DNA of 64,000 nt from Dehalococcoidia bacterium (GCA_022827095.1 JAJDTP010000005.1:434001-498000); one strand, 5' to 3'; positions 1 through 64,000 are shown, counted from the stretch's first letter. Made by a program: numbers and translations. The notes: a model not told the origin generated them from the letters alone.

Positions 1-1204
1 CGGTGAGCGGGTTTCCCGTGTCAAGGGAGGTTTCGGGACCAACTCGTATGGACTCGGCGGTCACTTCCCAACCATCACGCCGGGTGACAGCGACGGCGAT
101 GGGGCCCCAGGGCAGGGTAAGCCGGAACTCGCGTACAGGATCGGGATACGGGCAATCGTCGGCCCGGGCGGGGCCGGACATTGTGGCCCGCCATGAACCC
201 ACGTCGAGTTTGTGATCCCGGGGCAACTCAATGGTCTTGCCGGAGCCCGGGTCCGAGATGGCACGGGACATGGCCGCCAGGTGTCGCTCGGTGAGGCGGT
301 GTTCGTGTCCGGTCACCGCGATCCAGGCGCGCCTGAGGATGATTTGCCGGAGGGCTGGATGCGCTTCCGCGAGGCCAACCCGGTCGAGGTGTAGGCTTCC
401 GTCGTCCGCCGCCGGTTGGGGGACGATGTGTGGCCAGAGCAGATCGGCTTGCTGTTCCATGTAATCGACCTGGGCGGCCGCGGTGCGCGAGATCCGGCCC
501 AACGCATCGGAAATCCGCGGGTTCAGCTGCTCTTTCAACGCGGGCATGATGTCCAGGCGCACGCGATTGCGGGTGAAATCGCGCATGTAGTTGGTGCTGT
601 CGTCGCGGAAGTCGATGCCGTAATTCCGGCAGTAGGAAATGGTGTGATGCCGGCTCAGGTCAATGAGCGGACGCCAGACTCGCAACTCCTCCTCCGGTCC
701 GTCGCCGTTGCCCGGCGTCACCGGGTACGGCCAGGTGTCCAGTTCGCTCATGCCGCGCAGGCCGTGAAGACCGCTCCCGCGAGCGACGTGGAGCAATACG
801 GTTTCGGCGAGATCGTCGGCGGTGTGGCCCACTGCTATGAGCCGAGCGCCGACCTGCCGGGCGACCCGGGCCAGGAAGTCGTAGCGGAGGTCTCTGGCGG
901 CCTGCTCGAAGGAGCTGATCCCTGAGTTGCTTTGGTAAGCCGCTACGTCCACTTCGTCGAAGATGCAGTCCGGCCACATCCGGCGGACGAAGTCGGCGTC
1001 GTCGTAGGTTTCCTGACCGCGAAAGTCGTGCAACAAGTGGGCGGGCTGCACCTTGAACCCGAAGCGAGTATCGGTGCGTGCGATGGCCAACACCCGCATC
1101 AGCGCGCAGGAATCGGGTCCGCCGGATACGCCGGCGACCACCACGTCATCTGGCCCAAGCCCGGCCCGCCGTGCGGTGGCTATCGCCGTGGTGTACAACC
1201 GCAT
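1..1204 (-). CDS. tilS: tRNA(Ile)-lysidine synthase TilS, C-terminus cut by window edge
   Basis: TilS adds lysine to C34 of the minor tRNA-Ile so that it reads AUA codons. The frame is open from an ATG at 1204 to position 1, about 401 codons, so only the last part of the protein is missing. The ATP-pyrophosphatase P-loop SGGPDS is at residues 27-32. It is followed by the family's ARDLRYDFL segment and the GHTADDLAETVLLH motif, and further on by the middle substrate-binding domain (KTIELPRDHKLDVG). It lies 58 bases after the stop of the histidine phosphatase on the same strand and probably belongs to that transcript. An in-frame TTG further upstream is possible, but the ATG matches the usual TilS N-terminus. 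Confidence 0.93.
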   Translation of the reverse strand, partial: MRLYTTAIATARRAGLGPDDVVVAGVSGGPDSCALMRVLAIARTDTRFGFKVQPAHLLHDFRGQETYDDADFVRRMWPDCIFDEVDVAAYQSNSGISSFEQAARDLRYDFLARVARQVGARLIAVGHTADDLAETVLLHVARGSGLHGLRGMSELDTWPYPVTPGNGDGPEEELRVWRPLIDLSRHHTISYCRNYGIDFRDDSTNYMRDFTRNRVRLDIMPALKEQLNPRISDALGRISRTAAAQVDYMEQQADLLWPHIVPQPAADDGSLHLDRVGLAEAHPALRQIILRRAWIAVTGHEHRLTERHLAAMSRAISDPGSGKTIELPRDHKLDVGSWRATMSGPARADDCPYPDPVREFRLTLPWGPIAVAVTRRDGWEVTAESIRVGPETSLDTGNPLT

Positions 1205-1262
1205 GGCCGGCCAGAATCCTCGGTCGTTTCGGCGTTTGTTTCGGCCCAAGGGACGTCCCGTC

Positions 1263-1889
1263 CTAGTAGCTGGTGCGGTTGGCGGCAGTCAGATGGTCGA
1301 CGGCGTTGTACGCGGCCAGCCGACGGCCGCGCCGTCCGGAGGTGATGGTGGTGCGACTGCCCAGGGAAAGGTCCATGTGGTTGATGTTGGCGAGCGGAAG
1401 GTCGATGACCGCGGCCACGATACAGCGAATGGTGAAATTGTGGGTGACGGCGATGATGGTATCGTCGGAGTCGTAGCGGTCGTCCAGTTCATCGATTGCT
1501 GCCATAGCGCGCTGTTGGACATCACCCAGGGATTCGCCACCGGGCATGGTGACGCTGCTGGCGTCGCGACGCCATCCCTGGTACAGATCGGGCCAGCCGT
1601 CGCGCATTTCCTGGACGGTGACGCCCTCCAGATCACCCATGTCCATCTCGATGATGCGGGGCTCATCGGTGACGGATAGACCGGAGAGGTCCGCGATGGC
1701 GCAGGCGACGCCCCGGGCTCGCTGCAGTGGGCTGGAGTAGATCGCCACCGGATTCCACGTCAAGCTGGCGACCGCCAATTCCCGGGCCTGGGCTCGTCCG
1801 CGCGCGGTCAGAATGGAGTTCGTTGTGCCCTGCAGGCGGCCCGACGCGTTGATGTCGGTTTCGCCGTGGCGCACCAGGTGAAGCCTCAT
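1263..1889 (-). CDS. Histidine phosphatase family protein (phosphoglycerate mutase-like)
   Basis: A 208-residue protein of the histidine phosphatase superfamily. The phosphoacceptor motif LVRHGET is at residues 5-11 (catalytic H8) and the second catalytic histidine is in VTHNFTIRC. These enzymes are cytoplasmic phosphatases or cofactor-dependent mutases. The short length without the phosphoglycerate-mutase insertions favours a GpmB/CobC-type phosphatase, but the substrate cannot be read from the sequence. Its start overlaps the stop of the CBS membrane protein by four bases (ATGA) and has a GGAGGAT ribosome site, so the two are translationally coupled. Confidence 0.85.
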   Translation of the reverse strand: MRLHLVRHGETDINASGRLQGTTNSILTARGRAQARELAVASLTWNPVAIYSSPLQRARGVACAIADLSGLSVTDEPRIIEMDMGDLEGVTVQEMRDGWPDLYQGWRRDASSVTMPGGESLGDVQQRAMAAIDELDDRYDSDDTIIAVTHNFTIRCIVAAVIDLPLANINHMDLSLGSRTTITSGRRGRRLAAYNAVDHLTAANRTSY

Positions 1890-3265
1890 GGGGAACGATC
1901 CTCCGACGGTGGGTCAACCAACTTCAGGCGCACCTGGTTGACGCGCGCCCCGGCCATGTTGGTTACGGTAACCTCGAGGTCTCCGGTTTTGACCGTGTCA
2001 TTTTCGACGGGAAGTTCTCCCAATTCGTGCAAAACCAACCCGGCAATCGTCTGGTAATCGCCCTCGGGTACCGCGATGCCGCTGGGATTGAGGCGGTCGT
2101 TGATTTCGATGATCGTCATTCCGCCGTCCAGGAGGTAAGCGCCGTCGGGAAGTCTCGCAATGCTGCTGTCCGCGGTCATCGCCGGCGGGTCGTCATCGAC
2201 CACGGTGCCGACGATGACGCCAACGAGTTGTTTCATCGTCACCAAGCCTGCGATGCCGCCGTATTCATTAGTGACCAACATCATCGACAGGCGACGTTCC
2301 TGCATGGAGTCGAAGGCGTCGGACACGGTGACGGTTTCGGGTATGAAGTCGACCGGGCGCATCGTATCGGTGATGGGGTCCTGCGGGCCGATTTCGCCCC
2401 TGCCCTGGGCAATGAGGACTTCCTTGTTGGAGAGTACACCCAGGACGGTTTCCTGGCTGCCCTCGAAAACTGGGAACCGGGTGTGGCTGTGCTCCGCGTA
2501 GAGGACGAGGAATTCCTCGAGGGTGGTGTCCTTTTCGATCCAGACGATTTCGGTGCGTGGCGTCATGATTTCGCTGAGCCGGCGGTCGCGAAAGTTAAAC
2601 ACCCGGTGGAGACGCTCGGCTTCGTCGGATTCCACCGCCCCCTGCTGGCTGGACAGGTCAATCATCATCCGAAGTTCACCCTCGGTAAAGGTGGTCTGCC
2701 AACCGTGGGAAGACGTGCCGAGCGCTTTGTAGATGAGGCGCGGAACCACGGTGAAGAAATAAATGAACGGGGTGCACAGGAGCATCGTCCACCGAACGGG
2801 GTGTGCCGCCGCGAGGGACCAGCGTTCGGAGAATGTGGCCGCAAGCGTTTTCGGAGTGATCTCACCAAATATGGATATTGTCACCGTCATGATCACGGCG
2901 GTCAGCAGAGCGGCTGAACCGGCATCGCCCAGGAGGTCGGCGGCCAGAGCGGTACCCAGAGCCGTGGCGAAGATGGTGAACGCGTTCTGGCTCAGGAGAA
3001 TGGTGGCGAAGAACTTCTCGTGCTGTGACAGGACCTCGTTAACGGCTCGTGCGGCGGCGTTCCCCTGGCCAGCGAGGTACTGGATACGGATCTTGTTGAC
3101 CGCCACCAACGCCGCTTCCGCACTGGTGAAAAATACTACTCCCAGGAAACTGATCGCGAGCAGCGTAAGCTGCAAACTCCAGGGCATGGATAATCCGCCA
3201 GAGGTTTCCCCTACCTGCAACAAGACGGCCCCAATCGATAAACCGTCGGGCGCGATGTCCATCAT
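1886..3265 (-). CDS. Hemolysin C/CorC-type CNNM membrane protein with CBS pair
   Basis: A 459-residue membrane protein in three parts. An N-terminal CNNM (DUF21) domain of about four hydrophobic segments spans residues 25-185. A tandem CBS domain pair follows (MTPRTEIVWIEKD, then VTVSDAFDSMQERRLSMMLV). The C-terminal CorC/HlyC domain includes ADSSIARLPDGAYLLDG. The family is linked to magnesium or cobalt transport and is often misnamed hemolysin; CBS domains bind adenosine nucleotides. Two adjacent ATG codons begin the frame, preceded by an AGGAGG about 12 bases upstream. It is the first gene of the minus-strand set ending with tilS. Confidence 0.9.
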   Translation of the reverse strand: MMDIAPDGLSIGAVLLQVGETSGGLSMPWSLQLTLLAISFLGVVFFTSAEAALVAVNKIRIQYLAGQGNAAARAVNEVLSQHEKFFATILLSQNAFTIFATALGTALAADLLGDAGSAALLTAVIMTVTISIFGEITPKTLAATFSERWSLAAAHPVRWTMLLCTPFIYFFTVVPRLIYKALGTSSHGWQTTFTEGELRMMIDLSSQQGAVESDEAERLHRVFNFRDRRLSEIMTPRTEIVWIEKDTTLEEFLVLYAEHSHTRFPVFEGSQETVLGVLSNKEVLIAQGRGEIGPQDPITDTMRPVDFIPETVTVSDAFDSMQERRLSMMLVTNEYGGIAGLVTMKQLVGVIVGTVVDDDPPAMTADSSIARLPDGAYLLDGGMTIIEINDRLNPSGIAVPEGDYQTIAGLVLHELGELPVENDTVKTGDLEVTVTNMAGARVNQVRLKLVDPPSEDRSP

Positions 3266-3425
3266 CTGGTTTCTATTCCTCCTGGCGACCCCGTCGGAGC
3301 ATTCGGCCGGGGTGTGGGTGTCGTCTGATTTAGATTATCAACAAGAAGGATAGCATCGCCCGAAATGCCGCGCAAAGCCGGGCGGGCATCAGTCTTGGGG
3401 CTATCGCATCTGAAATTACAACGGT

Positions 3426-3527
3426 GTCACTCCGGCGAAAGCCGGAGTCCAGAGCCCGTGAATGGCTTGATATTCCTATGGAAACAGCCGACTTGGGTCA
3501 TTGGATACCGGCTTTCGCCGGTATGAC
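3426..3527. repeat. REPIN-like inverted pair of REP sequences (family A)
   Basis: Two arms of about 27 bases, 3426-3452 and 3501-3527, are inverted copies of each other, matching at about 22 of 27 positions. Each arm is itself a hairpin with core CCGGC-GAAA-GCCGG. Translated shadows of this element give the VIPAKAGI peptide typical of such dispersed repeats. A single further copy lies at 19763-19790. The element has no coding capacity. It looks like a non-autonomous REP/REPIN element rather than an insertion sequence. Confidence 0.75.
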
Positions 3528-3579
3528 GACATTAAAGCGTTCATATGCGATAGCCCTGGCATCGGACCGGTTTGCCGGT

Positions 3580-3588
3580 TGATATAAT
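3580..3588 (+). promoter_or_regulatory. Candidate extended -10 promoter for tsaD
   Basis: TGATATAAT is an extended -10 element (TGn followed by TATAAT at 3583-3588), 32 bases before the tsaD ATG. No good -35 hexamer stands at 17 bases, which is compatible with an extended -10 promoter. Confidence 0.45.
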
Positions 3589-3620
3589 TTGACCCGACAT
3601 TCATTGGGGACATCCGAGCC

Positions 3621-4694
3621 ATGCTTATACTGGGCATAGAGACGTCGTGCGACGAAACCGCGGTGGGCATCGTGGAGGAAGGCCGGTTGCTGCGCGCCAA
3701 CGCGATTGCATCTCAAGCCGCGCTCCACGCCGCGCACGGTGGGGTCGTGCCGGAGCTGGCGTCGAGGCAGCACATCAGGGACATGGAACCGACCTTGCGT
3801 AGAGCCCTGGCCGACGCCGGAGCGACCCTGGATGACATCGACGTGGTGGCGGTGACCCACGGACCAGGTTTGGCCGGAGCGCTGATCAGCGGGGTCAATA
3901 CGGCGAAATCGCTGGCGCTAACGCTTGATGTCCCCCTGGTGGGGGTTAACCATCTGGAGGGTCACGTCTATGCGGCGTGGCTGGTTCCCGGCGATGCGTC
4001 GCCGGCTGAGGAACCGGGGTTTCCGCTGGCATGCCTGGTGGCGTCGGGTGGTCACACGGACCTGATCCTGATGGAAGGGCACGGCGACTACCGCCTGGTA
4101 GGTCGGACGCGAGACGATGCGGCCGGCGAGGCTTTTGACAAGGCCGCGCGGGTCCTTGGGCTGGGCTTCCCCGGCGGACCGGAGATCCAGAAAGCGGCGT
4201 CGTCGCTGGCGGACTTCTCCGAGGATGGCGAACCCTTCGCGGCGGCCGCTGCGCCGCTACCGAGGGCGTGGATGCGCGACACGTTCGATTTCAGTTTCAG
4301 CGGGGTGAAAACGGCACTGCTGCACCGGGCGCAGGACGTGGGACTCTATCCGCAGCCGGACGAGGCCGACGCCCACGCTGATGGGCTGGTTGCCAACCTG
4401 GCGTACCAGTTCCAGGAGTCGCTGGTAGACGTGATGACCGCCAAGCTGCTGGAGATGGCGGATCGTTACAAGGCCCGGGGGCTGGTGCTGGGAGGAGGCG
4501 TGACGGCCAACGCGCGGCTGAGGCAAAGGGTGCAGGCGGAGTCTCCGGTACCGGCCATCATACCGGCTCCGGTGCTGTGCACCGATAATGGGGCAATGAT
4601 CGCCGCGGGGGCGTTCTACCAGATGCAGAGGGGCGAGGTAGCTGATTTGGCGTTGGACGTTGATCCGTCGCTGCCTTTCGGCGTTCCGGCGTAA
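3621..4694 (+). CDS. tsaD: tRNA N6-adenosine threonylcarbamoyltransferase TsaD
   Basis: TsaD transfers the threonylcarbamoyl group to A37 of ANN-reading tRNAs as part of the TsaBDE complex. The 357-residue length fits the family. The N-terminal ASKHA signature MLILGIETSCDETAVGIV is intact. GGVVPELASRQH is present, the metal-binding HxxxH occurs in NHLEGH, and FSFSGVKTAL and the LVLGGGVTANARLR nucleotide-binding motif follow. The ATG at 3621 begins exactly at the family N-terminus. No tsaB or tsaE lies next to it here. It ends 12 bases before the end of the convergent membrane-protein gene. Confidence 0.97.
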   Translation: MLILGIETSCDETAVGIVEEGRLLRANAIASQAALHAAHGGVVPELASRQHIRDMEPTLRRALADAGATLDDIDVVAVTHGPGLAGALISGVNTAKSLALTLDVPLVGVNHLEGHVYAAWLVPGDASPAEEPGFPLACLVASGGHTDLILMEGHGDYRLVGRTRDDAAGEAFDKAARVLGLGFPGGPEIQKAASSLADFSEDGEPFAAAAAPLPRAWMRDTFDFSFSGVKTALLHRAQDVGLYPQPDEADAHADGLVANLAYQFQESLVDVMTAKLLEMADRYKARGLVLGGGVTANARLRQRVQAESPVPAIIPAPVLCTDNGAMIAAGAFYQMQRGEVADLALDVDPSLPFGVPA

Positions 4695-4706
4695 CTCGGA
4701 GTCGCG

Positions 4707-5312
4707 CTAGGGTCCTGCGGCACGGACCTCGCGGACCGACGAGTGTTCCGGACCTGAACCGGGTGCGGACCGCAACCGGAGAACAACGCCAGCGAAGACA
4801 ATCAGGTCGGCGTTGTCGGCGGTGCAAGGTACCTCGAGGTTCCAGTTGTATCCGTCGATGCGGAGCATGCTCCCGCCGGAATCGGTCAGGCTGCGCCAGA
4901 TGATCCAGCCCAGCAGGACGATCAAGATCATCAACACGGCCGCCATGGCGTGCAGATTGATAACCGGTATGACCACATCGGGCAGGCGGTCGACCAGCCA
5001 ATAGGCCAGCAGGAAATAGGCCGCAACCCCGCCGGCCAACAGCGTTGCCCATTGCTTCCAGGAGAGGCCGCGCCGGGCGTCGTTGCGCACGCTGACCGCC
5101 GTCACGGTGTCGGCGGCGAACATCTGCACTACCCGGGTGTGCCCTTCTTCCGTCACGGAGATGATCCGACGGTTCGTGGCCACCAAGAGCCGACCCGTGG
5201 GTGTGGGTTCACTCCTCAAGCCATGTTCCGCGTCGAGGAACTCGGCCGCGTGTTCGCCCGGGAGCAGTTCTACTCCTCGGACGTGGGACAGGAATGACGG
5301 GGCGTTATCCAT
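4707..5312 (-). CDS. Uncharacterised membrane protein, possibly PH-domain-like
   Basis: A 201-residue protein counted from the ATG at 5312; the frame extends 37 codons upstream, but that part is low in complexity and lies outside the obvious fold. The N-terminal half (LLPGEHAAEFLDAEHG, then RLLVATNRRIISVTEEG) resembles bacterial PH or SHOCT-associated domains, which carry a 'tnrRii' strand. Two hydrophobic segments follow (residues about 90-110 and 120-140), then a soluble tail. It therefore looks like an inner-membrane protein of unknown role. It is alone on this strand, convergent with tsaD and divergent from rsmH. Confidence 0.6.
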   Translation of the reverse strand: MDNAPSFLSHVRGVELLPGEHAAEFLDAEHGLRSEPTPTGRLLVATNRRIISVTEEGHTRVVQMFAADTVTAVSVRNDARRGLSWKQWATLLAGGVAAYFLLAYWLVDRLPDVVIPVINLHAMAAVLMILIVLLGWIIWRSLTDSGGSMLRIDGYNWNLEVPCTADNADLIVFAGVVLRLRSAPGSGPEHSSVREVRAAGP

Positions 5313-5652
5313 GAGGGGTCGTGGCGAAGTGCCTCTGCTTCGAATCGTATCACAGGCCGGCGGAGGCAATTTGGGTTGGGCCACGGGAGCCGCCAGTTCG
5401 CGACCGGCGGGAGTGCGCGCCACGGGTCCGGCACGTCGACGACGACTCTACGATGCGAATTCTCATCGAGTGGTCATCTGCCGTGTTACCCGGCAAAATT
5501 TGTACTTTTTGAAAAAATTCGATTAATTTCGCATTTCCAAACACAGGCAACCGCACTAACCCATTTGTTAAATTTCCAGTCACGTTATGGCGCATATCCC
5601 AAGCGCGGTTTACGCGCGTTTCCACGAGCAGTGATCCCGAAATGAGTCAGCG
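5313..5652. other. Divergent intergenic region upstream of rsmH
   Basis: A 340-base gap. Its right half, about 5470-5600, is clearly more AT-rich than the surroundings and is the likely promoter zone for the rsmH-ftsA-ftsZ run. A TTGTAC hexamer near 5498 followed after about 17 bases by TTAATT is a weak sigma-70 candidate. No mraZ gene, RNA gene or other small gene was seen. Confidence 0.45.
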
Positions 5653-6675
5653 ATGACATTGGCGACAATGAACATAACGGCCCCGTTCGATGTGTCGGTC
5701 GGTTCGGCGTCAGGCGTGCGGCCAACACTGACCTTCTCAGGACGGGCGCACGGGCACGCGTCTGTCCATCATACTCCGGCCCTGATTACGGAAACCGTGG
5801 AATGGCTTTCGGTCAGCCCGGGCAAGGTTTACTTGGACGGCACCGTCGGGGAAGGCGGACATTCCGAGGCGATCCTGGACGCATCGGGACCCACGGGGGG
5901 TGTGTTGGGGATAGATCGCGACCCGCGGTCGGTGGACGCTGCTCGCCGACGGTTGACCGGCTATGGGGACCGGGTTCGGATCGTGCACGGGAACTATGCC
6001 GACATGAGCGAACTGGCGCGGCAAGCCGGGATCGCGAGCGTGGATGGAGTTTTGTTGGACCTGGGTTTTTCCTCGCGCCAGGTTGACGCGGCCGGTTACG
6101 GGTTTTCCTTCCAACGGGACGAGCCCCTGGACATGCGCTACGACACCGTGGGGTTAACGGCGGCCGACTTGCTGAACCATTCTGACGAGCGGGAGTTGGC
6201 CGACGTAATTTTCCGTTATGGGGAAGAACGACGCAGCCGCGCGGTCGCCAGGGCGATCGTTGCGGCGCGGCCCATCAACAGCACAGGCCGCCTTTCCGCG
6301 GTGGTCGCCAGGGCTCTCGGCGGGCGCAGGGGAGGCCGGCACCCGGCCACGAGAACGTTCCAGGCGCTGCGAATCGCGGTCAACGATGAGCTGATGCACC
6401 TTCAGGCCGGCCTGGACGCCGCGCCGGGGATGTTGAGCGCGGGCGGCCGGTTGGTGGTGATCAGCTACCACAGCCTGGAAGACCGGCTGGTCAAGGCCTG
6501 GATGGACCGAGAAGCGACGCAATGCGTCTGTCCTCCGGAGCTTCCCGTTTGCGCCTGTGACCACGAACCGACGGTGCGGTTCGCGCGGCGGCGGGTGGTC
6601 CGGCCGTCTGCAACCGAAACGCAAAACAACCCGCGCAGCAGGAGCGCGCGCCTCCGAGCGGTGGAACGCATCTGA
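5653..6675 (+). CDS. rsmH: 16S rRNA (cytosine1402-N4)-methyltransferase RsmH
   Basis: RsmH (MraW) methylates C1402 of 16S rRNA. The protein has 340 residues. The class I methyltransferase signature LDGTVGEGGHSEAIL begins near residue 55. DGVLLDLGFSSRQVD, EPLDMRYD, and the terminal RLVVISYHSLEDRLVK all match the family. The N-terminus is about 35 residues longer than usual; ATG at 5653 is the first start, and a second ATG four codons in is equally possible. It sits in the place of the division/cell-wall cluster but is followed directly by ftsA, with no mraZ, ftsL, ftsI or mur genes. Confidence 0.96.
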   Translation: MTLATMNITAPFDVSVGSASGVRPTLTFSGRAHGHASVHHTPALITETVEWLSVSPGKVYLDGTVGEGGHSEAILDASGPTGGVLGIDRDPRSVDAARRRLTGYGDRVRIVHGNYADMSELARQAGIASVDGVLLDLGFSSRQVDAAGYGFSFQRDEPLDMRYDTVGLTAADLLNHSDERELADVIFRYGEERRSRAVARAIVAARPINSTGRLSAVVARALGGRRGGRHPATRTFQALRIAVNDELMHLQAGLDAAPGMLSAGGRLVVISYHSLEDRLVKAWMDREATQCVCPPELPVCACDHEPTVRFARRRVVRPSATETQNNPRSRSARLRAVERI

Positions 6676-6739
6676 TCCGCTGCCCGCAAACGATCATAGT
6701 TTCTTTCCGATAATCACATTCGACCGAGGGAAGACCACA

Positions 6740-8038
6740 ATGCCACAGGATTCGATGTACGCCGCCGTTGACATAGGCACCAGCAAAATTATCTCGATCG
6801 TCGCGCGGCTCGGGCCGGAAGGGGAGTTGAAGCCTCTGGGGACCGGTGTGGCTCCGTCCAACGGCGTGCAGCAGGGCGTCATCGACGATTTCGGCGAGGT
6901 CAAGAACAGCCTGCAGGAGAGCATGGCGGAGTGTCTGCGCTACGTGGGACGCAATCCGGTGGACAAGTTTCACGTGGTGGTGAATGGTGACCACCTGGTC
7001 AGCGTCAACTCCACGGAGATGTTGGGCAGCGGCGAAGAGGTGGTAACGATCACGGAGCAGCGCCTGCGGTCTCTAATGAGCAGCACCTCCGGGAGCCTGG
7101 AACAGCAACTGGACAGCCGCAGCGAGCAGACGCTGCACATGATCCCCATGCGATACCGGCTGGACGGGATGACCGGGGTGCGCAACCCGACCGGGTTGGA
7201 TACGAACGAGTTGCAGTTGGAGGCCCATATCGTGCGCGGTATGTCGGTGCCCCTGGGAAACACCGTGCGCGCTTTGCAGTCGTGCAAGGCCAAGGTGGAT
7301 GGGATGATCGCCCACCCGTTGGCCTCGGCCGAAGGGGTTCTCACCGCCGACGAACGGGAGATGGGCGTGGTGGTGGTGGACATCGGAGCCGGCACGATCA
7401 AGACCGCGATTTATCGCGGGGGGACGCCGGTCTTCTCTTCGGTGGTTCCCATAGGCGGGAATCAATTGACGCGCGACATGGCCGTGGCGATGCGGGTCCC
7501 GTATCAAATGGCGGAGGACCTGAAAGTCCAGTTTGGCCACGTGCTGCCGGAGGCGATCCCAGCGAATGAAGAGGTGTTGATACCGGCGACCCAGGTGCAA
7601 CCGAAACGAATGGTGTTGCGGCGTGAGTTGTGTGAACCGCTCTATTTGCGTTCATTGCAAGCGCTCAAGCTGATCAGCGAGGAGCTATACCGAGCTGAGA
7701 TCGGCTCGATGCCACCGGGAGGGATCGTGTTGACGGGCGGAGTATCCCGCATGCCCGGCCTGGCGGAAATGGCCTCCCGTGGCTTGAGAACCGACGTGCG
7801 CGTGGGTGTGCCGTTGTGGTACGCGGGATTGCCCGAGTCGCTGCGGCAGCCCGAATTTTCCGCCGTCCTGGGCGCCCTGCAGTGGGCGGTCAGGCATCGC
7901 AATCGCCCGGACCGGGAACGACCACGGGGTTCGGGGGAACGGAACTGGTCTCCGGCCGCGCTGTTGCGACGGCCGTTCGCTCGTTCCGGCTCACGGCAAG
8001 CCGCTGATGAGCCTGAGTTCGAGGACGAACAGATCTAG
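6740..8038 (+). CDS. ftsA: Cell division protein FtsA
   Basis: FtsA is the actin-like protein that tethers FtsZ to the membrane. The 432-residue protein has YAAVDIGTSKIISIVARLG at the N-terminus (phosphate 1 loop), the 1C insertion domain (about residues 85-165), VVVDIGAGTIKTAIYRGG (phosphate 2) and IVLTGGVSRMPGL (adenosine loop). The C-terminal stretch PAALLRRPFARSG could serve as the membrane-targeting helix. The longest frame begins at 6557, inside rsmH, but ATG 6740 has a GAGGGAAG ribosome site and matches the family start. ftsZ follows after 93 bases. Confidence 0.93.
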   Translation: MPQDSMYAAVDIGTSKIISIVARLGPEGELKPLGTGVAPSNGVQQGVIDDFGEVKNSLQESMAECLRYVGRNPVDKFHVVVNGDHLVSVNSTEMLGSGEEVVTITEQRLRSLMSSTSGSLEQQLDSRSEQTLHMIPMRYRLDGMTGVRNPTGLDTNELQLEAHIVRGMSVPLGNTVRALQSCKAKVDGMIAHPLASAEGVLTADEREMGVVVVDIGAGTIKTAIYRGGTPVFSSVVPIGGNQLTRDMAVAMRVPYQMAEDLKVQFGHVLPEAIPANEEVLIPATQVQPKRMVLRRELCEPLYLRSLQALKLISEELYRAEIGSMPPGGIVLTGGVSRMPGLAEMASRGLRTDVRVGVPLWYAGLPESLRQPEFSAVLGALQWAVRHRNRPDRERPRGSGERNWSPAALLRRPFARSGSRQAADEPEFEDEQI

Positions 8039-8131
8039 AATCACCGGGAGCCGGCCGTAGGGTCGCTACCGGTGCGATTTGATCATCGCTAAACCACAAA
8101 CCAACCAACAATAACAGGAGGCGAAAGGACG

Positions 8132-9274
8132 ATGATATTTCCCGATAACTCCGCGTCATGGGAGCCAGGCGAGCGCTTTGATGAAACCGACGGTCTGATA
8201 CCCGAAATTGGACGGGGGGTTCCGCTGATAAAGGTGCTTGGCGTGGGCGGCGGCGGCTCCAACGCAGTGAGCCGCATGTATAAGGAAAAGCTGCCGGTGG
8301 TCGAATATTACGCGTTGAACACGGACGCACAGCATCTTGCCCGGTGCGACGTGCACTACCGTATTCCGCTGGGCCGCAACCTGACGCGCGGGCTGGGCGC
8401 CGGCGCACAACCCGAACTGGGTCGCCAGGCGGCGGAAGAGTCGCGGGCCGAAATTCAACAGGCGGTGAATGGGGCCGATATGGTGTTCCTGGCAGTGGGC
8501 ATGGGTGGAGGCACCGGCACCGGAGCCGCTCCGGTGGTGGCGCAGACCGCCAAAGAAACGGGCGCCCTGACCATCGCGGTGGTAAGCCGGCCCTTCGGGT
8601 TCGAGGCCCAGATGCGGCGCAAGAACGCCGAGGACGGCCTGGAACGGCTGCAGGACCATGTCGACACCATGATTGTCATTCCCAACGACCGCCTGTTGGC
8701 TCTCAACGAGGAACAGTCCGACTCCTACTCCTGGGAGGACGCGCTGAAACTGGCGGACTCGGTGCTGCACCAGGGCATCAGCGCGATCGCGGAAGTGGTC
8801 ACCGTGCCGGGCGAGATCAACGTGGACTTCGCCGACGTGAAGACGATCCTCACCGGCGCCGGCCAGGCCTGGCTGTCCATCGGCCGGGGCCGGGGTGAAG
8901 GCCGCGCCCGGGAGGCGGCCCGGCAATGCACCAGCAGCCCGTTGCTGGACATTTCGCTGGAAGGGTCGCGGCGGATCCTGTTCGTCCTGACCGGCGGCAA
9001 CAATCTGTCGCTGCAAGAAGTTCAGGAAGCGGCGGCGGTGGTCGAGGAGTTGGCGGACCCCAACGCCAACATCATCTTCGGAACCAACCGGGATGCCCGG
9101 CTGGACGACGAAGTCAAGATGACGATGGTGGCGGCGGATTTCCCGGCGGCGATAGAGACCCCGGAAGACGACATCGCCAAGTTGCTGAACGAGATGGACG
9201 TACCGGAAAGACGGGATTACGAACTCCCGACGTTCTTGCAGAACCGCCAGAATCGCAGAGGATTTTACCGTTAG
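8132..9274 (+). CDS. ftsZ: Cell division GTPase FtsZ
   Basis: FtsZ is the tubulin homologue that forms the division ring. The 380-residue protein carries the first glycine loop (VLGVGGGGSNAVSRM, residues 35-49), the tubulin signature GMGGGTGTGAA at residues 124-133, and a synergy loop with NVDFADVKTILTGAG. The C-terminal peptide YELPTFLQNRQ is the usual FtsA-binding tail. An AGGAGG lies before the ATG. The locus ends at a strong terminator. Confidence 0.98.
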   Translation: MIFPDNSASWEPGERFDETDGLIPEIGRGVPLIKVLGVGGGGSNAVSRMYKEKLPVVEYYALNTDAQHLARCDVHYRIPLGRNLTRGLGAGAQPELGRQAAEESRAEIQQAVNGADMVFLAVGMGGGTGTGAAPVVAQTAKETGALTIAVVSRPFGFEAQMRRKNAEDGLERLQDHVDTMIVIPNDRLLALNEEQSDSYSWEDALKLADSVLHQGISAIAEVVTVPGEINVDFADVKTILTGAGQAWLSIGRGRGEGRAREAARQCTSSPLLDISLEGSRRILFVLTGGNNLSLQEVQEAAAVVEELADPNANIIFGTNRDARLDDEVKMTMVAADFPAAIETPEDDIAKLLNEMDVPERRDYELPTFLQNRQNRRGFYR

Positions 9275-9297
9275 ACCAACCTCTGCCGGATCCTCGA

Positions 9298-9335
9298 GGC
9301 CCCCTCTTCTTTGGAGAGAGGGGCCATTTTTTGTG
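9298..9335 (+). terminator. Rho-independent terminator after ftsZ
   Basis: GGCCCCCTCT pairs with AGAGAGGGGCC across a short loop and is followed by a run of T (ATTTTTTG). It begins about 25 bases after the ftsZ stop. Confidence 0.85.
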
Positions 9336-9433
9336 TCTCCACGATTGGCGTGGCGAAAATTGTGGAAAATCCTACGGAAATTCTGAAGGCTGGCACCGTG
9401 CGAACCGGAATCGAGGCCGGTATAATCCTGACT

Positions 9434-9498
9434 ACCACAAGTTGTGGTTTATGGGTTCGAAAACACAATATGTTCCGTTTTCAAAAACTGTTTGAAAA
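9434..9498 (+). promoter_or_regulatory. Palindrome-rich leader of nrdR with candidate NrdR box
   Basis: Three palindromic features stand together. ACCACAAGTTGTGGT (9434-9448) is a near-perfect palindrome. ACACAATATGTTCCGT (9463-9478) matches the NrdR-box consensus acaCwAtATaTwGtgt at 13 of 16 positions. TTTTCAAA and TTTGAAAA (9478-9485 and 9491-9498) form a perfect inverted repeat with a five-base spacer. The first two are about 30-31 bases apart centre to centre, a spacing used by paired NrdR boxes. A TATAAT stands at 9421. Autoregulation of nrdR is inferred, and the first palindrome matches the consensus only weakly. Confidence 0.45.
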
Positions 9499-9522
9499 AG
9501 CGACCAAAAGGTAACCAATCCC

Positions 9523-10050
9523 ATGAAATGTCCTTATTGTGAAACGGCGCAAAGCAAGGTGACCGATTCGCGGGACGCCGACAACGGCGTCCGGCGGCGG
9601 CGGGAATGCCTATCCTGCGGGCGCCGGTTCACCACCCACGAACAGGTGAGGCTGCCAGCGCTGCAAGTGGAAAAGCGTGACGGCCGGCGCCAGGAATTCA
9701 GCCGGGCTAAGCTCGTGTCGGGGATCGACATGGCCTGCACGCGGAGGCCGATCCCCCGGCGGGACATCGACCACCTGGCCGATGATATTGAAACGGAACT
9801 CCAGCGCCTGGGTAGCGGCGTGGTCAAATCCCGGGACTTGGGACTGATGGTCCTGGAGCGGCTGCGCGCGCTGGATGAGGTCGCGTACATGCGCTACGCG
9901 TCGGTTTATTACGATTTCCAGGGAGCGGACGATTTCGAAGAACAAGCCCGCTCCCTGCGACAGGGGCACCCGGAACCGCTGCTGAGCCTGGCCGCGGTTA
10001 CCACCCGGAGACCCCGGGCTCGCCGGGCCAACCGGCGCAGCGGCCAATAG
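9523..10050 (+). CDS. nrdR: Transcriptional repressor NrdR
   Basis: NrdR represses ribonucleotide reductase genes according to the ATP/dATP ratio. The 175-residue protein has the N-terminal zinc ribbon (CPYCETAQSKVTDSR, then CLSCGRRFTTHE) and the ATP-cone domain (LQVEKRDGRRQEFSRAKLVS onward), ending in a short basic tail. The ribosome site AAGGTAA lies nine bases before the ATG. It lies upstream of two small unknown genes and then nrdJ, its expected target. Confidence 0.97.
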   Translation: MKCPYCETAQSKVTDSRDADNGVRRRRECLSCGRRFTTHEQVRLPALQVEKRDGRRQEFSRAKLVSGIDMACTRRPIPRRDIDHLADDIETELQRLGSGVVKSRDLGLMVLERLRALDEVAYMRYASVYYDFQGADDFEEQARSLRQGHPEPLLSLAAVTTRRPRARRANRRSGQ

Positions 10051-10237
10051 GCGAACCGCGGACCTTGGCCTTGCATCGAACAGGAATTGATCTGTGGATC
10101 GCATCAAGGCGTATCAACTAAAGGACTCAAGGACGCTCCGGCATCGCCACCATCGCCGGGCGTCCCGGTCAAACCAAATGGGCAATACTGCCACCTGCTC
10201 GCCATACCAAACCCAAAGGGAGGTGTTCAACACCATC

Positions 10238-10495
10238 ATGAGCAGCACCGTACAATACTCCGCCTTCACAAGGCTGTTGACCCACAACAACCGGGTCCAC
10301 GACATGGAGGAGATGCTGCGGAAGATGTGGGTCCCGTCGGACTGGGAAACCGCCGACGCGGACAATGGCGACTCGTGGATTCCGAACCCCTTTGCCGAGC
10401 TTCAGGATGACTTGGACCGAGAGGCCCGGGCGTGCCTGGTGAGTTGCTGGGCGGCATTGCCGGCGCCGCGGGAGGACGATGACCTCATCGCGTAA
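10238..10495 (+). CDS. Small protein of unknown function between nrdR and nrdJ
   Basis: An 85-residue protein with no recognised family. The start is taken as ATG 10238 (MSSTVQYSAF), which has AGGGAGG about 14 bases upstream; the frame also runs upstream to 10094, but that part is unconvincing. The protein is acidic and rich in tryptophan and aspartate (RKMWVPSDWETADADNGDSW), with a cysteine near the end (ACLVSCWAALP). Its last 17 bases overlap the next gene, which suggests joint expression. The position beside nrdR and nrdJ is the only hint of role. Confidence 0.55.
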   Translation: MSSTVQYSAFTRLLTHNNRVHDMEEMLRKMWVPSDWETADADNGDSWIPNPFAELQDDLDREARACLVSCWAALPAPREDDDLIA

Positions 10496-11048
10496 AAGCG
10501 TCCGCCGTCCTGGACGGCCGATGGCGGCGGGCGTTGCCCCGCCCCGTCGGATGCTGACGAATCAACTCCAGCATGAGCCTGTCGCTCGGGAGCCTGAAGA
10601 AATGCAACATTCGGTGCATTACAAAGTAGACATCCACTGCGGCCCGTGCCCGGAAGGGGTCGAGGCCGAGATTACCCAACGGTTGCGAACCGCGTTTCCG
10701 GTGACCAACTGTCGGAACACGCCCACCGGTTTGGCGCTGCGGCTGAACGCGGGTCACCAGTACGCGTATGGAGCTTTGCGAGATTTCGCGGATCTGATAG
10801 CGGATACGCTGACCCGGCTGGGAATAAGCATGACCTCCGGGGTGGTGCGCCTGGTCACCAGGTGCACCCCGGATAAGGAAGGGGTCTGGCATCGCGTTCA
10901 GGATGCAACGGCTGCGCTGGTCGGATTGGACCTGCGGCCGGAGCGGGAAACGCCGGTGCTGTACTTCTACAAGGGATTGCGGTTCGATCTGGACCTGTCC
11001 GCACGACTCAAGGGGGTGAGCAGGAAAAGCGAGGTTGGGGCAATCTGA
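10479..11048 (+). CDS. Uncharacterised protein upstream of nrdJ
   Basis: A 189-residue protein that I do not recognise. ATG 10479 has GGAGG only a few bases upstream and overlaps the previous gene. Internal ATGs at 10551 or 10602 (MQHSVHYKVDIHCGPCPEGV) could be the true start, since the first 41 residues are basic and poorly structured. From residue 42 the protein looks like a compact mixed fold with HCGPCPEGVEAEITQRL and a hydrophobic C-terminal half ending VLYFYKGLRFDLDLSARL. Three cysteines near residues 53-78 could bind metal. It is adjacent to nrdJ, and no function is inferred. Confidence 0.55.
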   Translation: MTSSRKSVRRPGRPMAAGVAPPRRMLTNQLQHEPVAREPEEMQHSVHYKVDIHCGPCPEGVEAEITQRLRTAFPVTNCRNTPTGLALRLNAGHQYAYGALRDFADLIADTLTRLGISMTSGVVRLVTRCTPDKEGVWHRVQDATAALVGLDLRPERETPVLYFYKGLRFDLDLSARLKGVSRKSEVGAI

Positions 11049-11059
11049 TCGTAAATGCA

Positions 11060-11081
11060 GGGCGTTGGCGCGCCGACGCCC
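11060..11081 (+). other. GC-rich palindrome after the uncharacterised gene
   Basis: A 22-base near-perfect palindrome, GGGCGT-TGGCGCGCCG-ACGCCC, lies 12 bases after the upstream stop. No T-run follows, so it may be a transcript-end stabiliser or attenuating hairpin rather than a true terminator. No cobalamin riboswitch features were found between it and nrdJ. Confidence 0.4.
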
Positions 11082-11228
11082 CGCCGGATCGGACTGATGG
11101 ACCCCGGCGCGTGAGACGGTTGATGGTTTAGACTACAACGGCGCACGGCAGCCCCATGCGTATCGCCGTTCTTAATCTGTCATTCATAAATTTGTTCCAT
11201 ATAGTTGAATTTGAGGGAGGTAATTGCT

Positions 11229-13670
11229 GTGGCAACGGCTACGAGAATTGAACCGGCGGGCATGGCCGATGCGGCCGATTCGGTGAGGCGGCGCATACGT
11301 GACGCAATGGTCGGGGCCGGCATTGCCGGCGAATATAACGATCGCAACGGAACCCTGACGGATAACGCGAGGGTCGTGCTGCAACGTCGGTATTTGTCCA
11401 AGGACCGGGAAGGCAACGTTCTGGAAGACCCGGAAGGAATGTTTCGCCGGGTAGCCCACAATCTGTCACAGTCCGAAATGGAATATGGCGCGACGGAGGC
11501 AGAACGCGCCTCGGTCGAGGAGCGATTCTACCGGGTGATGCGACGCCTGGAGTTCCTGCCGAACTCGCCAACCCTGATGAACGCGGGGCGCGAACTGCAG
11601 CAGTTGTCGGCGTGCTTTGTGCTGCCGGTGGAGGATTCACTGGATTCCATCTTCACCAAGGTGAAGGAAACCGCGCTGATCCACAAAAGCGGCGGCGGCA
11701 CGGGCTTCGCCTTTTCGCGGCTGCGCCCGGAGGGTGATGTGGTCGGGTCGACCGGAGGAGTCGCGTCGGGCCCGGTGAGTTTCATCAACGCCTTCGACGC
11801 GGCCACCGACGTGGTCAAGCAGGGCGGCACCCGGCGGGGCGCGAACATGGGCATTCTGCACGTCACGCATCCCGACGTGCTCCGGTTCATCAGGTCCAAA
11901 GAGGACGGAACCCACCTGAGCAACTTCAACATCTCGGTGGCGGTGACCGAAGACTTCATGGTCAAGGCGGAAAAGGGCGAGGAATACGACCTCGTGAATC
12001 CGCGCACCGGGCAAGTCGTGGATCAGCTCAACGCCGGCGAGGTTTTCCAGCAGATGACGGAGTTGGCATGGCGTACCGGCGACCCCGGCATCGTGTTCCT
12101 GGACCGGATCAACCGCGACAATCCGAACCCGCAGTTGGGAGATATCGAGTCGACCAACCCGTGCGGCGAGCAGCCGCTACTGCCGTATGAGTCGTGCAAC
12201 CTGGGTTCACTGAACCTGGCGCGGATGGTCCGCTACACGGCTGACGACGTGGTGGTCGACTGGGAACAGATGAGTGAAGTGATCACGACGGCGGTGCACA
12301 TGCTGGACAGCGTGATCGACATGAACGACTACCCGATACAGGAAATCGCGGACATGAGCCGGCGGACCCGCCGCATTGGCCTGGGCGTCATGGGATGGTC
12401 CGACCTGCTCATCCAGATGGGCGTGCGCTACGACAGCGTAGAGGCATTGGAACTGGCTCGTGAAGTGATGAAGTTCATCCGGGAAGAGACCTATCGGGCG
12501 TCGTGCGAACTTGCCGAATCTCGTGGCCCCTTCCCGGAATGGGAAAACAGCGCGTACAACGAGGGCCCGGATTCCTCGCCCATGCGCAACTCGGCGCCTG
12601 TGACGATTGCGCCCACCGGAACGATCAGCATCATCGCGGGAGCATCCAGCGGGATTGAGCCGCTGTTTGCCCTGTCCTACGTGCGGAACGTGATGGACAA
12701 TACGCGGCTGGTGGAAGGCAACGCCTTCCTGGAAGCTGTCGCTCGCCACGAGGGGTTTTACTCGCCCGAGCTTATGGAGCATCTGGCCAGCGTCGGTTCG
12801 CTCGACGACTTGGACGTACCGGAATGGGTCAGGAACGTGTTCCGGGTGTCCCACGATATCGATCCCCGGTGGCACGTGCGGATGCAGGCGGCGTTCCAGG
12901 AGTACACGGACAACGCGGTGTCCAAGACCATCAATTTCCCCCACGACGCTACCGTGGAAGACGTGGCCGAAGCCTACCGTTCCGCCTACACCCTGGGGTG
13001 CAAGGGGATCACGGTATACCGCGACGGCAGCAAGTCGGAGCAGGTGTTGAGCACCGGGAACGGCGCGCAGGGAGCGGAAGACGACAACCTGACCGACGCT
13101 GATGATCCGGACGCCGTCAAGATCATCGGGCTTGGCCACCGGGTGCCCCGGCGGCGGCCGCGGCAGATCCGCGGCATCACCGAGCGGGTACGGACCGGAC
13201 ACGGCAACATGTACGTCACAGTGAACATGGACGACGAGGGCCGGCCCTTCGAGGTGTTCGGGGCCATGGGCAAGGCCGGTGGATGCGACGCGGCGTTGCT
13301 GGAGGCGGTATCGCGCCTGGTATCGCTGGCGCTACGAGCTGGCATCGAGCCCAGTGAGGTTACGCGGCAGTTGCGTGGAATCACCTGCTGCCCGGCGTGG
13401 GACGATGGGGTGTTGGTCGGTTCCGGCCCGGATGCCGTGGCCCTGGTGCTGGAAAAGATCGCCAATGGCGATGGCGGACTAGAGAGCGCACCGGCCGGCG
13501 TGCAATTGAGTCTGGCCAGCGAGCCCACGGAGAACGGTACCAACGGTCATGCGCCAGCGCCCATCTATCCAACTGGCTTTTCCCAGCGATGCCCGGAGTG
13601 CAACGGGGGCGTGGTCAACCAGGAGGGCTGCCTCACCTGCTATTCCTGTGGGTGGAATAAGTGCGAGTGA
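11229..13670 (+). CDS. nrdJ: Adenosylcobalamin-dependent (class II) ribonucleoside-diphosphate reductase
   Basis: NrdJ reduces ribonucleotides using a radical generated from adenosylcobalamin and needs neither oxygen nor a small subunit. The chosen start is GTG 11229, eight bases after GGGAGG; the longer TTG frame at 11205 would contain that ribosome site. The 813 residues show SACFVLPVEDSLDSIF, the glycine-rich HKSGGGTGFAFSRLRP, the catalytic N-P-C-G-E (residues about 310-314), APTGTISIIAGASSGIEPLF, the TSCPD domain (GKAGGCDAALLEAVSR), and a C-terminal zinc ribbon (CPECNGG ... CYSCGWNKC). Oxygen-independent synthesis implies a B12 supply by uptake or synthesis, not seen here. Confidence 0.97.
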   Translation: MATATRIEPAGMADAADSVRRRIRDAMVGAGIAGEYNDRNGTLTDNARVVLQRRYLSKDREGNVLEDPEGMFRRVAHNLSQSEMEYGATEAERASVEERFYRVMRRLEFLPNSPTLMNAGRELQQLSACFVLPVEDSLDSIFTKVKETALIHKSGGGTGFAFSRLRPEGDVVGSTGGVASGPVSFINAFDAATDVVKQGGTRRGANMGILHVTHPDVLRFIRSKEDGTHLSNFNISVAVTEDFMVKAEKGEEYDLVNPRTGQVVDQLNAGEVFQQMTELAWRTGDPGIVFLDRINRDNPNPQLGDIESTNPCGEQPLLPYESCNLGSLNLARMVRYTADDVVVDWEQMSEVITTAVHMLDSVIDMNDYPIQEIADMSRRTRRIGLGVMGWSDLLIQMGVRYDSVEALELAREVMKFIREETYRASCELAESRGPFPEWENSAYNEGPDSSPMRNSAPVTIAPTGTISIIAGASSGIEPLFALSYVRNVMDNTRLVEGNAFLEAVARHEGFYSPELMEHLASVGSLDDLDVPEWVRNVFRVSHDIDPRWHVRMQAAFQEYTDNAVSKTINFPHDATVEDVAEAYRSAYTLGCKGITVYRDGSKSEQVLSTGNGAQGAEDDNLTDADDPDAVKIIGLGHRVPRRRPRQIRGITERVRTGHGNMYVTVNMDDEGRPFEVFGAMGKAGGCDAALLEAVSRLVSLALRAGIEPSEVTRQLRGITCCPAWDDGVLVGSGPDAVALVLEKIANGDGGLESAPAGVQLSLASEPTENGTNGHAPAPIYPTGFSQRCPECNGGVVNQEGCLTCYSCGWNKCE

Positions 13671-13685
13671 GTGGGGCGCGGGGGG

Positions 13686-13724
13686 CCGGGGTGGATGATG
13701 ATCCTCCCCGGTTTGTTGGTTTTT
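13686..13724 (+). terminator. Rho-independent terminator after nrdJ
   Basis: CCGGGG-T-GGAT, a GATG loop, then ATCC-T-CCCCGG forms a stem broken by one T-T mismatch, followed by TTTGTTGGTTTTT. It begins 16 bases after the nrdJ stop. Confidence 0.88.
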
Positions 13725-13763
13725 CGACAACAGCGAAAGGATGCGCAATTGAGGTGAAATATA

Positions 13764-14069
13764 GTGGTTCCCCATCACCGAGGGAAGTATTCCATAAGAG
13801 AGCGGGAATCGTTTCAGTCGGATTGGCATAGCGGCGTCATTGAAGGTTGGATTAATCAGTTGGCTGATCCTGCTACACTTGAAGGCATAAAGAGGGTATT
13901 GTCGGAATCCCCAAGGATTGGGGCGCCTGTTCCCGAAGAGCCTGAAAATGTCAGGCGCGTCAGATTTCCTCGCTCTGTTGCTAATCCCATCGGCAGGATA
14001 GAAGTCCGTTACGAAGTCATAGAAGACGATGCTACGGTTTGGTTGCTAAGCGTTGGAAAAGTCAGTTAG
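13764..14069 (+). CDS. Small protein, possibly a RelE/ParE-type toxin
   Basis: A 101-residue protein from GTG 13764, with GAGGTGA seven bases upstream. The C-terminal part (RIEVRYEVIEDDATVWLLSVGKVS) resembles the last strands of RelE/ParE ribonuclease or gyrase toxins, in which a 'yrv..ee..v.ll.v..r' strand pair is typical. The N-terminal half is charged and helical. It overlaps the end of the convergent Panacea gene by eight bases. The base composition is lower in GC than nrdJ, which suits a mobile module. The family assignment is tentative. Confidence 0.45.
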   Translation: MVPHHRGKYSIRERESFQSDWHSGVIEGWINQLADPATLEGIKRVLSESPRIGAPVPEEPENVRRVRFPRSVANPIGRIEVRYEVIEDDATVWLLSVGKVS

Positions 14070-14598
14070 TGATTCGAGATCTTCGCAGTTCACTCGCGCT
14101 CGGCATCGGGGCGAAGACGCCAGCCAAGTCGTACGGTATTGGCTGCCCGTCTTCGGTACCTCGCCAGCCGATATCCTGACGGGAGTATTGCTCGATGCCG
14201 GCGGCGTTGAATCCGGCAAAACGCTTCACTTGTGCCTCCAGCGACTCACGGTCCTCGGGGCTGAGTAGTTCCAGATTTGGCGGGCGGAGCGGCAGCAGCC
14301 AATAGTTCTGGTATCCGGCAACGGTAGTATCACGCAAAACCTCTATGTCGCCGTGCTGCTCCATCTGCTCCCTTACTTGATGCCAGTTCTCCGGGTAAGG
14401 GCCGTGGGGAAAATGGAGGTAGGTGGTGCCGGTGACGGGCGCGCCATACTGAATGTAGGACTCGCAGTCGGCGTAGTAGAGCATCTTGGTCAACTTGGGC
14501 AGGCCAAACTCGGAATCGTCGCTAGACAACTCGCACAGGTAGATTACGGCCTCAATCAGTTTGGCGCGGTCTTGCTCGAAATTTTCTGGTGCGGCCAT
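14062..14598 (-). CDS. Panacea-domain (DUF4065, SocA-like) protein
   Basis: A 178-residue protein from ATG 14598; the longer frame to 15303 is antisense to pdxA and was discarded. KLIEAVIYLCEL, LPKLTKMLYYADCESYIQYG and the segment TGTTYLHFPHGPYPENWHQV match the Panacea/SocA antitoxin domain (KLLYFADF-like core, then the 'G..y..w.GP' segment). Panacea domains neutralise many unrelated toxins. Here the possible toxin is encoded convergently and overlaps it by eight bases, instead of in the usual same-strand order. A weak GAGAG ribosome site precedes the start. Confidence 0.78.
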   Translation of the reverse strand: MAAPENFEQDRAKLIEAVIYLCELSSDDSEFGLPKLTKMLYYADCESYIQYGAPVTGTTYLHFPHGPYPENWHQVREQMEQHGDIEVLRDTTVAGYQNYWLLPLRPPNLELLSPEDRESLEAQVKRFAGFNAAGIEQYSRQDIGWRGTEDGQPIPYDLAGVFAPMPSASELRRSRITN

Positions 14599-14696
14599 AG
14601 CAACTCTCGACAGCGATAAGCCAGAGGCTAGTTCGTGTCGAAAGTTTAAGGGGATTGCGCAATTGCCGCAACCTTGCCCTTTCAGCGTATAGCAGA

Positions 14697-14723
14697 TTGG
14701 CAGCATGGCGTGCGTGCTATAAT
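14697..14723 (+). promoter_or_regulatory. Candidate promoter of the pdxA-pepA run
   Basis: TTGGCA (14697-14702) and TATAAT (14718-14723) stand 15 bases apart, and TGC before the TATAAT makes it an extended -10. It lies 49 bases before the pdxA ATG. Confidence 0.55.
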
Positions 14724-14772
14724 TTGCCGCCAATCGGCCGGGCGCAAATTGCACTGATGGACGAGGCGTGAC

Positions 14773-15816
14773 ATGGTATCTGGGACGGAAAATGAAACGA
14801 TGCGGCCGGCGATAGCGATCACTATGGGCGACCCGTGCGGCATCGGGCCGGAGGTGGTGGTCAAGGCGCTGGCTGACCCTCGGGTGTACGCAGCTTGCCG
14901 GCCAGTGGTGGTGGGCAACGTCCATGCGATGGAAGAGGCGGCCCGGTTGACCGGACTCCCGATGGGCATCAACCACACCGACGACCCCACGTCGGCCGGC
15001 GAGAATCCTTCGGTGGTGGACGTGGTGGACATCGGAAATCTCAATCCGGAGGACATCACCGTCGGGCAGTTGAGCGTTCCATGTGGCAAGGCCGCCATGG
15101 AGTGGGTCAGCAAGGCCGGGCAGCTGGCGATGGCTGGCGTGGTCGACGGCCTGGCGACGGCTCCGCTGAACAAGGAAGCCGCCGCGCTGGCCGGCTACGA
15201 AGCCATCGGGCACATGGAGTTGCTGCAGGAGCTTTCGGGAGCCAAGACCGTTGCCACGATGCTGATGGCCAAGAACCTGCGGGTGGTGCACCTGACGACA
15301 CACCGGTCACTGCGCCTGGCCTGCGACTACGTGAAGAAGGACCGCATCCTCGATTACCTGCGGCTGACCGACGACAGCTTCCGAAAGTGGGGATTCACGA
15401 ATCCCCGGATTGGCGTCGCGGCATTGAATCCTCACGGCAGCGACGGCGGCCTGCTGGGGAGCGAGGAAGCGGAAGAGATTGCGCCGGCGGTGCAGCAGGC
15501 ACAGAGTGAGGGCATCAATGTCATCGGGCCAGTGCCGGCGGACATCATCTTCCACCAGGCAATCCAGGACCGGTACGATGTAACCTTGTGCATGTATCAC
15601 GACCAGGGACACATCCCGGTGAAGGTGTACGGCTTCGAGGAAAGCATCACCGCCAACCTGGGATTGCCGTTCATTCGGACCTCAGTGGACCACGGGACGG
15701 CGTTCGACATCGCAGGCAAGAACCTGGCAGACCACACGTCAATGGTGGAATCGATCCGGATGGCGGTGGCCTTCGCCCGCGGCGACGGGCTGACGGACGG
15801 CTGGGGTGAGGGGTAG
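14773..15816 (+). CDS. pdxA: 4-hydroxythreonine-4-phosphate dehydrogenase PdxA
   Basis: PdxA oxidises 4-phosphohydroxy-threonine in the DXP-dependent pyridoxal phosphate route; relatives act on other 4-hydroxy acids. The 347-residue protein has AIAITMGDPCGIGPEVVVKAL at its start, GLATAPLNKEA, and the metal-binding histidines in HMELL and YHDQGHIPVK. The terminal FIRTSVDHGTAFDIAG motif is also present. An in-frame ATG at 14800 is a second possible start, nearer the family N-terminus. It is the first gene of a plus-strand run that includes proC and pepA. Confidence 0.93.
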   Translation: MVSGTENETMRPAIAITMGDPCGIGPEVVVKALADPRVYAACRPVVVGNVHAMEEAARLTGLPMGINHTDDPTSAGENPSVVDVVDIGNLNPEDITVGQLSVPCGKAAMEWVSKAGQLAMAGVVDGLATAPLNKEAAALAGYEAIGHMELLQELSGAKTVATMLMAKNLRVVHLTTHRSLRLACDYVKKDRILDYLRLTDDSFRKWGFTNPRIGVAALNPHGSDGGLLGSEEAEEIAPAVQQAQSEGINVIGPVPADIIFHQAIQDRYDVTLCMYHDQGHIPVKVYGFEESITANLGLPFIRTSVDHGTAFDIAGKNLADHTSMVESIRMAVAFARGDGLTDGWGEG

Positions 15817-15820
15817 GGAT

Positions 15821-16363
15821 ATGACCACCGCACCGGATTTGCCGGCGCCTGGCGTTCAAACTACCGAGAACCGCCTCCGGATCAGTTTGCGTATGATCAT
15901 CCAGGCCCGCGAAGAACTGAAGATGGGTAGCCGATTGCAGGCGGGTGAAAAAGCCTGGGGCGCGGTGGTGCACCCAGTGAAAGCCATCGCCGAACAACGC
16001 GGCTGGCGGCATAAATCCCATCAGGACGTGCACGCGGTCATGAGCCAAGTCGTTCTGGAATACGGTTTTGATAGTGACCAGGTGCAGGCCCTTTCGGAAG
16101 CGTACCGTGTGGGTCACGAGAATTTTTACGAAAATTTCCGCAGCCCGGAAGAGTTATCCGAGATGATTGACGGAGTAGAGCGGGTAGTGGAGGAATTGAT
16201 TGACCTGACGACAAGTCCGCCGCGTCCGTTCACCATCACCAGCAACGTTCAATTGCGACGGTTGCGCCGCCTCACCGGCAATGACAGCTTGGAGATCGGC
16301 GATACGTCCGACGTGGGATTTTCCCTGGGGCACGGCCTTACTGACGGCCGGGGTGAGGAGTAG
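15821..16363 (+). CDS. PaREP1-like protein of unknown function
   Basis: A 180-residue protein starting at ATG 15821, just after the pdxA stop. The core IIQAREELKMGSRLQAGEKAWGAVVHPVKAIAEQRGW, given here only by its ends (residues about 26-62), resembles PaREP1/HEPN-like helical proteins: one helix, an 'A.KAWgA..h..ka.Ae..Gw' helix, then 'SHqdv'. HEPN relatives include nucleotide-binding and RNase proteins, but the Rx4-6H motif is not clear here. The C-terminal 50 residues are a separate polar tail. proC follows after four bases, so the two are likely co-translated. Confidence 0.6.
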   Translation: MTTAPDLPAPGVQTTENRLRISLRMIIQAREELKMGSRLQAGEKAWGAVVHPVKAIAEQRGWRHKSHQDVHAVMSQVVLEYGFDSDQVQALSEAYRVGHENFYENFRSPEELSEMIDGVERVVEELIDLTTSPPRPFTITSNVQLRRLRRLTGNDSLEIGDTSDVGFSLGHGLTDGRGEE

Positions 16364-16367
16364 GACG

Positions 16368-17171
16368 ATGAATATCGGGTTCATCGGCGGCGGAACGATG
16401 GCCGAGGCCATCCTGGGCGGAATGCTCAACGCCGGCGTTGCCGACGCCGGCGACGTGATGGTCGGCGAGCCGGTGCCGGCGCGGCGAGACTACCTTGCCG
16501 AGCGGTATGGGGTAGCGGTCTCGGGCGAAAACGGCGCTGTGGTCGACGCATCTGAACTGGTTACGCTGGCGGTGAAACCGCAGGACCTCCCGAAGGTCTA
16601 CTCCGACATCGGCGGTTCGTTCGGCGGCGGCAAGTCGCTGATGTCCATCGTGGCGGGAGCAACGATGAGCTCGCTGGCCAGCGGGACGCAGCACGACGGG
16701 ATCATACGCGTCATGCCCAACACGCCGGCTCAGATCGGAGAAGGCATGACGATGTGGACGTGCGCGCCCTCGGTGAGCGAGGCGCACAGGGAGGCCACCG
16801 ATGCCATGCTGTCCACCATCGGCGATGCGATTTACGTCGATGACGAGAAATACCTGGACATGGCAACGGCGCTCAGCGCCAGCGGTCCGGCGTACGTGTT
16901 CCTGATAGTCGAGGCCCTGATCGACGCCGGGGTGTACCTGGGATTGCCCCGCGATGTGTCCCGAAGGTTGGCGTTGCAGACGGTCAAGGGCAGCGTGCAG
17001 TTGGTCTCCGAGACGGGCCGGCATCCCGGCGAGCTCAAGGACATGGTGACGTCACCGGGCGGCACCACGGCGGAGGGACTGCAAGCCCTGGAACGCGCCG
17101 GCGTGCCGGCGGCTCTGGTCGATGCGGTGAACGCCGCGTACCTGAAATCCGTGCGCCTGGGCCAGGGTTAG
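16368..17171 (+). CDS. proC: Pyrroline-5-carboxylate reductase ProC
   Basis: ProC carries out the last step of proline synthesis, reducing pyrroline-5-carboxylate with NAD(P)H. The 267-residue length is typical. The Rossmann motif NIGFIGGGTMAEAILGG is at the N-terminus, IIRVMPNTPAQIGEGMT is mid-protein, and the C-terminal signature ELKDMVTSPGGTTAEGLQAL is complete, with SGPAYVFLIVEALIDAGV before it. The frame runs further upstream to 16281 inside the previous gene, but ATG 16368 gives the family start. It is followed by yggT, a common neighbour. Confidence 0.96.
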   Translation: MNIGFIGGGTMAEAILGGMLNAGVADAGDVMVGEPVPARRDYLAERYGVAVSGENGAVVDASELVTLAVKPQDLPKVYSDIGGSFGGGKSLMSIVAGATMSSLASGTQHDGIIRVMPNTPAQIGEGMTMWTCAPSVSEAHREATDAMLSTIGDAIYVDDEKYLDMATALSASGPAYVFLIVEALIDAGVYLGLPRDVSRRLALQTVKGSVQLVSETGRHPGELKDMVTSPGGTTAEGLQALERAGVPAALVDAVNAAYLKSVRLGQG

Positions 17172-17198
17172 GTTCCCGAGGCTGCCCGGCAATTCATC

Positions 17199-17474
17199 AT
17201 GCTTCAGCTGATCAGTCTATTCATCACGCTGTGTTACCTGCTGCTGCTGGCCCGGATCATCCTGGGGTTCGTGGTGCAGTACATGACCATGCAGGGGAAC
17301 GGTGCGCCGGATGTCTTGGTTCGTCTGTATGACGTGGTGTTTTCACTGACGGAGCCGGTGCTGGGGCCGATCCGGCGCATGCTGCCACAAACCGGCATGA
17401 TCGATTTCAGCCCGTTGGTGGTGATGATCGTACTGGTGGTGGTCCAATACGCCCTCAGGGCGTTATTAGCGTAG
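17199..17474 (+). CDS. YggT family membrane protein
   Basis: A 91-residue protein with two hydrophobic segments, LISLFITLCYLLLLARIILG at residues 3-22 and FSPLVVMIVLVVVQYALRAL near the C-terminus. Between them is the family's EPVLGPIRRMLPQTGMIDFSP motif. YggT proteins are small inner-membrane proteins often beside proC and are linked to osmotic stress and cell shape, but without a firm biochemical role. Confidence 0.9.
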   Translation: MLQLISLFITLCYLLLLARIILGFVVQYMTMQGNGAPDVLVRLYDVVFSLTEPVLGPIRRMLPQTGMIDFSPLVVMIVLVVVQYALRALLA

Positions 17475-17516
17475 GGCCGCACCCCGTCCCGCGATAGGGC
17501 ACGAAGGAGAGCGCTG

Positions 17517-18203
17517 GTGTCCGGATCAACGTCTCGGTCGCGGCGCGGACTCTGGACAGCGGGCGGTCTCCGTCCGGCGGATTTACTGCGGCTGCGATCG
17601 GCATACGCTGGCGAGTTGCCCGATACCAAGAGTGCGTCGCCGAGCCTGGTGATCCTCTGCGGGTTGCCCGGCACCGGAAAGTCCCATTTCGCCCGTGAAC
17701 TAATCCGCAGAGCGCCGTTCGTCTGGCTCAACAGCGACCGGACCCGCAAGCTGCTGGTGGACAGGCCGAGCTACAGCCGCAGAGAGCACCGGCGCGTTTT
17801 CTCCGCCATGCACGTGCTCACCAAAGGATACCTGCGTGACGGGTATTCGGTGGTGTTCGACGCCACCAATCTCAACGAGAACGTGCGGCGGCCGCTGTAT
17901 GACTCGGCGGATGAAGTCGGCGTTGAACCGTTGATCATCCGGTTTACCGCGTCTTCGGAACTGGTGCGCCGTCGCCTGGAGGATCGGGCCGAGGGTGTGG
18001 GAGAAGCCTCGCAGAGCGACGCCACCTGGGACGTGTACTCGCGCATGACAGTGGCCGACCAACCGGTGCCGCGTCCGCACCTCCTGGTCGGCGGCCCGGA
18101 GGACGCGGAAACGGTGTTGCGGGAGACCCTGCGATGCACCGGGCGGGGTTCGGTTGTGCCGCAACCGGGCCGTTGGCGTAATCGGGCCGGCAACGACGCA
18201 TAG
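17517..18203 (+). CDS. P-loop kinase of the zeta toxin/polynucleotide kinase type
   Basis: A 228-residue protein from GTG 17517, with GAAGGAGAG seven bases upstream. LVILCGLPGTGKSHFARELI (residues about 43-62) is a Walker A P-loop, WLNSDRTRKLL fits the 'D-S/D-R' base of the zeta/PNK fold, and VVFDATNLNENVRRPL carries the Walker B-like 'DATN' seen in predicted kinases of the YjjN/AAA_33 group. LEDRAEG is a lid-like segment. The substrate is unknown; RNA ends, sugars or small alcohols are all possible. No epsilon-type antitoxin is nearby, and it sits between housekeeping genes, so a toxin role is unlikely. Confidence 0.75.
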   Translation: MSGSTSRSRRGLWTAGGLRPADLLRLRSAYAGELPDTKSASPSLVILCGLPGTGKSHFARELIRRAPFVWLNSDRTRKLLVDRPSYSRREHRRVFSAMHVLTKGYLRDGYSVVFDATNLNENVRRPLYDSADEVGVEPLIIRFTASSELVRRRLEDRAEGVGEASQSDATWDVYSRMTVADQPVPRPHLLVGGPEDAETVLRETLRCTGRGSVVPQPGRWRNRAGNDA

Positions 18204-18224
18204 ACTGGTTTCAGGAGAAGCGGA

Positions 18225-19760
18225 ATGGCAACGACGATTAAGGTTACGGCCGGGGACGCGACGGAGTTCGATACGCCGGCGTTGGTGGTGAATTTGTTCC
18301 AGGGCGTCACCCATCCCGGCGGAGGCACGGGCGCGGTGGATCGGATGTTGGGCGGGGCGATTTCGCAACTGATTGCCGACGGCGAGATCAAGGGCAAGAT
18401 GGGCGAACTGACGCTGATACACACTATAGAGCGGATCCCGACCAGGCGCGTGGTAGTTGCCGGGTTGGGCAAGTCGGGCGATTTTGACACCGGCGCAGTG
18501 CGGCGCGTCAGCGGCGATGTGGCCCGGTTCCTGCGGCGGAAAGGTGTTGGCGAATACGCGACCATCGCCCACGGCGCGGGTATCGGCGGATTGAACGCAG
18601 CCGAGTCAGCTCAAGCCATCGCGGAAGGTACGCTGCTCGGGCTGTACAAGTTCGACACCTACCGCAGCAATGGAAACGGCGGCGAGGATGCCGGCGGCCC
18701 TGATGGCGAAGTTCAAACGGTGACCATCGTGGAGCGGGACGCGAGCACGGTGAACGATCTGACGGCAGGTGTGTCCGTCGGGACAGTGCTGGCGGAGTCG
18801 ACGATGCTGGCGCGGGACCTGGTGAACCATCCGGCCAATGTGATGACACCCACCAAGATGGCTGAAACGGCGCAACAGGTTGCCGAAGAAGTCGGGCTGG
18901 AACTGGATGTGATGGATCGTGACCGCATGCGGGAGCATGGCATGGGCGCGTTCCTGGGTGTGGCGCAGGGAAGTGAAGAGCCGCCGAAGCTGATCGTGAT
19001 GTCGTACCGGGGCGACCCGGACAACCCTGAAAACAACCTGGGGCTGGTGGGCAAAGGCATCACTTTCGACACTGGCGGCATCTCGTTGAAGCCGGCGGCC
19101 AACATGGAAGCCATGAAAGGCGACATGGCCGGCGGCGCGTCAGTGATCGCGGCGATGCGCGCCATCGGGTCGCTCAAGCCACGGATCAACGTGACCGGTT
19201 TGATCGCGGCCACGGAGAACATGCCCGGAGGGCGGGCCCAGCGTCCCGGCGACGTGGTGACCGCGATGAACGGCAAAACCATCGAGGTGATTAACACAGA
19301 CGCCGAGGGTCGGCTGGTGCTGGCCGACACGTTGTGTTACGCGCGCAGCTTGGGAATCACCCGCCTGGTGGACGTGGCGACGCTGACCGGGGCAATCGTC
19401 GTGACGCTGGGCAAAGCCTGCACCGGCATGATGGGAAACTCCAGCAAGCTGGCTAAGGATCTGGACGCTGCCGGCGAGCGCAGCGGGGAACGCTTCTGGG
19501 AATTGCCCATGCTCGAAGATTACCGGGAACTGATCCGCTCCGACGTGGCGGACATGAAGAACACGGGCGGGCGACAGGCCGGTTCCATAACCGCGGCCAT
19601 GTTGTTGCGAGAGTTCGCGGAAGACGCCGATTGGGTCCACCTGGATATAGCCGGCACGTCGACCGCATCGAGCAACAAGGGCCACCTGGTGAAGGGAGCG
19701 ACCGGGGTTCCGACCCGCACGTTGGCCCAGTTGGCGATTAATCTTGCCGACGGAAAGTAA
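18225..19760 (+). CDS. pepA: Leucyl aminopeptidase (M17) PepA
   Basis: Cytosolic M17 aminopeptidases release N-terminal amino acids using two metal ions. The 511-residue protein has the N-terminal macro-like domain and a C-terminal catalytic domain with LVGKGITFDTGGISLKPAANM, KGDMAGGASVIAAM, and the signature NTDAEGRLVLADTL. The metal ligands Lys, Asp and Glu in these motifs are all present. AGGAGAAG precedes the ATG. It is the last gene of the pdxA run, and a REP hairpin follows three bases after its stop. Confidence 0.95.
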   Translation: MATTIKVTAGDATEFDTPALVVNLFQGVTHPGGGTGAVDRMLGGAISQLIADGEIKGKMGELTLIHTIERIPTRRVVVAGLGKSGDFDTGAVRRVSGDVARFLRRKGVGEYATIAHGAGIGGLNAAESAQAIAEGTLLGLYKFDTYRSNGNGGEDAGGPDGEVQTVTIVERDASTVNDLTAGVSVGTVLAESTMLARDLVNHPANVMTPTKMAETAQQVAEEVGLELDVMDRDRMREHGMGAFLGVAQGSEEPPKLIVMSYRGDPDNPENNLGLVGKGITFDTGGISLKPAANMEAMKGDMAGGASVIAAMRAIGSLKPRINVTGLIAATENMPGGRAQRPGDVVTAMNGKTIEVINTDAEGRLVLADTLCYARSLGITRLVDVATLTGAIVVTLGKACTGMMGNSSKLAKDLDAAGERSGERFWELPMLEDYRELIRSDVADMKNTGGRQAGSITAAMLLREFAEDADWVHLDIAGTSTASSNKGHLVKGATGVPTRTLAQLAINLADGK

Positions 19761-19762
19761 GT

Positions 19763-19790
19763 CTTGATTCCGGCTTTCGCCGGAATGACG
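19763..19790. repeat. Single REP sequence (family A) after pepA
   Basis: A hairpin with perfect arms ATTCCGGC and GCCGGAAT around TTTC (19767-19786), then ATGACG. It matches the arms of the element at 3426-3527. Lying just after the pepA stop, it could protect or end the transcript. Confidence 0.7.
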
Positions 19791-19821
19791 ATTGGGAGCG
19801 GAGGAATCAAGGAGGCGCAGG

Positions 19822-20016
19822 ATGGCAACAGTAGGCAACGCCTACGTGGTGGAGTTGGACGCATTTATGACCATCCTGAACGTGGCCGGCGAGGCACTGA
19901 CCTGGATATCAGCGTGGCGGCAGGTCGCGCGGCGTAGGCCGACTCTCGGGGCACATGTACACCGGCCGCAACCAGCAGGTCCGGCGGCGAGTAAATTTGG
20001 TGCGGCAGTAGGCTGA
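19822..20016 (+). CDS. Doubtful small reading frame or gene remnant
   Basis: A 64-codon frame from ATG 19822 with AAGGAGG six bases upstream. The first 35 residues (MATVGNAYVVELDAFMTILN, then VAGEALTWISAWR) look protein-like, but the rest is proline- and arginine-rich with no pattern. It may be a real small gene, or the start of one that has decayed. No family is recognised. Confidence 0.25.
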   Translation: MATVGNAYVVELDAFMTILNVAGEALTWISAWRQVARRRPTLGAHVHRPQPAGPAASKFGAAVG

Positions 20017-20018
20017 GG

Positions 20019-20633
20019 CTACGGAGAAGGGTCGTATTGTGACGGTCGTGTAGCTATCACCCGTCCATCCCTGATTATCTCCCGAGGAAGGAGGCACCGG
20101 TTGATCCTACCCTGGCGGATTTGGTGGGTGAATTTAAGGTCCCGTGCACGATTGAATCGACCGGGTGGGGCCACCATCAAGAGCGTTTTGCCGGGAATCG
20201 ATCTTACCTTTTGAACTGCCGGGCCCATGTCACTATCGGCGGTGACCACTACAGCCAAATCAAACTTGTGCTCCAAACAATCGGCGACGATATCGACTGC
20301 CATACGGACATCTGTTTGTTTTTCTTCGTGCGCCACCCACCGGTTCCCACATCGATAGCATTCTTGATACCGGTCGCGGAATTCGCTGATGCAAACATTC
20401 ACGCCAACTGCTTGAAGAGCATTCGTGAATTGTCGATGTCGCGTATGGGCATCCGGCATCCAAGTAGCATAAGCCGAATAGTAATTTACCGCTATCAGGG
20501 CCTGGTCCGGCCTCAGAAATGAAGCGACCAGAGCCCAAAGATCAACCCACTTCAAGTGAGGGCGGTTCAGCGCATCAATGGCGTGGTAAAGATTGAAACC
20601 GTCGATATAGGCGATGACTCTTTCGTTATCCAT
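20019..20633 (-). CDS. NYN domain (LabA-like) putative RNase
   Basis: A 204-residue protein. NYN domains are PIN-like metal-dependent nucleases acting on RNA. RVIAYIDGFNLYHAID at the N-terminus supplies the first aspartate, EEKQTDVRMAVDIVAD the central acidic cluster, and LAVVVTADSDMGPAVQKVRS the last aspartates. A CYRCGNRW pair of cysteines sits before the central motif and may form half of a metal site. The gene is lower in GC than its neighbours and stands alone behind two hairpins, which suggests horizontal acquisition. Its substrate is unknown, and no antitoxin partner is visible. Confidence 0.82.
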   Translation of the reverse strand: MDNERVIAYIDGFNLYHAIDALNRPHLKWVDLWALVASFLRPDQALIAVNYYSAYATWMPDAHTRHRQFTNALQAVGVNVCISEFRDRYQECYRCGNRWVAHEEKQTDVRMAVDIVADCLEHKFDLAVVVTADSDMGPAVQKVRSIPGKTLLMVAPPGRFNRARDLKFTHQIRQGRINRCLLPREIIRDGRVIATRPSQYDPSP

Positions 20634-20650
20634 AGTGCTTAAATGAAGAC

Positions 20651-20699
20651 GCAGCCCCCGTAGGGGCTGCTATCCACCGGGATATACCCGATGGGTGGA
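20651..20699 (-). other. Two consecutive hairpins upstream of the NYN gene
   Basis: GCAGCCCC-CGTA-GGGGCTGC (20651-20670) is a perfect eight-base-pair stem. TCCACC with GGTGGA encloses a second, smaller stem GGG/CCC (20673-20699). On the minus strand they lie between the stop of the upstream gene (20751) and the NYN start (20633). The first could end the upstream transcript, although the following T-run is weak. A structured leader of the NYN mRNA is the alternative. Confidence 0.5.
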
Positions 20700-20750
20700 C
20701 CGCATTAAGGCTAGCATCAGCACTTGCCGGAAGTCAAACGCGCAGTTTCG

Positions 20751-21293
20751 TCAGGCGGCCGCGGCCGCCTGTAACGCGGCGCCGGCGAGTTCGCGCAGGT
20801 CTACGCCCTCCAGTTTCTGGCCCTGGACGCCCATCAGGCGGAGGGGCCGGCCGGATTTGGTGATGCTGATGCGATCCAGGACGTCCTGCCAGGCGGCGAG
20901 GTAGTCGCAAGTCCCGCCGCCGTTGGGATCGTCTGCGCCCTCGATGCTCTCGCCCGACGGCAGGCGAACCGCGGTGACCGCACAGGGGTCGACGGACGGG
21001 GCCAGCATCAGCACCGGTAGGTCGTCCTCGGGTAGGCCCGCCTGGTTCAGCAGTCCGCGTACGGTGGCGGATATGCCGTGCATCCCGAATACCACCAGGT
21101 GAGCGAAGCTGGCGTCGCGCTTCTCGAACTCGGTTCGATAGCGTCGGAAGATTTCGTGGGCCCCCGTGGCCTGGGGCTTCACCAGAAACAGGGCCATCGC
21201 CGGAAAGCCCTCGGGGTCGATTGGAGTGGCCTGCAAGTCGGTCTGCCAACGCACCAGCTTGCCATGGTCATGTTCGTCGTAATGGTGGGGCAT
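20751..21293 (-). CDS. Uncharacterised 180-residue protein
   Basis: No family is recognised. The start ATG 21293 has AGAGGAT upstream and lies nine bases after the stop of the PhnB-like gene, so the two are likely coupled. The N-terminus is histidine- and aspartate-rich (MPHHYDEHDHGKLVRWQ), a possible metal-binding tail. The centre looks like an alpha/beta domain (FPAMALFLVKPQATGAHEIF, then FAHLVVFGMHGISATVRGLL). The C-terminus has LMGVQGQKLEGVDLRELAGA. No signal peptide or membrane segment is seen. It may act with the VOC protein encoded upstream. Confidence 0.6.
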   Translation of the reverse strand: MPHHYDEHDHGKLVRWQTDLQATPIDPEGFPAMALFLVKPQATGAHEIFRRYRTEFEKRDASFAHLVVFGMHGISATVRGLLNQAGLPEDDLPVLMLAPSVDPCAVTAVRLPSGESIEGADDPNGGGTCDYLAAWQDVLDRISITKSGRPLRLMGVQGQKLEGVDLRELAGAALQAAAAA

Positions 21294-21302
21294 GATGATC
21301 CT

Positions 21303-21809
21303 CTAGGCGCTTTCGTAGGCAGCTTGCAGCCGTGGCAAATCGATTTTCACCATTGTCAGGAGTTCGTTCAGCACTGCGGCGGATTTGGCTTCATCCTGCA
21401 TCCATGTGTTCAGTGCGGTGGGCACGATCTGCCAGTGGACGCCGAATTTATCCTGTATCCACCCGCACTGGATCGGAGATCCGTCCTCAGCCAGCCGGTC
21501 CCAATACGCGTCGATCTCGTCCTGAGAATCGCAGTTGACCACGAAGGAAACGGCCGGAGTGAATTCGTAGGCCGGTATCCCGTCGAATGCGGTGAAGTGC
21601 TGCCCCTTTATCACGAACGATACCACATGGCTGCCTGCGCCGGGTTCGTCCGGCAGCGCTATGTCATCAACGATCCGCGAATCCCTGAACACTGAAACGT
21701 AGAATTCGGCTGCCTCAAGGGCGCGGCCGTCCAGCCAAAGGAACGGGGAGATTTGCGGAGAGGCGCTGTGAATCGTCAATTTTGCCTCCGGCTGACCATT
21801 ACGTGCCAT
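21303..21809 (-). CDS. PhnB-like VOC family protein
   Basis: A 168-residue member of the PhnB/'3-demethylubiquinone methyltransferase-like' branch of the vicinal oxygen chelate superfamily. ISPFLWLDGRALEAAEFYVS, GSHVVSFVIKGQHFTAFDG, FTPAVSFVVNCDSQDEIDAY and CGWIQDKFGVHWQIVPTAL are the usual blocks in order. Members are often resistance- or isomerase-like proteins of undefined substrate. It is the first gene of a pair with the uncharacterised gene downstream. Confidence 0.85.
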   Translation of the reverse strand: MARNGQPEAKLTIHSASPQISPFLWLDGRALEAAEFYVSVFRDSRIVDDIALPDEPGAGSHVVSFVIKGQHFTAFDGIPAYEFTPAVSFVVNCDSQDEIDAYWDRLAEDGSPIQCGWIQDKFGVHWQIVPTALNTWMQDEAKSAAVLNELLTMVKIDLPRLQAAYESA

Positions 21810-21844
21810 CTGGATGTGGCTAGCCGCAGGCTGTTATGCCATTG

Positions 21845-22297
21845 TCAGCCGGCGTCGAATTGTACCAGTATTCCGTCCGGATCGTAGACGTAGAAGCTGC
21901 CAACCTGCCCGTCGGCGTTGGCCCACACGTCCATTGGCGCTGCCAACGGCACGCCCTGGTCGGACAGGCTCCCCGCCAGAGCCCTGGGGTCTGGCACCGA
22001 GAACGAGATATGGCTGATGCCCACCTGGTCCAACTTGATCGGCGTGCCGTCGGGGTTTTCGTCAGGATGACTGGTCATGGTCAGGGTGGGCTTGGCGCCG
22101 TCGGCGTAGGCGAGGCGCACCTGGCGGCGCGTGGCCCGGGCGTGGGCGTACACGTGGGGCAACCCGCCGGTGGTGGTGTCCTGAATGACGTCGCTGACGA
22201 TGGACATCCCAAGTACGTCACAGTAGAACTTCAACGAGACATCCAGGTCCCGCACGCAGATGGCGATGTGTGATACCCCGGTGGCGTTCATCGGCAT
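21845..22297 (-). CDS. Glyoxalase/bleomycin-resistance (VOC) protein, copy 2
   Basis: A 150-residue VOC protein with two beta-alpha-beta modules. GVSHIAICVRDLDVSLKFYC opens module 1 and VGISHISFSVPDPRALAGSL opens module 2. The first histidines of each module (SHIA and SHIS) can bind metal, but the C-terminal acidic ligand of classical glyoxalases reads ILVQFD with Gln. It is a close paralogue of the next gene. The ATG has GAGGAGG upstream. The substrate is unknown. Confidence 0.85.
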   Translation of the reverse strand: MPMNATGVSHIAICVRDLDVSLKFYCDVLGMSIVSDVIQDTTTGGLPHVYAHARATRRQVRLAYADGAKPTLTMTSHPDENPDGTPIKLDQVGISHISFSVPDPRALAGSLSDQGVPLAAPMDVWANADGQVGSFYVYDPDGILVQFDAG

Positions 22298-22347
22298 GGC
22301 GTAACCTCCTCGGTTGCGGTCTTACGGTTGAGGTGGCTGAGGGAGGA

Positions 22348-22806
22348 TCAGCCTCCACCGCTGTCGAACTGCACCAGGATGCCGTCGGGATCGTAGACGA
22401 AGATGCTGGAGACCTCGCCGTTGGCGTTGGTGAAGCCGTCCATCGGGCCGGCTAGTTCGACACCGGCGGCAATAAGCTCGTCGGCCAGCGCCTTCACGTC
22501 GGGCACGCTGAACGAGATGTGGCTGATGCCCACCTGGTCCAGCTTGATTGCGTCGCCGTCGGCATCGTCGCCGGGGTGGCTGGTCATAACGAGGGTGGGA
22601 ACGGCTCCATCGCCGTAGGACAGGATGGCCTGCCGGCGGGTGGACCGATCGTGGGCGTAGACGTGGGGCAGGCCGCCCGTGGACGTGTCCTGGACCCGGT
22701 CAACGGTGACGGTCATGCCCAGGATGTCGCGATAGAATTTGAGCGATTCGTCCAGGTCGCGGACGCAAACGGCGATGTGGGAAACGCCACTGGAATTCAT
22801 AGCCAT
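22348..22806 (-). CDS. Glyoxalase/bleomycin-resistance (VOC) protein, copy 1
   Basis: A 152-residue VOC protein closely similar along its whole length to the downstream copy, for example TGGLPHVYAH, KLDQVGISHISFSVPD and VYDPDGILVQFD are identical in both. GAGGAGG precedes the ATG at 22806. It is thus a tandem duplication, 51 bases apart. Both copies keep the same Gln in place of the usual Glu ligand, so either the metal site is altered or other residues provide it. Confidence 0.85.
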   Translation of the reverse strand: MAMNSSGVSHIAVCVRDLDESLKFYRDILGMTVTVDRVQDTSTGGLPHVYAHDRSTRRQAILSYGDGAVPTLVMTSHPGDDADGDAIKLDQVGISHISFSVPDVKALADELIAAGVELAGPMDGFTNANGEVSSIFVYDPDGILVQFDSGGG

Positions 22807-22872
22807 GGCATGGCCTCCTCAAGCAGGGCGGGGTCTGGCAAGTATCAGCAATCGGTCGAAATGGTACTGCCG

Positions 22873-24273
22873 CTATTCGAGGATGTCAAAACGCCGGCGT
22901 GTGGCGTGCCGACCCCAATCGTCCACCCGTTTCCATACCAAGATGAGGGCGGCCAGACCCAGCAGCATTGCGCTGAGGTCGGTCGCCGGGAAGGACCACC
23001 AAACGCCCCAGGGTCCGAACGTGTGGGAGAGGCCGAAGACCCAGGCCAGCAACAGCACGACGCGCTGGGTCATGGTGAGCACCACCGACGGCCACGCCAT
23101 GCCCAGGGCCTGGAAAGCGATCGAACTGATGAACTCCATGCCGACGATTGGAAGGGCCAGCAGGGCTATGCGAAGCGCGTAACCGGACTCGGCCGGCAAC
23201 GCCTCGCGGGTTGAGAAGAGGGTGACGATATGGCCGGCCGTCGGCAGCAGAACGGCGACCATTATCGCGCCGCCAACCGTCGCGCCGAGGCAGCTCTGCC
23301 AGATGGCCTGGCGTACCCGATGGTAGTAGCCGGCGCCGTAGTTGTAGGCCGCCAACGGCAGGTAGGCCAAGGCCGCTCCGATGAACGGAGCGAGGGCGAA
23401 TTCCAGCACGGCGTTGATCACCCCGAAGAGCGCGATGTAGGCGTCGCCGTCCGGGTATTGGCTCAGGATGTTGTTGATCACCACTACGACGATGGACCGG
23501 GCGATCTCGATGATGAAGATCGGAATACCCAGTGCGGTGATCTCACGGATCAGATCCAGTCGGGGGATCAGTGCGTCCACGCTGATCCGCAAAGCGCTGC
23601 GCCCGGACAGGTAGAACCAAACGGCGAAAACAGCGGCCCCGCCCTGAGCGGTCACGGTAGCGGCCGCAGCTCCGGTCACGCCCCACCCCAGCGCCAATAT
23701 GAACACCGCGTCCAGGATCACGTTCAAGACCGCGCCGCCAGCCAACACCACGGTGGCCGTGCCGGGCCGCCCCTCGGCCATCAACAGGTTGTTGACCGCT
23801 ATGGCGATCATGGTGAACAGACTGCCCGGCAGGATGATGACCAGGTACTGGTGAGCGAACCCGACCGTATGCTCGGAGGCTCCCATCCAGATCGCCATCT
23901 GGTCCAGGTGGGTCAATCCGGCGACGGAGGCAGCGAGGTAGACCGGGAGGAGAATCGCCAGCGACGAGCCGATGGCCCGGGACGCCCGACGCGGGTCGCG
24001 GGCGCCCAGGGCTCGCGATACCACCGACATCGCGCCCAGGCCGGGTAGCAAACCGATGGCGACCGCCGCGATCTGGACCGGGAACGCAGCGGACAAGCCG
24101 CTCAGCGCGTTGACGCCGACGACGTTGCCGATAAAGGCTCGGTCCACGATGCTGTACAGGGCCATCACGATGATGGCGAACATGGGCGGGAAGGCCATCT
24201 GCAGCAGCAGTCGCCACATTGGGGCGGTGCCCATGGCGTCGGCCTGTCGCGTGGATTGTTCTGAAGTTGTCAT
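22873..24273 (-). CDS. MATE family efflux protein
   Basis: A 466-residue integral membrane protein with about 12 hydrophobic segments. MWRLLLQMAFPPMFAIIVMA and YSIVDRAFIGNVVGVNALSG are the MATE N-terminal motif, ALGARDPRRASRAIG is the conserved loop after the third segment, and GWGVTGAAAATVTAQGGAAV repeats the family pattern in the middle. MATE proteins expel drugs or metabolites using sodium or proton gradients. The start is taken at ATG 24273; the frame continues 18 codons upstream without a ribosome site. Confidence 0.88.
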   Translation of the reverse strand: MTTSEQSTRQADAMGTAPMWRLLLQMAFPPMFAIIVMALYSIVDRAFIGNVVGVNALSGLSAAFPVQIAAVAIGLLPGLGAMSVVSRALGARDPRRASRAIGSSLAILLPVYLAASVAGLTHLDQMAIWMGASEHTVGFAHQYLVIILPGSLFTMIAIAVNNLLMAEGRPGTATVVLAGGAVLNVILDAVFILALGWGVTGAAAATVTAQGGAAVFAVWFYLSGRSALRISVDALIPRLDLIREITALGIPIFIIEIARSIVVVVINNILSQYPDGDAYIALFGVINAVLEFALAPFIGAALAYLPLAAYNYGAGYYHRVRQAIWQSCLGATVGGAIMVAVLLPTAGHIVTLFSTREALPAESGYALRIALLALPIVGMEFISSIAFQALGMAWPSVVLTMTQRVVLLLAWVFGLSHTFGPWGVWWSFPATDLSAMLLGLAALILVWKRVDDWGRHATRRRFDILE

Positions 24274-24428
24274 GAACCCGCTCAGAAGTCGTTTTGACCC
24301 GTTTAACGCCGTGATGCTAAAATTCAACGACCACGCATTATAAAAAGATCAGGATGCCAGCGAGCATCCGCCTGGACACCAGTCTCCGTAGAAGCGAGAT
24401 GGGACGGGGTGCGTCAAGGAGGTGTCAA

Positions 24429-25196
24429 ATGTCCGGACATTCGAAATGGTCAACCATCAAGCGGGCGAAAGGTGCAGCCGACGCCAAGCGCGGCGCGCTG
24501 TTCACCAAGTTGGCGCGCAACATCAGCCTGGCGGTCAAAGAAGGCGGCGGCGGGGACCCGGAGATGAACTTCCGGCTGCGCATCGCGGTGGATCAGGCCA
24601 AGTCCAACAACATGCCGCTGGACAGCATCACCCGCGCCATCCGTCGGGCGACCGGCGAGGGCGGCGAGGGGATGGAGGACCTGGCGGAAGTCACCTACGA
24701 GGGATACGGTCCCAGCGGCGGCGCCATCCTGGTGAAGGCGTTGACCACCAACCGCAACCGGACCGCGTCGGAAGTGAGGTCGGCGTTCAACAAGGGCGGC
24801 GGCAACCTGGGCGATGCGGGCTGCGTTGCCTGGAACTTCGACAGCCGCGGCGTGATCACGCTGGAGATTGACGATGAGTCGGTTGCGGAAGAGTTGATCA
24901 TGACCGCCATCGACGCCGAGGCTGAGGACGTCAATTTCGAGGACGGCATCCTGGAGGTTTACACGGCCCCGGAGAATCTGCTGTCGGTCAAGACCGCCCT
25001 CGAGGGCGAGGGAGTACAGCCATCGTCGGCCGACGTGTCCATGGTCCCCAAGACGGTGGTCCCGCTGGAGGACAGAGCGGCCGAGCAGACCCTGCGGCTA
25101 CTGGACAGCCTGGAAGAGTTGGCCGACGTGCAGAAGGCGTACACAAACGCGGATTTCCCCGCGGAAGTGCTGGAACGCTACGGGACAACCGCCTGA
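24429..25196 (+). CDS. yebC: YebC/PmpR-family protein
   Basis: A 255-residue protein of the YebC/TACO1 family, implicated in transcriptional control and, in recent work, in ribosome passage through proline stretches. The hallmark MSGHSKWSTIKRAKGAADAK starts at ATG 24429, preceded by AAGGAGG. DAGCVAWNFDSRGVI and EVTYEGYGPSGGAILVKAL are conserved. The longer frame to 24354 has no support. Its stop overlaps the ruvC start (TGATG). The yebC-ruvC-ruvA order is widespread. Confidence 0.97.
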   Translation: MSGHSKWSTIKRAKGAADAKRGALFTKLARNISLAVKEGGGGDPEMNFRLRIAVDQAKSNNMPLDSITRAIRRATGEGGEGMEDLAEVTYEGYGPSGGAILVKALTTNRNRTASEVRSAFNKGGGNLGDAGCVAWNFDSRGVITLEIDDESVAEELIMTAIDAEAEDVNFEDGILEVYTAPENLLSVKTALEGEGVQPSSADVSMVPKTVVPLEDRAAEQTLRLLDSLEELADVQKAYTNADFPAEVLERYGTTA

Positions 25197-25717
25197 TGCG
25201 GGTTCTGGCCATCGATCCGGGTACGCTGCGGATGGGATACGCCGTGCTCGACGCCGAGCCGGCCCCGGAAGCGGATGACTACGGCGTTGTTCCCATGCGC
25301 CGCGAGATGCCTATCGAGCAGCGCCTGTACCAACTGCACACGCACATCCTGAACATGATTCACGTGTTTCAGCCTGACGCCATTGCGGTCGAGGATCCGT
25401 TCGTGGGCCGAGAAGAACGCGCTTTCGCCAAGTCGGCTCTCGCCATTGGACAAGCCCAGGCGGTGGTGCTTATAGGCGCGGCCAGCCAGGGAATTCCGGT
25501 GCACCGGTACAAGCCCGCTGACGTCAAAATGGCGGTGGCGGACTATGGCCGGGCCACCAAAGAGCAGGTGCAGCAGATTGCGGCGTCCAGATTGGGCATT
25601 ACTCACAAGCTGGAATCAGACGCCGCCGACGCCCTGGCGGTGGGTTTATGCCACCTGCAGCGTGTGCAGGCTGACGATTTGGCCTCCCGCGAGATAAGCC
25701 CCGGGAAGGAATTGTAG
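25196..25717 (+). CDS. ruvC: Holliday junction resolvase RuvC
   Basis: RuvC cuts Holliday junctions symmetrically. The 173-residue protein has the four catalytic acids in place: D7 in MRVLAIDPGT, E66 in AIAVEDPFVG, and D142 and D145 in KLESDAADALAVGLCH. It overlaps yebC by three bases and is followed by ruvA after three bases, so it is part of one operon. ruvB is not in this window. Confidence 0.96.
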   Translation: MRVLAIDPGTLRMGYAVLDAEPAPEADDYGVVPMRREMPIEQRLYQLHTHILNMIHVFQPDAIAVEDPFVGREERAFAKSALAIGQAQAVVLIGAASQGIPVHRYKPADVKMAVADYGRATKEQVQQIAASRLGITHKLESDAADALAVGLCHLQRVQADDLASREISPGKEL

Positions 25718-25720
25718 ACA

Positions 25721-26308
25721 GTGTTGGTCGGCGTGCGGGGCGCGCTGGAGGCGGTCGGGTCGGACTGGGTCAACGTGCAGGTCGGCGGCGTCACCTTGCA
25801 GGTGTCAGTGCCAGCATCGTCCGTCGCCGATTTAGGCGGCGTGGGCGAGCAGGTGCGGCTGCACACCATCCTCCGCATCCAGAACGAACAGCCGGTGCTC
25901 TACGGGTTTGCGGAGGCCGGCTCGGTGGAACTGTTCGGCGCGCTGACCGGGGTCTCGGGCATTGGGCCTCGCTCGGCGATGTCCATCCTCTCGGAGTTGG
26001 GCGAGGATGGGTTTCGGCAAGCGGTGGCGTCCGAGGACGTGGCGGCGCTGGCGCGAGCCCAGGGAGTCGGGCGGCGCACTGCCCAGCGGGTGGTCCTGGA
26101 ACTGCGGGGCAAACTGCTGGATGCAGATGCCGGCTCTCCAGTGCTCGCGGCAGCCTCCGGTACCGATGCTGAAGCTGTCGAGGCGCTGACCGCCCTGGGC
26201 ATGACGCTGGCCGACGCCCGGCAGGCGGTGGCCGGTCTCGAGCTGCCGGCGGACGCGGCAGTCGAGGACAAGGTACGGCAGGCGCTGATGGCCATCGGCG
26301 GCGGCTAG
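25721..26308 (+). CDS. ruvA: Holliday junction DNA helicase subunit RuvA
   Basis: RuvA binds Holliday junctions and guides the RuvB motor. The 195-residue protein begins at GTG 25721. It has the OB-fold N-terminal domain (LVGVRGALEAVGSDWVNVQV), two helix-hairpin-helix motifs (LTGVSGIGPRSAMSILSEL and ARAQGVGRRTAQRVVLEL), and the C-terminal RuvB-binding domain (AVEALTALGMTLADARQAV). ruvB is not adjacent, which is a small departure from the common ruvAB order. Confidence 0.95.
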   Translation: MLVGVRGALEAVGSDWVNVQVGGVTLQVSVPASSVADLGGVGEQVRLHTILRIQNEQPVLYGFAEAGSVELFGALTGVSGIGPRSAMSILSELGEDGFRQAVASEDVAALARAQGVGRRTAQRVVLELRGKLLDADAGSPVLAAASGTDAEAVEALTALGMTLADARQAVAGLELPADAAVEDKVRQALMAIGGG

Positions 26309-26317
26309 GCGATGTCT

Positions 26318-26323
26318 TATAAT
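26318..26323 (+). promoter_or_regulatory. Candidate -10 element before the Uma2-like gene
   Basis: A TATAAT stands 9 bases after the ruvA stop and 59 bases before the next ATG. No clear -35 was identified; part of the -35 region would lie within ruvA. Confidence 0.3.
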
Positions 26324-26382
26324 GCCCACCGACGGCCGGCTGGATCGGGCAGGGCCGGGTACCGATACAGCGAGGTGCCACC

Positions 26383-27132
26383 ATGACCACTTCGAAGCCT
26401 CTCCCGTTGTCCACGGAGCGAAACGTGTTCAACGGCATTTACTACCCTGACGAGGATGGCCTTCCTTTGCCTGACGGATATGATCAGGAACCGCACTTCA
26501 TGCGCGTGATGACGATGATGCGGGGCTACCTGGAGCGGTATTACGAGGTTATCGTCAGCGGGAACACCTTCCTGTACTACGAAGAAGGGAACCGCCGGGC
26601 GGTCGTATCACCGGATTGCTACGTGACTTTCGGACTGCCCCGGTCGGCTATTCTCCCACACAATTCGTACTTCACCTGGCACTTGGGGCGAGTTCCCGAT
26701 TTCGTGATGGAGATCGGCTCTGAAAGTACGGCGAGAGCGGACTTGGGGCGGAAGCGCGACTTGTACGCGTCGCTGGGTATCACTGAATACTGGCGGTACG
26801 ATCCTACCCCGGACAGCCGGCACTATGGAGAACCTCTGGTTGGTGAGCGGCTAGAGGATGAGGAGTACGTCCGCATCGACGTCAGACCGGGGCCGGACGG
26901 TATGATCCGGGGCCGCAGCTCGGCTCTGGGGCTGGATCTTTGCTGGGACGAAGGACAGTTGCGGCTTTACGATCCGGTGCGGGACATTTGGGTTCCGGAC
27001 TACTTCGAGCTCAGGGATGCTCAGGCTGAAGCTGAAGCGCGCTTGGCCAAGGAACGGGCGGCCCGTCAGGCGGCGGAAGCGCGAATGGCGGAAATGGAAG
27101 CCGAGCTGCGCCGCCTGCGAGACCAAACATAG
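26383..27132 (+). CDS. Uma2 family (DUF820) putative PD-(D/E)XK nuclease
   Basis: A 249-residue protein. RVPDFVMEIGSESTARADLG and KRDLYASLGITEYWRYDP are the Uma2 core, which has the PD-(D/E)XK arrangement D-x-x-x-E-I with a following K. The C-terminal 45 residues (ELRDAQAEAEARLAKERAAR onward) form a charged coiled coil typical of cyanobacterial and Chloroflexota members. The biological role of this abundant family is unknown. The ATG has GAGGTG nine bases upstream. Confidence 0.88.
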   Translation: MTTSKPLPLSTERNVFNGIYYPDEDGLPLPDGYDQEPHFMRVMTMMRGYLERYYEVIVSGNTFLYYEEGNRRAVVSPDCYVTFGLPRSAILPHNSYFTWHLGRVPDFVMEIGSESTARADLGRKRDLYASLGITEYWRYDPTPDSRHYGEPLVGERLEDEEYVRIDVRPGPDGMIRGRSSALGLDLCWDEGQLRLYDPVRDIWVPDYFELRDAQAEAEARLAKERAARQAAEARMAEMEAELRRLRDQT

Positions 27133-27162
27133 CCGGAGCACAAGCACAATTCAGGAGGAGCC

Positions 27163-29169
27163 ATGCCTGACTTTCAGCTGGCAGCGGATTTCGGCATGAT
27201 GGGTGACCAGGAGCAGGCTGTGCAATGCCTTTCGGAGGGCGTGCGCGAGGGCCTGGGGTACCAGACCCTGCTGGGCGTGACCGGCAGCGGCAAGACTTTC
27301 ACCATGGCCAATATAGTGCAGGAAGTGCAGCGGCCCACCATCGTTATCGCGCACAACAAGACGCTGGCCGCACAGCTGGCGACGGAGTTCAAGGAATTCT
27401 TCCCGCACAACGCCGTGGAGTACTTCGTCTCCTACTACGATTATTACCAGCCGGAAGCGTACATCCCGCGCACCGACACTTACATCGAAAAGGACAGCAG
27501 CGTCAACGAAGAACTGGACAAGCTGCGGTTGGCGTCCACCACCTCGCTGCTGACGCGGCGCGACACGCTGATCGTAGCGTCGGTGTCGTGTATCTACGGA
27601 CTGGGTGACCCGTCGGATTACTTCGAAATGGTGGCCCGGGTGGAAGTGGGAGAGGAGTACAACCGGCGCGCGTTGCTGCGTCAACTGATCGACATGCAGT
27701 ACGAACGCAACGACACCGACTTGGCCCGGGGCCGGTTCACCGTGCGCGGAGACACCCTCGAGATCGTGCCGGCCTACGAGGAATTCGCCGTTCGGATCCA
27801 GTTCTTTGGGGATGAGGTGGAGCGGATCCTGACGCTGGACACGCTGACCGGCGAGGTGCTCAACGAGCGCGGCGAATTTTCCATATACCCAGCGAAACAC
27901 TTCGTGACCAGCCGGGAGAAGCTGGACGCGGCGCTGATCGACATCGACGCCGAGATGAAAGAGCGGGTGGACTGGCTGCGGCAGCAAGGCAAATTGCTGG
28001 AAGCGCAGCGGTTGGAGCAGCGCACTCGATACGACATGGAGATGCTGGACGAAACCGGGTTCTGCGCCGGAGTCGAGAACTACGCCCGCCACCTGTCGCG
28101 GCGGCCGGCCGGCAGCCCTCCGTGGACCCTGCTGGACTACTTCCCCGACGACTACTTGATGTTCGTTGACGAGTCGCACATGACGCTGCCCCAAGTGCGC
28201 GGCATGTACAACGGGGACATATCCCGGAAGACCACGCTGGTGGAATTCGGGTTCCGCCTGCCTTCAGCGCTGGACAACCGGCCGCTGCATTTCCAGGAAT
28301 TCGAGGACCACATCAACCAGGTGGTGTACGTGTCGGCGACGCCCGGCCCGCTGGAACTGGAGCGCACCAGCACCATCGTGGAACAGGTGATCCGGCCCAC
28401 CGGTCTGCTTGATCCCACCATTGAGGTAAAGCCCACGGACGGCCAGATCGACGGCCTGCTGCAAGAGATCCGCAGTCGTGTGCAGCAACAGGAACGGGTG
28501 CTGGTGACCACGCTGACCAAGCGCATGGCGGAGGAACTGGCCGATTATCTGTCGGAGGCGGGGATCCGCAACCATTACCTGCACTCGGACATCGAGACCC
28601 TGAACCGGGTGGAAATCCTCCGGGACCTGCGGCTGGGCATCTACGACGTGGTGGTCGGCATCAACCTGCTCAGGGAGGGCCTGGACCTGCCTGAGGTCAG
28701 CCTGGTGGCGATCCTGGACGCAGATAAAGAGGGATACCTTCGCTCGACCACGTCGCTGATCCAGACCGTGGGCAGGGCCGCCCGACACGCCTCAGGGCAC
28801 GTGATCATGTACGCCGACCGGGTTACCGACTCGATGCAAAACGCGATCGATGAAACCTATCGCCGGCGGGCGATTCAGGGTGCGCACAACGAGCGCCACG
28901 GGATCGAGCCGCAGTCGATCCACAAGGCGGTGCGCGACATCACCGAGGGCCTGCGCGGCGTCGCCGAGACCAAGGCCTCTTACCAGGTGGCGCGGGAGGA
29001 AATGTCGCGGGACGACATGTACCGGGTGATCAAGGACCTGGAGTTCCAGATGAAGGAAGCCGCCCGCTCCCTGGAGTTTGAGAAGGCGGCACACTTGCGG
29101 GACGAGATGCTGGAACTGAAGAAGATCATCATCACCGAGGAGAAGATGATGGCGGTGGCTGGCGCCTAG
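27163..29169 (+). CDS. uvrB: Excinuclease ABC subunit B (UvrB)
   Basis: UvrB is the damage-verifying helicase of nucleotide excision repair. The 668-residue protein has the Walker [12 protein letters not shown] (near residues 40-50), the beta-hairpin region [37 protein letters not shown], helicase motif [18 protein letters not shown], and the C-terminal UVR domain ([20 protein letters not shown]). GGAGGAG precedes the ATG. uvrA and uvrC are not in the window. Confidence 0.98.
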
Positions 29170-29227
29170 GCTCACCAGCGCTGTGCCAGGTCAGTGACGA
29201 GGTTGTACGCGAACTTCTTCATCCGCC

Positions 29228-30097
29228 TCATGCCGGCAGGTGGCTGTTCACGTAGTCGTGCAGTTCCGTCAGTACGGCGGCGTTTTCTTCCAGCGTGAAT
29301 TCGTCGACTAGGTAGTCGTGCTCGCCGCTGACGCCGCTGACGGCCCCGGCGTCCACGAGGAACCGGATGCAATCGGCGTCAGTGTCCACGTCGGGCAGCA
29401 GATTGCGGCCGACTTCCACGGACAGGGAGGCCACCAAACCGTACCCGCCCCAGTTGGAGGTGCTGGATATGATGAGGCGGTCGCATCCCACCACGGCGGG
29501 ATGGTCGGGAAGCTGGTCGGCTCCGGCGACCACGTCGGCCAGATTGCCCATGCCGATCTCGTTGCCGCCGTCGCCGATGCCGACGGACGGAAGACCCCGG
29601 CCGAAAAGCTGGTCGATACGGGCGGTCTGCAGTGAGATGTCGCGGCCGCGCATGTTGCGGTAGATACCTTCGGCGTCGGGCGAGCAGCGCTCGATTGAGA
29701 TCACCAGGGCGGGCTGGAATTCGTCGACGATGCTCGAAACGAACTCGGCGTTGCCGGCTGCGTCGGCGGAGATGGGGAAGTCGACCACGCGCGACGGGTC
29801 CCCCGCGTGACCCAGCCAAGAGGACATCATGCCAGCCACCGGCGCGTCGGCCAGGTGAACCACAGTGTGCCCCAGGCTCCGCACCGCGTTCCCGATGGCG
29901 AAGGCTCCGGGCGGGCCGTCGGTCTCCGGCGCGTCGCTCATCAGGATGTAGAAGCCCGTGGTGATGATCACCGGTCCGGGATGGTCCAGCGCGTAACGGG
30001 CGGCCTGACCGCAGAAGTCGGCCGGCACATGGGGCCGCAGCGCGTTGATGCCGCGCCGGTCGTGGTCGAGGACGATGTCTTCAATTGTGCGCGTCAT
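29228..30097 (-). CDS. D-glutamate cyclase-like protein, C-terminal half (DUF4392)
   Basis: A 289-residue protein of the DUF4392 family. GPVIITTGFYILMSDAPETD, the motif SVGIGDGGNEIGMGNLAD, and IISSTSNWGGYGLVASLSV mark the family. In the animal enzyme DGLUCY, a DUF1445 domain is followed by this domain in a single chain that interconverts D-glutamate and 5-oxo-D-proline. Here the DUF1445 protein is encoded just upstream by a separate gene, 12 bases away on the same strand. Activity on D-glutamate is inferred from the family. Confidence 0.87.
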   Translation of the reverse strand: MTRTIEDIVLDHDRRGINALRPHVPADFCGQAARYALDHPGPVIITTGFYILMSDAPETDGPPGAFAIGNAVRSLGHTVVHLADAPVAGMMSSWLGHAGDPSRVVDFPISADAAGNAEFVSSIVDEFQPALVISIERCSPDAEGIYRNMRGRDISLQTARIDQLFGRGLPSVGIGDGGNEIGMGNLADVVAGADQLPDHPAVVGCDRLIISSTSNWGGYGLVASLSVEVGRNLLPDVDTDADCIRFLVDAGAVSGVSGEHDYLVDEFTLEENAAVLTELHDYVNSHLPA

Positions 30098-30109
30098 GAT
30101 GCTCCGTGG

Positions 30110-30907
30110 TCAGAGGACTGCGTAGTCGGAGTCGCGGCGGTCCGTGATGAACATCTTGCCGGGAGCGTGGGTGATCATCAGCGGCGGCTTGCAGTTGAGG
30201 GCGACCGCCTGCGGCGTAACCCCGCAAGCCCAGAACACAGGGGTCTCGCCGGGCTTGATTTCCACGGCATCGCCGAATTCGGGGGCGTTGATATCGCGTA
30301 TGCCGATGGCGTCCGGGTCGCCGATGTGGATCGGCGCGCCGTGGGTGTCCGGGAACCGGGAGGTCACCTGCACCGCGCGCACGATCTGTTCCTGGGGGAT
30401 GGGGCGCATGCTCACCACCATGGGGCCGGAGAACATGCCGGCGGGCCGCGTCGCGATGTTGGTGATGTACATGGGCACGTTGCTGCCGGCTTCCTGGTGA
30501 CGTAGGGGAATGCCGGAGTCAGCCATGGCGGCCTCGAAGGAGAAGCTGCAACCCAGCAGGAACGACACCAGGTCGTCACGCCACACGTCCGCCACCGACG
30601 CCAGTTCGGCGACCATTTCGCCGTTCTCGTAGATGCGGTAGGCGGGCACGTCGGTGCTGATGTCCGCGCCCGGGGCGGTGAACGACGGCTCCACGGAACC
30701 CGGCTCGATGACTTCCAGCAGCGGGCAGGGCTGCGGGTTGCGCTGGCAGAAGAGCAGGAAATCGAAGGCGAGGTCGCGGGGCAGGACCGCAAGATTAGCC
30801 TGCACGTGCCCGTTTGCCAGGCCGGAGGTTACACCACCGTACTCTCCGGCGCGGATAATCCGGCGCAGTTCGGCGGGTTGCGTGGGGAGCATCGTCGCGG
30901 TGGTCAT
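30110..30907 (-). CDS. Putative hydro-lyase, DUF1445 (D-glutamate cyclase N-terminal half)
   Basis: A 265-residue DUF1445 protein. [58 protein letters not shown] and [16 protein letters not shown] are the family's blocks in order, ending [15 protein letters not shown]. The family was named putative hydro-lyase and forms the N-terminal domain of DGLUCY. GGAGA precedes the ATG. It is the first gene of a two-gene unit with the DUF4392 protein, so both halves are likely made together. Confidence 0.87.
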
Positions 30908-31033
30908 GGTCGGTCTCCAACGGGGAAGGCGGGTTTGGTCGGCGGTTTCTTATGCTAGAATTGCGCCGTTCATTGCAGTGAAAGATAGACAGGCGCAATG
31001 ATAGACAGGTGACTGGCCAGCGTCAATTTCGCC

Positions 31034-31750
31034 TTGGGGTCACCGGCGAATCACTCCAGCAGTCAGGATGCCGGTTTGTATAGCGTGTTTTTGCTCACCC
31101 GTCCCGGTGATGCGATGACGTCTTTGGCGGGGCAGATCGACCGCGCCGGTTTGTCCTGCCGGTCGGGCAGCGACGTGCTGGAGCTAGAAGATGTCGCGCA
31201 CACGGACAAGTTGGACGTGGTGGTGCTGGACCTGGCAGCCGTGGGCATCGGCGCGCAATCGGTAATCGAGCGCGTGAGCCAACTGTCTCTGCCGACGCTA
31301 TTGGTCATGGACGAGACCTCCATCGGGCAATACGATCCCGCAATCAACCCCGACGATTTTATCGTGGCGCCCCTGGCTCCCGCCGAGCTGGTCGCCCGCG
31401 TCGGCCAGATCGTGTACCGGCGCGATGGACGCGGCGGTGAGCAGTTGATCCGGGTGGGGGAGTTGACCATCGACCTGCAAAGCTACGAGGTTACGATGGC
31501 CGGCCGCCGCATCTCGTTGACCTACAAGGAATTCCAATTGCTCACCCTGTTGGCGTCCAACCCGGGCCGGGTCTACACGCGCGAGGCGCTGCTGAACCAG
31601 GTCTGGGGATACGATTACCTGGGCGGAACGCGGACGGTGGACGTGCACATCCGGCGACTGCGGTCCAAAGTGGAGGACCCGGATCACCTGTTTGTGGAGA
31701 CTATCTGGAACGTTGGCTACCGTTTCCGGGACGTTGCATCCGAAGGTTAG
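31034..31750 (+). CDS. OmpR/PhoB-type response regulator with atypical receiver
   Basis: Up to 238 residues, depending on the start: TTG 31034 is the longest, GTG 31085 (before FLLTRPGDAM) the more likely family start. The N-terminal half is a receiver-like domain with a central aspartate in VVVLDLAAVG. However, the usual acidic pair near the N-terminus is missing and the conserved lysine of the 'KP' loop reads VAPLAP. The C-terminal half is an intact winged helix (RISLTYKEFQLLTLLASNPG, then TREALLNQVWGYDY and RTVDVHIRRLRSKVEDP). No histidine kinase is adjacent, so it is probably an orphan and may not need phosphorylation. Confidence 0.85.
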   Translation: MGSPANHSSSQDAGLYSVFLLTRPGDAMTSLAGQIDRAGLSCRSGSDVLELEDVAHTDKLDVVVLDLAAVGIGAQSVIERVSQLSLPTLLVMDETSIGQYDPAINPDDFIVAPLAPAELVARVGQIVYRRDGRGGEQLIRVGELTIDLQSYEVTMAGRRISLTYKEFQLLTLLASNPGRVYTREALLNQVWGYDYLGGTRTVDVHIRRLRSKVEDPDHLFVETIWNVGYRFRDVASEG

Positions 31751-31756
31751 GCGCGA

Positions 31757-32170
31757 ATGCTTATCCTCCCCTACGAGGTTTGGGGTGCGGTGGTCGCCAC
31801 TCACCGTTATGCCTACGACGGTGGGGCCCCGGATTACGGAGGAATTATACTGGTCGCCTTTTTCGGGACCATTGCGATCACCATCGGGCCGGCTATCTTG
31901 GGCGCCGTTGTAGGCGGCGTTTCCGGCTGGATATACGGAACGGGAGCGAGGAGGGGAGTGTCGATAGGAATAGTTTCCGGGATCGTTGGTACCGCTCTGG
32001 CTTGGGGAGTGATAGCGATTCGGACCATTCTTATCTTGTTTGATATTGGCCAAGATTCCGATGTTCTGTTCTATCTCAGCTTTGCTCTCATCTTCGCTTT
32101 CTCCGGCGCCAGTGTGGTAGCTCCCCTTGGGATCGTCTGGTGGCGGTGGAGTTTTTCAGCCCAGTCTTAG
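31757..32170 (+). CDS. Small integral membrane protein of unknown function
   Basis: A 137-residue protein with about four hydrophobic segments (GGIILVAFFGTIAITIGPAI, ILGAVVGGVSGWIYGTGARR, VSGIVGTALAWGVIAIRTIL, VLFYLSFALIFAFSGASVV). Glycine-zipper-like GxxxG repeats occur in the second and third. It lies six bases after the response regulator and is probably co-transcribed with it, which makes it a candidate target or partner. No family was recognised. Confidence 0.6.
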   Translation: MLILPYEVWGAVVATHRYAYDGGAPDYGGIILVAFFGTIAITIGPAILGAVVGGVSGWIYGTGARRGVSIGIVSGIVGTALAWGVIAIRTILILFDIGQDSDVLFYLSFALIFAFSGASVVAPLGIVWWRWSFSAQS

Positions 32171-32183
32171 CTTGTGTTGGTTG

Positions 32184-32213
32184 GCCTCCGGGAAACTCCG
32201 GGCGAGTGGAGGC
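32184..32213. other. Short inverted repeat between convergent genes
   Basis: GCCTCC and GGAGGC enclose an 18-base loop in the gap between the membrane-protein gene and recG, which converge. It could serve as a weak bidirectional terminator. No T-run follows. Confidence 0.25.
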
Positions 32214-32254
32214 TTGTCCGTATACTTCGACAAGCTCGGGAAGCGCGGAGTTGG

Positions 32255-34819
32255 TCAGTCGCTGATGTTGTCCTGAACGCGGGCCAGGAACCGGTCACGT
32301 TCGGCCACGATGCCGGCGTGCTTCGGGTCGGTCAAGTCCGGGTCGGCGTCGAGGATGGTCGCGGCTTCCTGGCGGGCCAACGCCATCAGGTCCTGGTCGA
32401 ACACGTTGGCGATCCGGAGCATGGTCTGGTCGCCGCTCTGGGTGGTGCCGAAGATATCGCCTTCGTGGCGCATCTGCAGGTCGATCTCGGCCAGCTTGAA
32501 GCCGTCGCGGTTGTTTTCCAGGGCTGACAGGCGCTCCCGCGCCCGTTCCGACTCCGACTCCGACATGAGCAGGCAGTAGCTGCGGTGTTCTCCCCGGCCG
32601 ACCCGGCCGCGGAACTGGTGCAGTTGGGCCAGCCCGAAGCGGTCTGCGCCATCGATCATCATCACCGTGGCGTTGGGCACGTCGATGCCAACCTCGACCA
32701 CGGCGGTGGCGACCAGGACGTCCAACTCGCCATCGCGGAATTGGCGCATCACCTTGTCCTTATCGCGGGATGACAGGCGACCGTGCAGCAATCCGAGTTT
32801 GAGGTCGGGGAACACCTCGTTGGTCAGGCGCTTGTGTTCCTCGGTGGCGGCCCGGACATCGAGGTTGTCCGATTCCTCCACCAGCGGGCAGATGATAAAC
32901 GCCTGGCGGCCGGCTTCCACCTGCTGCCGCACGAAACCGTAGGCGGCGGAGCGCTTATCTTCGGGCACGAGCCGGGTGAGGATGTCCTGCCGACCCGGCG
33001 GCAGTTCATCTATGGTCGACACGTCAAGGTCGCCGTACAGGGTGAGTTGCAGCGTGCGGGGGATCGGCGTGGCGGACATCATCAGGGCGTGGGGCTGCTC
33101 CGGGCCGGCGCCCCGGAGGGCAGTGCGTTGGGCCACACCAAAACGGTGCTGCTCGTCGGTGATGGCCAGGGCCAGGTTGGACAGTTCGACGCCGTCCTGG
33201 ATCAGCGCGTGAGTACCTATCAAAAGGTCCAGGTGCCCTTCGGACGCCAGGCGCAGCACCTCCCGGCGTGGCGCCGCGCGAGTGCTGCCGGTGAGCAGGC
33301 CCACGGTGAAGGGACGCCGCAGGCTGGGCAGGTACGCGGAGAACACGTTGGGCTGTTGCAACGGCTGCTCGAAACTCGAGAGGAGACGCCCGACCGTGGC
33401 GAAGTGCTGCTCGGAAAGCACCTCGGTTGGCGCCATGAGGGCTGACTGGCGATGGTCGGATGCGGCCGCCAGAATTGCCGTCAACGCGACCAGCGTTTTT
33501 CCGCTGCCGACTTCGCCCTGCAACAAGCGACTCATGGGCGGCGTGCCGCGAGCCATGTCGGCGAGGATTTCGCCGATGCAGCGTACCTGCGCCCTGGTGG
33601 GAGTGAAGGGCAGTTCGGACAGGAACCCATCAACCGCCGCGCCGCTGTACTGGACCGGGATCCCAATGGCGTCGCGCTCGCGATGGCGTCGGCGGCCCAG
33701 GATCGCCATCTGGAAGGACAGGATTTCGTCGAAGGCCAGGCGGCGGCGCGCGCGGTCGGCATGGAGCGGTTCCGGCGGATAGTGGGCATCGCAAATGGCC
33801 TGCTGGAGCCCAACAAGCTGGGTGCGCGTCAACGTGTCGTCCGGCAGGCTTTCGCCAACGCCTCCGAGGAACCGTTCCAGGGCGCGCCAGGTGATGCTCC
33901 GCAGGTTGCGCGCGGTCATGCTCTGAGTCAGGCGGTACACCGGGGTGATGCGGCCGGCGTTCAGGGGCGGCGTAGATTCGGTTACGACGTCGTACTCAGG
34001 TGAGTTGATGGTCAACCGGCCGCGATACATCTCGGCCTTGCCGTGCACGACCATCGTGCTGCCAGCACGGAGGCTGCGGGCCAGAAACCCCTGTCCGAAC
34101 CATTGCAGGTCGATGGTGCCGGTGTCGTCCCGCAGCGTGCCCTCGGCCAATTGCAACCTCCGCTGGCCCACGTTGGTGGAGCGGATATTCACCAACTCGC
34201 CTTCCAGGGTGAAGGTTCCGCCAGCGTAGATGTCGGCGATGCTGGTGACGTCGGCCCGGTCATCGTACCGGCGTGGGAACATGTAGAGCAGGTCTCGGAC
34301 CGTGCCGGCTCCCAGCGACTCCAGCCGCTGCACGGTCCGGGCGTCCATGCGCCGAACCGCAGAGACGGGATCGTCAGGGTCGCCCGGGTTGGCGCCGAGC
34401 CGGGGCGCGGCATGCTGCCGCCGGCGCACACGTACATGCTGGAATGCGGCTGCGGGGTCGAAGAGGTGAGTTTCGGCGGCAGGATCGGAAGCGGCCGGGT
34501 CATCCGGTGCAGTCGGCGGTGGGATTTCCGGCTCAGGAACGAGCGGGTCGGTCTCACCGGCCAGGACGCTGCGCCAGGCCGAAACCCATTGGCGGCGGCG
34601 CTCCTGCGGGAGATCGCGGTACGGGGCCGAAATCAGCGTCGCGACGCGTTCGGGATGGTCGTCGAGAAAGGCCCGTAGCTCGGGTTCCCAGCGCTCGATG
34701 AAACGGCGGATGCCGCCGCTGACGGCATTGTCCCCGAAACCCTTATGCTCCTCGAGGGCAAGGATTTTTACAAAGGCGTCGCGCCAAACGGGAACGGTTT
34801 CGCCGCGGTGCGTGTCCAT
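32255..34819 (-). CDS. recG: ATP-dependent DNA helicase RecG
   Basis: RecG remodels stalled forks and branched DNA. The 854-residue protein is longer than the usual 680-780 because of an N-terminal extension of about 150 residues, including a proline-rich linker; extended RecG proteins are known in several phyla. The wedge/OB domain spans about residues 170-330. Helicase motifs follow: LLQGEVGSGKTLVAL (Walker A), ITDEQHRFGVAQR (DEQH box), MSATPIPRTLQLTLYGD and VGIDVPNATVMMIDGADRFG, then QLHQFRGRVGRG. It is the last gene of the fakA-degV-recG run. Confidence 0.96.
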   Translation of the reverse strand: MDTHRGETVPVWRDAFVKILALEEHKGFGDNAVSGGIRRFIERWEPELRAFLDDHPERVATLISAPYRDLPQERRRQWVSAWRSVLAGETDPLVPEPEIPPPTAPDDPAASDPAAETHLFDPAAAFQHVRVRRRQHAAPRLGANPGDPDDPVSAVRRMDARTVQRLESLGAGTVRDLLYMFPRRYDDRADVTSIADIYAGGTFTLEGELVNIRSTNVGQRRLQLAEGTLRDDTGTIDLQWFGQGFLARSLRAGSTMVVHGKAEMYRGRLTINSPEYDVVTESTPPLNAGRITPVYRLTQSMTARNLRSITWRALERFLGGVGESLPDDTLTRTQLVGLQQAICDAHYPPEPLHADRARRRLAFDEILSFQMAILGRRRHRERDAIGIPVQYSGAAVDGFLSELPFTPTRAQVRCIGEILADMARGTPPMSRLLQGEVGSGKTLVALTAILAAASDHRQSALMAPTEVLSEQHFATVGRLLSSFEQPLQQPNVFSAYLPSLRRPFTVGLLTGSTRAAPRREVLRLASEGHLDLLIGTHALIQDGVELSNLALAITDEQHRFGVAQRTALRGAGPEQPHALMMSATPIPRTLQLTLYGDLDVSTIDELPPGRQDILTRLVPEDKRSAAYGFVRQQVEAGRQAFIICPLVEESDNLDVRAATEEHKRLTNEVFPDLKLGLLHGRLSSRDKDKVMRQFRDGELDVLVATAVVEVGIDVPNATVMMIDGADRFGLAQLHQFRGRVGRGEHRSYCLLMSESESERARERLSALENNRDGFKLAEIDLQMRHEGDIFGTTQSGDQTMLRIANVFDQDLMALARQEAATILDADPDLTDPKHAGIVAERDRFLARVQDNISD

Positions 34820-34869
34820 TCACCCGACTCCATGCGGAGTCCGTTCGTGTTCGGAGCGGCCGGCGGCCA

Positions 34870-35703
34870 TCAAGGGAGGGTAGACACCGCCACCGCGCCC
34901 GGGCCGATGTGGGTTCCGATGGCGGAACCGACCTGCAGGGTGTAGGTGTTTTCAGGATCCGCAAGATCGGACAGGCGGTTGCGAATCTCTTCGGCAGGGC
35001 CGGCGTCGGTGGTGTAGGCGACGGCGAGTTTGGAGGCCGGGCCCCGTTCGCGCACCAGTTCCTCAAGACGTTGCAGCCCGCGCCGAAGATTGCGGGGGCG
35101 GTCGACGGGCAGAACCTCGCCGTCGGCGACCTTGAGTATGGGTTTCACCTTGAGCAGCGAGCCCATGAACGCCTGGGCCTTTCCGATCCGGCCGCCTTTC
35201 TGGAGGTATTCCAGCGTGTCCACCATGGCGAACCCGTAACTGCCACTGGCGCGGGTTTGGGCGGCGGAGACGACGGAATCAAGCGTGGCATCGGCAGCGG
35301 CGGCATCCTCGGCAGCGGCGATTACTTGGAGCATGTGCCCGGCTGATGCCGTGCCGGAATCGACCACAGTCACCGCGCCGTCATCGAATTGGGACGCAGC
35401 CTGAGCCGCGGAGTTGTAGGTGCCGCTGAGCTGCCTGGCCACGGTAATGCACACTACTTGGTCGCTCGCAGAGACGAGCGGTTCCATTGCGCCGGTGAAG
35501 TCGCCGGGTGTGGGTTGGGAAGTGCTGGGTAGTTGGGACGACGACTGGAGGCGAGCGTAAAATTGGGTAGGATTGATGTCGATGCCCTGACGGAAGGAAT
35601 CCTCTCCGAACAGGACGTAGGCCGGGACGACAGAGATTCCGAATCGTTCGACGGTTTCCCGGGCGATGTCGCAAGTACTGTCGGTGATGATCTTTATGGC
35701 CAT
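34870..35703 (-). CDS. DegV family fatty-acid binding protein (FakB-like)
   Basis: A 277-residue DegV protein. DegV/FakB proteins carry a fatty acid for phosphorylation by the kinase FakA. IKIITDSTCDIARETVERFG begins the protein, SSQLPSTSQPTPGDF is the conserved fatty-acid head-group loop, and ARQLSGTYNSAAQAA, MVDTLEYLQKGGRIGKAQAF and GSAIGTHIGPGAVAV follow. ATG 35703 has AAGGAG upstream; the longer frame to 35808 reads into the kinase gene. It lies 37 bases after the DAK2 gene, matching the functional pair. Confidence 0.93.
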   Translation of the reverse strand: MAIKIITDSTCDIARETVERFGISVVPAYVLFGEDSFRQGIDINPTQFYARLQSSSQLPSTSQPTPGDFTGAMEPLVSASDQVVCITVARQLSGTYNSAAQAASQFDDGAVTVVDSGTASAGHMLQVIAAAEDAAAADATLDSVVSAAQTRASGSYGFAMVDTLEYLQKGGRIGKAQAFMGSLLKVKPILKVADGEVLPVDRPRNLRRGLQRLEELVRERGPASKLAVAYTTDAGPAEEIRNRLSDLADPENTYTLQVGSAIGTHIGPGAVAVSTLP

Positions 35704-35740
35704 GCGGGACGCTCCTTCGCCGACTCGCGACTGGATTGAG

Positions 35741-37417
35741 TTATTCGACCGACACCAGGTACGGGTAATGGGGCTGGCCACCCTCGTATACGTCCACCTC
35801 CGCCCCATCGTAGGACTCTTCCAATTCGTTCTGCAGGGCGGCGGCCGATTCGGCCGAAGCGCCTTCTCCCCAATACAGGGTGATCACACTGTCTTCGTCG
35901 GCGGCGGAATGCTGCAATCCCTCGCGTACGGCGGAGTCGGCGTCATCGGCCAGGGCGGCCAGTTTGCCATCCAGAATTGCCATGTACTCGCCCTCGCGCA
36001 CGTCGCGGCCGTCGACCACTGAGTCGCGGACCGCCTGGGTCACCTCGAGGGTTTCCACGGCAACACGCGCCGACTCCATGTTGCCGAGATTGTCGTCCAC
36101 CGAGAGTTCGGGATTGAACCCGAGTATTGCCCCCGTGCCCTGGGGCATGGTGCGGGTAGCCAACACGTGCAACGTGATTTCGCCGGTGTCGGCTTCGGTC
36201 GCCTGGTTGGCAGTGAGAATGACGTTGTGATTGTTGGGTAGGACGATCACGTCGGTGGTGCCGGCGGACATAGCAGCGTCGATTATCTCGCTGGCGCTGG
36301 GATTGAGGGTCTGACCGCCGGGGATGATGGCGGAGCACCCGGCGTCCTGGAACAGGTCCGCCAGTCCTTTGCCCGAGGCCACCGCGATCACCGAAATGCC
36401 TGGCCGGATTTCGGTAGGCCGCGCGCGTTCTCGGTGACCGGCCGTCCAGTCGCGGTTCTGCAGGCTCATGTTGTCGATTTTGAGCTCGTCCAGTTCGCCG
36501 AACCCGATCCCGTAGCTCAAGGCCGAACCGGGGTCGGTGGTGTGGACATGGACCCGGACCGCCTGGCCGCCGCCGATGACCACCGTGGAATCGCAGATGC
36601 CGGAGAATCCCATTCGCAGCGCGTCAGCATCCAATTCCTGGCCGTGAATGACAAACTGTGTGCAGTACCCAAACTCCTCCGCCTCGTGCGCTTCCAGGAA
36701 GTCCGAATCGATGGCCACCGACGCGGTCTGCCGCGGGTTGATGACGCCCCCGACGCTGCGCAGGCCGAGGTCGATGGGCGGTCCAGTCTCGCCGAGCAGG
36801 TGCTGCAACGCGCCGCCGATGATGGCGACTACGCCCAGACCTCCCGAATCCACCACCCCCGCTTCCTTAAGCACCGGGAGTTGGTCGGGAGTGCGGGCGA
36901 GGGCTTCGACGGCGCCGGCGTAAGCCATCTGCCATAGTGCGATTACGTCGCGCTCGCCGGCGTCGTTGGCTTGCACTGAGGCGTCCGAGGCTCCGCGAAT
37001 TACGGACAGCATTGTGCCCTCGCGGGGTTGGCTGACGGCCCCGTACGCGGAGTCGGTTGCCGAACGAAACGCGGCCACGGCGTCGGATGAGTCGATTTCC
37101 ACGACGCCGGCCACCCCATCGGCAAATCCGCGCAGAAGTTGGGAGAGGATCACGCCGCTGTTGCCGCGGGCTCCCCAGAAAGCGCCGCTGGCGATGGATT
37201 CGGCAACGTCACCCGCGTGCTCGGCGTCAGCGTCCTTGTTCATCTGCTCGACGCCGGCGCGAAGGGTCAGCAACATATTAGTGCCGGTGTCGCCGTCGGG
37301 CACCGGAAACACGTTGAGTGCATTTGCCGCATCCCGGTAAAGTTCCATGTACGCGACCGCGCCGAGCATGGCCTGACGCAAATCGGTGCCCCGCAAAGTC
37401 GTGGAAAGCGATGTCAT
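35741..37417 (-). CDS. DAK2-domain fatty acid kinase (FakA/YloV-like)
   Basis: A 558-residue protein. FakA phosphorylates fatty acids held by DegV/FakB proteins, feeding exogenous or recycled acids into phospholipid synthesis. The N-terminal DhaL-like kinase domain has NALNVFPVPDGDTGTNMLLT and SGAFWGARGNSGVILSQLLR. The middle FakA domain and C-terminal DegV-like part (VIVLPNNHNVILTANQATEA, PQGTGAILGFNPELSVDDN) follow. The start is the ATG at 37417, which matches the family; upstream extension to 37591 was rejected. It lacks a strong ribosome site. It precedes degV and recG, as yloV does in Firmicutes. Confidence 0.92.
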   Translation of the reverse strand: MTSLSTTLRGTDLRQAMLGAVAYMELYRDAANALNVFPVPDGDTGTNMLLTLRAGVEQMNKDADAEHAGDVAESIASGAFWGARGNSGVILSQLLRGFADGVAGVVEIDSSDAVAAFRSATDSAYGAVSQPREGTMLSVIRGASDASVQANDAGERDVIALWQMAYAGAVEALARTPDQLPVLKEAGVVDSGGLGVVAIIGGALQHLLGETGPPIDLGLRSVGGVINPRQTASVAIDSDFLEAHEAEEFGYCTQFVIHGQELDADALRMGFSGICDSTVVIGGGQAVRVHVHTTDPGSALSYGIGFGELDELKIDNMSLQNRDWTAGHRERARPTEIRPGISVIAVASGKGLADLFQDAGCSAIIPGGQTLNPSASEIIDAAMSAGTTDVIVLPNNHNVILTANQATEADTGEITLHVLATRTMPQGTGAILGFNPELSVDDNLGNMESARVAVETLEVTQAVRDSVVDGRDVREGEYMAILDGKLAALADDADSAVREGLQHSAADEDSVITLYWGEGASAESAAALQNELEESYDGAEVDVYEGGQPHYPYLVSVE

Positions 37418-37579
37418 AACGCCCACAGTATTCACATAGTAAAGTCGTCGCGAGTATAGCACAGCGGGTTCTCTGCTCTCTGTTCGGGCGTGTGCACAAA
37501 CAGGTGAGTAATAGATTTGCCGGCGGGCATCAGACGTGGCAAACTCTTGGCATCCAGCGACCCAAAACGCGAGGCGCCT

Positions 37580-38446
37580 ATGAGTCAGCAACTCCCGCCC
37601 GAAGTCCTTAATCTAATAGACGCCGCACTCACCGAAGACCAGGCGTTCAACGATCCCACCACCCAGACGCTGATACCCGACGGCGTCACGGGAAACGGTA
37701 TGCTCCGCGCCAAGGCCGATGGCGTCCTGGCGGGAGGCGCGGTGGCGGAGGCCGTTTTCAGGCGCATCGATCCCGATCTGGACGTGGAATTGCTGCTCAG
37801 CGACGGGGCCGAACTGGAGCCCGGCCGTGACATTGCCAGCGTGGTGGGATCCGCGGCCGCGATCCTGCGGGCGGAGCGTACCGCCCTCAACTTCATGCAG
37901 CGGATGAGCGGCATTGCCACGGCGACCAACCGGTACGTCCGCGCGGTGGAGGGGACGGCCGCCAGGATAGTAGATACGCGGAAGACGGCTCCGGGCCATC
38001 GGTACCTGGACAAGTACAGCGTGCGCATGGGTGGAGGGTACAACCACCGTATTAATCTGGCCGACGGCATCCTGATCAAGGACAACCACTTGGCCGCGCG
38101 GGCGTCACTGGAGGAGCCACTGGGCGCGGTGGTGCGCCACGCCATCGGCCAGGCGTCGCATACGATACGCGTGGAAGTCGAGGTGGAGTCCCTGGAGCAG
38201 GTCCGGGAGGCCGTGGATGCCGGTGCGCACATCATCATGCTGGATAACATGCCGGTGGATATGATGCGTGAAGCGGTGGGCATCATCGCCGGCCGGGCGT
38301 CCATCGAGGCTTCGGGCGGGATCACGCTGGCCACGGTGCGCGACGTGGCCGAAACCGGCGTGGACCTCATCAGCATTGGCGGCCTCACCCATTCCACCGA
38401 CGCACTGGACATTTCCCTGGACCTGGAGTTTCCTGACCAGCTATAG
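37580..38446 (+). CDS. nadC: Nicotinate-nucleotide pyrophosphorylase (carboxylating) NadC
   Basis: NadC makes nicotinate mononucleotide from quinolinate and PRPP in NAD synthesis. The 288-residue protein has AERTALNFMQRMSGIATATN, DTRKTAPGHRYLDKYSVRMG (quinolinate-binding), GILIKDNHLA and the C-terminal EASGGITLATVRDVAETGVD. The ATG at 37580 follows GAGG; the frame extends 21 codons upstream without support. nadA and nadB are not adjacent. Confidence 0.96.
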   Translation: MSQQLPPEVLNLIDAALTEDQAFNDPTTQTLIPDGVTGNGMLRAKADGVLAGGAVAEAVFRRIDPDLDVELLLSDGAELEPGRDIASVVGSAAAILRAERTALNFMQRMSGIATATNRYVRAVEGTAARIVDTRKTAPGHRYLDKYSVRMGGGYNHRINLADGILIKDNHLAARASLEEPLGAVVRHAIGQASHTIRVEVEVESLEQVREAVDAGAHIIMLDNMPVDMMREAVGIIAGRASIEASGGITLATVRDVAETGVDLISIGGLTHSTDALDISLDLEFPDQL

Positions 38447-38538
38447 CCCTGGCCGGCGCTTCGCTTGAACGCGGGCAGCGCGCGGCGGTATATTGCCGGT
38501 GCCAGATTCAACAAACCAAGCGCAAGGAGCATTCCCCA

Positions 38539-39084
38539 ATGGCCCGTTTGAGTGATGTAACCCGAGATCAGCTCGCCCCTGAACACCAGGAATTTTTCGA
38601 CTCCATTGCCAGCAGCCGCGGCAGCGTTCGCGGGCCGTACGGCGTGCTGCTGCACAGCCCTGACCTGGCGGCGCGCGTGGCGCACACCGGCGCCTACGTG
38701 CGGTTCGATTTGGACATATCCGAGGCCCAAAAAGAGATCGTCATCTGCGCAACGGCCCGTGAGATCCGCCAGCAGTATGAGTTCTCAGCGCACGCCCGGC
38801 TGGCTCGTCAGGCCGGAGTGTCGGAGGACGTGGTCAACGCCATCGCCACCGGCAAGGCCCCTGAGGGCATGAGCGGCATCGAGGCCTCGCTGGTGAAGTA
38901 CGTTCAGGAGTTGTTCCGCAACCACAAGGTGAGCGACGAGACCTTCGGCGAGGTGTCCGGTCACTTCGGGATGCAGAAGACGGTGGAGATCACGGCGCTC
39001 ATGGGGCACTATCTGCTGGTCGGGCAGATCCTTTCCGCCTTCGAGGTCGAATTGCCCGAGGGTGTGCAACCGGAGATCACCTGA
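38539..39084 (+). CDS. Carboxymuconolactone decarboxylase/AhpD-like protein
   Basis: A 181-residue all-helical protein of the CMD/AhpD fold. ICATAREIRQQYEFSAHARL and ARQAGVSEDVVNAIATGK are the core helix pair, where CMD enzymes carry the 'E..H...a...G.s...i' pattern. The redox CxxC of AhpD is absent, which favours a decarboxylase-type or binding role. AAGGAG precedes the ATG. The following bicupin gene is 69 bases away on the same strand, and CMD and cupin proteins often occur together in aromatic degradation. Confidence 0.85.
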   Translation: MARLSDVTRDQLAPEHQEFFDSIASSRGSVRGPYGVLLHSPDLAARVAHTGAYVRFDLDISEAQKEIVICATAREIRQQYEFSAHARLARQAGVSEDVVNAIATGKAPEGMSGIEASLVKYVQELFRNHKVSDETFGEVSGHFGMQKTVEITALMGHYLLVGQILSAFEVELPEGVQPEIT

Positions 39085-39153
39085 CCGCCTTTGCAAGGCA
39101 TACTCGCTGCGTCCCATAGCATCAAACCACGCCCGTCCAGAGGAGAACCGCCC

Positions 39154-39858
39154 ATGGAACCCCTGATTCGCAACGTCAAAGACTTCCCCGCCGGAGTGCC
39201 GGCGCGCCTGATCAGCGCCGATGACAACCCGTCTCTGGTCACCCTCGCCTACTCCGTGATCGAGCCTGGCGGGACCAGTTCGCACCATATCCACGAGTGG
39301 GAACATGAGGTCTACATCATTGAAGGGAGCGGTACGCTGGTGGCCGACGGCAAGGAATACCCGGTGAAGGCCGGTGACGCCATGTTCATTCCCCCGATGG
39401 TGGACCACGTCACCCGCAACGACGGCGACGGCAACATACGTCGTATCGAGATCAACCCGCTCGCCGCGGCCAGCGGGAACGCCCGCCCCGGTGGGTCTGA
39501 GCCGGGCGCCGGGACACCACCGGTGATCCGCAACCACGCTGATTTGAACGCCGAGACTGGACACACCATGTTGGGCGGGCGGGACGGCTGCCCCAACTAC
39601 CTGATGCTGTACAACGGCGCCATGCAGCCCGGCGCGGTGAGCCATCCCGAGACGGGTGGGCACAATCACGAATGGGATCACACCGTGTTCATCCTAGAGG
39701 GGACTGGGACGCTGGTAGTATCGGGGACCGAGTACACGGTGACCGCGGGTGACGCCGTGCGGGTGCCGCCGGGTGAGCATCACCAGTGGAAGAACGAGAC
39801 CGACGCCCCGATGCTGCGGGTCACGTTCAACGACATCAAGTCGGAAGGACACGGCTGA
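39154..39858 (+). CDS. Bicupin protein (two cupin_2 domains)
   Basis: A 234-residue protein with two cupin barrels. Barrel 1 has GGTSSHHIHEWEHEVYIIEG and PVKAGDAMFIPPMVDHVTRN. Barrel 2 has SHPETGGHNHEWDHTVFILE and VTAGDAVRVPPGEHHQWKN. Each keeps the G-x5-HxHx3-4E and G-x5-PxG-x2-H-x3-N metal motifs, so both may bind metal. ATG 39154 follows AGAGGAGAA; the frame upstream to 39091 is unsupported. It could be a dioxygenase, isomerase or sensor; the substrate is unknown. Confidence 0.85.
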   Translation: MEPLIRNVKDFPAGVPARLISADDNPSLVTLAYSVIEPGGTSSHHIHEWEHEVYIIEGSGTLVADGKEYPVKAGDAMFIPPMVDHVTRNDGDGNIRRIEINPLAAASGNARPGGSEPGAGTPPVIRNHADLNAETGHTMLGGRDGCPNYLMLYNGAMQPGAVSHPETGGHNHEWDHTVFILEGTGTLVVSGTEYTVTAGDAVRVPPGEHHQWKNETDAPMLRVTFNDIKSEGHG

Positions 39859-39953
39859 TTCACGTTACCAAGGTTTAGTGGAAGCGGGGCGATCGCGGAC
39901 GGCAACGTCGCGGTTGCCTCGTTTTGCATATCCGACAGATGGGATTGTTTTGA

Positions 39954-41267
39954 ATGGCTGACGTCACGATCATTCAATCGGTGCGCGGGCGTGAGGTACT
40001 GGACTCGCGCGGAAACCCAACGGTGGAGGTTGACGTAACGCTCCGCGGCGGGGCATTTGGCCGCGCCATTGTCCCTTCGGGGGCTTCAACCGGGCGACAC
40101 GAGGCGGTGGAACTGCGGGATGGTGATCCCACTCGCTATGAAGGGCTTGGCGTACTGCGGGCGGTTGCGGCGGTGAACGACGTCATCGCCCCGGCGATCT
40201 CGGGCGACTGTGACGCGGCGGAGCAAGCGGCCCTGGACTCCCGTCTGCGGGAACTGGACGGCACGGTGAACAAGGCGAACCTGGGGGCCAATGCCATCCT
40301 CGGCGTGTCCCTGGCCTCCGCTCACGCCGCCGCCAACGCTGTAGGACAACCGCTTTACAGTCACCTGGGCGGGGCCGACGCATGCGTCCTGCCGATGCCC
40401 ATGATCAACATTATCAGCGGCGGGAGACACGCGGCCGGCGGCTTGGACATGCAGGACTTCCTGGCGATCCCCATCGGCGCTGAAACCTTTGGTGATGCGT
40501 TGCGCATGGTGGTGGCGGTGTACCGAGCGGTGGGTCGCTTGCTGTCTCAAATGGGACCCTACGCATACGGTGTCGCGGACGAGGGCGGTTACGGGCCGCC
40601 GCTGCCCTGTCACGAAGACGCGCTGGGCCTGATTTACGACGCCTCGCGGTTGGCAGGCTACCGGTGCGCGCGGGATGGCGACATCGCCCTCGGCCTGGAC
40701 GTGGCGGCGACAGAGTTTGCCGTCGATGGCGGACGATATGCGTTGCATGCCGAAGGTCGTATGTTTTCGTCCACGGAGCTTGTCGACCTCTTGGAGCAAT
40801 GGAGCAAGACCTACCCGATCATTTCGATTGAAGACGGGCTGGCTGAAGACGATTGGGATGGCTGGGACCACCTGACCAAACAGCTGAGCGCCTCGGCCCA
40901 GTTGATCGGCGACGACCTGTTCACCACGAACCGGGAACGCCTGGCGCGCGGCTCAGATGACGGCATCGCCAACGCGGTTTTGGTGAAACCCAACCAGATC
41001 GGAACGCTCACGGAAACGTTGCAAACAGTGCGGTTGGCCCAAGAGCGAGGATACCTGCCCGTGATTTCGGCGCGCTCCGGCGAAACTGAGGACACCACCA
41101 TCGCAGACTTGGCCGTGGCCACCGGCGCGGGACAGATCAAGATCGGCTCAATCACGCGGTCCGAAAGGCTGGCCAAGTACAACCGGCTGCTGCGGATCGA
41201 GGAAGAGTTAGGCGACCGCGCCAAATTCGCAGGTCGGGACGTTTTCGCGCGGTTCCTGAGTCCATGA
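39954..41267 (+). CDS. eno: Enolase
   Basis: Enolase converts 2-phosphoglycerate to phosphoenolpyruvate in glycolysis. The 437-residue protein has VRGREVLDSRGNPTVEVDVT, the substrate loop VPSGASTGRHEAVELRDGD, MPMINIISGGRHA, the Mg ligands in SIEDGLAEDDWDGW and IGDDLFTTN, and VKPNQIGTLTETL. Its stop overlaps the rsmG start by four bases (ATGA). Confidence 0.97.
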   Translation: MADVTIIQSVRGREVLDSRGNPTVEVDVTLRGGAFGRAIVPSGASTGRHEAVELRDGDPTRYEGLGVLRAVAAVNDVIAPAISGDCDAAEQAALDSRLRELDGTVNKANLGANAILGVSLASAHAAANAVGQPLYSHLGGADACVLPMPMINIISGGRHAAGGLDMQDFLAIPIGAETFGDALRMVVAVYRAVGRLLSQMGPYAYGVADEGGYGPPLPCHEDALGLIYDASRLAGYRCARDGDIALGLDVAATEFAVDGGRYALHAEGRMFSSTELVDLLEQWSKTYPIISIEDGLAEDDWDGWDHLTKQLSASAQLIGDDLFTTNRERLARGSDDGIANAVLVKPNQIGTLTETLQTVRLAQERGYLPVISARSGETEDTTIADLAVATGAGQIKIGSITRSERLAKYNRLLRIEEELGDRAKFAGRDVFARFLSP

Positions 41268-42004
41268 CAGCCGGCGCCGGGTTGGGGATGGAGATTCTCA
41301 ATGAACAGGCGGCGCGCCTGGGATTGGATCTGACGGTCGACCAGTTGACGCAATTCGCCGAGTACCAGCGGCTGCTCGCGCTGGGCAATCAGAGGGCGAA
41401 CCTCACCTCTATCACTGACTCCGAGGCGGTTCAGGTGCGCCATTTCTTCGATTCACTGACTGCTGTGAGAACGGTCAGCGATTGGCGGGACGGCCTGCGA
41501 GTGGTTGATCTGGGCTCCGGAGCTGGATTTCCGGGCGTTCCCCTGAAGATAGTTTTCCCTGGCATCCATTTGACGCTGGTGGAGTCGGTGGGTAAAAAGA
41601 CGGCGTTTCTGGAAACGCTGGTCGCGGGCCTCGGCCTGGACAACGTGAACGTGGTTACCGCGCGGGCCGAGGAGTTGGCGCGCGCCGAAGGCTATCGTGG
41701 GCAGTTTGACGTTGCTCTGGCCCGGGGAGTCGCCTCGATGTCCGTGTTGGTGGAGTATGGGCTACCGTTGTGCAAGAGGCACGGATCGTTGGTGGCGTGG
41801 AAGGGGAAGGACGGGCCGGCGGAAGCGCAGGCGGCGAATAACGCGCTTGCAGAGTTAGGTGGCAGGATGGCCGGTGCCCGTTCCCTGAACGATCTGTCGC
41901 CGCCGCTGCCGCCGGACCGTTGGCTCGTCACCGTGGAAAAGGTGCGGCGGACGCCGGGGAAGTACCCGCGCCGGGTCGGCGTGCCCGCCAAGCAGCCACT
42001 ATAG
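41264..42004 (+). CDS. rsmG: 16S rRNA (guanine527-N7)-methyltransferase RsmG
   Basis: RsmG (GidB) methylates G527 of 16S rRNA. The 246-residue protein has NLTSITDSEAVQVRHFFDSL, the SAM-binding VVDLGSGAGFPGVPLKIVFP, ESVGKKTAFLETLVAGLGL and FDVALARGVASMSVLVEYGL. It is coupled to eno by an ATGA overlap. mnmG, parA and parB, its usual neighbours, are absent. It converges with aor, overlapping its end by six bases. Confidence 0.94.
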   Translation: MTAGAGLGMEILNEQAARLGLDLTVDQLTQFAEYQRLLALGNQRANLTSITDSEAVQVRHFFDSLTAVRTVSDWRDGLRVVDLGSGAGFPGVPLKIVFPGIHLTLVESVGKKTAFLETLVAGLGLDNVNVVTARAEELARAEGYRGQFDVALARGVASMSVLVEYGLPLCKRHGSLVAWKGKDGPAEAQAANNALAELGGRMAGARSLNDLSPPLPPDRWLVTVEKVRRTPGKYPRRVGVPAKQPL

Positions 42005-43921
42005 GGCTATCACGGCCAGGTCGACGCGACCTTCGGCGCTCCATCCCCGGGCGCGATAGTAGTCGGCGATCATTGCATCCAGCTCGGCCGAGGTGAGGCC
42101 GACGCCGGCGGCGACACCATCGGCGAGAGGTTCGTTCAGGGTACGACCCGGGAGGGTATCGTCGGAGCGGCGCCAGCCCCAACGCTGGTTGTACGCTTTT
42201 TTGAGGTCGGCGATGTGGGCGGCCGCGCGGCGGAGTTCGTCGGCGTCGAAATCTTCCCAGCCGGTTACCATGCGGTAAACGGCGGCCGAGTCCTCCCAGA
42301 AATCGCTGAAAGCCCGGCGGAGGAACTTGCACCAGATGAGCGAGTCCAGCGCCGCTGCGAAATCCTCGCTGTCGGCAGCAATCTTGCCGCGTTGGTCGTC
42401 CACGGCCAGGCGGTCCACCTCCGGCGAGAAGTCGGCGTCGTAGGCCGACGTGCGATTGTGGCAGGCGCCGCGCGGGGTGGTCGCCAATCCCAGGGCCAGC
42501 GTTTTCAGGCTACGGGGTTCGTAGCCGGGCATCTCCAATCCCTTGACTTGCATGGCCCAGGATTCCGATCCACCGGCGACGCGTTCGGCGGCGAGCCGGC
42601 TGCCTTCCGCCAGCAGGTTGCCGAGAGGACCGCGGCGATGCCCAATGTCGTCCAACAGATCGATTACTGCCGCGCCGTCACCGAAGTTCAGCGAGCGGCC
42701 GGCGCTACCGTCGTCATCGGCAACCTGCGGGTTGCCCAACAGCCCTCGCTCGGCAGTTTCGATTGCCCAGGCGATGACGCCGCCGGCGGAAATGGTGTCC
42801 AGGCCAAGCTCGTCGCAGCGGCGCACGGCGCGGATCACCGCGTCGGGGTCGCCGACGCCGACCAGCGGGCCCAGGGCGAAGAGGCTCTCGTACTCCAATC
42901 GCGCGCTGACCTCGCGGGCCCCATTTGCTCCCGTGTCTTTCGTGCCCACCGTCACGATCTTTTCGCATCCGATGGTACAGTTGGCGCAATGGGCCGAACG
43001 CGTGGCGCGGGTCTGGTGCAATGCCTCGCCGCTGACCGCCTCGGCGCCCTCGAAGGTTGACTGTTGGAAATTGCGCGTGGGCAGGGTGCCCAGGCGATTG
43101 AACACCGATACGTTGGCGATGGTCCCAAGCTCGCGGTACTTGGCGGTGGCGGCGCCCAGGCTGCGTCGACTCAGATCTCGGGCGTATGCTCGCAGGGCCA
43201 TGGGGTCCGCAATGGGAGGATCGGACTCCGGGTTGCCGCGCACAGCGATGGCCTTGAGATGCTTGCTGCCCATCACCGCTCCCGGGCCGCAGCGTCCGGC
43301 CTGACGTCCGCCGTCGTTGGCGATGCTTGCAAAGCGGACCAGGTTCTCGCCGGCCGGGCCGATGCAGGCGACGCGAACGGGTCGGCGACTACCATCGTCC
43401 AGTTCCTGTTTGACCGCCGATTCGGTGTCCATGGTGGACAAGCCCATCAGGTGAGCGGCAGGTGTGATTCGCGGAACGCCGTCGGCATCGATGTGCAGCA
43501 ACGCCGCATACTGCGAGCGGCCGGTGATAACCAGCGCGTCGCCACAGGCTCGCTTCAGTTCGACCGCCAGGTGGCTGGAAGATAGGCCGTCGGCGATGAA
43601 GCCCGTCAGCGGCGAACGGGTCATCACGGCAAATTTGCTCGAGGTGGTCAGACGGGTTCCGACCAGCGGGCTGGTGACGAAGATCAGGGGATTGGCCGGT
43701 TCCAGCGCGGCGTCGAGCAGTTGCTTGCGGTTGTCGTCGGAAAGTAGATCGCCGTCGTGGTCGACCGGTGGGCTGCCGTAACGATGGAGCAGCCACGTGC
43801 CCAAACCGATGCCACCGATGGTCGAGCGGAGGGCTTGCTGGGGGATCGGGTCGCGTCGATATTCCCCGGTGGTCAGATCAACCACCGTGGCGAATCCACG
43901 GTAGCCATATAGGGCCGACAT
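41999..43921 (-). CDS. Aldehyde ferredoxin oxidoreductase (tungsten-type)
   Basis: AOR-family enzymes oxidise aldehydes to acids with a tungsten bis-pyranopterin site and a [4Fe-4S] cluster. The 640-residue protein starts at ATG 43921; the longer frame to 44077 runs over the MoaD-like gene. RSTIGGIGLGTWLLHRYG and FVTSPLVGTRLTTSSKFAVM mark the N-terminal pterin-binding domain, followed by CIGPAGENLVRFASIANDG. The cluster ligands appear as CANCTIGC (about residues 312-319) plus a distal Cys in LIWCKF (about 531). It ends the mobA-moaD-aor operon. The physiological aldehyde is unknown. Confidence 0.93.
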   Translation of the reverse strand: MSALYGYRGFATVVDLTTGEYRRDPIPQQALRSTIGGIGLGTWLLHRYGSPPVDHDGDLLSDDNRKQLLDAALEPANPLIFVTSPLVGTRLTTSSKFAVMTRSPLTGFIADGLSSSHLAVELKRACGDALVITGRSQYAALLHIDADGVPRITPAAHLMGLSTMDTESAVKQELDDGSRRPVRVACIGPAGENLVRFASIANDGGRQAGRCGPGAVMGSKHLKAIAVRGNPESDPPIADPMALRAYARDLSRRSLGAATAKYRELGTIANVSVFNRLGTLPTRNFQQSTFEGAEAVSGEALHQTRATRSAHCANCTIGCEKIVTVGTKDTGANGAREVSARLEYESLFALGPLVGVGDPDAVIRAVRRCDELGLDTISAGGVIAWAIETAERGLLGNPQVADDDGSAGRSLNFGDGAAVIDLLDDIGHRRGPLGNLLAEGSRLAAERVAGGSESWAMQVKGLEMPGYEPRSLKTLALGLATTPRGACHNRTSAYDADFSPEVDRLAVDDQRGKIAADSEDFAAALDSLIWCKFLRRAFSDFWEDSAAVYRMVTGWEDFDADELRRAAAHIADLKKAYNQRWGWRRSDDTLPGRTLNEPLADGVAAGVGLTSAELDAMIADYYRARGWSAEGRVDLAVIAL

Positions 43922-43926
43922 GGCGT

Positions 43927-44253
43927 TCACCCGCCAGCCTGATTTGATAGGAGAAGCAACGAGTCGCCCGGGGCCCAATCCAGGGGTGCTTCGATTTCGG
44001 GCGACAAAAAAGCGAGGCCGTTCCGGTTCAGAGCGTATCCGTCGGCGACGGAGATCGTCCCTCGGTCCGACAGACACAATGCGCTGCCCACCAGGTCAGG
44101 GCATTCTTGCGCCAGAGCACCCAACAACTCCGTGACCGGAGTTTGCGCGTCGACCGTCAGACAAACGCTGCTGACGCCAGCGCGAACGCGGGCCAGGCCA
44201 AACAGTTCCACGGTGACAACCACCGAAACTCCGTTCGGCGCGGCGGATTTCAT
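43927..44253 (-). CDS. MoaD/ThiS-like sulfur carrier protein
   Basis: A 108-residue ubiquitin-fold protein. VSVVVTVELFGLARVRAGVS starts the fold and the C-terminus is LLLLSNQAGG, ending in the Gly-Gly that is adenylated and thiocarboxylated to supply sulfur for molybdopterin. It overlaps mobA by four bases and ends five bases before aor. The close placement suggests a carrier used for that enzyme's cofactor. A general MoaD is the alternative. Confidence 0.85.
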   Translation of the reverse strand: MKSAAPNGVSVVVTVELFGLARVRAGVSSVCLTVDAQTPVTELLGALAQECPDLVGSALCLSDRGTISVADGYALNRNGLAFLSPEIEAPLDWAPGDSLLLLSNQAGG

Positions 44254-44870
44254 TGCGCCAGTTCCATCGCCCGGGTCAGGTCCTCCGGGCGGTTGATGTT
44301 GAAGAAGCTCAGCAGGTCAGGGTCGAAATCCCTGATTTCGCTCTCCGGCACGTAGCGGACGGCAACATCATCGAAGAAACCGGAGATCTTCAGTTGTCCG
44401 GCGCGCAGCCGACTCTCGATGGCTGGAAGACAGCGCCGCGTGTAGAGGGCATGAGTGGGTTCCGGACGGCCTTCTACCATTGGTACCACCGCATCGACGC
44501 CCTCGCGCAGGCCAGCCATGTGCGCCAGGAGAGGCGCGGACAGGAAGGGCATGTCGCAGGCGGCAACCAGCGACCAGTCGGTGGGCGCGGCTTTCAGGCC
44601 GGTGTAGATGCCGCCCAGGGAACCGCAATCGGGAAACACGTCGACCGCAGTCTGGTGGTCATCATCAAGCGGAAGAGCGGCGGCACGAGCCGGGGCTGCG
44701 ACCACGACCACCACCCCGCGGGCAGACACGCCGTCGCAAGCCCGCCGGATTACACGCCTGATTAAGGGTTCTCCGTCGAATGGCTCCACGGCCTTGTCGC
44801 GACCCAAACGCCGGCTCTGGCCGCCGGCAAGGATTACGGCGGTAATTGCTGATTTGTCGACGGAATTCAT
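44250..44870 (-). CDS. MobA-like molybdenum cofactor guanylyltransferase
   Basis: A 206-residue nucleotidyltransferase. AVILAGGQSRRLGRDKAVEP is the MobA nucleotide-binding loop, DCGSLGGIYTGLKAAPTD and SLVAACDMPFLSAPLLAHM carry the remaining core, including the metal-binding Asp. MobA attaches GMP to molybdopterin. Many tungsten AORs use a non-dinucleotide cofactor, so this MobA may serve other enzymes or act as a related transferase. It is the first gene of the mobA-moaD-aor operon. Confidence 0.9.
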   Translation of the reverse strand: MNSVDKSAITAVILAGGQSRRLGRDKAVEPFDGEPLIRRVIRRACDGVSARGVVVVVAAPARAAALPLDDDHQTAVDVFPDCGSLGGIYTGLKAAPTDWSLVAACDMPFLSAPLLAHMAGLREGVDAVVPMVEGRPEPTHALYTRRCLPAIESRLRAGQLKISGFFDDVAVRYVPESEIRDFDPDLLSFFNINRPEDLTRAMELAQ

Positions 44871-44972
44871 AGCGAACGTCGCACAGGTGGCCTGATAGGC
44901 TCAGCATATCACCCGCGGAAGGGAAGCGCACGTTGCGCGCCAGATCGGTAACCGTTCAGAATTCAGGAGGTT

Positions 44973-45080
44973 GTCATTGCGAGGTGGTTGCGCTGTGGCG
45001 ATCTCGACGCCCTGGCAGCAACGTCTGCACCGGAGAACTCCTTTGCGCCAACGAGATTGCCGCGCTGCGCTCGCAATGAC
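44973..45080. repeat. Inverted-repeat element of dispersed family B, copy 1
   Basis: A 108-base element with ends GTCATTGCGAG and CTCGCAATGAC and longer imperfect inverted arms (the 'GCGCAGCGCGGCAATCTCG' type). It lies between mobA and the alpha/beta hydrolase gene. It has no coding content. A second copy is at 59730-59820. Such elements are widely dispersed in bacterial genomes and look like non-autonomous mobile repeats. Confidence 0.75.
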
Positions 45081-45121
45081 ACTTTCCCTGCAACTCTGAA
45101 CAGTTACCCAGATCGGAGGCT

Positions 45122-45937
45122 TCAGGCTCCACGCTCGTCGAGAAAATTCCGCATACGTTGCACGCACCATTCGGGGTAGATTACGTTGACCCCATGCCCC
45201 AGGCCGGGCCAAACATCCAGGCGGCTGTTGGGGATTTCGGAGGCCATGAACTCCTGCTGGTCCATGCTGGTGGTCAGGGATTCGTCCCCAGTCAGCAGCA
45301 GGGTGGGCACCGTGATGTCCTTCAGGTGCGGGCCGAAATCCAGGCTGTCAAGGTAACTGTGCAGGGCCTGACCGATCTCCGCTGGCGTGCGGTCCATTTC
45401 GGCGATGTACCAGTCCTTGAGGCCCTCATCAGCGTGGCGCATGTCCAGGCGGAAGTTGATGGTGGCCGCGCTCCACGCCCCGATGCCGCCCTGCTCCATG
45501 GTTGCAAGCCAGCTTCCGCCCGGCGTCGCACTTTCGCGGCGGGTCAGGCGACACGGCGAGTTGCACAGCACGAGCGCCCGGCACCGTTCGGGATAATCAT
45601 GGGCGAACTGCATGCCCATGATGCCGCCGAAGGATTCGCCGACGTACACGACGCGTTCCACACCGGCGTCGTCGAGGATGGCCAGCAGGTCGCCCATGAG
45701 CGTGTCCAGCGTGGGTTCGTAATGGGCCGGGTCAATGGTCGACTGGCCCATGCCTCGCAAATCGGGTCGTATCACACGGTACTCGCGGCTGAGCAGGGGC
45801 GGCCAGTTGTACCAGAATCGGCCGTTGCGGGAGAAGCCGTGCTGCAGCACGATCGCTTCCGGCGCCGACCGCCAAGGATCGGTGAAGTCGTCCAGATAGT
45901 AGTGCAGTTGGGCGTCGCCACGCTGGATAGTGGGCAC
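45122..45937 (-). CDS. Alpha/beta hydrolase
   Basis: A 271-residue hydrolase. GTG 45937 has a strong GGGAGG six bases upstream, so it is preferred over the ATG at 45976. IVLQHGFSRNGRFWYNW provides the oxyanion region, VVYVGESFGGIMGMQFA the nucleophile elbow (G-E-S-F-G), LLTGDESL the acid, and WPGLGHGVNVIYPEW the histidine. The architecture is that of small epoxide-hydrolase/esterase-like enzymes that act on varied small molecules. The substrate is not readable. It is divergent from the decarboxylase gene at 46042. Confidence 0.85.
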   Translation of the reverse strand: MPTIQRGDAQLHYYLDDFTDPWRSAPEAIVLQHGFSRNGRFWYNWPPLLSREYRVIRPDLRGMGQSTIDPAHYEPTLDTLMGDLLAILDDAGVERVVYVGESFGGIMGMQFAHDYPERCRALVLCNSPCRLTRRESATPGGSWLATMEQGGIGAWSAATINFRLDMRHADEGLKDWYIAEMDRTPAEIGQALHSYLDSLDFGPHLKDITVPTLLLTGDESLTTSMDQQEFMASEIPNSRLDVWPGLGHGVNVIYPEWCVQRMRNFLDERGA

Positions 45938-46041
45938 GGTGAGCCTCCCGGATTGCGGTTTTCGCTCGTATACCATACCCTTCCGACAGTGGCAAACCGC
46001 TGAGATCCGACGGGCCGATGGTAACTGGAGGAATCGGGTAC

Positions 46042-47172
46042 ATGACCGAAACGCTTGGAACCAACCCGTTACGACAAGCGGAAATCCAGGGACGGCTGGA
46101 CGGTTTGCTACAGGAGGTCCAGGAGGCCGGAAAACGGCAGGTTGGCTATCCGACGAACCAGGACTTCGACTATTCGGCGGTGCTGCCGTTCCTGGAGCAC
46201 TCGCTCAACAACGTGCGCGACCCCTTTCACGCCAGCAACTACTGGAGCAACACCCACGCCTTCGAACGCGAGGTGATCAACCGTTTCGCGGGCCTGCTGC
46301 GCATCGATCCCGCCGAGGCCTGGGGCTACGTCACGTCGGGCGGTACGGAAGGCAACATGTACGGCCTGTACCTGGCCCGGGAGCTCTTCCCCAACGCCAT
46401 GTTCTACTTCTCGGAGGAAACTCATTACAGCGTCCTGAAGAACGTTCGCGTGCTCAACGCCCGGCACATCATGATACGCCGGCAGGACAACGGTGAGATT
46501 GACTATGACGACCTCCGCGACATGATTCGGGTCAACCGGGGCCTGCCGGCGGTGATCATGGTCAACGTGGGCACCACCATGCGCGGGGCCGTGGACAATA
46601 TCCCGCGTATTCGGGAAATCCTGACGGACCTTGCCATCACCAGCTCGTACATCCACGCGGACGCCGCCCTCAGCGGCACGATCCTGCCCTTCGTGGATGA
46701 TCCGCAACCTTACGGATTCGACGCCGGCATTGACAGTGTGTCCGTAAGCGGCCACAAGATGATCGGCGCGCCGTTGCCCTGTGGGGTGGTCCTGACCAAG
46801 CGGCCCTACGTGGAACGGGTGGGACGCGCCATCGAGTACGTAGGGGTTGAGGACACCACGCTGTCCGGATCGCGCAGCGCGTTCGCTCCGCTGCTCCTCT
46901 GGCACGCCATGGCTCGGCTCGGCGACGCGGGATTTCGCCGGCTGGTGGCCGGCGCTCTGGAGACCGCCGAGTACGCCGTGGGCCAGTTCAACGAGCGGGG
47001 GATTCCGGCTTGGCGACACAGGAATTCGGTCACCGTGGTTTTCCCGAGGCCGGCGCCGGAAGTATTCCGCAAATGGCAGATGGCGCCCGAGGCCGAGATC
47101 ACTCACATCATTACCATGCCGCACGTGACCCACGAGATGGTAGACGAACTCGTGGATGATTGTGCCAGCTGA
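46042..47172 (+). CDS. PLP-dependent histidine decarboxylase-like enzyme
   Basis: A 376-residue group II decarboxylase closest to the PLP-type histidine decarboxylases. GYVTSGGTEGNMYGLYLARE, YFSEETHYSVLKNVRVL, HADAALSGTILPFVDD and SVSVSGHKMIGAPLPCGVV are the hallmarks, with the PLP lysine at K239. ATG 46042 has GGAGGAATC upstream, so the longer frame from 46018 was shortened. The product would be histamine or another amine; the substrate is inferred from similarity. It precedes a double-ACT protein and an HpaB monooxygenase. Confidence 0.85.
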   Translation: MTETLGTNPLRQAEIQGRLDGLLQEVQEAGKRQVGYPTNQDFDYSAVLPFLEHSLNNVRDPFHASNYWSNTHAFEREVINRFAGLLRIDPAEAWGYVTSGGTEGNMYGLYLARELFPNAMFYFSEETHYSVLKNVRVLNARHIMIRRQDNGEIDYDDLRDMIRVNRGLPAVIMVNVGTTMRGAVDNIPRIREILTDLAITSSYIHADAALSGTILPFVDDPQPYGFDAGIDSVSVSGHKMIGAPLPCGVVLTKRPYVERVGRAIEYVGVEDTTLSGSRSAFAPLLLWHAMARLGDAGFRRLVAGALETAEYAVGQFNERGIPAWRHRNSVTVVFPRPAPEVFRKWQMAPEAEITHIITMPHVTHEMVDELVDDCAS

Positions 47173-47185
47173 GGTGCGCTTCACC

Positions 47186-47596
47186 ATGAATCAACCCGGT
47201 CCAATCAACCGCATCGTCATCATGGCCGATAACGAGGTCGGAGTGATCGCCGACATCACGAGCGCCTTGGCCGCGGAACAGATCAACGTCGAATCGATCA
47301 ACACCGAGACTGCCGGGAACCGGGGCACGGTGGTGCTGACCGTGGACAATTACGACCGGGCCCTGTACGTGCTGAACGGAGCGGGGTTTAAGGCCGTAGG
47401 AGATGACGCGCTGGTCATCCGATTGCCGGATGAACCGGGCGCATTGGCCGGCGCAGCCGACCGGCTGAAGCAGGCCGGCGTCAACATACAGAGCATGCAC
47501 ATCCTCAACCGCCGGGACGGATACGCGTTGATTGCGTTGACGGTCGACGACCACCCAAGGGCCGTGGACGCCATCGGCAGCGACGTGATCGTCTGA
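47186..47596 (+). CDS. Double-ACT-domain amino-acid-binding protein
   Basis: A 136-residue protein composed of two ACT domains. ACT 1 has ADNEVGVIADITSALAAEQI with INVESINTETA, ACT 2 has LPDEPGALAGAADRLKQAG with VNIQSMHILNR. Stand-alone ACT pairs bind amino acids and regulate partner enzymes. The start is ATG 47186, with GAGGTG upstream. It lies 13 bases after the decarboxylase and may sense its substrate or control the cluster; this is an inference from position. Confidence 0.83.
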   Translation: MNQPGPINRIVIMADNEVGVIADITSALAAEQINVESINTETAGNRGTVVLTVDNYDRALYVLNGAGFKAVGDDALVIRLPDEPGALAGAADRLKQAGVNIQSMHILNRRDGYALIALTVDDHPRAVDAIGSDVIV

Positions 47597-47644
47597 GGGA
47601 AACATCCTTGGAAATGTGAACTGACCGGGAACGGAGGGACGCTC

Positions 47645-49099
47645 ATGCCGGCGCGCACCGGAGCCGAATACATCGATGGAATCAGGGAACGCGCCGCCGA
47701 GGTTTATATCGGCGGCCAGCGCGTGAAGGACGTCACGGCTCACCCCGCCTTTGCCGGCGGGCTGCGCACGGTGGCCGGTCTCCTGGATATGCAGCATGAT
47801 CCGACCGTGCGCGACGACATGGTCTACGAATCTCCGTCTACCGGGGATCCGGTTGGCCTTTCCTTCATCATGCCGCGCGACGGGGATGACCTGAAACGTC
47901 GGCGCAAGATGATGTCCAACTGGGCCCTCGCGTCTTGCGGGATGATGGGGCGCACGCCTGACTTCCTGAACGTCGCGGTGATGTCCATGGCGGCCGCGTC
48001 CGACTATTGCGGTCAGAATCGTTCCGACTTCAAGCGGAACATCGAAAACTACTACGAGTACATCCGCGAAAACGACATCGTTATGACCCACACGCTGGTC
48101 AACCTCCAGCGCAGCCGCTCCGTGGGGCAAACGCCGTTCGACGACCGAACCGAGGTGGCGCTGTCCGTGGTCAAGGAAACGGACACCGGCATCGTGGTTC
48201 GGGGCGCCAGGGTGCTGGCGACGCTCGGGCCGCTGTCCGACGAGATTGCGGTTTACCCGGCACGCACGCGCCGCGTGCCCACGGGAGAAGAGGGCAAATT
48301 CGCCTTCGGCTTTGCGATTCCCTGCGATACCGCCGGGCTCAAATTCCAATGCAGGGACACCGTGGATCTGGGTAGATCCCACTTCGATCATCCGGCCGGC
48401 AGCCGGTTCGAGGAGATGGACGCCATCGTCTTCTTCGATGACGTGCTGGTTCCATGGGAGCGGGTGTTCCTGTACAACAACGTGGCCCTGTGCAACCAGT
48501 GGGGCGAGCGCACCAACCGCAACGCGCACACCGGCCACCAGGTGGTCACCAAAAACGTGGTCAAATGCGAGTTTATGCTGGGGCTGGCGTCGCTGATGGT
48601 GGACACGCTGGGCTCAGGGGAGTTGCCACAGACCCAGCACCTAGTCGCCGAGTTGATCGAGAACCTGGAGATTACCAGGGCCTTGCTGGCGGCATCCGAG
48701 GTGCAGGCTTCAGTAGACGAATGGGGCATTTTCTGCCCGGACTACCGCCCCCTGCTGGTGGCTCGCAAGCAGATGATCACCATGTATCCCCGCATGGCGG
48801 AGATCCTGCACCTGCTGGGCTCCAGCAGCCTGATGGCCCTGCCCGCGGAGGCCGATCTCAACGGCCCGCTGGCCGAGGATATCCACCGCTACCTAGACAC
48901 GGATACCGTGACTGCGGAAGAGCGTATCCGTCTGTTCCGGCTGGCATGGGACGTTTCGTGCAGTGCGTTCGGCGGTAGGCAGACGCTCTACGAGCGATAT
49001 TTTGGCGGGGACGCGGCCCGCAACGCCGCGCTGCTGTACCAGATTTACGACCGAACCGACGCGCGCAATATGGTCGACGAATTCCTCTCGCTGGAGTAG
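47645..49099 (+). CDS. 4-hydroxyphenylacetate 3-monooxygenase (HpaB family) oxygenase
   Basis: A 484-residue flavin-dependent monooxygenase of the HpaB/PvcC family. Such enzymes use reduced FAD from a separate reductase to hydroxylate aromatic rings. TGAEYIDGIRERAAEVYIGG, DYCGQNRSDFKRNIENYYEY, THTLVNLQRSRSV, RGARVLATLGPLSDEIAVYP and FFDDVLVPWERVFLYNN match the family along its length. CGGAGGG precedes the ATG. No HpaC flavin reductase lies nearby. Its start codon and the next gene's GTG are directly coupled at 49099. The aromatic or amine substrate is unknown. Confidence 0.9.
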   Translation: MPARTGAEYIDGIRERAAEVYIGGQRVKDVTAHPAFAGGLRTVAGLLDMQHDPTVRDDMVYESPSTGDPVGLSFIMPRDGDDLKRRRKMMSNWALASCGMMGRTPDFLNVAVMSMAAASDYCGQNRSDFKRNIENYYEYIRENDIVMTHTLVNLQRSRSVGQTPFDDRTEVALSVVKETDTGIVVRGARVLATLGPLSDEIAVYPARTRRVPTGEEGKFAFGFAIPCDTAGLKFQCRDTVDLGRSHFDHPAGSRFEEMDAIVFFDDVLVPWERVFLYNNVALCNQWGERTNRNAHTGHQVVTKNVVKCEFMLGLASLMVDTLGSGELPQTQHLVAELIENLEITRALLAASEVQASVDEWGIFCPDYRPLLVARKQMITMYPRMAEILHLLGSSSLMALPAEADLNGPLAEDIHRYLDTDTVTAEERIRLFRLAWDVSCSAFGGRQTLYERYFGGDAARNAALLYQIYDRTDARNMVDEFLSLE

Positions 49100-49869
49100 T
49101 GCCCGTGATCACCGTTGCCGAGATCAACATCGCCCCGGTCAAGTCCATGGCCCTGGTTCCTTTGGAACAGGCGACGCTGGACCTGGGCGGCATCCAAGAG
49201 GACCGCCGCTTCTACTTGGTGAACCAGCAGGGACGCCTATTGTCCCGCCGGCAGGTGGGGAAGCTGGCACAGCTGGTGGCGTCGTGGGATCCGGAGTCCG
49301 AGCGGCTCCGCATCGCCTTTCCCGACGGTACGGTGCTGGACGAGCGGCCCGAGCTGGACCAGCCGGTTTGGACGATAATCTGGGGGCGGCGGGTGCGAGC
49401 GCGCCCATTGATGGGAGACTGGATGCGGGCCATCAGTGAATTCTCCGGCCAGCCGGCCGTCCTGATGATGTCGGAACTTCCCTGCCAGGTTTTTGACGAG
49501 TTTCCCGTTTCGGTCCTGTCCCGGGCTTCTGTGGAACGGCTATCGGCGCAGATGGGCATGGCCGAGGACGAGTGCCTGGCCACGGACCGGTTCCGCCCGA
49601 CCCTGCTGCTTGATGGCTGCGAGGAGCACGAGGAAGACGGGTGGATGAACCGGACCATATCTATCGGAGATGCCGTGGTGCGCGTCCTGGCCCCGGACCC
49701 GCGCTGCGCGATCATCGACCAGGACCCAATAACCGGCGAAACGGATACCGAGGCGGTGCGGTCGATCCTGGGCTACCGGCCGAACGCGCTGGCGGCGTAC
49801 TTCGGCGTGTACGGCATTGTGGAGAAACCCGGCCTGGTGCGGGTGGGTGATAGAGTGGAAGTGGGCTGA
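49099..49869 (+). CDS. MOSC domain protein (MOCO sulfurase C-terminal-like)
   Basis: A 256-residue protein with an N-terminal MOSC beta-barrel (ITVAEINIAPVKSMALVPLE, DRRFYLVNQQGRLLSRRQ) and a C-terminal MOSC domain (DRFRPTLLLDGCEEHEEDGW, then VLAPDPRCAIIDQDPITGET with the conserved Cys). MOSC proteins handle sulfur or molybdenum-cofactor ligands, as in the mARC N-oxide reductases. The GTG start overlaps the HpaB stop by one base, so it is translated with it. An iron-sulfur domain is absent. Confidence 0.87.
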   Translation: MPVITVAEINIAPVKSMALVPLEQATLDLGGIQEDRRFYLVNQQGRLLSRRQVGKLAQLVASWDPESERLRIAFPDGTVLDERPELDQPVWTIIWGRRVRARPLMGDWMRAISEFSGQPAVLMMSELPCQVFDEFPVSVLSRASVERLSAQMGMAEDECLATDRFRPTLLLDGCEEHEEDGWMNRTISIGDAVVRVLAPDPRCAIIDQDPITGETDTEAVRSILGYRPNALAAYFGVYGIVEKPGLVRVGDRVEVG

Positions 49870-49911
49870 GTGGGCTGGAATAGATTCGCGGGTCAAACGG
49901 GAGGCAGCACA

Positions 49912-50226
49912 ATGTCTGACGAGATATTGATGACGGAATCAGTTCAGGTCATTCACAGCGATGAGACTGGCACGTCCGATTACATGATCAATCTGACCTT
50001 GAACTATTACCAGGAAGAGGGGCAGTGGGTTGGTTTCTGCGAAGAACTGGGCACCTCCGCTTTCGCAAGCGAATTGGAACAGACGCAAGCAGAGCTTCGG
50101 GAGGCCGTCGAGTTGCAGTTGAACGGGGTGGAAGGGATTACGGACGTTCGGGACTATCTTGCCGACAATCAGGTGGTCATTCAGCCGGTCAAGCCCTCAC
50201 GACAAGCCGGTTTCGCGACCGTATGA
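49912..50226 (+). CDS. HicB-like antitoxin
   Basis: A 104-residue protein from ATG 49912, with GGGAGG eight bases upstream; the longer frame to 49870 was rejected. YMINLTLNYYQEEGQWVGFC and EELGTSAFASELEQTQAELR form the HicB partial RNase-H-like fold ('e.....v.cpelg...g.t.eea...l'). The DNA-binding C-terminal domain of some HicBs is not apparent. It overlaps the HicA-like gene by four bases (ATGA), in the antitoxin-first order. Confidence 0.85.
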   Translation: MSDEILMTESVQVIHSDETGTSDYMINLTLNYYQEEGQWVGFCEELGTSAFASELEQTQAELREAVELQLNGVEGITDVRDYLADNQVVIQPVKPSRQAGFATV

Positions 50227-50447
50227 ATATCTCCGGGCGCTATCTCCTGCGCCTACTCGAACTTGACGGTTGGGTTAGAGATCGCCGCTCTAACCACGGA
50301 ATTTTGATCTACAAAGAATTTCCCGGAGAAGGGCGACCAAGGTTCACGGTCATCCCAGATGAGTCAACGCCGTTGCCCGATACCATGTTGGGACGTATTC
50401 TCAGCGTGAAGCAAACCAGCATTGGCCGGACTGTTTACGAAGGCTGA
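50223..50447 (+). CDS. HicA-like mRNA interferase toxin
   Basis: A 74-residue protein with the HicA dsRBD-like fold. ISGRYLLRLLELDGWVRDRR leads to SNHGILIYKE, where H25 occupies the position of the HicA catalytic histidine, and RPRFTVIPDESTPLPDTMLG is the final strand with the 'iP.H' counterpart reading IPDE. RILSVKQTSIGR is the last helix. HicA cleaves mRNA. It starts inside the end of the HicB gene. GC content is clearly lower than in the flanking genes. Confidence 0.85.
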   Translation: MNISGRYLLRLLELDGWVRDRRSNHGILIYKEFPGEGRPRFTVIPDESTPLPDTMLGRILSVKQTSIGRTVYEG

Positions 50448-50479
50448 TCGAACTGGAACGGGAAAGCTGAAAATCATAA

Positions 50480-50505
50480 GGGGCGCCGCGTCGTCGCAGC
50501 GCCCC
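50480..50505. terminator. Bidirectional hairpin between hicA and the aminotransferase gene
   Basis: GGGGCGC and GCGCCCC form a perfect seven-base-pair stem around a 12-base loop. It lies 33 bases after the hicA stop and 39 bases from the end of the convergent aminotransferase gene. No long T-run follows on either side. Confidence 0.5.
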
Positions 50506-50543
50506 ATCCCTGATTGGATTCGCGCGTGTGGCGGATAATACGC

Positions 50544-51884
50544 TCAGTGCTGAATCAGGCCTTCTTCCATCATGGCGGCGATGGCGCCATCGAATGCTTC
50601 GATGGTGAAGTCGATGTCGGCCTCGGTGTGAGTGCCGGACAGGACGCCGCTGGTGCGAGACATCAGGTCCACTCCGCGCACCTGCAACGCCTGGCGCAGG
50701 GTGCGCTGGATGTCGGCCGGCTGATTCTTGAGCCGTGACGCGTCCAGCCCATCGATGCTGCGCTCGCCGAAGAACAGGTGGAATGTGGACGCCTCACCGT
50801 AGACGGTGGCGTTGACCTCGCGCCGATCGACCACCTGGCGGAGGCCGACACGGAGGCGTTCGGCCATGAGGTCGGCCTGGGCGTTGTACTCGCCGGTGGC
50901 GACCAGTCGCAATGCGGCGTTGCCCGATGCGGCGGCGTAGGGGTTGGCGTTGAATGTGCCGCCGTGGAGCACACGCTCGTAGCGGTCGTGGTGGCTGTCG
51001 CCGGTCTGGTGCATTACGGCCATGATCTCGTCGCGACCACCGACAGCGCCGCCGGGCAGGCCGCCGGTGATGATCTTAGCCATCGTGCACAGGTCGGTGT
51101 CCACGCCGAGCCTCTCCTGCGCTCCGCCCGGCGCCCACCGGAATCCGGTGATCACTTCGTCCAGGATCATGACCACGCCGTGCTCGCGGGTAAGCTTACG
51201 TACGCCGTCCAGGAACCCGTCGGGCAGCGGCACCGTGCCGTAGGAAGCGCCCGAGGCTTCTGTTATCACACCGGCGATGTTGTCGTCGCTCTTCAGAGCG
51301 TTTTCCAACGCACCCAAATCCGTGGGCAGCACAATGATCGAGTCTATGGTGCCCTGAGGTATTCCAATGGACGCTGGCACGTCGAATGGAGGCAGGTTGC
51401 CGGGCATCACGTAGTCGTGCCAGCCGTGGTAGTGGGACTCCCAGCGGATGATCTTTTCCTTGCCGGTGTAGGCGCGGGCGACGCGCATGGCCAGCATGGT
51501 GGCCTCCGCGCCCGACCCCACGAAGCGCACTTTGTCGACGCAGGGCATCAGGGTGCAGACGCGTTCGCCCCATTCCAGCATCGATTCCGTGGGCGCGCCG
51601 TAGTGTGACCCGTCGGCCAGGACCCCCGAGAGAGCCGCGACCACCTCGGGATGGGCGTGGCCAAGCAGCAGGGACGCTGACCCCATGCCATAGTCGACGT
51701 ACTCGTTGCCGTCGATGTCCCATTTGCGTGGACCGCTGCCGCGGGCGATGACCACGGGGAATGGGTCGGAGGTGTAGCCGTCGTGACCCGGACTGCCGGA
51801 GGGGAACCGGGCCTGATAGCTCGGCTGTAGTTCCCGCGAACGGGGGTTCATGCGGATGTACTGTTCCTGGATGGTTTCAGCCAT
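50544..51884 (-). CDS. Class III aminotransferase (glutamate-1-semialdehyde aminomutase-like)
   Basis: A 446-residue PLP enzyme. DIDGNEYVDYGMGSASLLLG, VRFVGSGAEATMLAMRVARA, WESHYHGWHDYVMPGN, ILDEVITGFRWAPGGAQERL and the PLP lysine K270 in MAKIITGGLPGGAVGG all match the HemL-like branch. It lacks heme neighbours, so it may be a catabolic aminotransferase or mutase rather than HemL. AGGAGT precedes the ATG. It follows the double esterase gene by 29 bases on the same strand. Confidence 0.87.
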   Translation of the reverse strand: MAETIQEQYIRMNPRSRELQPSYQARFPSGSPGHDGYTSDPFPVVIARGSGPRKWDIDGNEYVDYGMGSASLLLGHAHPEVVAALSGVLADGSHYGAPTESMLEWGERVCTLMPCVDKVRFVGSGAEATMLAMRVARAYTGKEKIIRWESHYHGWHDYVMPGNLPPFDVPASIGIPQGTIDSIIVLPTDLGALENALKSDDNIAGVITEASGASYGTVPLPDGFLDGVRKLTREHGVVMILDEVITGFRWAPGGAQERLGVDTDLCTMAKIITGGLPGGAVGGRDEIMAVMHQTGDSHHDRYERVLHGGTFNANPYAAASGNAALRLVATGEYNAQADLMAERLRVGLRQVVDRREVNATVYGEASTFHLFFGERSIDGLDASRLKNQPADIQRTLRQALQVRGVDLMSRTSGVLSGTHTEADIDFTIEAFDGAIAAMMEEGLIQH

Positions 51885-51913
51885 GGTAGTAACTCCTGTG
51901 ATGGTGTCGCGGG

Positions 51914-53878
51914 TCAGTTGTCTGCGGCTACGAGGGCATCAGGAGAACCGAGTGCCGCTCCGAACACCTCGGATAGATGGGCGCTGGCGGCATCGACGGC
52001 CTGGCGACCCTTATCGATGACGTGAGGCAACCCGAAGAATCCGTGGATTACGCCATCGTACCGGATGAGCGTGGTTTCGACGCCGGCATCTTCCAGGGCG
52101 CTGGCGAAGGCCTCGCCCTCGTCGCGGAGCGGATCAAACTCTGCCGTAATCACCAGGGCGGGCGGCAGGTCGGCCGACAGCCGCGCCCTTCCGGGCGACG
52201 CGAAGATGTTGTAACCGGACAGGTCGGAGTTGTCGATGTAGTGATCCCAGAACCAGCGCATGCTCGCGGTTTCAAGGAACATGCCCTGTCCGTTGACGTT
52301 GTAGGAGCGCGTATCGTAGGCGTATTCGGTGGCCGGGTAGACCAGCAACTGGAACGCCAAGGGTTGCGGGAAGTCGTCCTGGGCCAGGCACACTGCCGCG
52401 GCGAGGTTGCCGCCGGCGCTATCGCCACCGACTGCGATAAGGTCGGCACGGCTGCCCAGGGCGTCGGCGTTAGCCATGGCCCACATAGTGGCGGTGAGAC
52501 AGTCCTCGAACGGTGTGGGGAACTTGTACTCGGGTGCAAGTCGGTAGTCCACGGAGACGACGACGCAGTTCCCGCCCACGCAAAGCTCGCGGGCGGTGGC
52601 ATCGGCTGTCTCAACGTTGCCGATCACCCAGCCCCCGCCGTGGTACCAAACCAACGTGCCCCACGGGCCTTCGGTCGCCGGCGTGTAGATCCGGATAGGT
52701 ACCTCACCCGGCTCCTTGCCGTGCTCGTTCCTGATGATCCGGTCCTCGACATTGCCGACCGGCGGGCCTTCGGGTCGGGGTCGGCTGTTCATGATCTCCC
52801 GGCACTCGTCGACGCTCATTTCCTGGAAGGGCTTGATACCCATGGAGTCGAACAGCTCGAGGATGTGGGCGGCCTGGGGATCGAGCAGCTTGCGCATGGC
52901 CGCGGGGTCGCCTTCGTGGCGGCGGTGGTATTCCTCCGTCATGTCATCCACGGCGCCGCGCAGGAACCTGCAAGCGTCGTCCATCGCATCGCGCGCGGTG
53001 TCCATGACGCTCGCCATGCTGAAGAAGCCGTGGATCATCCCATCGTAGCGGTTGCTTTCCGCCGGAACGCCCAGCTCGTTGAGCAGGCGTCCGTAGGCCT
53101 CGCCTTCGTCGCATAGGGGGTCGTATTCCGCCGTGATGATCAGCGCCGGGGCCAACTCTTCGATGGCGTCGAAATCGGCGGATAACTGTAGCGGAGCGGC
53201 CAGCGGGTCGGCAGCCTGGGAAGGGTCAGCGAGGTACTGGTCCCAATACCAGATCATGACTTCTCGGTCGAGGTTGTACCCGACACCATTGTCGATATAC
53301 GAACCGGTGTCAAACTTGACGTCGGTGACCGGGTAGACCAGGAGCTGCTGGCTGACGCGGAAATCGCCGGTCTCGGCGGCCTTGATGGCCACTGCCGCCG
53401 CTAGGTTGCCGCCGGCGCTGTCGCCGCCCACCGCCACGACGCCGGGCACGCCGTCCAATTCCGCGGCGTGGTCGCTGGCCCAGATGGTGGCGTAGTAGCA
53501 GTCGTCAAAGGGTTCGGGGAACTTGGCTTCAGGGGACAGACGGTAGTCCACGGAAACCACCACGCAGCGGGAGCCGGCGCACAGATGGCGTGCCGTGCCG
53601 TCCGCCGAGTCCAGATTGCCCACGACCCAGCCGCCACCGTGATACCAAGCCAGGATGGGGAACGGACCGTCGCCCTCGGGCGTGTAGATGCGCACCGGCA
53701 CGTCGCCCGCCGGTCCCGGGACGCTACGGTCCTGGACCTTGCCGACCTCGGGTCCGGGCGCTCGGGGCCGCTTGGCCGCGTTGGCCCGTGCTTCCGTCGG
53801 AGTGACGGTGTTGGCTGGCGGCAAACCCAGGGCTCGGGTTGCGTCGATTACCTCTTGCGCTTGCGGGTGCAGTGGCAT
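51914..53878 (-). CDS. Double alpha/beta hydrolase (HSL family), two fused esterase domains
   Basis: A 654-residue protein made of two hormone-sensitive-lipase-type hydrolases in tandem. Both halves have their own oxyanion HGGGWV, nucleophile GDSAGGN (S154 and S487), acid in TAEYDPL and TAEFDPLRDEG, and histidine in IHGFF. Thus both triads look intact, about 333 residues apart, linked by a 40-residue helix (DDACRFLRGAVDDMTEEYHR onward). HSL enzymes hydrolyse short esters; single-domain forms of 300-340 residues are the rule. The start ATG 53878 follows GGAGG; upstream extension to 53923 was rejected. Confidence 0.9.
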   Translation of the reverse strand: MPLHPQAQEVIDATRALGLPPANTVTPTEARANAAKRPRAPGPEVGKVQDRSVPGPAGDVPVRIYTPEGDGPFPILAWYHGGGWVVGNLDSADGTARHLCAGSRCVVVSVDYRLSPEAKFPEPFDDCYYATIWASDHAAELDGVPGVVAVGGDSAGGNLAAAVAIKAAETGDFRVSQQLLVYPVTDVKFDTGSYIDNGVGYNLDREVMIWYWDQYLADPSQAADPLAAPLQLSADFDAIEELAPALIITAEYDPLCDEGEAYGRLLNELGVPAESNRYDGMIHGFFSMASVMDTARDAMDDACRFLRGAVDDMTEEYHRRHEGDPAAMRKLLDPQAAHILELFDSMGIKPFQEMSVDECREIMNSRPRPEGPPVGNVEDRIIRNEHGKEPGEVPIRIYTPATEGPWGTLVWYHGGGWVIGNVETADATARELCVGGNCVVVSVDYRLAPEYKFPTPFEDCLTATMWAMANADALGSRADLIAVGGDSAGGNLAAAVCLAQDDFPQPLAFQLLVYPATEYAYDTRSYNVNGQGMFLETASMRWFWDHYIDNSDLSGYNIFASPGRARLSADLPPALVITAEFDPLRDEGEAFASALEDAGVETTLIRYDGVIHGFFGLPHVIDKGRQAVDAASAHLSEVFGAALGSPDALVAADN

Positions 53879-53948
53879 TCGGGGCCTCCGGTTCTCGCGT
53901 AGTGTTTGAACGTGGGAAATCAAGGCTATCGCCAGCCCATCCCACCTG

Positions 53949-54371
53949 TTAGTAAATCGTTTGCACGCCAGGATATGCGACTATCTTTCCATCAGAAGTT
54001 GCCAATGGGCAGTTGTTCAACAGCGCCGTTGCAATAATGATCTGATCGGAAGGGTCGCGAATCTGAACGTCGCGGGAGAGTTGAGCATTGCCTGGCAAGG
54101 TGGTTGACCGGATTGCGATAGACGGAGACAGGTTGATGATACGCACGTGAGGGTAAACGAGCGCGTTTTCGAACCAGTCGGCCAAGTCGGTATCTATTTG
54201 GATTCGCCCCAACTCAACGAGCTTGGCGATTTCCCAGAGGGATGTGGCGCATATTCCAATCACGCCGTTGACGTCATTTTCTTCGGCCACAATGGCGGCC
54301 GTTTGCGCCGCACGAAGCCGCACAGGCTCTTCTACCCATCTTTCCCAGATGTGGGTATCAAGAATGATCAT
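53949..54371 (-). CDS. PIN domain VapC-like toxin
   Basis: A 140-residue PIN ribonuclease. MIILDTHIWERWVEE gives the first Asp, SLWEIAKLVELGRI the Glu, and DPSDQIIIATALLNNCPLAT the last acidic pair. PIN toxins cleave tRNA or rRNA. Its ATG overlaps the stop of the upstream gene (ATGA, 54368-54371), the standard coupling of antitoxin and toxin. GC content is lower than in neighbouring metabolic genes. Confidence 0.88.
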   Translation of the reverse strand: MIILDTHIWERWVEEPVRLRAAQTAAIVAEENDVNGVIGICATSLWEIAKLVELGRIQIDTDLADWFENALVYPHVRIINLSPSIAIRSTTLPGNAQLSRDVQIRDPSDQIIIATALLNNCPLATSDGKIVAYPGVQTIY

Positions 54372-54784
54372 TCCGCGGTTTTCGGTTCGTCCAGATGGAC
54401 CGGATACACTGGGTCATAGGGACGTTCGTACTTTATCGGCAACCCTCGTAAAGGATAAGGTGAACCCGCGGCTTTCGCCCGTGCGAGCTGCGCGTATGCT
54501 TGCGCGCGCCGGCGTTCCGCATCTTGGGTTGCCGTGTCGTCATCGGGGTCAGTCACTAATTGGAATTCACCCGGCCCAACCCGCCAAGCTTTCGGCTCAC
54601 GACCATTCTTGACGTAGTTGCCCAATTGCTTGCCGTCCCTTGCTATGCTCTGGTTGGACGGGATGGTGCTTATGGAGTTGGGCGTGTATGGTCCCAGTAA
54701 GTGTGAGCGTAGACTGTCTCGCGTCCACACTCGAGGGATCGCCCCTTGCTCTCGCAGAGCATAGACCTCATCCCAGAAGCTCAT
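54368..54784 (-). CDS. Protein of unknown family in antitoxin position
   Basis: A 138-residue protein not of the usual VapB families (no AbrB, ribbon-helix-helix or Phd pattern seen). It begins SFWDEVYALREQGAIPRVWT followed by RDSLRSHLLGPYTPNSI, then a basic NYVKNGREPKAWRVGPGEFQ strand, then a charged helix (AERRRAQAYAQLARAKA) and a proline-rich tail. The first 85 residues could form a winged-helix-like DNA-binding domain. GGAGGCG before the ATG is strong, and the stop overlaps the PIN toxin start. The antitoxin role is inferred from arrangement only. Confidence 0.6.
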   Translation of the reverse strand: MSFWDEVYALREQGAIPRVWTRDSLRSHLLGPYTPNSISTIPSNQSIARDGKQLGNYVKNGREPKAWRVGPGEFQLVTDPDDDTATQDAERRRAQAYAQLARAKAAGSPYPLRGLPIKYERPYDPVYPVHLDEPKTAE

Positions 54785-54871
54785 CGGAGCGCCTCCTGTT
54801 GATACTTCTGAATATCAATATAGCCGCCGGCTCGCGACGGAACCGACGGCCGCGTTAGTTTGGTCGTCGGT

Positions 54872-56044
54872 TTAGGCGTTCCTGCCGACGTAGTCTTCGC
54901 GGGCGCGGTCCAGCGCGCGGGTGCGGCCCGCCTGCAGGGTCTCGTGGCGCTCGTATGCCCACTTGTTGGATGAAATCGTTGCCTCTGCGCTGCCCTGGAA
55001 GTGGGGCATCACGTGGCGTGCCATCAGCTCGTAGCTGTGCAGCATGTGCTCGCGGCCGGCCCAGTCCACGGTCTGGACCATAAATGCGCCGAAGCCTCCG
55101 CTCATCTCCTCCAGGCGCTTGATGCCCTCGATGCAGTCGTCGGGCGTCCCGATGATCCACGCGCCACGCTCGGCCATGACGTCGATGATCTTTTCGGGAG
55201 GCCCGTCGACGATCTGCGGGCGGCCCATGGTGTGCTCGAAATACTCGCGCTGGTAACGACCCGCGCCGATGCGAGCCTGTTCGAATGCTTCCTTTTTCGT
55301 GTCCGCCAGGTGGACCGGCAACACCAGCCGCCATTCGAAACGGTCCACGGTCTGGTTGTGCTCCGCGGCCGATTCCTCGCAGATATCCCACAGCTCGTGC
55401 AGAGCCGCACCCTGGGGCACCTTGGGGTCGCGGGGCGTGGTGATGGTCAGCACCGACGCGCCGTGCTTGCCGGCCAGCGCGACGCCGGAGGGGGTCTGCA
55501 CGGATGCCACGGAAATGGGCATGTGCGGGGTCTGGTAGGGGCGCAACTGGAGCATGGCCTCATTGAGCTCGAACCAGTCGCTCTTGTGCGTGATGGGCTC
55601 TTTCTCGGTGAACAGCCGCATGATGACGCCCAGGGCCTCATCCATGCGCAGGCGCTGCTTGGTGGGGTCAATGCCCATCATGTAGGCATCGCCGGGCAGC
55701 GCGCCCGGGCCCACACCCAGCATCACGCGCCCGCGAGTCATGTGGTCGAGCTGGGTCATCCAGTTAGCCACCATGAACGGATGGTGATAGGGGAGGCTGA
55801 CGACGCCGGTGCCCAGCTTGATGTGCTTGGTGCGGTCGGCGGCTACGCCGATGAATATCTCCGGCGAAGAGATGATCTCCCAGCCGGCGCTGTGATGTTC
55901 GCCGATCCAGGCCTCGTCAAAGCCCAGGTAGTCGAGCCACTGCACCAGTTCCATGTCGCGTTCCAGCGCCAGGGTCGGATTTTCGCCGGCGCGGTGGAAC
56001 GGGCCCATGAAAATACCGAATTTCAAGCGGTCGGGTAATGCCAT
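54872..56044 (-). CDS. Luciferase-like (LLM class) flavin-dependent monooxygenase
   Basis: A 390-residue LLM-family enzyme with the TIM-barrel pattern: LKFGIFMGPFHRAGENPTLA, YLGFDEAWIGEHHSAGWEI, IKLGTGVVSLPYHHPFMVAN, MTRGRVMLGVGPGALPGDAY and PISVASVQTPSGVALAGKHG. Such enzymes use FMNH2 or F420 to oxidise alkanes, terpenes or sulfonates; similarity to limonene monooxygenase-type members is apparent. The longer frame to 56473 was shortened to ATG 56044, preceded by AGGAGGAGG. No reductase is adjacent. It stands alone, divergent from the pentapeptide gene. Confidence 0.9.
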   Translation of the reverse strand: MALPDRLKFGIFMGPFHRAGENPTLALERDMELVQWLDYLGFDEAWIGEHHSAGWEIISSPEIFIGVAADRTKHIKLGTGVVSLPYHHPFMVANWMTQLDHMTRGRVMLGVGPGALPGDAYMMGIDPTKQRLRMDEALGVIMRLFTEKEPITHKSDWFELNEAMLQLRPYQTPHMPISVASVQTPSGVALAGKHGASVLTITTPRDPKVPQGAALHELWDICEESAAEHNQTVDRFEWRLVLPVHLADTKKEAFEQARIGAGRYQREYFEHTMGRPQIVDGPPEKIIDVMAERGAWIIGTPDDCIEGIKRLEEMSGGFGAFMVQTVDWAGREHMLHSYELMARHVMPHFQGSAEATISSNKWAYERHETLQAGRTRALDRAREDYVGRNA

Positions 56045-56343
56045 TGGGGAGCCTCCTCCTGGTTCGCTTCCGGCGGCAGTGCCGGGAACAACGGCCATGC
56101 GCGGGTACCGAACCCAGGGCGTCGTGCGGATTTCGCCGGAATCAGGGCGTTGAACGATGATGGGCGCATTATATGGGCGATGGCCGGCGGCGGCAAGGCA
56201 CAGGGAAGACTGAGAGAGTGCAGCGTCAAGGCCGGCGTCCGGTATGTTTCGCGTCATGTTGCCCCTTGCCGCGATTGCGCCGCTACGATAGGTTGTAAGC
56301 GTCAAGCCGATGCGCCGCAACCTGGAAACGAAGCGAGGGAGGA
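56045..56343. other. Divergent intergenic region upstream of the pentapeptide gene
   Basis: A 299-base gap. The ribosome site of the LLM gene lies at the left end (56051-56062) and a GAGGGAGGA at the right end, immediately before the pentapeptide ATG. A TATATG-like stretch occurs near 56170. No gene, hairpin or repeat was recognised. Confidence 0.4.
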
Positions 56344-57651
56344 ATGAAACGCCGTTTCGAAACCGTTCGCCAAGCCGTGCTTCGTCGGCGTGAGAGCATT
56401 TTCGCCGGCAATAACGTTTGGCTCGCCATGGCGGTGGGGTTGCTACTGATAGCCGCTGCTGTCGCGGTGGCAATTTGGCATTGGGATTGGCTACGTGCCG
56501 GCGGCGTCAGCATAGAGTTCAAAAGCGCGACGTCAGGTTCGGAAACTGATGTCACAACTCTGCGCAGGGAACCCAACAGCACGACGCTTCGGAACGTTGG
56601 CCTAGGTATAGCCGGTATTATCGCGCTGTTTTTCGCTTTCTGGCGCAGCTACATCGCCGAGCGTCAAGCTGATACTGACCGACGCGGCTTATTCAACGAG
56701 CGTTACCAGAAAGGTGCGGAGATGCTGGGCAGTCCGGTTCTGTCCGTTCGCCTAGGCGGCATCTATGCGTTGCAAAGTCTAGCCTTGGAACAACCAAAGC
56801 AGTACTACTTGCACATTATGCATCTGCTATGCACGTTTGTTCGCCACCCTACGCCGGACTCAACGGTGGATAAAAAGCGGGCGGGGAGCGACCAGATTGC
56901 CAGTCGCAGATTCAGGTTTAGAGAGGACACTCAGGCTGCTATGGATGCCATTATCGCCTGCCGACGAGAAAATATTGCCCTCGAGGAGCGGCGTGATGAT
57001 AAACCAAATTTGGCAAGGGCAGACCTTCGTGGAGCACGGTTGCTTGGTGGAAATCTATCCAGCGCACGGTTAGATCGTGCAAATCTATCCGGAGCAAGGT
57101 TATCTAATGTAAACCTATCCGGAGCAAGTTTGTCTCGTTCAGTCCTAACTGGCGCGGGGCTAGAAGGTGCAAATCTGTCCCGAGCAATTTTGATTAGTGC
57201 AGATCTATCTGGTACACGGTTATCTGATGCAAATCTATATCGTGCAACGTTAGAGCGCGCGAAACTACCGAACGCAAGGTTGAATCGCGCAATTCTATCC
57301 GACGCGACATTATCTCGTGCCACCCTATCCGGCGCGAGGTTTGCGGGTGCAGATCTATCCCGCACAAGGTTAGATCGCACGGATCTATCCAACACATGGC
57401 TAGATCGCGCAAATTTGTCCAGCACAAGGCTAGATCAAGCGAATTTATCCGGTGCGAGGCTATCCGATGCAAATTTGTCCGGCGCAAGGTTGTCCCGTCC
57501 CAGTGGCGCAGATCCGGCAAACTTCCTAACTCATGCCCAGTTGCACGAGGCCTGCGCTGACCCCGACAGTCCGCCCAAATTGGACGGCGTGTTCGACGCC
57601 GACACTGGCGAGCAACTTGTCTGGCGTGGCAAGCCGTGCCCGTCGGAATAG
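56344..57651 (+). CDS. Membrane-anchored pentapeptide-repeat protein
   Basis: A 435-residue protein. Two hydrophobic segments (LAMAVGLLLIAAAVAVAIWH and NVGLGIAGIIALFFAFWRSY) lie in the first 100 residues. A helical module follows (GAEMLGSPVLSVRLGGIYAL, common in membrane pentapeptide proteins). About 28-30 pentapeptides (A[DN]LSx) then fill residues 220-405, building a right-handed quadrilateral helix. The end is a short non-repeat tail. Pentapeptide proteins can mimic DNA and protect gyrase, but many membrane forms have no known role. The region is AT-richer than its neighbours and repeats almost at the DNA level. The ribosome site is unusually close to the ATG. Confidence 0.85.
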   Translation: MKRRFETVRQAVLRRRESIFAGNNVWLAMAVGLLLIAAAVAVAIWHWDWLRAGGVSIEFKSATSGSETDVTTLRREPNSTTLRNVGLGIAGIIALFFAFWRSYIAERQADTDRRGLFNERYQKGAEMLGSPVLSVRLGGIYALQSLALEQPKQYYLHIMHLLCTFVRHPTPDSTVDKKRAGSDQIASRRFRFREDTQAAMDAIIACRRENIALEERRDDKPNLARADLRGARLLGGNLSSARLDRANLSGARLSNVNLSGASLSRSVLTGAGLEGANLSRAILISADLSGTRLSDANLYRATLERAKLPNARLNRAILSDATLSRATLSGARFAGADLSRTRLDRTDLSNTWLDRANLSSTRLDQANLSGARLSDANLSGARLSRPSGADPANFLTHAQLHEACADPDSPPKLDGVFDADTGEQLVWRGKPCPSE

Positions 57652-57748
57652 GCCTCTTGTCCTGCCGGCCTAGAGCGCTTGGAGTCCGATTGATAGTCGG
57701 TTGTCTCGGAGCAACCATACCATGGAGTTTGCAAGGATTTCCGACGTA

Positions 57749-58687
57749 TCAACTCCTCACGAGCGGCAAACCCTCATCCTCGCGCACGGCGTTGATGATC
57801 TCGAGGACCCGCTGCTGCAACGGCGGATAGGATAGCTCGAACTCGGTGAGCAGGCGGCTGTTGTCCACCAGGTAGTTGCCGGAGTGTTCCCGGCCTCCCT
57901 CGTTGTCGAAGGATATCTGGGCGTCTGGCAGGTAGCCGCGAACCATGTCGGCCAGGTCCCCCAGGCTGATGGGCGTGCCGCCGGAGTTGTAAACCTGATA
58001 CTCACTGCGGTCCACCAGCGATACGCGCACGAACGCCTCGGCGATGTCCTCCACGTGGATGGGCAGGCGCATCATTTCCTGGTACGGGAAACTGACCGGC
58101 TCGCCGCGTGAAGGCAATGTGACGCAGCGCACGTGGTCCACGGAGCCGCGCACCTTGTCCGGTCCGGTGACGTTGGCGGGGCGGATGCCGGTGATCGACA
58201 TGCCGTAGTTCTCATTGAACATCTTGGCCTGGAACTCGTTGAAGATCTTGTGCGTCGCGTATTGGCTGTCGCCGTAGGTGCCCTCGTCCTCGTTGATTTC
58301 GCGTTCGCCGAAGTTGGACTGCTGACCGCTGACGGCAACGGAACTGGCGTACACGATGCGGTTGACGCCCAGCAATCGGCCCGCCTCGAAACAATTGTCC
58401 ATGCCCAGGATGTTCAGGCGCATCTGGTGGTGCGGGTTGCCCTCTCCGCCGCCGAGCAGGTAGGCCAGGTTGATGATGCGGTCGGGCTGCGACTCGACGA
58501 CGGCGCGGGTCACCTGTTCGAAGTCGGTGATGTCCACGCGGGAGCTGCGCACGGTGCCGGCTTCCACGCCGGGGATGTCGGGCAGCGGGTTGATGTCGGT
58601 GGCGTACACGTCCTCGCCACGCTCCACCAACTTGCGCACCACGCGCGGGCCGATGAAACCGGAAGCTCCCAAGACTAGAACCGTCAT
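57749..58687 (-). CDS. NAD-dependent epimerase/dehydratase family protein
   Basis: A 312-residue extended short-chain dehydrogenase. TVLVLGASGFIGPRVVRKLV is the Rossmann loop. IVYASSVAVSG and YGDSQYATHKIFNEFQA supply Ser and the Y-x3-K pair, and GIRPANVTGPDKVRGSV follows. The start is ATG 58687 with TTGGAGGTG upstream; the longer frame to 59239 is antisense to the methyltransferase region and was rejected. The substrate may be a nucleotide sugar or another hydroxy compound. Confidence 0.9.
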   Translation of the reverse strand: MTVLVLGASGFIGPRVVRKLVERGEDVYATDINPLPDIPGVEAGTVRSSRVDITDFEQVTRAVVESQPDRIINLAYLLGGGEGNPHHQMRLNILGMDNCFEAGRLLGVNRIVYASSVAVSGQQSNFGEREINEDEGTYGDSQYATHKIFNEFQAKMFNENYGMSITGIRPANVTGPDKVRGSVDHVRCVTLPSRGEPVSFPYQEMMRLPIHVEDIAEAFVRVSLVDRSEYQVYNSGGTPISLGDLADMVRGYLPDAQISFDNEGGREHSGNYLVDNSRLLTEFELSYPPLQQRVLEIINAVREDEGLPLVRS

Positions 58688-58778
58688 GACTGCACCTCCA
58701 AGGGCGTGATGTACGAATGTGGTTGCCGATAGTTGGCTGTGCCGGCGTCCAAGACCGTGGCGTCGGGTGGTCGCGCGG

Positions 58779-59618
58779 CTACCGCCGTACGGCGACGAAA
58801 AATAGACGCCGGAATGGATACAGAGTGAACCCGTCGGCTCGTTTCGGGTACTCGACGTTGAGCCTTCGCCGATACTCTTCCAGGTATGATTCGCGGTCAC
58901 CGTCTTCGAGGCCGTTGAGGATGGGGCGCAGGCCCGTGCCGGTAACCCATTCGAGTACGGCGTCGTCGCCGGTGAGGACGTGCTGGTATTCCGTGGTCCA
59001 GACGTCCAGGTGGTCTGACTCGGGAGCCAGCAGGTCGTAGTAGAAATCAGGGTCCTGGACCCATCGGTTGCCCACGGCGGAACGCAATTCTGTCGAACCC
59101 ACGGGCTGACCGCCGTAGCCGCCGTTTTCCAGCGTCTCGCGCATGATCTGGTGCGACCGCATGTCCCACGACAGCGGCGCCTGGATTGCCAGGCAGGAGC
59201 CGGATGGCAGCATGTCCCACAGGCGCGGCACCAACTCATGGTGGTCGGGCACCCACTGGATCACGGCGTTGGAGAAAAAGATGGACGGAGTCTGGGCAGG
59301 TAGCCAATCGGCCAGGTCGCCGGGTTCCCAGCTCACGTTGCCGGACAGATCCCCCGCTTCCATGGATGCTGCCTGTTGCAGCATGTCAGGGGAGTTGTCC
59401 ATCCCGATTACGCTGGCATCCGGCCAACGGTCGGCAAGCAAGCGAGTAACGTTGCCGCTGCCGCAACCCAGGTCGTAGATGACCTGAGGCCGCTCCAGCG
59501 GGATGCGCCCCATTAAATCCAAAGCCGGACGCAGCCGATGGTCAGCAAATTTCAGATACTGGTCCGGGTCCCAGGACTCGCCGGCCAGGTCACGTTGGTG
59601 GGGTGTTGCTTGGGTCAT
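58779..59618 (-). CDS. SAM-dependent methyltransferase, trans-aconitate methyltransferase-like
   Basis: A 279-residue class I methyltransferase. SWDPDQYLKFADHRLRPALD opens the protein as in Tam, followed by VIYDLGCGSGNVTRLLADRW (motif I), VIGMDNSPDMLQQAASM and FFSNAVIQWVPDHHELVPRL. Tam methylates trans-aconitate, which inhibits aconitase. ATG 59618 is used; another ATG 11 codons upstream (59651) is possible, and neither has a clear ribosome site. It lies after the propeller gene with a repeat element between them. Confidence 0.85.
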   Translation of the reverse strand: MTQATPHQRDLAGESWDPDQYLKFADHRLRPALDLMGRIPLERPQVIYDLGCGSGNVTRLLADRWPDASVIGMDNSPDMLQQAASMEAGDLSGNVSWEPGDLADWLPAQTPSIFFSNAVIQWVPDHHELVPRLWDMLPSGSCLAIQAPLSWDMRSHQIMRETLENGGYGGQPVGSTELRSAVGNRWVQDPDFYYDLLAPESDHLDVWTTEYQHVLTGDDAVLEWVTGTGLRPILNGLEDGDRESYLEEYRRRLNVEYPKRADGFTLYPFRRLFFVAVRR

Positions 59619-59729
59619 TTTCGTCGATGGGCTCACAGTTGGCCGCAGCATTTGGGGCGAGTATAGGCACGGGGGATTCGAGCGTCAACCGCGCCCGGTT
59701 GCGCACGCGCACCCAGTTGCACATGAACT

Positions 59730-59820
59730 GTCATTGCGACCGCAGCGCGGCAATCTCGTCATGGGAACGAACGGCGCCACGGGTACGAGATCGCGACGTC
59801 GCTGCGCTCCTCGCGATGAC
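59730..59820. repeat. Inverted-repeat element of dispersed family B, copy 2
   Basis: A 91-base element with ends GTCATTGCGA and TCGCGATGAC and the same inner GCGCGGCAATCTCGT module as the copy at 44973-45080. It lies between the methyltransferase and beta-propeller genes. Non-coding. Confidence 0.75.
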
Positions 59821-59874
59821 AAACTGGGTACGCGTGAGCGCTGGGTTGTTGGCGCCATCGCCTGGGGACGGGCG

Positions 59875-61188
59875 TCATTGACCGTCTAATGCCGTGAGTT
59901 TGCCGTCCGTGGTCGGCAGAAACAGGGTCCGCCCGGACACGGACGGCGCGGCGGACAAAGGATGATTGCCGATGTTGTGGCCCCACACTTCGGAACCAGT
60001 GTGGATGTTCAAACCAAGGACAACGCCATCCGCGGCGCCGAGGACGAGGGTGTCGCCGGCGACGACCGGCTCGGCGATTATCTCGCCGCCCAGTTGGGTT
60101 TCCCAGGCGATTGATCCGTCGGCTCCGTCGAACGCGGTCACCTTGCCGGCTTCGTTGACCACCAGCAGGTTGCCGCCAGCGTAGGCAGGGCTGTACTTGA
60201 CCTTGCCTCGGGCTGAGCCGACCCAAATCGTTCCGGTTTGCCGGGGCGGCTCGGAGCGCAGGCGCCAGGCGAAAAAGTTGAACTTGGCCACGTAGGCAAA
60301 GCGGCTGAAGGGCCGGCTCACGGCTGATGGGTCTATAGTCCAGACTGCGCCACGGTTGGTCACAAGAAAAGCGCGACCATCGGCGATGACTGGCCCTCCA
60401 GCCACAGGAGTGCCCGAATGAAACACAAGCAGCCGACGTCCCGTTGCCGGGTCTACGGTGACGAAGCGTTCGCCCAGGGAGGTTGCGGCCACGACCATGC
60501 CGTCGGTCGCCGGGTGGGCGACCACCCAGCCGTTGGCGTCGGCTGACCATCGGGGTTCCCCGGTGGCGGCGTCCAGCGCTTCCAGGTCTCCGTTGGTCGA
60601 TCCGATGTACAGCGTGCCGTCGGACACTATCGGCGAGCCGAGGACGATGTTCCCCAAGTTGCTCTCCCAACGCAGTTCGCCGTTGTTCCGGTCCAGGGCC
60701 AGCAATCGGTGATTCCGGGCGCCGAGGTACACGAGGTCTCCGGCCACCGCCGGCGCGCTGTCCGAGGGTGAACCGATGTTGTGGGTCCAGCGAGTCACAC
60801 CGCTGCTCGCCTCCAGCGCGACGATCTCACCGCCGTCGGTGGAAACAAAGACCAGGTCGCCGACGATCGCCGGGGTGCCCAAAGCCACGCCCGGCAGATC
60901 GACCTCCCACCTGATCCGGAAAGGCGGAACGGGGTTGGGCTCTTCTGTAGAGGCGGCGCCCCTGGTGCCACGGCGACCGGATGGCCAGTCGGTCGACGCT
61001 TGGGACATATTTGCCGTGGAAGTAGCGGTTGGCGGCGGGAACAGCAACGGCGTGAGTTGGTACGCCCGCACCGCCCACAGCGCAAGTAACGACAGAGCGA
61101 CTATCGCCGCAACGAGCCAAATTCTGACGTCACGAAACCGCCACCGTTTGCCGATGGCGGTCTCGCCGTATAGGCGGGGTCGTTGCAA
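59875..61188 (-). CDS. Membrane-anchored PQQ-like beta-propeller (BamB-like)
   Basis: A 437-residue protein. The only start in this frame is TTG at 61188, with no strong ribosome site. IWLVAAIVALSLLALWAVRA near residues 24-43 is a single membrane anchor. After a proline- and serine-rich linker come seven PQQ-type blades, for example GDLVFVSTDGGEIVALEASSG, GDLVYLGARNHRLLALDRNNG and GTLYIGSTNGDLEALDAATG. It resembles BamB-type scaffold proteins, and binding of PQQ itself is unlikely since no dehydrogenase motifs are seen. It lies 33 bases downstream of the transporter permease gene. Confidence 0.85.
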   Translation of the reverse strand: MQRPRLYGETAIGKRWRFRDVRIWLVAAIVALSLLALWAVRAYQLTPLLFPPPTATSTANMSQASTDWPSGRRGTRGAASTEEPNPVPPFRIRWEVDLPGVALGTPAIVGDLVFVSTDGGEIVALEASSGVTRWTHNIGSPSDSAPAVAGDLVYLGARNHRLLALDRNNGELRWESNLGNIVLGSPIVSDGTLYIGSTNGDLEALDAATGEPRWSADANGWVVAHPATDGMVVAATSLGERFVTVDPATGRRLLVFHSGTPVAGGPVIADGRAFLVTNRGAVWTIDPSAVSRPFSRFAYVAKFNFFAWRLRSEPPRQTGTIWVGSARGKVKYSPAYAGGNLLVVNEAGKVTAFDGADGSIAWETQLGGEIIAEPVVAGDTLVLGAADGVVLGLNIHTGSEVWGHNIGNHPLSAAPSVSGRTLFLPTTDGKLTALDGQ

Positions 61189-61221
61189 TGCGCTACGGTG
61201 AACCGGTACGAGCTTGAGGAG

Positions 61222-62127
61222 TTATGTCCGTCCCCGCAGTTTCGGGTCCAGGGCGTCGCGGATGGAGTCGCCGAAAAGGTTGAAAGCCAGTACGGTCACT
61301 GTGATCGCCAGGCCAGGGAACACTACCATCCACCAGCGTGGGATCAGCCCGGCCGCCACCGGACCTCCGAGCATGTTGCCCCAGGTAGCCGTGGGCATTG
61401 GTACGCCCACTCCCAGGAATCCCAGGGATGCCTCGAGGATGATCACCGAACCCAGGTGGGCGGTGGCCAGCACCAGCCACGGCGCTACGCACTGCGGTGC
61501 GATATGTCGAACCATTACCCGCCCGCTGGACGCTCCGATGGCCTGTGCCGCATCCACATACGCGTTTTCCTTGACACTCAAGGTAACCGACCGGATCACG
61601 CGTACCGACAAGGGAATGCGCGTGATGCTAATCGCAACGATCACAGTCCAGACCCCGGCGCCCATCGCCAATACCAGTATCATCGCCAGGATCAGGGTGG
61701 GGAAGGACATCAACAGTTCCAGGAAGCGCTGGCTGTAGATATCGAGGCGGCCTCCGATGTACCCGGATGCCACACCCCAGGCGGCGCCGATCAGATCGCC
61801 CACCAGCACCGCCACCAAGGCGACGAACAACGAGATTCGCGCGCCGTGCACCACCCGGCTGTACAAGTCCCGACCGATGTCATCGGTGCCCATCCAGTGA
61901 GCCGACCCGGGCGCCTCGCGCAACGCTGAGAAGTCGGCGTACTCCGTGGGATGGTGGGTTGCAACATAGGGCGCAAAAACAGCGACGAACACGATGGCAA
62001 GAATGGCTAGTCCACTGAGGGCTCCCACCGGATTGCGCTGGGAAAAGTTTAGTATCGCCCATACCCAGGATCTGGTGCGGCGCTCTGCATCCTGTACGAT
62101 GACGTCGGTAGCGGTTACCTGTGCCAC
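61222..62127 (-). CDS. Dipeptide/oligopeptide ABC transporter permease (DppC-like)
   Basis: A 301-residue permease of the peptide/nickel transporter family. After an N-terminal hydrophobic segment (NPVGALSGLAILAIVFVAVF) it has HWMGTDDIGRDLYSRVVHGA and the EAA loop YVDAAQAIGASSGRVMVRHI, and ends in FNLFGDSIRDALDPKLRGRT, the conserved C-terminal signature. GTG 62127 with GGAGAA eight bases upstream is preferred to the ATG at 62193, which would overlap dppB. It pairs with the DppB-like permease upstream. Confidence 0.93.
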   Translation of the reverse strand: MAQVTATDVIVQDAERRTRSWVWAILNFSQRNPVGALSGLAILAIVFVAVFAPYVATHHPTEYADFSALREAPGSAHWMGTDDIGRDLYSRVVHGARISLFVALVAVLVGDLIGAAWGVASGYIGGRLDIYSQRFLELLMSFPTLILAMILVLAMGAGVWTVIVAISITRIPLSVRVIRSVTLSVKENAYVDAAQAIGASSGRVMVRHIAPQCVAPWLVLATAHLGSVIILEASLGFLGVGVPMPTATWGNMLGGPVAAGLIPRWWMVVFPGLAITVTVLAFNLFGDSIRDALDPKLRGRT

Positions 62128-62162
62128 GGGAATTCTCCAGACAAGTGTGTCCTGTTTCGAGG

Positions 62163-63119
62163 TTAGCTGTAGCGGATGCGTGGGTCGATCCAAGCGTAAG
62201 AAATGTCAACCAGCAAATTGGTGAGAACGAACACGAGGCCGTAGATCAGCACCAGGTTTTGAATGACGACGTAGTCGCGCTCGAAGAACGCGGCTACCAG
62301 CGTGCGTCCCAGTCCAGGCACACCGAACGCCTGCTCCACTGCCACCGAGCCTCCGATGAGGAACCCCAACAGCACGCCGGATAGGGTGATAACCGGCATG
62401 ATGGCGTTCCGAAGCGCATGTCTCAAGATTACCAATCGTTCTGCCAGGCCTTTGGCTCGGGCGGTGCGGATGTAATCCTCATGGATCGTCTCCAGGAGCG
62501 CCGAACGCGCCATGCGGCAGATGTATGCGGCCTGTCCTATGCCCAGCACTAACGCAGGTCCCCAAATGATTTGCAAGTTAGCCCACGGATCCTCCCACAG
62601 GTTTATGACTCCCAGCGGAGCTTTCCATTCCAGCGTCAGCACCAGCGTCAACACGATAAGCGTGCCCAGCCAGAAATTCGGGATCGCCAGGAACAGGATG
62701 GAGAAGAAACGCCCGGCATAATCGAATGGGGTGTTTCGCTTCATTGCGGCCAGTATCCCAACGGGCAACCCAATGAGCCACGACAGGATCACGGAAAAGA
62801 CCGCGATCTCCAGGGTGATGGGACCCCGGTTTATGATCAAGTCCATCACCGTGTCAGAACGCCAGAACGACTGACCCAGTTTCAGGGTCACAATGTCCTT
62901 GAGCCAGTCCACATACTGCAGGTAGATTGGCTTGTCCAAACCCAGGCTGGCGATGATTCGGGCTCGGTCCTCTTCGCTGAGCTGCAACGTACCCTCTTCC
63001 CCGAACATCACGGTAAGCACGTCGCCCGGCAGGATACGCATCACCAGGAAGATGATGATGGTAAGCCCGATAATGGCAGGAATCGCCAACAGTACTCGAC
63101 GGAGAATGTATTTTTGCAT
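62163..63119 (-). CDS. Dipeptide/oligopeptide ABC transporter permease (DppB-like)
   Basis: A 318-residue permease with about six membrane segments. MQKYILRRVLLAIPAIIGLT and IIFLVMRILPGDVLTVMFG are the DppB N-terminal motif, ARAKGLAERLVILRHALRNA is the EAA loop, and the C-terminus is LLVDISYAWIDPRIRYS. It forms the membrane channel with the DppC-like permease. No ATP-binding subunit is in the window; these may be encoded elsewhere. Confidence 0.95.
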   Translation of the reverse strand: MQKYILRRVLLAIPAIIGLTIIIFLVMRILPGDVLTVMFGEEGTLQLSEEDRARIIASLGLDKPIYLQYVDWLKDIVTLKLGQSFWRSDTVMDLIINRGPITLEIAVFSVILSWLIGLPVGILAAMKRNTPFDYAGRFFSILFLAIPNFWLGTLIVLTLVLTLEWKAPLGVINLWEDPWANLQIIWGPALVLGIGQAAYICRMARSALLETIHEDYIRTARAKGLAERLVILRHALRNAIMPVITLSGVLLGFLIGGSVAVEQAFGVPGLGRTLVAAFFERDYVVIQNLVLIYGLVFVLTNLLVDISYAWIDPRIRYS

Positions 63120-63221
63120 CAGAACATCCAGTGGAGTGAACGCGATCGGGTGAGTTGGGATATGAGGCGGGCGGCGTTGCGTCGCCCGCCTCAGACAAGC
63201 TTGCTCCGATGATGAGGCCGG

Positions 63222-64000
63222 TTACTGGCCACAGCCTTCATCCATCCACACGGTGTCCATTCGGTCCAGGTTGTGAACCAAAGCGCCGTGCTTGCCCTCA
63301 ATGCCATGGACGCACTCCAGCCAACCGGCGAGGGTGCGGTTGTACCACCACTCCACCAATGGCGGGTCATCATCCAGGATGCTAGCCGCCTGTTGCACCA
63401 GTTCGTAGCGCTTCTCCAGGTCGGGTTCCGTGTCCACCTTCGCCATGACGGCGTCGAACTCCTCGTTGCAGTAGTTCGAGTGGTTCTCCCCGCCGCCGCA
63501 TCGGTAGAAGCTATTCATGTACGCTGACGGGTCAATGAACGGAGAGGCGATGGCGCCCACCGTGATGTCGAAGTTACGGTTAGCCAACTCTTCAAACCAC
63601 ACTGCCGAAGGAACCGGGCGAATGGTGGATTCAATGCCCAGGATGCTGCGATACTGCAACTCGGCCATTTGTGCGATGGCTGAATACCAGGGACTATCCG
63701 GCTGCCGTTGCAGTAGGTCAACATTTTTGATGCCGTCGGCGTAACCGGCTTCGACCATCAGTCGCTTGGCTTCGGCAATGGAGGCGTCTCGGTCGAATAC
63801 CAGCCGATCGTCAATCTCGGCCTGCGGCAACTGGTACGCTTGCTCAGGAAGGGTCCAGCCCATGCCACCAGGGTAACCATAGAGCCATTCGCTCACTACT
63901 TCGTGGGCCGACAGTCGGTCGAAGGCCAGCCACATGGCTTTGCGCACTCTGACATCGGCCCAAGGTTCGCGGTCGGTGTTGAACCAGATCCCGCCGAAAG
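63222..64000 (-). CDS. ABC transporter substrate-binding protein, family 5, N-terminus cut
   Basis: The last 259 or so codons of a family 5 extracellular solute-binding protein; the frame is open to the right edge. The visible part has GIWFNTDREPWADVRVRKAM leading into WLAFDR, MVEAGYADGIKNVDLLQRQP, SIAEAKR and the C-terminal pattern CNEEFDAVMAKVDTEPDLEK and RYELVQQAASILDDDPPLV. It would be exported and bind a peptide or similar ligand, delivering it to the permeases encoded 102 bases downstream. The signal sequence lies outside the window. Confidence 0.92.
   Translation of the reverse strand, partial: FGGIWFNTDREPWADVRVRKAMWLAFDRLSAHEVVSEWLYGYPGGMGWTLPEQAYQLPQAEIDDRLVFDRDASIAEAKRLMVEAGYADGIKNVDLLQRQPDSPWYSAIAQMAELQYRSILGIESTIRPVPSAVWFEELANRNFDITVGAIASPFIDPSAYMNSFYRCGGGENHSNYCNEEFDAVMAKVDTEPDLEKRYELVQQAASILDDDPPLVEWWYNRTLAGWLECVHGIEGKHGALVHNLDRMDTVWMDEGCGQ

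Follow-up and report, generated by a model that had tools for sequence, protein, structure and literature searches.

A PLP-dependent decarboxylase linked to a double-ACT protein lies beside an HpaB-MOSC gene pair in a Dehalococcoidia genome

Allosteric tuning by ACT subunits is familiar from other amino acid enzymes than the decarboxylases considered here. A literature search for ACT together with histidine decarboxylase found no paper, and the titles and abstracts obtained for ACT with amino acid decarboxylase, or for regulatory subunit with pyridoxal, mentioned no such ACT partner. The closest described decarboxylases are the histidine decarboxylase (HDC) of Photobacterium phosphoreum (PpHDC; 7ERU/7ERV) and the plant enzymes AtSerDC, CsAlaDC, MtAAS and CaAAS; in the plant enzymes specificity is set by Tyr111 of AtSerDC and Phe106 of CsAlaDC (PMC11407765). 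Plant proteins formerly named HDC turned out to be serine decarboxylases (PMC4177580), a chickpea enzyme with a YPT motif takes Phe, Met, Leu and Trp (PMC4177580, PMC11407765), and loss of the catalytic Tyr in plant relatives abolishes or changes the reaction (PMC11407765). For the plant serine and alanine decarboxylases and the SDC-like aldehyde synthases, no ACT partner is described in the papers cited here. HpaB enzymes accept tyrosine-like phenols (PMC10816480), the residues of the phenol-binding site of Thermus thermophilus HpaB (2YYG-2YYM) have been assigned roles (PMC10537072), and in MOSC proteins the MOSC cysteine has been described as Mo ligand (PMC10637980).

The window, i.e. the whole stretch of 64,000 nucleotides that we analysed, belongs to a genome of 3.79 Mb and 98% completeness (G000), and the named relatives were SAR202, Dehalococcoidia and other Chloroflexota MAGs. 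All four ORFs of the run were found on the plus strand at the positions and with the domains given by a sequence-only reading: a PRK02769-like group II PLP decarboxylase of 376 aa (46042-47172; Pfam, NCBIfam and active-site residues), a double-ACT protein of 136 aa which we propose as its regulatory partner (47186-47596; Pfam, linkage and AlphaFold), the 484-aa oxygenase component of an HpaB-1 type flavin-dependent aromatic hydroxylase (47645-49099; Pfam and NCBIfam), and a mARC/YcbX-like MOSC_N + MOSC protein without ferredoxin domain (49105-49869; Pfam). A divergent PcaD-like alpha/beta hydrolase gene (45122-45976, minus strand) lies 65 bp upstream of the decarboxylase. The gap between decarboxylase and ACT is 13 bp, between ACT and HpaB 48 bp and between HpaB and MOSC about 0-5 bp, and HpaB has a ribosome-binding site of its own, AACGGAGG. 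In alignments the MOSC homologues begin where the window has GTG 49105 and not at 49099, which makes the former the more likely start. This leaves a gap of 5 bp, hence the claimed translational joining of MOSC to HpaB stands as a likely coupling, but the overlap is not certain. Scans for promoters and terminators gave nothing above chance level.

Further genes lie around the run. On the minus strand at 42002-44870, near the MOSC-bearing run, we find an aldehyde ferredoxin oxidoreductase and a MobA-like NTP transferase together with a small ORF that has a GG end and looks MoaD-like, with no Pfam match. One of the run's flanking contexts is, by these genes, a molybdenum/tungsten cofactor neighbourhood. 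A pair of small ORFs 3' of MOSC (49912-50226 and 50205-50447, plus strand) looks like HicB-HicA; for the partner ORF of G004 (L086:6572-6817) the HicA match stays below the Pfam cut-off. Farther out, a 669-aa ORF (51917-53923, minus strand) consists of two fused alpha/beta hydrolase (Abhydrolase_3) domains.

The double-ACT protein has two ACT domains by Pfam, AlphaFold (two ACT folds, mean pLDDT 87) and Foldseek. It shares the tandem domains with BT0572 (2F06; fold match E 4.8e-11) and with the regulatory subunits of aspartokinase, which are among the nearest folds, but differs from both in being dedicated to the decarboxylase by gene linkage. The ACT gene lies directly 3' of the decarboxylase in 30 of 30 loci from relatives. 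When 80 named loci were fetched by the decarboxylase alone, ACT being disregarded, the ACT pair followed directly in 78, usually within 0-60 bp (with a partial or split ACT match in L162 and L111), and in the two others the contig ends 130 and 180 bp after the decarboxylase. These loci span Chloroflexota, Nitrospinota, Verrucomicrobiota and Alpha- and Gammaproteobacteria. The reverse search, by ACT alone, gave nine strong matches from other Chloroflexota, and all nine follow a decarboxylase. Stop and start codons of the two genes overlap or abut in many loci, and in G011 decarboxylase and double ACT are fused by a short linker into one ORF of 531 aa (L056:7265-8857). Such constant linkage to a single catalytic gene is as expected of an ACT regulatory subunit; decarboxylase and double ACT are one unit, and in pairing the two the earlier interpretation is supported. 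From the linkage and the fusion, and by analogy with other ACT subunits, we infer that the ACT pair binds both an amino acid and the decarboxylase, and regulates the latter. The double-ACT protein could also act on something encoded far away.

Near four related plasmid decarboxylases (Vibrio, Klebsiella, Streptomyces), a set that includes the YPE-type HDCs of Vibrio and Klebsiella, there is no ACT gene; the window decarboxylase differs in this from related HDCs borne on plasmids. A tree including classical HDCs left the base without resolution, and we therefore do not claim monophyly for the ACT-linked group.

In 71 of the 80 loci neither HpaB nor MOSC lies beside the decarboxylase-ACT pair; the other nine are from the window's genus. 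A constant third partner was considered and rejected, as the neighbours outside the genus differ: they include a LigB-like dioxygenase (five loci), an NHL/beta-propeller protein, UbiD, an arginase-family protein, peptidases, a methyltransferase and genes without Pfam match. Being so varied, none of them identifies the substrate of the decarboxylase. Just 3' of decarboxylase-ACT, a LigB-like ring-cleavage dioxygenase was seen at L048, L057, L058, L123, L140, L143, L147 and L154; in the list of LigB-bearing Chloroflexota loci some entries are the same genome fetched twice. In an alphaproteobacterial MAG, an arginase-family gene occupies the position directly 3' of the pair (L170:7600-8526).

Ten of the 14 genomes of the genus have the four genes together (G000, G001, G002, G005, G006, G008, G009, G010, G012 and G013), in G012 with an ORF of ~250 aa inserted between HpaB and MOSC. 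The run was seen nowhere outside the genus, so the synteny sought in relatives holds for congeners only. The alpha/beta hydrolase stays with the decarboxylase or with HpaB within the genus, and the five-gene block that includes it has at least two different flanking contexts. Given this recurrence in 10 genomes and in at least two contexts, the gene order is not due to chance, and a block so kept may reflect a functional connection of its genes in this genus.

None of the 14 congeners lacks HpaB-MOSC. It is present in G003, a single contig with 99% completeness, in which a genome-wide search gave no decarboxylase match and no ACT match. In G004 and G011 the alpha/beta hydrolase, HpaB, MOSC and the outer flanks are kept and decarboxylase-ACT is missing at the locus, only about 180-200 bp separating the hydrolase from HpaB; the sequence that borders the missing part in G004 still matches the window on either side. 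Both genomes have a decarboxylase-ACT unit elsewhere, and G007 has a truncated decarboxylase with ACT at one locus and the HpaB...MOSC genes at another. Second decarboxylase-ACT copies without adjoining HpaB or MOSC were also seen at L002 (G000:C4), L042, L044 and L045. The window is sister to G013 in the HpaB tree and to G001 in the decarboxylase tree, where G010 and G006 group with stand-alone copies. Between the window and G013 the ACT proteins are 95% identical and the decarboxylases 82%. Judged by these sequences, the decarboxylase in the HpaB-adjacent slot appears to have been exchanged on its own.

The HpaB protein has HpaB_N and HpaB domains and scores 540 bits against TIGR02309 HpaB-1 (cut-off 480), the equivalog shared with T. 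thermophilus HpaB. Within the phenol-binding triad Arg103 and His149 are kept and invariant, corresponding to Arg100 and His142 of the Thermus enzyme, and Phe107 replaces Tyr104. Ser197/Thr198 are replaced as well, by Ala/Arg, and these differences leave the substrate uncertain. Orthologues of ~70% identity in sister genera lie among genes for Rieske oxygenases, LigB dioxygenases, SDR and TPP enzymes. The retained Arg and His, together with these ring-cleavage gene clusters, favour a phenolic substrate, and the simplest reading is that HpaB acts on phenolic compounds. The N-oxide route that had been proposed is thereby less favoured, though conceivable. Unlike in T. thermophilus there is no adjoining HpaC, and the run holds no HpaC or other flavin reductase, as had been noted; the free reductase that was then sought has three candidates in Flavin_Reduct (PF01613) genes elsewhere in the genome, which also encodes several HpaB paralogues.

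The MOSC protein is of the mARC/YcbX type: it has MOSC_N and MOSC domains by Pfam and a PVKS motif, Cys203 is invariant among its homologues, and it aligns to human mARC1 with the MOSC cysteine included. This cysteine is likely the Mo ligand, as in the described MOSC proteins. At 256 aa and without ferredoxin domain it differs from those mARC/YcbX proteins that carry one. Homologues of 40-50% identity occur elsewhere in genomes outside the genus, and no HpaB-MOSC pairing was seen outside the genus.

The earlier description of the decarboxylase as histidine-decarboxylase-like holds as far as the family is concerned. PRK02769 (Pyridoxal_deC in Pfam) is matched with 467 bits at a cut-off of 305, the best PDB match of the AlphaFold model (pLDDT 89) is the histidine decarboxylase 7erv (TM 0.91, about 45% identity), with which it has every PLP residue and the catalytic Tyr in common, and all residues expected of a group II PLP decarboxylase are present, i.e. 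the PLP Lys239, the stacking His128, Asp207 to N1 and the catalytic-loop Tyr266, which aligns with Tyr341 of AtSerDC. On these grounds the protein might indeed form histamine from histidine, in keeping with its NCBIfam equivalog name. The specificity position speaks against it: this is Thr38 in a YPT motif, and V, T, C or A in 107 of 107 sequences compared (some loci counted twice), never the Glu of PpHDC and of the plasmid HDCs of Vibrio echinoideorum and Klebsiella. AtSerDC has Tyr and CsAlaDC Phe at this position. The plant enzymes share family, C-terminal half and YPX specificity motif with our protein (AtSerDC at about 41% identity), YPT is common to it and the chickpea enzyme, and it was among plant proteins that the name HDC proved wrong before (PMC4177580). 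We hold histamine formation to be improbable. Thr38 and the substrates of the chickpea YPT enzyme point to a likely substrate other than histidine, namely an aromatic or bulky hydrophobic amino acid, and the label histidine decarboxylase is probably wrong on the genomes that carry decarboxylase-ACT. In the cluster decarboxylases of G002 (L041), G009 (L039) and G013 (L037), as well as in the G011 fusion, the catalytic Tyr is replaced by Leu. Since plant relatives deprived of this Tyr react differently or not at all, the Leu-type copies would be either dead or altered, and by this analogy those of the three clusters are possibly aldehyde synthases or dead enzymes.

The explanation that we consider likely is that the run comprises two functional units in tandem, decarboxylase-ACT and HpaB-MOSC. 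In the first, a double-ACT partner dedicated to a PLP-dependent amino acid decarboxylase would bind an amino acid and tune the enzyme allosterically. The second would be a two-component flavin-dependent phenol hydroxylase, receiving reduced flavin from a reductase encoded elsewhere, alongside a Moco-binding mARC-like MOSC protein, and would work without the first. Alternatively, all four proteins might form one pathway specific to the genus: an aromatic amino acid, e.g. tyrosine, would be decarboxylated to the amine or converted to the aldehyde, HpaB would hydroxylate the ring, MOSC would handle an N-oxygenated by-product and ACT would sense the amino acid. The conservation of the five-gene block in two contexts, a decarboxylase site suited to bulky amino acids and the uptake of tyrosine-like phenols by HpaB enzymes (PMC10816480) would all fit, but HpaB is 94-95% identical to that of the window in G004 and G011, where it has no neighbouring decarboxylase, is kept in G003, and stays intact where the decarboxylase is frame-broken or truncated (G005, G007) or has lost its catalytic Tyr (G002, G009, G013). 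Hence we doubt this pathway strongly. HpaB-MOSC is retained without decarboxylase-ACT, and decarboxylase-ACT outside the genus never adjoins HpaB or MOSC; the single pathway requiring all four genes, which the sequence-only reading had put forward, is therefore not supported.

The two units might also be chance neighbours, decarboxylase-ACT having moved beside HpaB-MOSC in the ancestor of the genus and persisted there for a short time without shared function. The discordant trees with copies apparently swapped in the slot, the loss in four congeners and the separate ribosome-binding site of HpaB agree with this, but in several congeners the block has outlived the replacement of both its flanks, and we find mere adjacency rather unlikely. 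Beyond the two tandem units that we prefer, one may speculate, with considerable doubt, that an ACT-controlled subfamily of group II PLP decarboxylases extends across phyla, with the Leu-type copies being oxygen-using aldehyde synthases that feed the adjoining hydroxylase. Many carriers of decarboxylase-ACT are MAGs from marine hosts.

The decarboxylase-ACT unit is the more general and the less expected part of the cluster, and the idea of a four-gene pathway should not be treated as a described pathway. The doubtful label of histidine decarboxylase bears on statements as to which organisms produce histamine. The G011 fusion and the Tyr-to-Leu variants are ready test proteins. If the ACT pair does control the decarboxylase, this would be a form of allosteric control that the titles and abstracts in our literature searches did not report for group II PLP decarboxylases, and one that recurs in uncultured marine and freshwater bacteria.
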